Source of the DNA: a virus
DNA length: 21,488 nt
Direction: 5' to 3' (one strand)
Virus record (IMG/VR): IMGVR_UViG_3300005613_002765
Location: 1 to 21,488 of that record
The position numbers were made by a program, and so were the translations under genes. Numbering within the stretch: the stretch's first letter is position 1; every line of letters starts with the position of its first letter. This document shows, piece by piece, positions 1-21,488 of this stretch. The notes below the pieces were generated by a model. The model did no database searches. It was given only the letters and a program-made list of their open reading frames with translations, and was not told where the DNA came from.

Positions 1-72
1 GACACTGATTCCGACGACGACGCCAACGACAACCTGTATATCACGTGCATCGAAATCGAGGACGACGGTTGA
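1..72 (+). CDS. 3' end of an unidentified gene (partial)
   Basis: Only the last 23 codons lie in the window, read in frame 1 from base 1 to a TGA at 70-72. The visible tail is very acidic, with runs of Asp and a final IEIEDDG. Its stop codon overlaps the ATG of the next gene (TGATG), so the two are probably translationally coupled. The fragment is too short to assign a family. From its place upstream of tail genes it could be another virion protein, but that is only context. Confidence 0.6.
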   Translation, partial: DTDSDDDANDNLYITCIEIEDDG

Positions 73-905
73 TGGCCCGGTTGTTTAATGATTCCCAATC
101 TGAGTATCTGAAAGTCGACCAGGCGGCCATTACTGCCTATCCGTTTGTGCTGCATGGCTGGTTTTATTCTGATAATCTCGTCGATTACCAGTCGATCGTT
201 TGGGTGGGCGACAAGGACGTTACCAATTCGTTTTTTTTTATCGGCTTAGCAGGCGGCGTGGCCAACGATCCGGTGAGGGCGTTTGCCTACGACTCGGGCG
301 GGGCGTACAACAATGCTTATTCCTCGACTTCGTATTTACAGAATGTATGGCAGGCGTGCACGGGGATTTTTGTGTCGGCTACCGATCTGCGCGTGTTTTT
401 GGATGGCGGCGGAAAGGGCACCGACAATAGCGGGGCCGACTCTAATCCGGCTAACAACAACAGCATGGGTATTGGGCGAAATAGCGACTCGAGTCCAAGC
501 GATTACATGTCGGGCCGCATTGCCGAAGCAGCGATCTGGGACCTGACGAACTGGCCCGGAGCAACGGCCAGCGACAAGGCCGACGAGTTCGAGCGGCTGG
601 CCTTGCCGGCATTGGCTGATCGGTATTCGCCGTTGTTTTTCCCGCTTGGCCGGGTCGACTATTGGCCGTTGGGTGGACCCTACGACGCAAACGATGGTGA
701 TCACGATATCGTCGGCGGCTACCACATGACGGATTACAACACGCCGACGACTGCGGACCACCCGCCGGGGATGATCTATCCGGCGGGGGTGATGTCGGTG
801 AAGAGCGGTGGCGCGGGACCGAGCAATTACCTTCTTCCATCACTTCAGGCGATCAACCTGATGGGCGGCAAAGGGCTCAAGCACGTTGGAAAGCAGATTG
901 CATGA
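72..905 (+). CDS. LamG/concanavalin A-like virion or appendage protein
   Basis: This 277-residue protein starts at the ATG overlapping the preceding stop (TGATG), with GAGG at 58-61 as a possible ribosome-binding site. An upstream in-frame ATG at 45 would overlap the preceding gene and is less likely. The N-terminal start MARLFNDSQSEYLKV, the strand pattern through about residue 165, the RVFLDGGGKGTDN segment and GRIAEAAIWDLTNW are typical of LamG-type jelly-roll domains in environmental phages. These domains usually bind glycans or form part of tail appendages. The C-terminal third (YWPLGG, then GGYHMTDYN and ADHPPG) is the usual ending of this subfamily. It overlaps the next gene by four bases. 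The fold is fairly secure; the exact role (fibre, spike or decoration) is not. Confidence 0.65.
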   Translation: MARLFNDSQSEYLKVDQAAITAYPFVLHGWFYSDNLVDYQSIVWVGDKDVTNSFFFIGLAGGVANDPVRAFAYDSGGAYNNAYSSTSYLQNVWQACTGIFVSATDLRVFLDGGGKGTDNSGADSNPANNNSMGIGRNSDSSPSDYMSGRIAEAAIWDLTNWPGATASDKADEFERLALPALADRYSPLFFPLGRVDYWPLGGPYDANDGDHDIVGGYHMTDYNTPTTADHPPGMIYPAGVMSVKSGGAGPSNYLLPSLQAINLMGGKGLKHVGKQIA

Positions 906-1882
906 GAATCGCACACACGGCAATTGTGACTCCACACCGGGCCGGACTGTACGAGACGGCACGTGACCTGTGCGCAGCCGAGCGCAAGGCTGGCGTGGAT
1001 GCACGGATTATCGACCCGCAGGCGATTGACGAGGATCGGGGCGTCCCCGTGGGCCAGTCGTTCAATCCTTCCGACTACGACGTGATTATCAACCACAGTG
1101 GACTCGGCCAGCACGCAGACAAGCTCAACGGCACGCCGGTGATTCACTGCCTGCACGGCAGGCCGGAAAGTTCGTTTCGCCTGACACAGCAGAAGCGGAC
1201 GCCAGTTTACCAGTACGTCCGCAACACGGCCGCGAATGAGTCGTTCAAGCGGTGGGTGACGTTCTGGCCGGAGACGGTGCCGTACTGGTCGCTACTCGTG
1301 CCGCCCGAGCGACTGAAGGTGATTACGGCACCTGTTGACTTGGAGGCGTGGACGCCCGAAGGACCCAGCGGCTACGGCTGGCACGGCAAGGGCGGCAAGT
1401 ACAACGTGGTCTGTGCAGACATGTGGCGGGAAGACAAGACGCCTTACCACGTGATTCACGGCTTCTGTGAATTCGCCAAGGAGGTCCCTGGCGCGAAGCT
1501 GCACCTGTACGGAGTTACCCGAGACGACGCCTTGGACGTTCTCCTGGCTCAGATTGGGCAGCAAGGCTGGCTGGGTGAGGTTCGCGGCAACGTCGATGGT
1601 TTGGAAAACGTCTACCGGGCGGCGACGATGGCGATCAGCCCGCACCGAATTGCAACGCGGAGTATTCGGGAGGCACTGAGTTGTGGGTGCCCAGTCGTGT
1701 CGGCGGCTGCCTGCGGCACAAACAGGGCAGACCCGGAAGACCCGCGGGCGTTTGGGGAGGAGATGGTAAGTGCGTGCCAGATGATGCGTGAGGTTGCGAG
1801 AGAGAAGGCGATGGCGTTCGACGCCAACACCACAGCGCGCGAGATGCTTGAAATAGTCGCGGAGGTGTGCGATGCAGGTTAA
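902..1882 (+). CDS. GT-B fold glycosyltransferase (GT4-like)
   Basis: This 326-residue protein starts at an ATGA overlap with the preceding gene. Its N-terminal half, MRIAHTAIVTPHRAGLYETA, is the Rossmann-like acceptor domain opening of GT4 enzymes. The donor domain follows from about residue 165: a KYNVVCADMWREDKTPYHVI strand-helix, then KLHLYGV, then SIREALSCGCPVVSA near residues 257-271. The last is the classic glutamate-helix-Gly-Cys-Pro-Val-Val nucleotide-sugar loop of the family. Such enzymes transfer a sugar from an NDP-sugar, retaining anomeric configuration. Length is close to a compact GT4. It lies among tail-type genes, about 4.4 kb ahead of the main sugar cassette. Donor and acceptor cannot be told from the sequence. 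Confidence 0.8.
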   Translation: MRIAHTAIVTPHRAGLYETARDLCAAERKAGVDARIIDPQAIDEDRGVPVGQSFNPSDYDVIINHSGLGQHADKLNGTPVIHCLHGRPESSFRLTQQKRTPVYQYVRNTAANESFKRWVTFWPETVPYWSLLVPPERLKVITAPVDLEAWTPEGPSGYGWHGKGGKYNVVCADMWREDKTPYHVIHGFCEFAKEVPGAKLHLYGVTRDDALDVLLAQIGQQGWLGEVRGNVDGLENVYRAATMAISPHRIATRSIREALSCGCPVVSAAACGTNRADPEDPRAFGEEMVSACQMMREVAREKAMAFDANTTAREMLEIVAEVCDAG

Positions 1883-2888
1883 GAAGGGCGCCACTGACGT
1901 TACGTCATATCACGTGCTGGTGGATTCGGCTGCCGGCACGGTGGAAACTGGGGCGACGATCTCGAATTTCGACCTGACCTACGTGCGGGATCGCGCGGCT
2001 GCCGTAAAGGTTGACGCCAGCGAGTTGAGCTACGCCTCGGACGCGCACAAAGACAATGCCGCGTGCGAAGTGAACGCGACCACGGCGCCCGGGCTGTATC
2101 GAGTGGACTGGCCGGACGCAGCATTCAGTGATAATGCGGCTGTTGACAAGGTTCAGTTGTGTCTGGTTGCCGGCGATCCGGCGTGTGCTCCGTCGATCAT
2201 TGAGGTTGACCTAGTCAAGCGTGGATCGAGTGACATTTACGAAATTGTCAGTGACGCGATTGATGACATCTCGGATCTGTCAGCCAAAGTCGACTCTGAT
2301 TCGCTGCTCTACATAAGCGACTTCTCGGACATTATCTCGGACCTAACGAAGACGGCACTGAGTGACCTAGCAACGGCGGTGGCGGTATCGGACGTAAAGT
2401 CAGAACTGGTTATCATCTCGGACGCCATTTCCGACGTGAAGTCGGAATTAGTGGTTGCCTCGGATGCCCTGTCAGCCGTGAGCGCGAAGATCGAGTCGGA
2501 CTCAGTGCTCTACGAGGCCGACCACGACAAGACGCAAAGTGACATTGCTGAGTTGTCCACGAAGGTCGAGAGTGATTCGCTTCTTTATGTAAGTGACCTC
2601 TCAGACATCCTTTCCGATCTAGCCAAGACGAAGTTAAGCGACTTGGCTACGGCGGCGGCAGTCTCCGACGTGAAATCGGAACTGGTTATCCTCTCGGACG
2701 CCATTTCCGACGTGAAGTCAGAGTTGGTGGTGGCTTCCGATGCGGTTCTGGCGTTGTCCACGAAGATTGATTCGGACGCTGTGGAGGATTCGGATGCCCA
2801 TGTGAAAACGCAATCGGATATTGCAGATATATCCGCGGCGGACACCGTGAACGTAACGACGGAAACGACTGAAACCACAGTGGAGTAG
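1872..2888 (+). CDS. Phage virion protein with beta N-domain and two 92-residue coiled-coil repeats
   Basis: This 338-residue protein has a strong GGAGGT at 1861-1866 before the ATG and overlaps the previous gene by 11 bases. Residues 1-115 look like a small beta domain common in phage structural proteins: VKKGATDVTSYHVLVDS, then YVRDRAAAVKV, then APGLYRVDWPDAAFS. Residues 135-226 and 227-318 are two in-register 92-residue copies, rich in SD pairs at about seven-residue spacing and in SDVKSELV motifs, consistent with a coiled coil. The end is Thr/Glu-rich. The gene directly precedes the adaptor-like protein. A fibre, whisker or baseplate-type trimer is plausible, but the function is inferred from architecture alone. 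Confidence 0.6.
   Translation: MQVKKGATDVTSYHVLVDSAAGTVETGATISNFDLTYVRDRAAAVKVDASELSYASDAHKDNAACEVNATTAPGLYRVDWPDAAFSDNAAVDKVQLCLVAGDPACAPSIIEVDLVKRGSSDIYEIVSDAIDDISDLSAKVDSDSLLYISDFSDIISDLTKTALSDLATAVAVSDVKSELVIISDAISDVKSELVVASDALSAVSAKIESDSVLYEADHDKTQSDIAELSTKVESDSLLYVSDLSDILSDLAKTKLSDLATAAAVSDVKSELVILSDAISDVKSELVVASDAVLALSTKIDSDAVEDSDAHVKTQSDIADISAADTVNVTTETTETTVE
2274..2825 (+). repeat. Two tandem 276-bp coding repeats
   Basis: Copy 1 (2274-2549) and copy 2 (2550-2825) encode 92 residues each with no gap in alignment. Both contain K(V)xSDSLLY, LATAxAVSDVKSELV, SDAISDVKSELVVASDA and KTQSDIA at the same offsets. They differ at scattered codons, so the duplication is not very recent. Within each copy the SDVKSELV motif occurs twice, which suggests an older internal repeat. 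Confidence 0.9.
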
Positions 2889-2891
2889 GCC

Positions 2892-4088
2892 ATGGCGACA
2901 CGATTGGTCACAAAGACGTGGAAGGTCGAAGGCGAACTGACTGCGGTAACGACTGCCACCTACGGAGTGGTGGACGGTGACGGTACGGAGATCGTGGCTG
3001 ATGGTACGGCCATGACTACCGATGAGACGGGGGTCTACTACTTCTCGTTCACCGATTCGGAAGACACGACGTATGTAGCCACAATCGTCTTCGTCTACGG
3101 CGGCGCGACCTACACGTTCACACAGAACCTTGACGCTCGCTCCGCCACGGGCGATATGGTGGCCAGCTATTCCAGCCTCCTGGAACGGGTCGGGCACTTC
3201 CTCTTTGGAGTCCGCTCGGGGTATTCAGAGGATCAGACGGACGACATCGAGGAGTGTATCAAAGACGGTTTGCACGACGTTTACGCCGCACATTCGTGGA
3301 GCTTCTTCCGGCCGGTTAAGGAAATCACCACCACCGCGCCCTACGACACGGGGACGATCACGGTTGTCGATGGCGTCGTGACGCTGGTAACGGGTGAATG
3401 GCCAAGCTGGGCGGCACTGGGCGTGCTCAAGGTCGACAGCGATTACTACGACGTGGATACGCGCACGGACACCGAGACAATTACGCTGGAGGACACGTCG
3501 GTCGACGTGGACGCCGGCACGAGCTACGAACTGGGCAGACCGGAATACGATCTACCAACAGCCTGTGAGGCGATCGAGGGCGATCTGACGTATGAGCCGG
3601 GTCAATCCGACTTCTACCCACCCGTCAAGCAGAAGCACGATGGCGAGATTCGGCGGCGGCGGCAGGACGACCCCTACCACGACCGGCCGCTGTACTACGG
3701 GATTCGCACGGTCGAATTTGACCCGACGGTGGGTTCAAGGCGCAGGCTTTCGCTCTATCCGACCCCCGATGCAGCCTACGTGTTGAAGGCGCGAATGAAG
3801 CTGCGGGCCACGATGATTGACAGCACGAATCAGTATCCGGTGGGCGCGGAGTCGCTCTCGCAAGTCATCACGGAAGCCTGCTTGGCTGCTGCGGAGCGCA
3901 ATTACGACGAGGGCGAAGCGATACACACAAAGCGGTTTGGGGAGTTGCTTCCGCTGGCAATCGCCGCTGACCAGGAAATGACCTCCCCGACCAGCCTGGG
4001 GCCCGACGCGCCTGCGGGCGAGAACACAGACCTTGTTGCCCGTGCTATTCGCATGGGCGACATAACCTTGGATGGAGTCACGCTATGA
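2892..4088 (+). CDS. Head-tail adaptor / tail tubular A-like protein with extra N-terminal beta domain
   Basis: This 398-residue protein starts at ATG 2892; GGAG at 2882-2885 precedes the upstream stop. Residues 1-80 form a small Ig-like beta domain (TKTWKVEGELTAV, TDETGVYYFSFTD, YVATIVFVYGG). From about residue 89 the sequence resembles the podovirus adaptor/gatekeeper family that joins portal to tail. It has a helical SLLERVGHFLFG segment and an EECIKDGLHDVYAAHSW helix. LYPTPDAAYVLKARMKLRAT and YPVGAESLSQVITEACLAAA follow near the end. The family is usually about 170-230 residues, so this version is about twice as long. An internal ATG at 3156 lacks a ribosome-binding site, so the fusion seems real. 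It overlaps the next gene (ATGA). The assignment is by motif pattern and position. Confidence 0.55.
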   Translation: MATRLVTKTWKVEGELTAVTTATYGVVDGDGTEIVADGTAMTTDETGVYYFSFTDSEDTTYVATIVFVYGGATYTFTQNLDARSATGDMVASYSSLLERVGHFLFGVRSGYSEDQTDDIEECIKDGLHDVYAAHSWSFFRPVKEITTTAPYDTGTITVVDGVVTLVTGEWPSWAALGVLKVDSDYYDVDTRTDTETITLEDTSVDVDAGTSYELGRPEYDLPTACEAIEGDLTYEPGQSDFYPPVKQKHDGEIRRRRQDDPYHDRPLYYGIRTVEFDPTVGSRRRLSLYPTPDAAYVLKARMKLRATMIDSTNQYPVGAESLSQVITEACLAAAERNYDEGEAIHTKRFGELLPLAIAADQEMTSPTSLGPDAPAGENTDLVARAIRMGDITLDGVTL

Positions 4089-4444
4089 ACCAGTTAGTTT
4101 CAAACAGCCGCACCGGCAACGGAACGATGTACCTCGGCACGCGCCTTCGCGGCCGGATCCGCGCGGTCAAGGTGGTCGCCGACAGCAACATAAGCGACAA
4201 CTTCGACCTCGACTTGACCGGGGAGACGACGGAAATCGTGATCCTTAGTCACGACGCCATCACCAAGAATACCACGACGTGGTTCTTCCCCCGGAGATTG
4301 GCGAGTGACGCTGCCGACGAATCCACGTCGACGGATCACTACGTGGAGATTCCCATCGTCACGGAACGGATCAAGTGCGTGGCGGCAAATGCCGGAACAA
4401 CCGGCACTATCACCGTGACGGTGATTTACGACGCCGACGAATAA
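4085..4444 (+). CDS. Small beta-rich phage structural protein
   Basis: This 119-residue protein starts at an ATGA overlap with the adaptor-like gene, with GGAG at 4075-4078. The sequence alternates polar and hydrophobic residues, as in a beta sandwich: RAVKVVADSNISDNFDLDL, TEIVILSHDAI, RIKCVAANAG and TITVTVIYDADE. There is no signal peptide or membrane segment. I do not recognise a named family. Size, position and composition fit a minor virion, decoration or tail-completion protein. Its stop codon begins a leader sequence that recurs after the next gene. Confidence 0.6.
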   Translation: MNQLVSNSRTGNGTMYLGTRLRGRIRAVKVVADSNISDNFDLDLTGETTEIVILSHDAITKNTTTWFFPRRLASDAADESTSTDHYVEIPIVTERIKCVAANAGTTGTITVTVIYDADE

Positions 4445-4475
4445 TTCCTCTGGGCTTGGCCCTGTACCTCTCTCC
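4442..4475 (+). repeat. Duplicated intergenic leader, copy 1
   Basis: This stretch starts with the TAA of the upstream gene. It matches 4873-4906 with differences only at a two-base site in the middle and near the 3' edge. It contains a short inverted element, GGGCTTGGCCC, without a T-run, so it is not a convincing terminator. It marks the boundary of the unit duplicated with the following gene. Confidence 0.85.
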
Positions 4476-4491
4476 ACAAGGAGTGCTCCTG

Positions 4492-4875
4492 ATGGATCCT
4501 CACAGAATACACCACGACCTCTATTTAGGGGACAAGACTCTCCATGACCCCGGCGACGGGGAGACGATTCGGGCGGCCAGCGACCTCGCACTCTGCGAGA
4601 TGGTCTCGGGCGCGTCGGATGAAACGCGCACGCTTGCGAACCCGACTAAGCCGGGCATTCGCTTGACGCTCCGCTTACTGACCGATGGTGGCGGCGACGT
4701 TATTGTCTATGCGGAAAACGGCTACAACGTCGACCTGGAAATCCACGCGACCTTCGCCGACGCCGGCGATTACCTCTCGCTGATTTCCGTCACCAAGACT
4801 ATTCCCACGTCATCGGCGGCGGCAACGTATCGCTGGCAGGTCCTTGACGGCAACATCGGGGTCAGCTTGGCGTAA
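4492..4875 (+). CDS. Phage structural-type protein, untailed paralogue
   Basis: The start is the ATG at 4492, preceded by AAGGAG at 4478-4483; an upstream frame extension to 4375 would overlap the previous gene. The 127-residue product aligns along its whole length with the first 120 residues of the next protein. Shared blocks include HHDLY, DPGDG, DETRTLANPTK, GIR, LTDGG, NVDLE, ATFADAGD, LSLISV and YRWQVLDG. The pattern suggests a compact beta-rich virion protein, possibly a decoration or fibre-head protein; the family has no name I can give. Unlike its paralogue it ends right after the shared domain, at GNIGVSLA. The pair arose by tandem duplication including the leader. Confidence 0.7.
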   Translation: MDPHRIHHDLYLGDKTLHDPGDGETIRAASDLALCEMVSGASDETRTLANPTKPGIRLTLRLLTDGGGDVIVYAENGYNVDLEIHATFADAGDYLSLISVTKTIPTSSAAATYRWQVLDGNIGVSLA

Positions 4876-4906
4876 TTCCTCTGGGCTCAGCCCTGTACCT
4901 CTCTCT
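4873..4906 (+). repeat. Duplicated intergenic leader, copy 2
   Basis: This near-copy of 4442-4475 also begins in the stop codon of the upstream gene. The inverted element here is GGGCTCAGCCC. It shows that the duplication unit ran from one stop codon to the next, taking leader and gene together. Confidence 0.85.
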
Positions 4907-4921
4907 GAAAGGGATATTCAA

Positions 4922-5635
4922 ATGACAACTGCACTTAGAGTTCACCACGACTTGTATCGTGGCCCGAAGGTGATGACCGACCCCGGTGACGGGGGGACGA
5001 TTCGCCCGAACAAGGATCTCCAGATTTGCGAACTGACCTCCACGGGGGCGGACGAAACGCGCACGCTGGCGAACCCTACTAAGGCGGGTATTCGATTCGT
5101 GCTGCGAATGCTCACTGACGGCGGGGACATCGTTGTTACGGCGGCTAACGGTCTGAACGTGGATCTTGAAACCAGTGCCACGTTTGCCGACGCGGGAGAC
5201 ATGCTGTCTCTGATTTCCGTGTCACTGACAAGCACGACGTACCGCTGGCAGGTGCTTGACGGGCAGGTGGGGGCCGCGATTGCTACTGCCACGGCTACGG
5301 CGACGGCTACGGGGACTGCTACTTCCACGTCTACGGCTACTTCCACGTCCACCCCCTCGGCGTCCGCTACGGCTTCGCCCACAACGTCCGGCACGAAGAC
5401 CAAGACCGATACCGATACGCAAACGCAGACGATGACGATGACGGGTTCGGACACCAAGACCGATTCGCCTACGGCTACCGGCACGAAGACCAAGACGGAC
5501 ACCGGTACCGAAACCGCCACTTCGACGCAGACGGTCACGGACAGTGGTACGGCGACCTCGACCGCTACGGCGACTGCTACTTCCACGTCCACCTCGACGG
5601 CCTCGGCCACCGCCACGGCCACCGGCACGCAGTAA
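4922..5635 (+). CDS. Phage structural-type protein with C-terminal Thr/Ser-rich tail
   Basis: The start is the ATG at 4922, with a purine-rich GAAAGGGA at 4907-4914. Residues 1-120 are the same domain as the preceding gene. Residues 121-237 are almost wholly Thr, Ser and Ala, with Thr at alternate positions (ATATATATGTATSTST and similar). A central segment is rich in KTD, QT and MT pairs. Such a tail should be extended or disordered, or form a beta stalk, and offers dozens of hydroxyl groups. It stops one gene short of the sugar, methyl and sulfate transferase cassette, so it is a candidate O-glycosylation substrate; this is inference. The untailed sister gene shows the tail is an add-on. Confidence 0.7.
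   Translation: MTTALRVHHDLYRGPKVMTDPGDGGTIRPNKDLQICELTSTGADETRTLANPTKAGIRFVLRMLTDGGDIVVTAANGLNVDLETSATFADAGDMLSLISVSLTSTTYRWQVLDGQVGAAIATATATATATGTATSTSTATSTSTPSASATASPTTSGTKTKTDTDTQTQTMTMTGSDTKTDSPTATGTKTKTDTGTETATSTQTVTDSGTATSTATATATSTSTSTASATATATGTQ
5421..5475 (+). repeat. Exact 55-bp repeat, copy 1 (in Thr-rich tail)
   Basis: This is identical base for base to 6113-6167 in the next gene, in the same reading frame. It encodes the QTMTMTGSDTKTDSPTA part of the tail. Identity includes synonymous positions, so recent exchange or copying is more likely than protein-level convergence. Confidence 0.95.
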
Positions 5636-5652
5636 TATAGGAGGGTGTGACG

Positions 5653-6321
5653 ATGAGTTTCGACAAAACCCCAACCACCTGGTTGGAGAATTGGTCAGAA
5701 GATGGCACGGACATTACGGTGCCGATTGCCACCTTCCCGGAATTAAGTGCCGCCGAGGCGGACGCAGACGACGGCGACATTCGGAAAATCGTCTTTGCGA
5801 TCGTCGAAAAGCTGTACTCGCAGTTTATTGCCACCGCGGTAGCCGACCGTCCCGTGAAGTGGACGATAAGCAAAACCGCCACGGTGAATGCGGTTCGGAA
5901 CGTAATCAAAAGCCGCTACATAGTTACCGTAGAGACTGACATCGGCACGCAAGAGGTTGCCGACGAGACCACGAGTTCTTCGACCGCTACGTCTACGGCC
6001 ACGGCTACGGCCACGTCTACGGCCACGTCTACTGCTACGGGCAGTTCGACGTCCACGGCGACTGCCACAACGTCAGCTACGAGCACGACGACCAAGACCG
6101 ATACGGGCACGGAAACGCAGACGATGACGATGACGGGTTCGGACACCAAGACCGATTCGCCTACGGCCACCGGGACGACGACCAAGACCGATACCTCAAC
6201 GGCAACGGACACCAAGAGCCGAAGCGCCACCGCCACGAGCACGTCGACGGCAACGTCCACGGGAACGGCCACGTCCACGTCAACGGCGAGTTCTACGGCG
6301 ACGGCTACTGCAACCTACTAA
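5653..6321 (+). CDS. Virion-type protein with unrelated head and the same Thr/Ser-rich tail
   Basis: The start is ATG 5653, with AGGAGGG at 5639-5645 seven bases upstream; an in-frame GTG at 5647 sits too close to that site. Residues 1-105 form a distinct domain (FDKTPTTWLENWSEDGTDIT, then ATFPELSAAEADADDGDIR, IVEKLYSQFIA, RYIVTVETDIGTQEVADE). I believe this recurs in uncultured phage structural clusters, but I cannot name it. Residues 106-222 are a Thr/Ser/Ala tail of about the same length as in the previous gene, with the exact 55-bp repeat at nearly the same offset. The gene ends nine bases before the methyltransferase, so it is probably co-transcribed with the cassette. Confidence 0.7.
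   Translation: MSFDKTPTTWLENWSEDGTDITVPIATFPELSAAEADADDGDIRKIVFAIVEKLYSQFIATAVADRPVKWTISKTATVNAVRNVIKSRYIVTVETDIGTQEVADETTSSSTATSTATATATSTATSTATGSSTSTATATTSATSTTTKTDTGTETQTMTMTGSDTKTDSPTATGTTTKTDTSTATDTKSRSATATSTSTATSTGTATSTSTASSTATATATY
6113..6167 (+). repeat. Exact 55-bp repeat, copy 2 (in Thr-rich tail)
   Basis: This is the second copy of the 55-bp sequence at 5421-5475, at offset 145 within this tail against offset 139 in the first. The two tails are therefore nearly collinear. Confidence 0.95.
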
Positions 6322-6330
6322 GGAGAACCA

Positions 6331-6969
6331 ATGGAGTTTCAAGAAGCCTTGAACAAGGAATTTTCGTTCACCGGACGGCAGGGGCGGGACAATCTGCCCG
6401 CCCTTGCCTGTGCTAAAATGCACTGGGGGCCGGCAATGGATCACGGGCGGCATACGCTGGCGCGGATGCTGCGCGACATGGAGGTCCGCGAAGGCGTGGA
6501 GGTTGGCACACACAGCGGCTTCTCGGCCGAATTGTGGGCGCGGCACTGCTCGACGCTGCACTTAACGTGCGTCGATCCGTATGCCGCATACGCGGTTCGG
6601 CCTATACAAGCGGAGCACGATAAAATCTACGCTTCCGCGGTCAAGAGGCTGAAGCCGTACAATGTGGACATCATACGGGAGCGCAGCCTGGATGCCGTAG
6701 AGAGCTTTGAAGACCGTTCCTTGGACTTCGTAAACATCGACGGCAATCACGAGTTCGATTGGGTTGTGCAAGACTTGATTCACTGGGCGCCGAAGGTACG
6801 CGATGGTGGCGTGGTAATGCTGCACGACTATTGCAACTTCTGGCGTGGCGGAGTAGTTCTCGCCGTCAACGCTTACACGACCGCGCATCGCGTGGACCCG
6901 TGGTACGTGACGGGGCGACGGGACAAGACCCCGACGGCCTTCTGGGAGCGGGGAGCAGCGACACTGTGA
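6331..6969 (+). CDS. Class I SAM-dependent methyltransferase (Methyltransf_24-like)
   Basis: This 212-residue protein is preceded by AAGGAG at 6320-6325, overlapping the upstream stop. A Rossmann methyltransferase core is visible: motif I EVGTHSGFSA at residues 57-66 binds SAM, and VDPY follows at 81-84. The acidic motif IV region FVNIDGNHEFDWVVQDL is at 133-149, and GGVVMLHDY at 159-167. The D-G-N-H and H-D-Y signatures are typical of the Methyltransf_24 group, which often acts on sugars or small molecules in surface-glycan loci. Lying at the head of a glycosyltransferase/sulfotransferase cassette, it most plausibly O-methylates a sugar. The substrate is inferred. It overlaps the next gene (TGATG). 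Confidence 0.8.
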   Translation: MEFQEALNKEFSFTGRQGRDNLPALACAKMHWGPAMDHGRHTLARMLRDMEVREGVEVGTHSGFSAELWARHCSTLHLTCVDPYAAYAVRPIQAEHDKIYASAVKRLKPYNVDIIRERSLDAVESFEDRSLDFVNIDGNHEFDWVVQDLIHWAPKVRDGGVVMLHDYCNFWRGGVVLAVNAYTTAHRVDPWYVTGRRDKTPTAFWERGAATL

Positions 6970-7625
6970 TGAAAGTAGAGGTCCACACCATTCGCTATGG
7001 CTCGCCCCAATGGTTGCTGGAATGCGCACCGACGCTTGATGCGTGGACGGAGCGACACGGCTATCCGCTGAACGTATGGAGCATGAAGGACAAGAAGCCG
7101 GAATACCCGTGCCTGAAGTTCTGCGAAATTGATATGTGGCGGCAGTTTCTTCAGGGGGATTCCGACTGGTGCATGTACGTAGACGGCGACGTGTACGTGC
7201 GACACGACGCCCCCGCACTTGATTTCCTCGATGAATCGGGCTTCTATGCGCGGCGGGCGCTAAAGCAGACGAACGGCAGATTTGCGTGGTGGTGCCGAAA
7301 GTATGGCATACCAAGCGCGAGGACAGAGCGACTGAAGCGATTCTGGTGGTTTCGGAACATGGGGTGGTGGGTGGTTGATCGAGCGTCGGCGGAGAAATTG
7401 CTTCGCGTGATTACCCCGCCGTATTACGAGGCCACGCTTGAGGAGTGCCAAGCTAACTTCTGGCTGGCTGAGGCGCGGCGCAAACATGGAATGCGGACGC
7501 TTTCACCACCGCTGGGCTGGGTGAATTTCCATTGGCTCAAGCGACCTTCGTGGATGTGGCACTTGGCCCACAGTCACGGAAAGATGACAGCGCTGCGGAC
7601 GATCCAGTTGCAAGGCAAAGTATGA
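6969..7625 (+). CDS. GT-A type glycosyltransferase with DGD motif
   Basis: The start is taken at the ATG overlapping the methyltransferase stop (TGATG), giving 218 residues. Features of a metal-dependent GT-A enzyme are present. These are a KFCEIDMWRQFL helix, then WCMYVDGDVYVRHDAP with the metal-binding DGD at residues 72-74. A FRNMGWWVVDRASAEKLL strand-helix (128-145) and an acidic EECQANFWLAE helix (159-169) follow. A terminal HLAHSHGK (198-205) could supply the last metal/phosphate ligand. It resembles small enzymes related to GT8/GT32-type folds, but I cannot fix the family. Donor and acceptor are unknown. It overlaps the sulfotransferase gene (ATGA). Confidence 0.7.
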   Translation: MKVEVHTIRYGSPQWLLECAPTLDAWTERHGYPLNVWSMKDKKPEYPCLKFCEIDMWRQFLQGDSDWCMYVDGDVYVRHDAPALDFLDESGFYARRALKQTNGRFAWWCRKYGIPSARTERLKRFWWFRNMGWWVVDRASAEKLLRVITPPYYEATLEECQANFWLAEARRKHGMRTLSPPLGWVNFHWLKRPSWMWHLAHSHGKMTALRTIQLQGKV

Positions 7626-8248
7626 GCAAGTACACGATAGTGCCGGTGATTGGGCTACCGAGGGGCGGAACCAGTTGTACCGCAGGGGTGATTCACCTCC
7701 TTGGCGTGTCGATGGGGCCTCTGTTAAGGCCGCCGGACAAGGCGAATCCGCGGGGGTATTTCGAGGATGACGTACTGTTTTGGGCGACCGACCTGCGGAT
7801 GAAGTCGGACATGCGCATACGCCTGTTGAGGCGGTATGCCAACCAGCGCATGATACGGTACGGTGAAACGATGATTGGGATGAAGATAAGTCGATTTTGC
7901 TTGATGATACCCGAATTAGTGCGTGCCTTTGCGCAGCTTAAAATCGTTGTCCCAGAGCGGGACATGGAAGAGGTAATCGTGTCGCAACGCAACACGCGGA
8001 TGTGGCCCGGATGGGGGCGCAGGCGGCTGCATTCGAGAATGATTACTCACCGTGACCAGAGGGAGGCGGATATTGCGAAGTACAAGCCGGACGTACTGCG
8101 TCTGGATTACCACGATACGGTCTTGAGACCAAGGCTTGCGATCGACCGGATTATCGCCTTCCTGGGCATTACCCCGAATCAAAAGCAGATACAAGCGGCG
8201 ATGGAGTTCGTGTCCCCTGAGTTATGGCATCATGGGAGGGTGAGATGA
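7622..8248 (+). CDS. PAPS-dependent sulfotransferase-like protein
   Basis: The start at ATG 7622 overlaps the preceding stop and gives 208 residues, short but adequate for the family. The 5'-phosphosulfate-binding loop appears as GLPRGGTSCTAG at residues 11-22. NPRGYFEDD at 42-50 is a frequent signature of this sulfotransferase group. A 3'-phosphate-binding region, KIVVPERDMEEVIVSQRN (107-124), has the expected Arg and Ser. The C-terminus, VLRLDYHDTVLRP then IIAFLGI, is also typical. The enzyme would move sulfate from PAPS to a hydroxyl, most likely on a glycan given its four transferase neighbours. It overlaps the next gene (ATGA). The family call is good; the acceptor is inferred. Confidence 0.75.
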   Translation: MSKYTIVPVIGLPRGGTSCTAGVIHLLGVSMGPLLRPPDKANPRGYFEDDVLFWATDLRMKSDMRIRLLRRYANQRMIRYGETMIGMKISRFCLMIPELVRAFAQLKIVVPERDMEEVIVSQRNTRMWPGWGRRRLHSRMITHRDQREADIAKYKPDVLRLDYHDTVLRPRLAIDRIIAFLGITPNQKQIQAAMEFVSPELWHHGRVR

Positions 8249-8997
8249 GGTTATCGGTTATCGTTCCCGTGCTGAATTCCCACGAAGCGCTCCGGCGGCA
8301 GTTGTTGTTCCTGGAGAAGTCCGGGCTACCGGATGGCACGGAGTTGATTCTGGTCGACGACGGAAGCGACCCGCCGATTGAGAACACCTCGCGCCTTCCG
8401 GTGAAGATCCTCAGAACGCACGACACCCGGCCGTGGACGTGGCCTCTGGCGAGAAACCTAGCGGCAAGGGAAGCGGCGGGTGAGTATCTCTTGATGTACG
8501 ACTTGGACCACATCATCACGCGGAAGTGCATGGACTTCGTTGTGGAGCATGACGCAATACGGGTCCACTTCCTCCGCCACTTTGGCGTGATTGACGAGCA
8601 CGGCGTACTGAAGACCGACCGCCCGACGCTGGAATCTTACGGGCTTCTATTTCCGGGCAAGCGAATTGAAACCCACCACAACAGCTTTGCCATAAGGGCG
8701 GAGCTATTCTGGGAATTGGGCGGATACCGCGAAGACTTGATAGGCGAGCGCTACCCCGCCGGCGAGGACAGCCAGTTGTACGCGGCGTGGAATAAATACG
8801 CTGCGGAGCACGACACCGAATCCCTTGAGGGCCCCATTCAATATGTCTTTCCTACGGGGCGATGGTGCGGAGACGTAGATCACGACCAGTTCGGTCTCTT
8901 TCATAAGCTCAGCCGGAGGAGCGACAAGAATTTCTGGTGGCTTCAACAAAAGGAGTTCGGAGTATGCCCAACGGTTTCGCCAAGGACTTGTCGGTGA
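8245..8997 (+). CDS. GT2 family glycosyltransferase
   Basis: The start at ATG 8245 overlaps the sulfotransferase stop, with GGGAGGG at 8234-8240; the product is 250 residues. The GT2 pattern is clear: RLSVIVPVLNSHE at the N-terminus and LILVDDGSD (nucleotide binding, DDG at 38-40). PLARNLAAREAAGEYLLMYDLDHI follows, with DLDH at 86-89 as the DxD metal site. LFWELGGYREDLIG then GEDSQLY near 173-179 holds the catalytic-base region. It should be an inverting transferase using an NDP-sugar. No membrane segment is seen, so it is probably a soluble cytoplasmic enzyme. The coding end overlaps the next gene by 34 bases, with that gene's ribosome-binding site inside. Confidence 0.85.
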   Translation: MRLSVIVPVLNSHEALRRQLLFLEKSGLPDGTELILVDDGSDPPIENTSRLPVKILRTHDTRPWTWPLARNLAAREAAGEYLLMYDLDHIITRKCMDFVVEHDAIRVHFLRHFGVIDEHGVLKTDRPTLESYGLLFPGKRIETHHNSFAIRAELFWELGGYREDLIGERYPAGEDSQLYAAWNKYAAEHDTESLEGPIQYVFPTGRWCGDVDHDQFGLFHKLSRRSDKNFWWLQQKEFGVCPTVSPRTCR

Positions 8998-9923
8998 TCG
9001 TGCCGGGCCGGAACGAGATGTTCCAGGCACAGACGGTCGAGGACGTTCTGTCTCGGATCCAAGCCGATACGGAAGTGATTTGCATCCTGGACGGCGGGTG
9101 GCCGCCGATGCGCGGCGTCGAAGATCACCCCAGAGCCAAAGTCGTCAAGACCACCACCCCCATCGGGCAACGGGCCGCCACCAATCTCGGCGCGCAGATG
9201 AGCCGAGCGAAGTACGTTATGAAGCTCGACGCGCATTGCAGGCTGGACGACGGCTTCGACGTGAAGATGATGGAGGCGATGGAACCCGAATACACGATGA
9301 TTCCAGCAATGCACCGGCTGCACGCCTTCGATTGGGCTTGCAACAACTGCGGCTGGACTCAGTACCAGGGAAGCAAGCCGCAGAAGTGCGAAGAGTGCGG
9401 AGAGGACGACCTGTACATGCACTTGGTCTGGGAGCCGAAATGGAAGGTCGGCCCCACGGTATCGTGGCGATTTGACACTAACCTGAGAATGCAATACTGG
9501 CCGCGACACAAGAAGCGAAAGACGGTTCGCCGGCAGATTGAGCAGGGCCTTGTCGAGACGCCGATATGCGTGGGCTGTTGCTTTATGATGGAGAGGGAGC
9601 GGTTCCTGGAACTCGGCGGGATGGACGAGAAGCACGGCTCCTGGGGTCAGTTTGGGGCCGAGTTGGGTTTCAAGGCGTGGCTCTCCGGCGGGAAGATGGT
9701 GACGAACACGAAGACGTGGTTCGCGCACCTTTTCCGCACGGGCAACTTTTCGGTTTACGGTGAATCGACGTTCCCGTACCCGATGGGGAGCGCCCAGCAG
9801 GAAGCGGCGAGGGACTATTCCAGGGACTTTTGGATGAACGACAAGTGGCCGCTCGCAAAGCGCAAGCTCGAATGGCTGATTGATTACTTCAAACCGATGC
9901 CCGATTGGCACGAGAAGAAATAG
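8964..9923 (+). CDS. GT2 family glycosyltransferase with zinc-ribbon insertion
   Basis: The start is ATG 8964, preceded by AAAGGAG at about 8949-8955; the product is 319 residues. GT2 features are DLSVIVPGRNEM (8-19), EVICILDGGW (37-46) and AATNLGAQMSRAKYVMKLDAH (71-91), where DAH stands in for DxD. ELGGMDEKHGSWGQFGAELGFKAW (216-239) is the acceptor/base region. Between the two halves is a CNNC-x12-CEEC ribbon (Cys 126, 129, 142, 145) that probably binds zinc. Two further cysteines follow in ICVGCCF near 201-206. The ribbon may contact the acceptor protein or stabilise the insertion; this is inference. The stop overlaps a GTG start (TAGTG) of the nozzle-like gene. Confidence 0.8.
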   Translation: MPNGFAKDLSVIVPGRNEMFQAQTVEDVLSRIQADTEVICILDGGWPPMRGVEDHPRAKVVKTTTPIGQRAATNLGAQMSRAKYVMKLDAHCRLDDGFDVKMMEAMEPEYTMIPAMHRLHAFDWACNNCGWTQYQGSKPQKCEECGEDDLYMHLVWEPKWKVGPTVSWRFDTNLRMQYWPRHKKRKTVRRQIEQGLVETPICVGCCFMMERERFLELGGMDEKHGSWGQFGAELGFKAWLSGGKMVTNTKTWFAHLFRTGNFSVYGESTFPYPMGSAQQEAARDYSRDFWMNDKWPLAKRKLEWLIDYFKPMPDWHEKK

Positions 9924-11017
9924 TGGCCCGCAAAACACTCGACATCCAGTTTCCCACGGCCGGAGTCGTCCGGCGCATGGGACTTCGCGCCTCGACAGGG
10001 GGCCGGGGACCATTCCCGGCCCCCTGGGCGACGAATGCGCGTCTTGAGGACGGATTGACGAATCGACTCAGGGGCGGGTCCTTTACCGCAATCGACGCAA
10101 CGGCGAAGGACGACCCCGTTTACAGAGACCGGGCGATTACGTTCAGCGGCGCAGTAGTCACGGCAAGCAGGCAGGGGGATCACGACGATACCGATTTGGA
10201 CTGTGACGTGTCGGACATGCAGAGGCCGACCATCTTTGCCCTGGCAAAGGCGGGCGAGACGCCGGCTACGGTAGTGGCGGTGGCGCCTTACGAAGACTCG
10301 TCGATGCTTTGCTTTACCGCAGACCAGACGTGGGCCTTGCGGGGCGATCCGCTTTCCGGCTCTTTCGGGAACGTGTCTCGGGAGGTGGGGATTATCGCGG
10401 AAGAGGCGTGGTGCAGCAGCCACGGGACGTTCTATTTCCTTTCGTCCCAGGGGCTCTATTCGGTTGGGGCAGATGGAAGCGGACTGAAGCCTCTCTCAGA
10501 AGACCTGATTCCCGATGAATTGATCGACGTAGACGACGACGACTGCACCCTCACGTACAACCATGCGGACCGGGGCGTTTACATTCACCTCAGCGATGCG
10601 GACGTGTCGTGGTTCTACGATACCGCGAGGGAGCAATTCTGGCCGTTTACCACGGAGAGCACCGATTCTCACGTGCTGATAGGACCCTTCAGGTTGGGGC
10701 AGGTGAATTCCTACGGCCGGGTTCTGAATCTACACGGAACCATTGCCACCGGCAGTGACGATGTGGACTGGCGCCTTGTAACCGGAGACAGCGCAGAAGC
10801 GGCGGCCGCCAACGGGAAGGCGGCGATTGAGGCGGCTTTAGCCGGCGAGAGCTATTCCGATTACGTCGCGGCAAGTGGGGCGTGGTCTGCGGGCAGGACG
10901 CACCTGGCTTACCCGCGGATTCGCGCGGTTTGGTGCTGCGTGTGGTTGGCTTCGGAGGGAACCTGGGCTTACGAAAGCGTTGTGATGAGCGCGACCGTTT
11001 CGGGGAGATGGAGGTAA
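9923..11017 (+). CDS. Tail nozzle / tail tubular B-like protein (beta-propeller type)
   Basis: The GTG at 9923 overlaps the upstream stop (TAGTG) and follows GAGAAGAAA; a TTG at 9905 is the alternative. The product is 364 residues. The middle resembles podovirus nozzle/DNA-stabilisation proteins: LCFTADQTWALRGDP (129-143), then a VSREVGIIAEEAW segment, FYFLSSQGLYSVGADG (170-185) and PLSEDLIPDEL. These form blades in the propeller that closes the tail tube. The C-terminus is beta-rich and ends VVMSATVSGRWR. It is shorter than P22 gp10 (about 470 residues) or T7 gp12 (about 790). In known podoviruses the gene follows the adaptor gene, but here nearly 6 kb of other genes intervene. Motif-based assignment only. 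Confidence 0.55.
   Translation: MARKTLDIQFPTAGVVRRMGLRASTGGRGPFPAPWATNARLEDGLTNRLRGGSFTAIDATAKDDPVYRDRAITFSGAVVTASRQGDHDDTDLDCDVSDMQRPTIFALAKAGETPATVVAVAPYEDSSMLCFTADQTWALRGDPLSGSFGNVSREVGIIAEEAWCSSHGTFYFLSSQGLYSVGADGSGLKPLSEDLIPDELIDVDDDDCTLTYNHADRGVYIHLSDADVSWFYDTAREQFWPFTTESTDSHVLIGPFRLGQVNSYGRVLNLHGTIATGSDDVDWRLVTGDSAEAAAANGKAAIEAALAGESYSDYVAASGAWSAGRTHLAYPRIRAVWCCVWLASEGTWAYESVVMSATVSGRWR
11010..11015 (+). promoter_or_regulatory. Strong Shine-Dalgarno GGAGGT fixing the start of the 878-residue rod protein
   Basis: GGAGGT lies five bases before ATG 11020 and overlaps the end of the nozzle-like gene. It decides the start against an in-frame ATG 138 bases upstream inside that gene. The block GGAGGTAATCATGGCCAT is nearly repeated at 15809. 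Confidence 0.8.
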
Positions 11018-11019
11018 TC

Positions 11020-13656
11020 ATGGCCATAACAACTATACCGGAAAACGCCCCCGACCAGAGTGAGATTGTCCTTGAGCACATGGACAATCCATTCGAGACG
11101 TATTGGTGGACGACTGCTTCTATCACGGACATTCCGCCGGATTCGGTTGGGTGGATGTTGGCTAATGGTTGGGTCGTTCAGAGCATTGATTACGACACCA
11201 GCACGACGCCGAACATTCCTTACTACAACATGACGAAGGAGAGGCTCCAGAACTGGCAAGTCCTCCTCTCGCTCCTGAATGCGTTTACTGTTGCGTACAA
11301 CGATGCTCAGGACTGCAACCAGGTCCGGTACAACGAAGTGGTCCGGGACTGGACGGAGATGCTCTCCAGCAGCCAGTCACAATTCGAGGCGCAAACCACG
11401 GAACGGAACGCGCAAAGCACGTTGATTCTGGGGAATCTGGCCACTTACATGGATGCCGTGGATACTCTGATTGACGATAACCAGACGGACCTTGCCGTAG
11501 AGGCGGACAAGGCGATTGATGCGTTGACCGAATTGAATGCCAAGCTCAGCGACCTGGAGGACAACGTCGACAGCAACACGACGACGATTGCGGAGCTCTT
11601 GACCGACCAGAGCGACTACTTGAGCGATTTCCTCACGGATTACGCGGCCAAGCTGGACGAATTGGATGACGACTATACTTCTTACTCCGGCACTGTCACC
11701 ACGCTTCTGGGTAACGCGACGACGCAGTTATCTACGTTTGTCACGGACCAGGACGCGCAACTGGCGACGTTGGAGTCGCAGCGGGCAGCGACGCGCACCG
11801 AGATAGAATCGCTGCTGGAAGGCGAGGTGAATGATTTGCTCCTTCACTTGGAGGAGTACACGGAGCAACTCACCACAACCGAGACCTACGGCGACACGAT
11901 GCGGACCAGTGTCACGGCGCTGATTGCCGACAAGACAACCGACCTGACGACCTACCTGACGGATTACGCTACTCAAATCGCTTACCTTGCCACGGATTTC
12001 GCGGCGCACAACACGGCTTCCTTGGAAGATCAGGCGGACGCGCTAACTGCACTGAACTCCCACATCGAGGACTACAACGCCCACTTAACCACCTTGGCGA
12101 GCAACTACAGCACCCATTCAGATACGCTCGATGCACTGCTGTCGACCGCGGCGGACAACACGAGCACCTTGACTTCTGGAATTGACTCCCTGTTGGCGTT
12201 GATGTTGACGGACTACGAGACAATCGACGGTGAGATAGACGACCTGGTTAGCTCCGGTTCAGATACCTTGACGACCCACGCGAGCGATTACAACACGGTT
12301 CTTGCTGCGCTGGAAACGGATTACAGTTCTCACGTAACCACCGCGACTGCGTTCCTGGATGACCTGGGCGTTACCGAGCTTGCCAGAATCAACGAAGAGT
12401 TCACGGCCAGCCTTTCCGTGCAATTGCAGTACTTGACCGACAGGGGGCTCTACTCGGCGGCGGCGGCCGTTGATTACACCGCTCGAAACGCCCGTGACCT
12501 GAGCGAGCGAATCACGGAACTGAACGACAAGCTCAACCGCGAACAATTCGAGAACCAACACCGGCTCTATGAACAGAAGGTGGCCATGCGGGCGCGTACC
12601 TTGGACGGGAAGGACCGGGTGTATTCGCTCCGGCAGGAGGTGTATCGGTATCAGGCCACCCAGATAACGGGGATGTATGCCCTGTTGCAAGAAGTGCGGA
12701 ATCGTACCCTTTCCGGGAAGCAGGCGATTCTGGCTGCGCAGGACGCCAATAGCCACTTCCAGATTGAGGTTCAATCGGCCCTCTACGCAAGGACCCAGGA
12801 AGTTCGGGTCAGGGTCATGGAAGGCGCAGATCGGGTGTACCAGCTTCGGGACGCCCTCACGCGCTGGGCCAGCGACGAACTGCATCGACTGTACGGAGAA
12901 CAACTCCAAACCCGACTCAAGGCAGCGGAAGCGGAGGACCGGAAGCACGCGGCGAAGCAGGAAGTTCGCGCCGCGAACCAAGCGATTCGGATGCAACTCC
13001 ACCAGGGGTTGTTGAGTGAAGTGCAGTTGATTCTCGGGGGACTGGACCGGGAACGCGCGGCGACTTCCGACATAGCCAAGCTGCAAGTCAGCACGAATGA
13101 GCGGCTGCTTGAGGCTATTCGGGGGGTTGTGGGCACGTTCCTGGACCGGATTGAAAAGGAGCACGGGATCTCGGTGGACGTGTGGAGGGCGGAGGCTGCC
13201 CAGCGAGACAAGATGCTTCAGCACCTCAAGGAGATCGAGACACAGCAGGCAGCGGGCATAGATCGCCAGCACGCGGCCCAGCAGGACGTTTCCAGGGCGG
13301 CCATGGCAGAACGGGATAAACTCCTCGCCCAGCTTCAGGACGCCGTGCAGGGCTTCCTGACGGGCAAGGAGCGGTATTCCAGCTTGACCCAACAGAACGC
13401 CTCGAATCTGGCCGACCACAAGCACAAGATGATCGTCGAGAAGATGAACGAAGCGGCAGCCAGGCTACAGGAGCTAAGAGGCCAACAGGCGGAAGACATG
13501 AAGCTCATGGCGTATCAGTTGGACGAGCGCAACAAACTACTTATCGGGCTGTACGGGTTCGTGGAGCGCCGCGAAGACGTAGGACCACGATTCGAGCAAC
13601 TCGCACAGGTATGTACCGCACTGGGCGATAGCGGGGGAGGCTGGATCACCCCATGA
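11020..13656 (+). CDS. Long rod-like virion protein made of two families of 36-residue repeats
   Basis: This 878-residue protein starts at ATG 11020. Residues 1-130 form an N-terminal region with YWWTTASITDIPPDSVGWML that may be the anchor. Residues 170-457 are eight tandem 36-residue units, often beginning [TES]-[DE]-Y with a second aromatic about 11 residues later. Residues 516-839 are nine more 36-residue units of another sequence, each starting LY, LL, ML or similar and often ending in K or R. The last 39 residues (LIGLYGFVERRED ... GGGWITP) look like a conserved cap. Composition is strongly helical, with almost no Cys or Pro in the repeats. It follows the nozzle-like gene, where fibre, tape-like or internal proteins are found. 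I recognise the general type from podovirus-like contigs but no named family. Confidence 0.65.
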   Translation: MAITTIPENAPDQSEIVLEHMDNPFETYWWTTASITDIPPDSVGWMLANGWVVQSIDYDTSTTPNIPYYNMTKERLQNWQVLLSLLNAFTVAYNDAQDCNQVRYNEVVRDWTEMLSSSQSQFEAQTTERNAQSTLILGNLATYMDAVDTLIDDNQTDLAVEADKAIDALTELNAKLSDLEDNVDSNTTTIAELLTDQSDYLSDFLTDYAAKLDELDDDYTSYSGTVTTLLGNATTQLSTFVTDQDAQLATLESQRAATRTEIESLLEGEVNDLLLHLEEYTEQLTTTETYGDTMRTSVTALIADKTTDLTTYLTDYATQIAYLATDFAAHNTASLEDQADALTALNSHIEDYNAHLTTLASNYSTHSDTLDALLSTAADNTSTLTSGIDSLLALMLTDYETIDGEIDDLVSSGSDTLTTHASDYNTVLAALETDYSSHVTTATAFLDDLGVTELARINEEFTASLSVQLQYLTDRGLYSAAAAVDYTARNARDLSERITELNDKLNREQFENQHRLYEQKVAMRARTLDGKDRVYSLRQEVYRYQATQITGMYALLQEVRNRTLSGKQAILAAQDANSHFQIEVQSALYARTQEVRVRVMEGADRVYQLRDALTRWASDELHRLYGEQLQTRLKAAEAEDRKHAAKQEVRAANQAIRMQLHQGLLSEVQLILGGLDRERAATSDIAKLQVSTNERLLEAIRGVVGTFLDRIEKEHGISVDVWRAEAAQRDKMLQHLKEIETQQAAGIDRQHAAQQDVSRAAMAERDKLLAQLQDAVQGFLTGKERYSSLTQQNASNLADHKHKMIVEKMNEAAARLQELRGQQAEDMKLMAYQLDERNKLLIGLYGFVERREDVGPRFEQLAQVCTALGDSGGGWITP
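11527..12390 (+). repeat. Eight tandem 108-bp (36-residue) coding repeats, Asp/Thr-rich family
   Basis: Units start at residues 170, 206, 242, 278, 314, 350, 386 and 422. Clear anchors are TDYAAKLDELDDDYTSY (206), TDYATQIAYLATDFAAH (314), EDYNAHLTTLASNYSTH (350) and SDYNTVLAALETDYSSH (422), whose spacings of 108, 36 and 72 residues are all multiples of 36. The other units are more degenerate but keep Leu near positions 7, 10 and 24-25. The DNA has diverged, so the period shows at protein level. Confidence 0.85.
12565..13536 (+). repeat. Nine tandem 108-bp (36-residue) coding repeats, Gln/Arg-rich family
   Basis: Units start every 36 residues from 516 to 804: LYEQKVAMRARTLDGKDRVY, MYALLQEVRNRTLSGKQAIL, LYARTQEVRVRVMEGADRVY, LYGEQLQTRL, LHQGLLSEVQ, LLEAIRGVVG, MLQHLKEIET, LLAQLQDAVQGFLTGKERYS and MIVEKMNEAA. 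The first three units share an [RV]xRxxxxGxxxxx core, and the last four end in RDK, RDK, KHK and RNK. No gaps are needed, and the frame closes exactly on the terminal cap at residue 840. Confidence 0.85.
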
Positions 13657-14954
13657 CGATCAGGAAGCGCAGAATGAGGGCACCCGGTTTTGGGATGCCC
13701 ACGCCTTACAATCCGTTGACGGGGCAGTACGAAACCCTTGCGCCAACGGGGCATTACCCCTATTGCGCGATGATGCAAGTGGCGGAAGACGATACGCACG
13801 AGGATTACGTGGTCTGTCGGGGTTGGGACACGCGGGTGAATCGGTTCTTCGATGCCGTTTCGGTGGCGAAACCCTACGGGAAGCGCGCCAAGTACATCTA
13901 CCGGATCGGGCAGGTGTATCCTGCCGTCCTTCCGTGGATGCGGTTGGGTGAGAATTGGGCACCAAGCCAGAATCCGGGCGTGGCGGAGACGACTCAAGGC
14001 CATCCGGCGGATCTGGATGAGGAAGTCGAGATTCTCTACGACGACGATAGCAAAGTCATCAACTGGATGCTCCTGGACTGCGGTGGTTTGCCGGAATTCT
14101 ACAACGATTCCGGGGAGGAGGTGTCAGCCTATGCCATAATGGCCGTGACCGGCGTGCAAACATTAGACAGCGGCAAGGTTGTCAAAAAGATTGGGAAGCC
14201 GAGTACGACATTGTACCGAGAGTACATAGTCAACAGCAGCTTGGCAGTTGCCGATGAATCTGTTGGCCTCTATCAACTTGGCCCGGAAATTCAAGTCGCT
14301 TATACTGGCGGCACCCCGGCCGCCGGGAAGGGCTGGGGGCCGCAGCCGGATGCGTGGACTGTGTCGGCGGATTACCCGGAAACGTGCATGATCGAAGGGA
14401 CGGTAGACGCCGATAGCAAGATAGCGAAAGCGCAAATCCATACGTTAGATCGAGTTCCGTTTCAACTAAAAACTTCTCTGACACCCGGCGGTGGAGCTAC
14501 GGCGTATGTAGCCACATCCGATGGCACAATCATCGACGACTCTACGCCTTGGACTGTAACAGTACAAGACACGGTCGGTGGTAAACGCGCCATTGGAAAA
14601 GATGATCGGGCTGCTGGCGGTGGCGTTGGGCTAGCCGAATATCTAGCGAATGGCACACTGGCGATAACGTACGTGCGACCAATGGCAAAGCGCTGTTCAT
14701 GTTTGATAGACGCTGGGGCCGGGATAGATGATGCCGATGCAAGCGTGAATGTAGACAACGTAACGCCCATTGATGGCGGCATGATTAAAGACTCCGACAA
14801 CGATGACATTACGGTCTACATTCAACGCAACGTGCAGAGCACCGGCGGATACAAAGCTGCTGACAATACGGTAATGCAGATCGAATGGAATGAGAGCGAG
14901 GACAAGTGGTACATTTACGACGGCCCATGTCACCCGGATTGTAGATGCACATAA
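13653..14954 (+). CDS. Putative virion protein with planctomycete-phage-like beta domain
   Basis: This 433-residue protein starts at an ATGA overlap with the rod gene; GGGGGAGG at 13633-13640 lies 12 bases upstream. The N-terminus is basic (MTIRKRRMRAPGFGMPTPYN). The middle is beta-rich, and the segment around residues 265-345 (RVPFQLKTSLTPGGGATAYV, then TPWTVTVQDTVGGKRAIG and VGLAEYLANGTLAITYV) looks like a repeated beta module. I associate such modules with proteins from planctomycete genomes and phages. It ends with cysteines (KRCSCL, then CHPDCRCT). No signal peptide or membrane helix is seen. It could be a tail fibre or adhesin-like virion protein. The function is unknown and the host link is an inference. 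Confidence 0.5.
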   Translation: MTIRKRRMRAPGFGMPTPYNPLTGQYETLAPTGHYPYCAMMQVAEDDTHEDYVVCRGWDTRVNRFFDAVSVAKPYGKRAKYIYRIGQVYPAVLPWMRLGENWAPSQNPGVAETTQGHPADLDEEVEILYDDDSKVINWMLLDCGGLPEFYNDSGEEVSAYAIMAVTGVQTLDSGKVVKKIGKPSTTLYREYIVNSSLAVADESVGLYQLGPEIQVAYTGGTPAAGKGWGPQPDAWTVSADYPETCMIEGTVDADSKIAKAQIHTLDRVPFQLKTSLTPGGGATAYVATSDGTIIDDSTPWTVTVQDTVGGKRAIGKDDRAAGGGVGLAEYLANGTLAITYVRPMAKRCSCLIDAGAGIDDADASVNVDNVTPIDGGMIKDSDNDDITVYIQRNVQSTGGYKAADNTVMQIEWNESEDKWYIYDGPCHPDCRCT

Positions 14955-15559
14955 TGGCCAAGAAACAAATTCGCCAAGGAGCGTTTGCCCCATACGTCAT
15001 CGGCAATGATTCCATCGAACTATCAGAGGCAATGCCTCCCACGGCGGGGCATTCAGGCAAGGCGTGGCCAAGAGCATGGAAAGGGATGGGAAGGAGACGA
15101 TGCTGCAAACAACTGGATTGCAGTCTATGCACCAGCGATACTCCAGGGGAAATCCTTGTAGTGCTTGCGGATATATCTGACGATAGTTGTTCAGATTGCG
15201 AGACGCTTAATGATTCTTATGTCTGCAAACGGGGGGATGTGACTTACGAGGGCGATACGGAATTGGGGTGCAGTTGGGGATACGAGTTTGAGTCTAGTGC
15301 GTGCGGTGTGTGCTCGCCTACTCCGTATCCGTTTGTTGGCATTGACGTTTACTTTTACTACAGTTTTCCTAACTACAAAATGCGAGTATGTTTGAGGGAA
15401 TCGCCCTTCGTTGCGGCCGATCCCATTTGGGAGATTACATCAGCAGATTTGGTGGATTGTGCAGATTGGGAAGATGTTGTCAATTCGTGGTGGGGCAACA
15501 GTGGCGTGTGCGATCAATGCGATTTTACTGGTTCCACGGCAACCGTTTCTGCAATATGA
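14954..15559 (+). CDS. Cys-rich protein with SCSDC...LNDSY motif
   Basis: The start is chosen at ATG 14954, which overlaps the upstream TAA (TAATG); an ATG at 14945 is an alternative. The 201-residue product contains 14 cysteines, mostly in pairs: RRRCCKQLDCSLC, DDSCSDCETLNDSYVC, GCSW, SACGVC, VDC and GVCDQC. The order CC-C-C, then D-x-C-x-x-C-x-x-L-N-x-x-Y, then C-x-W and paired Cys is one I have seen in proteins of Planctomycetota. There the module sits in putative virion or secreted beta-sandwich proteins. The cysteines may bind metal or form disulfides. No secretion signal is visible. Base composition dips somewhat in GC relative to neighbouring genes. The function is unknown. Confidence 0.55.
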   Translation: MAKKQIRQGAFAPYVIGNDSIELSEAMPPTAGHSGKAWPRAWKGMGRRRCCKQLDCSLCTSDTPGEILVVLADISDDSCSDCETLNDSYVCKRGDVTYEGDTELGCSWGYEFESSACGVCSPTPYPFVGIDVYFYYSFPNYKMRVCLRESPFVAADPIWEITSADLVDCADWEDVVNSWWGNSGVCDQCDFTGSTATVSAI

Positions 15560-15568
15560 GTCACAAAG

Positions 15569-15799
15569 ATGAATTGCTTGCCAGATGAAACGGGAAGGAA
15601 GTGTGTGCGTTGCGGATGGGAATGGAATGGACAAGGCGGATTCCCCCGGCGAAACTGCCCCAAGGCCCCGAGCCGCGGACTGGGGGATACGATAGCGAAG
15701 GTCACGAAGGTCGTCGGCATCAAGCCGTGTGGCGGCTGTCGGAAACGGCAAAAGAAACTCAACGAGATGTTTCCGTATCGGCGGCCTCGCGAGAAGTAA
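15569..15799 (+). CDS. Small zinc-ribbon-like protein
   Basis: This 76-residue protein begins ten bases after the upstream stop and has no clear Shine-Dalgarno, so reinitiation is likely. It has two cysteine pairs: CVRC at residues 12-15, with a further Cys at 30, and CGGC at 54-57. The second lies in VGIKPCGGCRKRQKKLNEMF. The GIKPCGGC...LN element recurs, in my recollection, in tiny phage and planctomycete proteins of unknown role. The middle, GLGDTIAKVTKVVG, should be helical and the ends are basic, so nucleic acid or protein binding through a bound zinc is plausible but unproven. Confidence 0.6.
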   Translation: MNCLPDETGRKCVRCGWEWNGQGGFPRRNCPKAPSRGLGDTIAKVTKVVGIKPCGGCRKRQKKLNEMFPYRRPREK

Positions 15800-15808
15800 A
15801 CGACTCCT

Positions 15809-15814
15809 GGAGGT
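15809..15814 (+). promoter_or_regulatory. Strong Shine-Dalgarno GGAGGT before the Gln/Arg-rich gene
   Basis: GGAGGT sits five bases before ATG 15820. The block through the start (GGAGGTAAATCATGGCCAT) differs by a single inserted A from the one at 11010, so this translation-initiation cassette has been reused or copied. Confidence 0.8.
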
Positions 15815-15819
15815 AAATC

Positions 15820-17472
15820 ATGGCCATTCGATTTGAGCATCAGCCGGCCGGTGTCGCGGTTGGAATGGCCGCGTACTTGGGCGGGCGCGGCAAGTACCAG
15901 CAGCGCCAGCGCAAGTACATGATGGACCTGTACCGGGACGAGCGGAAAATACAGGCCCGTCGTCAAGAGCAATTCCAGGGCTTCAAGTACCAGGCGATGC
16001 TGGAAGGCGCTCGGCAAACGGGTTATCAGCAGCGAATGACGCAGGGTCGCACGTGGCAACTGGAGGATGCGGCAACCCGGCGCGAACAGCAGCTAGCCGA
16101 CACCACGCAGCAGCATGAATGGGATTTGGGGAAAGAGCAACGCCACGCGAATATAGCCTTGGCGTCTAGTCTGCCGCCAATACCGGAGAACGCCAGCTCC
16201 TCACAGAAAGACCAACTGGCGAAGTGGGCGAGGGCGATAGAGGAGTTCGCATTCAGCGAGCAGTGGGATCCTACGGAGGAAGGCACGAAGGACGGAATTG
16301 CTGACCTAGTAAGCAAGTACAAGACCATGGTGGGCAGCATTCCAGAAGCCAAGCCCGGAGCCGACCTGAACAAAAGGATGGGCTCGATTGAAGACGGGAA
16401 CTTCGTATCAGTAGCAGAGGGAGGGTCGCCCGACTATTGGCTAGACGACAGTGGCAAACCCGAGGAATCGCCCACGAAGGCACGCGAGGCCGCAGCACAG
16501 CAAGAGGCAATGGAGGGGTACCAAACGGAACTGGACCGATTACGCGAGGTGCTCGCAAAGCTCGGGCAGCAGCGGCATGACGCGAAGAAAGCCGAAATGA
16601 CCGCGGACGACCCGACAAAGGTCACGACGTACGTAAGTGAATTGGACGAATGGATTGAGAAGACCAAAGACTGGATAAAGCAGCACAAAGCCACGAAGCC
16701 GGGCGGTACCACTACAGGAGCGCCGATACCTGGTGGCGGGGCGACAAAGGTAGTCACGAATCCAGACGGGAGCAAGTCGGTTGTGCCACAGGAGCCGGGG
16801 CAGCAGCCAGCCCCGCAACCGGCCTCAAAGCCCCATCCGTATGCGGACGACAACCCAACAACGACCGGCTGGGAGATTGACGAAATGTTCGCCGAATCCG
16901 GCGACCACCCGCAGCCGATTCCGGCGTCCGAAGTCGAGGCTCCGCCAAGCCAGCTTTCGGATCGCCTGACGGCAATTGCGGCCGGGGCCACCCCGGAGGC
17001 GCAACAGCAGTGGAAGCGGGAGGCCGCAGAGACGGCACGAGCCGAGGAGCAGGAGAGGCGCCGGGGGCTGGTGACTGACAAGGCAAAGGGGAGGCGTTCC
17101 CAGCGGCACTCGCGGATGGGAATTGCGGAGCCGTTTTCCTTCACCGGGGCGGGGACTTCTGTTGCGGGGGCACAGCAACCACAGGCGGCACTTGACCCGC
17201 GTCAAATGAGGCCGGGGCAAGCGTTCGTAGCTCCGGACGGAAGCAGAAGAGGCTTCGACCCGGCTCAGTTGGCAGAGCAGATGGGCCTCGACCAGCCCCA
17301 GCCAGCGGTCAGCAAAGGCTATCGTTTCTCGCCAGAGCAAAGTGAGTTTTGGACGCTCAGGGACAAAATGGAGCGCGGTGGGCAGCAGCTAACCCCCGCC
17401 GAAGCGCGGCGATACGAGCAATTGAAGCGACACTTCGAGGCAATGCGGAAGAACTCAACACAACCCCAGTAG
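15820..17472 (+). CDS. Gln/Arg-rich, probable internal (ejection-type) virion protein
   Basis: This 550-residue protein has a strong GGAGGT at 15809-15814. A small Gly/Ala stretch (VAVGMAAYLGGRG) near residue 12 is followed by about 90 residues of very Gln/Arg/Glu-rich helix (YQQRQRKYMMDLYRDERKI and similar). A helical middle (EGYQTELDRLREVLAKLGQQ) and a Pro/Gly/Gln-rich disordered stretch come next, at roughly residues 290-370. The C-terminus has PGQAFVAPDGSRRGFDPAQL and a charged helix. The composition resembles internal core or DNA-ejection proteins of short-tailed phages, which sit after the nozzle gene as here. No enzymatic motif is seen. The assignment rests on position and composition, so confidence in the role is low though the gene is sound. 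Confidence 0.45.
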   Translation: MAIRFEHQPAGVAVGMAAYLGGRGKYQQRQRKYMMDLYRDERKIQARRQEQFQGFKYQAMLEGARQTGYQQRMTQGRTWQLEDAATRREQQLADTTQQHEWDLGKEQRHANIALASSLPPIPENASSSQKDQLAKWARAIEEFAFSEQWDPTEEGTKDGIADLVSKYKTMVGSIPEAKPGADLNKRMGSIEDGNFVSVAEGGSPDYWLDDSGKPEESPTKAREAAAQQEAMEGYQTELDRLREVLAKLGQQRHDAKKAEMTADDPTKVTTYVSELDEWIEKTKDWIKQHKATKPGGTTTGAPIPGGGATKVVTNPDGSKSVVPQEPGQQPAPQPASKPHPYADDNPTTTGWEIDEMFAESGDHPQPIPASEVEAPPSQLSDRLTAIAAGATPEAQQQWKREAAETARAEEQERRRGLVTDKAKGRRSQRHSRMGIAEPFSFTGAGTSVAGAQQPQAALDPRQMRPGQAFVAPDGSRRGFDPAQLAEQMGLDQPQPAVSKGYRFSPEQSEFWTLRDKMERGGQQLTPAEARRYEQLKRHFEAMRKNSTQPQ

Positions 17473-17481
17473 GCAGCACCA

Positions 17482-20400
17482 ATGAGCGAATGGTGGGAAA
17501 ACATGCCGCTGGCCGAACCGGCGGAGACGGCACCCAATCCGGCTGATTGGTGGAAGACCATGCCGCTGGCGGAACGTGGATTGCCGCCTGAACCGGAGCA
17601 ACCTATTGCCAAGCCGCCGCCACCTGTAGCGCAGCAGCCGCTTCCACAGCAAGAGCCTGCCCGGCAGGCCAAGCCCCGAGAATTCAACTTCGAGGGGACA
17701 ATCTACAAGTTCCCCTCTAATTGGTCTGACAAGGATGTCGAGCAGTGGTTCAACGCGGAATTCCCCGCTGAGAAGCCGGCAGCCAAGCAGGCGGCGCCTC
17801 CACCGCAACAGCTACCGCCCGAATTGCAGCCGGATGAAACGACCGAGGAGTACAACGCCGCCAGGAAGAACCAGCCACGCGAAGCGTTCTGGGCGGAGAA
17901 CCTATTACGCGAGTACCAGCAGAAATTCGGTAGCGAGATTCCGCAGGACAAGGCGACGTTATTCAGTGTTGCAAACGAAGCCTACGATAAGTGGCTGAAG
18001 GGCAACGCGAAGGGTGCCGATGAGCAGTTCGACGAATGGAGGCGTGGCAACCCGATTCGGAGATACGGTCATCCTGAAGAGATGAAGCTCATCAAGCAAC
18101 GGAAGGGCGACTCCGGCGAGCGTCCGCTCTGGGAGAATATCTCGGAGGCGATGGTCGCGCGGCAGGCATACAACAATAAAGGCGACGACTGGGTTCCGTA
18201 TACGCTGAAACGAATCCCCTTTGCTGGCGCGGCCGTCACCGCCACGGAATTGCTGTACTTGCGGAGTGCCGTCAAGAGCATAGAGGCCGGCAAGGCGACC
18301 GATTCCGACTGGTTCACTATTGCAAGCGCGATAGATGCTGCCGAAAAGAGTAAGGACCGCAGCCTTAAGATGAAGGTGTGGGACGTAGTGTCGCACCTCC
18401 CGGCGTTTGGCACCGAGTTCGTGTTGACGGGTGGGGCGTATTCGGCTGCGAGAACGGGGGCGAAGAGAGCAGGGGTAGAGATCCTAAAGCGAGCTATTCA
18501 GCGCCAGAGCGTGAAGGCTGTTGCTAAAACTGCCATTGGCCGCGTGGCAGTCGGGGCGACCATGAAGGCAGCCCCGGTTGCTATCGGCATAGGGGCGCAG
18601 ACGGCCGTTAATGTCCCGTTTGTTGCAAGCAGGGTTGCTGAGAAATGGATGCCGGAATATGAACTAACGCGCAATGAAGCCGACGAGCTTACTACCGCGA
18701 TTACCGGAGACGATCCGTCGTTTCTGAAAGCTCTCGCCAAGGGGTATGGGTCTGCCTATATCGAAATGGGGTCGGAGCGAGCCGGTGCCGCTGTCGGCAA
18801 AGCCGGTGGGCTGTTGGCGAAAACAAAGGCCGGTCAATCGCTGGCGAAGATGCCTCTTTCCCAGCGGGCCACGGCGCTGAAGGCTGCCCTAGTAAATCGG
18901 TTCATGGCGCAGGGGGGGACCGCCGCGCAAGCAAAGGAGATACTGGGCAAGGCCGGCTGGAATGGCATGATCGGGGAAGTGTTCGAGGAGCGAGTTGCAG
19001 ACGTTGCTGGAGGTCTTACGGGAATCGAGGACGATTACGGTGCTGTGGGACAGGTGCTCACCAACGACCCGGGAGGTTGGGAGCAACTGGGTATAGAGGC
19101 CGTGGCGTTTGCGGCGATTCCGGTGGGACACACCGCCCTGGGCGCAGGGGCTAAAGTCGCGGAAACACAACTTCGCCCCCAAGATCAAAAGGATTGGGAT
19201 CGCGCAGCAGCACTTCCGGCTAAGCTCGCAGAGGGTGGCACGGTTTCCAGGAAGGACGCGCTGGCACTCAAGCGGTTGACGGACGGGGAGGTGGATGTCG
19301 TCGGCGTGAAAACGCCGGAAAAACGGACTGCGACCGTGGTTGAATCGGGGGTGGTGGAGGAAATCAACGCAGCCCTCGAACAGCAAACCCAAAAGGAGAT
19401 TCAAGATGCCACCCAAGCAGTACCAAGCACTAAAGGAGAAGTACGGAAAACAGAAGGCAGCGAAGGTATACGTGGGCCAAGGCCGGTCGAAGAGGGCGCG
19501 GAGCCGGAGGGCGAAGGCGTTGCAGCACCGGAAGAAGTAGGACCGGTAGAGGGCCGTGGTGGCCCGCAATTAGGCCGCGGGTCGTACTGGACGACAAGCC
19601 GAACACAATCAGAAAGGTACGCCAGAGGCGAGGGTCCACTGGGGCTGGATCGCCCACACGGGCGAGCGGCAACGGTCTTGGAACGGGACATTAGCGACAA
19701 GGCTCGACTGTTCGCCGTGGATGACAGCGTGACGCCTGGGCTATTGGAGCAACTCAGGTCAGAGCCCGGCTTTACCGAAGTCTGGTCAGAGGAGTTTGCT
19801 GATGCCGAGCCCACAAACAAGAACGTATGGGATGCCGCCCAGATGGCACACGTCGACCTTCAGGCAGCTTTGGAGGCCGAAGGGTATCAGGGTGCATGGC
19901 ACCCCAATTATGCCACGGAAGATCAGCCGGGCGGTTCGCGCGACATAGCAATCTGGGATTCGTCGATTCTTGTTCCGAAGGGGGAGGGCACACTGTCGGT
20001 GTATCGTGGCCAGTTGCAGCCAGCAGCCGCAGAAGTTGAGGCCGAACCCGAGTTTGCTGAACCGACGGCAGAACCCGAGCCAGAAGCCCCAGAGACGCCC
20101 GTAGAGCCCACGGAAGCGAAACCCACCCCGAAACCCGTTTCCGAGCCGGAAACGCCTCCACGGGCCGCACAGGAGCCAGAAGCGGCACCAGGGGCCACGG
20201 AAGGGAAGCCCGCAGCCCCGCCCGTTTCCGAGGCGGGCGCAACTGAAAAGCCATTGCCCACCAAGGCAACCCAGCACTCGATAACCATGTTAATGCGGGC
20301 CAGGGATGTTATCCACGGCAAGGTAAACAAGGCCAAGTTTGAGAAGGCTTTCGAGTCGCTGTCTCTCCATGCCCGTAAACTGGGAATCAAAGCTGAGTCG

Positions 20401-21488
20401 CTGTCCACCTACTTCGACGCTGACCAGTATCGCAAGATTGCCGATGACGTAACGATGCGGATGGCCCAGATATACGGCAGCCACCCAACAGCGGCAATGC
20501 GAGAGAAGCGAGACAGGCTCCTTGCGGAGAAAAAGGGAAAGAAGGGCGTCGGCAGGAAGAGGCCCGTTTCCGAGGCCCCCGCTGAAGCAGAGACGAAAGC
20601 CACACCCGCCGGGGAGGCAGAAGGGGCGGAAACGGGCGAGCAATTCGGGAAAGACCCGGCGTCCGGTGTGGGCATTGCGGCAACGGTGCCGATCATTGGC
20701 GACCGCGGGACCGTGGGCCAGGCGGTCGGCCGCTTCTTCAGGAAGTTCTTCACGGCGCCCGGCGAATTACCCGCTGATGCGTATGACGCTAAGGTTCGCA
20801 AAGAGGGGCGTGCAGCCAAAGAAATGGCCACGCTGCGATTCGCAGCCGCCGATTTCCGCCGGGGAATCCGCAAGGCCCTTGGCGGCCGAGAACTATCGCA
20901 GGCGGACGTGGAGAAGATGAACGCCGTACTGCGCGGCGAAGCGGACATGACAACTGTACCTGAAGAAGTGCGGACTCCACTTCAGGCAATGCGGGATCAC
21001 ATTGATGCCTTGTCTCGGAGCTTGATTGCGGAAGGCGTAGCGCAGGGCGAACTGGCGGGGATAATCACTGAGCACCTGGGCGTCTACGCGACCCGTTCGT
21101 ATCGCGTCTTTGATGACCCGAAATGGCGCGACAAGGTACCTGAAGGGATACGCAATCAGGCTATTGCGGCGATCCGTGAGATGTCGCCCGGCAAGTCGGA
21201 CGCCGAAATCCAAGGCATCCTGGAGTCATTGCTGTATCGCGGGGCCGCAGACTCTCCCGCGGCGTTGTTGAAGGGCTCGAAGCTAGGCAGCAAGGATCTG
21301 GGCATCTTCATGCAGCGACAAGATGTGCCCGAATGGCTGAGGGATCTGTGGGGCGAATATAAGGACGCCGGAGTAAACTACGCACGCAGCGTGTTTAAGA
21401 TGGCTCACCTGCTGGCAAACCAGCAATTCCTGAACGAAGTCCGAGAGGCGGGCCTGGGCAAGTGGCTGCGCACCGAAGAAGACGGGCC
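17482..21488 (+). CDS. Giant polyvalent / ejection protein with ADP-ribosyltransferase-like segment (3' end beyond window)
   Basis: Reading from ATG 17482, 1,335 codons run to the window edge without a stop; a weak AGG lies at 17471. Residues 4-31 carry two WWxxMPLAE motifs. FEGTIYKFPSNWSDKDVEQW (70-89) resembles a motif near the start of many phage ejection proteins. Hydrophobic Gly/Ala stretches near 245-260, 356-383 and 536-560 could insert in membrane. Residues 699-832 (GRGSYWTTSRTQSERYA, ARLFAVDD, LEAEGYQGAWH, DIAIWDSSIL) look like the ADP-ribosyltransferase-type domain of large polyvalent proteins. Acidic Pro-rich linkers follow at about 850-928 and 1028-1053. HLGVYATRSYRVFDDPKW and DVPEWLRDLWGEYKDAGVNY match helical domains in such proteins. 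It is probably packaged and injected with the DNA. Family level is moderately secure; activity is untested. Confidence 0.6.
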   Translation, partial: MSEWWENMPLAEPAETAPNPADWWKTMPLAERGLPPEPEQPIAKPPPPVAQQPLPQQEPARQAKPREFNFEGTIYKFPSNWSDKDVEQWFNAEFPAEKPAAKQAAPPPQQLPPELQPDETTEEYNAARKNQPREAFWAENLLREYQQKFGSEIPQDKATLFSVANEAYDKWLKGNAKGADEQFDEWRRGNPIRRYGHPEEMKLIKQRKGDSGERPLWENISEAMVARQAYNNKGDDWVPYTLKRIPFAGAAVTATELLYLRSAVKSIEAGKATDSDWFTIASAIDAAEKSKDRSLKMKVWDVVSHLPAFGTEFVLTGGAYSAARTGAKRAGVEILKRAIQRQSVKAVAKTAIGRVAVGATMKAAPVAIGIGAQTAVNVPFVASRVAEKWMPEYELTRNEADELTTAITGDDPSFLKALAKGYGSAYIEMGSERAGAAVGKAGGLLAKTKAGQSLAKMPLSQRATALKAALVNRFMAQGGTAAQAKEILGKAGWNGMIGEVFEERVADVAGGLTGIEDDYGAVGQVLTNDPGGWEQLGIEAVAFAAIPVGHTALGAGAKVAETQLRPQDQKDWDRAAALPAKLAEGGTVSRKDALALKRLTDGEVDVVGVKTPEKRTATVVESGVVEEINAALEQQTQKEIQDATQAVPSTKGEVRKTEGSEGIRGPRPVEEGAEPEGEGVAAPEEVGPVEGRGGPQLGRGSYWTTSRTQSERYARGEGPLGLDRPHGRAATVLERDISDKARLFAVDDSVTPGLLEQLRSEPGFTEVWSEEFADAEPTNKNVWDAAQMAHVDLQAALEAEGYQGAWHPNYATEDQPGGSRDIAIWDSSILVPKGEGTLSVYRGQLQPAAAEVEAEPEFAEPTAEPEPEAPETPVEPTEAKPTPKPVSEPETPPRAAQEPEAAPGATEGKPAAPPVSEAGATEKPLPTKATQHSITMLMRARDVIHGKVNKAKFEKAFESLSLHARKLGIKAESLSTYFDADQYRKIADDVTMRMAQIYGSHPTAAMREKRDRLLAEKKGKKGVGRKRPVSEAPAEAETKATPAGEAEGAETGEQFGKDPASGVGIAATVPIIGDRGTVGQAVGRFFRKFFTAPGELPADAYDAKVRKEGRAAKEMATLRFAAADFRRGIRKALGGRELSQADVEKMNAVLRGEADMTTVPEEVRTPLQAMRDHIDALSRSLIAEGVAQGELAGIITEHLGVYATRSYRVFDDPKWRDKVPEGIRNQAIAAIREMSPGKSDAEIQGILESLLYRGAADSPAALLKGSKLGSKDLGIFMQRQDVPEWLRDLWGEYKDAGVNYARSVFKMAHLLANQQFLNEVREAGLGKWLRTEEDG
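17491..17574 (+). repeat. Two-copy WWxxMPLAE coding repeat
   Basis: The motif is encoded from 17491 (WWENMPLAE) and from 17548 (WWKTMPLAE), 57 bases (19 residues) apart, with similar DNA in both. It lies at the very N-terminus of the giant protein, where short linear motifs for packaging or targeting could sit. Confidence 0.75.
19393..19398 (+). promoter_or_regulatory. Shine-Dalgarno AAGGAG inside the giant gene
   Basis: AAGGAG lies seven bases before an out-of-frame ATG at 19406. Position and spacing are ideal for starting the small overprinted gene; a chance occurrence is possible. Confidence 0.5.
19406..19540 (+). CDS. Candidate overprinted small basic protein within the giant gene
   Basis: This 44-codon frame runs from ATG 19406 to TAG 19538-19540, shifted by one base from the giant gene, with AAGGAG at ideal spacing. 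The product is very basic. Its first half, MPPKQYQALKEKYGKQKAAK, resembles a 'KYGxxKAxxxY' element I recall from small phage proteins. The second half is Arg/Lys-rich (SKRARSRRAKALQHRKK). The giant frame over the same bases encodes a Gly/Glu/Pro-rich linker (residues about 642-686) that looks disordered and tolerant, which is where overprinting is easiest. It could act as a nucleic acid-binding or internal virion peptide. It may also be a chance frame, so confidence is moderate. Confidence 0.4.
   Translation: MPPKQYQALKEKYGKQKAAKVYVGQGRSKRARSRRAKALQHRKK
20134..20574 (+). repeat. Three dispersed copies of a 12-bp linker element
   Basis: CCCGTTTCCGAG occurs at 20134-20145, 20221-20232 and 20563-20574, always in frame and encoding PVSE at the edge of Pro/Ala/Glu-rich linkers. 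Identical codons at each site suggest the linkers grew by copying of short pieces. Confidence 0.8.

Follow-up and report, generated by a model that had tools for sequence, protein, structure and literature searches.

Mucin O-glycans of animals are started by the polypeptide GalNAc-transferases, and the mucin substrates of family GT27 (animal and apicomplexan) are Ser/Thr-rich tracts, as are the protein tails described in this study. By analogy, the nearest functional counterpart in bacteria is the Fap1-type serine-rich repeat adhesin locus, in which a Ser/Thr-repeat acceptor adjoins a dedicated cluster of glycosyltransferases and is O-glycosylated stepwise, the Gtf1/Gtf2 pair starting the chain and other glycosyltransferases including dGT1 extending it (PMC5207161). 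Among phages, the mycobacteriophages Che8, Corndog and Myrna are reported to have glycosylated virions, with glycans on the capsid and the tail tube (Freeman et al. 2023, as cited in PMC12363180 and PMC12619734). The locus analysed here resembles the adhesin loci in the adjacency of a putative acceptor and its enzymes and in the stepwise O-glycosylation that we propose, but the candidate acceptors are phage virion proteins instead of secreted adhesins of Gram-positive bacteria, whose loci are further characterised by an accessory secretion system, and the enzymes include a GT27-like protein together with methyl and probable sulfate transferases. It would resemble the mycobacteriophages in that phage-encoded glycosyltransferases modify virion proteins. 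Mycobacteriophages offer a precedent for virion glycosylation, though one that involves neither such acceptors nor such an enzyme: no alternating Ser/Thr tract was found near the glycosyltransferase genes of Che8 and its relatives, and gp108, gp109 and gp110 of the three-gene Che8 cluster showed no detectable kinship to our enzyme family in hhalign (probabilities 24%, 0.2% and 0.3%, respectively). Since Che8 gp108 is a fusion of a GT2 glycosyltransferase and a PF13578 methyltransferase, the methylation half of a phage pathway that the sequence-only reading had taken to be undescribed for both methyl and sulfate has a precedent in gene content.

We propose, with a probability of about 0.7, that the locus encodes a system by which the phage O-glycosylates mucin-like tails of its virion proteins. 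The window, which is the whole stretch of DNA that was analysed, has 21,488 bases and represents an entire IMG/VR virus record, which is probably only part of a genome. Its structural genes, including one for a LamG-type protein, lie on the + strand, and the long protein encoded at its right end has a weak virion match. The features of concern are the following.

902 to 1882, + strand: GT4-type glycosyltransferase (PF13692, E 1.2e-6), in the same gene string
4492 to 4875, + strand: tail-less paralog of the N-terminal domain of tailed protein 1, by alignment
4922 to 5635, + strand: tailed protein 1, N-terminal domain to about 5278, tail 5279 to 5632
5647 to 6321, + strand: tailed protein 2, with a different N-terminal domain, tail about 5968 to 6318
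6331 to 6969, + strand: SAM methyltransferase (PF13578, E 1.8e-20)
6969 to 7625, + strand: putative glycosyltransferase ("DxD" protein), DGD motif
7622 to 8248, + strand: probable sulfotransferase (Sulfotransfer_3, E 2.4e-4)
8245 to 8997, + strand: GT2a, family 2 glycosyltransferase (PF00535, E 3.1e-9)
8964 to 9923, + strand: GT2b, GT27-like with a zinc-ribbon insert (PF00535, E 2e-9; profile and fold)
9905 to 11017, + strand: head-closure (Hc3)-like protein (phrog_578, E 3.8e-5)

The tight coupling reported earlier was confirmed: nine bases separate the stop codon of tailed protein 2 (6319-6321) from the methyltransferase ATG (6331), the genes downstream of the methyltransferase overlap at their starts via TGATG or ATGA, and GT2a and GT2b overlap by 34 bp. 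Because a head-closure-like gene follows, the cassette sits within a structural module. The GT4-type protein is a possible further member of the pathway, and it had no relative among the viral contigs searched.

The two adjacent tails agree with the first description of about 117 residues rich in Thr, Ser and Ala with Thr at alternate positions. Of the 118 residues of tail 1, 51 are Thr, 20 Ala and 17 Ser; in tail 2, with 117 residues, the numbers are 54 Thr, 23 Ser and 19 Ala. Ser and Thr fill 98% (tail 1) and 100% (tail 2) of the alternate-position register. Each tail holds 42 Thr pairs spaced i/i+2, as compared to means of 21.5 (tail 1) and 24.2 (tail 2) and maxima of 31 and 34 in 5000 shuffles. 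The Thr codons of tail 1, ACG followed by ACC in frequency, match the usage of the other genes, which indicates ordinary coding sequence and not only a microsatellite. An exact DNA block is common to the two tail genes. Tandem-repeat expansion as the sole origin of the tails was rejected, since the repeat arrays span only parts of them and the Thr codons match those of other genes. The AlphaFold2 model of the tail 1 N-terminal domain (pLDDT 88.8) folds like domains of tailspikes, baseplates and capsid spikes at a modest TM of 0.5-0.6, the best PDB matches being phage tailspike TSP4, the Pa223 capsid spike and T4 gp9/gp10; the domain had no match in PHROGs. This predicted spike- or baseplate-like fold suggests that the virion probably displays the tails on its outside. 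The term "virion-type", applied earlier to both proteins, is therefore backed by the fold for tailed protein 1, and for tailed protein 2 we infer it. The N-terminal domain of the latter has a homolog of 56% identity in another locus (L018), which carries an SPS-type tail.

The enzyme that carries most of the argument is GT2b. A direct search with GT2b returned ten viral relatives. The family profile found polypeptide GalNAc-transferases as its best matches in the PDB (E 1.2e-13 to ppGalNAc-T1), and it also matched the GT2-type bacterial GalT1 (5hea) at E 5e-7. In a Foldseek search of the PDB with the AlphaFold2 model (pLDDT 82, pTM 0.85), all of the top 50 matches were ppGalNAc-T structures (E 3e-17, TM 0.54-0.68 by query). 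The metal site of GALNT1 is built by a DxH motif (Asp209, His211) and the distal His344 (PMC4202792), and Asp89, His91 and His255 of GT2b, which are unchanged in 69 of 69 family sequences, align with these residues. Besides the profile similarity, the GT-A fold and the metal ligands, GT2b and GT27 have in common a His-x-Phe-Arg motif and, within the WGGENxE region, Trp-Gly and Glu. GT2b differs from GT27 in being soluble and phage-encoded, in its CxxC...CxxC zinc-ribbon insert and in the WGGEN motif, where WG and the following E are kept and GEN has become QxG. The protein of 319 aa ends after the catalytic domain, and no lectin-domain match was found, so that the C-terminal ricin-type lectin domain of GT27 is missing. 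Because of the absent lectin domain, the insert and the altered WGGEN, we describe the enzyme as GT27-like and stop short of assigning it to GT27. Profile and model together point to a remote homology between the GT2b family and the animal polypeptide GalNAc-transferases, which fixes neither donor nor acceptor. A literature search of limited coverage returned no report of GT27-like phage enzymes.

If the cassette decorates the tails, tracts and enzymes should be found together, and the co-occurrence check suggested earlier was passed in both directions. Random viral loci (n = 120), picked by an arbitrary 14-mer, served as controls; a looser composition criterion called 16 of the 120 positive, nearly all of them Arg-rich or out-of-frame ORFs, and the strict alternation criterion was adopted for this reason. 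Of the 68 non-redundant GT2b loci, 59 encoded an alternating Ser/Thr protein, as did only 1 of the 120 controls (Fisher p 7e-38), with mean locus lengths of 16.4 kb and 8.8 kb, respectively. Under the looser criterion a tract lay within 4 kb of GT2b in 48/68 loci. The reverse test was seeded with a DNA pattern for SPSASPSAS, which also matched many frames that are not Ser-rich, and only contigs with a genuine tract were kept: 15 of these 24 records held a GT2b (14 strong, one at E 8e-9), as compared to none of 47 random records (p 1e-9). The median gap between a tailed gene and the nearest enzyme gene was 10 bp, with 200 bp or less in 40 of 57 cases and a null expectation of about 2.1 kb. Enzyme without a Ser/Thr-rich protein, the pattern named earlier as speaking against decoration of the tails, is found in a minority of relatives: at least five GT2b contigs (L083 of 112.6 kb, and L070, L017, L064 and L010, the remaining lengths being 64, 42, 27.6 and 25.7 kb) had no alternating Ser/Thr protein in the DNA read. 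In these, the acceptors lie elsewhere, unless Ser/Thr sites of lower regularity suffice for GT2b. The link between tract and enzyme is strong, not absolute; decoration of the tails by the cassette is thus favoured by the co-occurrence and by the kinship of GT2b to polypeptide GalNAc-transferases, though on these gene data the dependence would be incomplete.

The contigs without tracts would also suit a cassette that alters host surface glycans, as in receptor or serotype conversion or superinfection exclusion, with the Ser/Thr tails being unrelated flexible linkers. This is a common role of phage glycosyltransferases according to a review (PMC12619734), and the UDP-galactopyranose mutase and UDP-sugar dehydrogenase encoded by relatives could serve surface polysaccharides. 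We consider it improbable for this locus in view of the association, which holds in both directions, with tracts borne by about 82 unrelated backbones, the near-zero gene gap, the GT27-like enzyme and the position within a structural module; moreover, the cassette enzymes have no strongly hydrophobic segment, and no flippase or polymerase was recognised in the window. Hypermodification of phage DNA with glycans is scarcely credible: DNA-modifying glycosyltransferases encoded by viruses are known, as cited in PMC12619734, but GT2b resembles enzymes that act on polypeptides, no base-modification genes were recognised among those of the window, and the link to Ser/Thr tails would be left unexplained.

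The tract itself appears to be what the loci have in common. Grouped by backbone, the 127 tailed proteins gave about 82 unrelated sets, which makes the tract the common factor. Orthologous tail 1 domains carry non-homologous tails that always alternate in Ser/Thr, TATAT in L012 and SPSSSPS in L018-L028. Most loci with a tail 1 domain encode a tail-less paralog ahead of the tailed protein, and this order is the same as in the window in L012, L018, L019, L022, L026 and L028. In a set seeded on the backbone, all relatives of the tail 1 domain with Ser/Thr tails had cassette enzymes nearby, and the five untailed relatives (L375, L377-L380) had none in the stretch examined, a comparison confounded by phylogeny because the untailed relatives are also the most distant. 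Shared ancestry within one phage lineage, without any functional link, would account for the head genes that the window-like loci have in common, but it is very hard to reconcile with the unrelated backbones, with the replacement of tails on orthologous domains by non-homologous ones that keep the alternation, and with the lack of detectable structural genes common to the window and most GT2b loci.

The five enzyme identities given by the sequence-only reading were of unequal standing. Those of the methyltransferase, GT2a and GT2b are secure, and those of the sulfotransferase and the DxD protein are weak. The putative sulfotransferase scored 21.9 bits to Sulfotransfer_3, below the curated Pfam cut-off of 27, and has a P-loop-like GLPRGGTS and the sequence RDMEEVIVS; the DxD protein had no Pfam, NCBIfam or PDB match and is a candidate glycosyltransferase because of its DGD motif. 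A search for viral relatives of the DxD protein found none, and neither this protein nor the sulfotransferase of the window had relatives in the 68 collected GT2b loci. Seeding the loci on GT2b inflates its apparent centrality, and with this in mind the methyltransferase family was present in 54 of 68 loci (1/120 controls), the GT2a family in 42/68 (0/120), fam1, which matches no Pfam family, in 58/68 (0/120) and PF03567 sulfotransferases, a different family from that of the window, in 6/68 (0/120). Other relatives add genes for UDP-galactopyranose mutase, UDP-sugar dehydrogenase, DegT aminotransferase, epimerases, FdtA and RmlD. The set in the closest relative, L012, whose GT2b is 80% identical, consists only of a tail-less/tailed protein pair, the methyltransferase, GT2a and GT2b; the DxD and sulfotransferase genes are missing between the methyltransferase and GT2a. 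In the window, the DxD protein, the sulfotransferase and tail 2 are thus likely to be additional, accessory parts, unless L012 has lost them. In place of the five-enzyme set first described, the tightly linked core in the relatives is GT2b, a methyltransferase and other glycosyltransferases.

Under the proposed virion O-glycosylation, the acceptors would be the C-terminal Thr/Ser tails of spike- or fibre-type virion proteins, glycosylated before or during assembly by soluble cytosolic enzymes from the genes just downstream. GT2b, as kin of mucin-initiating enzymes, would probably put the first sugar on Thr/Ser, GT2a and the DxD protein would lengthen the chain, the methyltransferase would cap the glycan, and the probable sulfotransferase of the window would add sulfate; acceptor, order of action, donor sugars and sulfate are what we infer from the way the genes are built and co-occur, from distant homology and from predicted folds. 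It is also conceivable, and we think rather unlikely, that the tails are glycosylated with GT2b acting only as an extender, the chain being started by fam1, the DxD protein or the GT4 protein. Such an order would parallel the adhesin systems, where Gtf1/Gtf2 act before the other enzymes including dGT1 (PMC5207161), and it would fit the GalT1 match and the frequency of fam1, which is nearly that of GT2b even in loci selected for GT2b. However, GT2b has its best matches, in sequence as in structure, among enzymes that act on polypeptides, and fam1 does not occur in the window and was undetected in the part of L012 examined. Initiation by GT2b and extension by the other enzymes would give the virion mucin-like brushes, stiff and hydrated, whose role in adhesion, shielding or stability is a conjecture.

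A broader reading, which we hold only tentatively, is that a large and diverse group of uncultured phages has its own mucin-type O-glycosylation, with GT27-like initiation, extension, methylation, occasional sulfation and brushes as the product; the viral GT2b family may share ancestry with the mucin-initiating enzymes of animals. If this is true, phages would make mucin-like glycoproteins in the bacterial cytoplasm by means of enzymes whose family is known elsewhere from animals and protists, the widespread SPSASPS and TATATAT tails of environmental phage proteins would be accounted for, a compact gene set for dense, possibly methylated or sulfated O-glycans in bacteria would be available, and there would be a hint at how virions adhere to surfaces or gain shielding. 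GT2b, its counterpart in L044 and the head-closure protein had no match in 50,697 cultured-phage records, and about 85,000 bacterial and archaeal genomes contained the family in 15 loci, nearly all metagenome-assembled. The family-profile scan found a GT2b relative in 328 viral stretches, and the pairing of tract and enzyme was found in dozens of unrelated uncultured phages.

The GT27 (polypeptide GalNAc-transferase)-like enzyme GT2b, which is encoded last in the five-enzyme cassette of the window, carries an insert that is kept in nearly all of its relatives.

9339-9398, plus strand: CxxC...CxxC rubredoxin-like zinc ribbon insert, GT2b residues 126-145

The GT2b copy of the L083 contig (G079; 1521-2444, minus strand) was read through one in-frame TAA, which could be a frameshift, a pseudogene or a stop-codon reassignment.

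The fam1 protein family was found in 58 of the 68 viral GT2b loci (e.g., 6692-7411 of L065) but in no control locus, and it is probably an undescribed glycosyltransferase family. Its members have no Pfam match, usually start at the N-terminus with MxDLTxxYYT and contain AEDD within the protein, as seen in L002. The second domain of gp108 of mycobacteriophage Che8 (L350, 3172-4347) is a PF13578 methyltransferase, and the existing annotation of this protein is glycosyltransferase only.

GT27-like genes, often adjoining Ser/Thr tracts, were also present on contigs assembled from metagenomes that bear the labels Patescibacteria, Planctomycetota or Myxococcales (L207-L220). These contigs may come from viruses or prophages, and their taxon labels hint at the hosts.

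The Ser/Thr tract is both present and absent on one protein backbone: the window protein at 13653-14954 has none, unlike its homologs in L016 (15605-16600), with an SPSSSPS tail, and L013 (11232-12524), with an SSPSSP stretch. Repeated SDLSxKVDSDSLLY / SDVKSELVxxSDA segments were observed in another window protein, encoded at 1872-2888.
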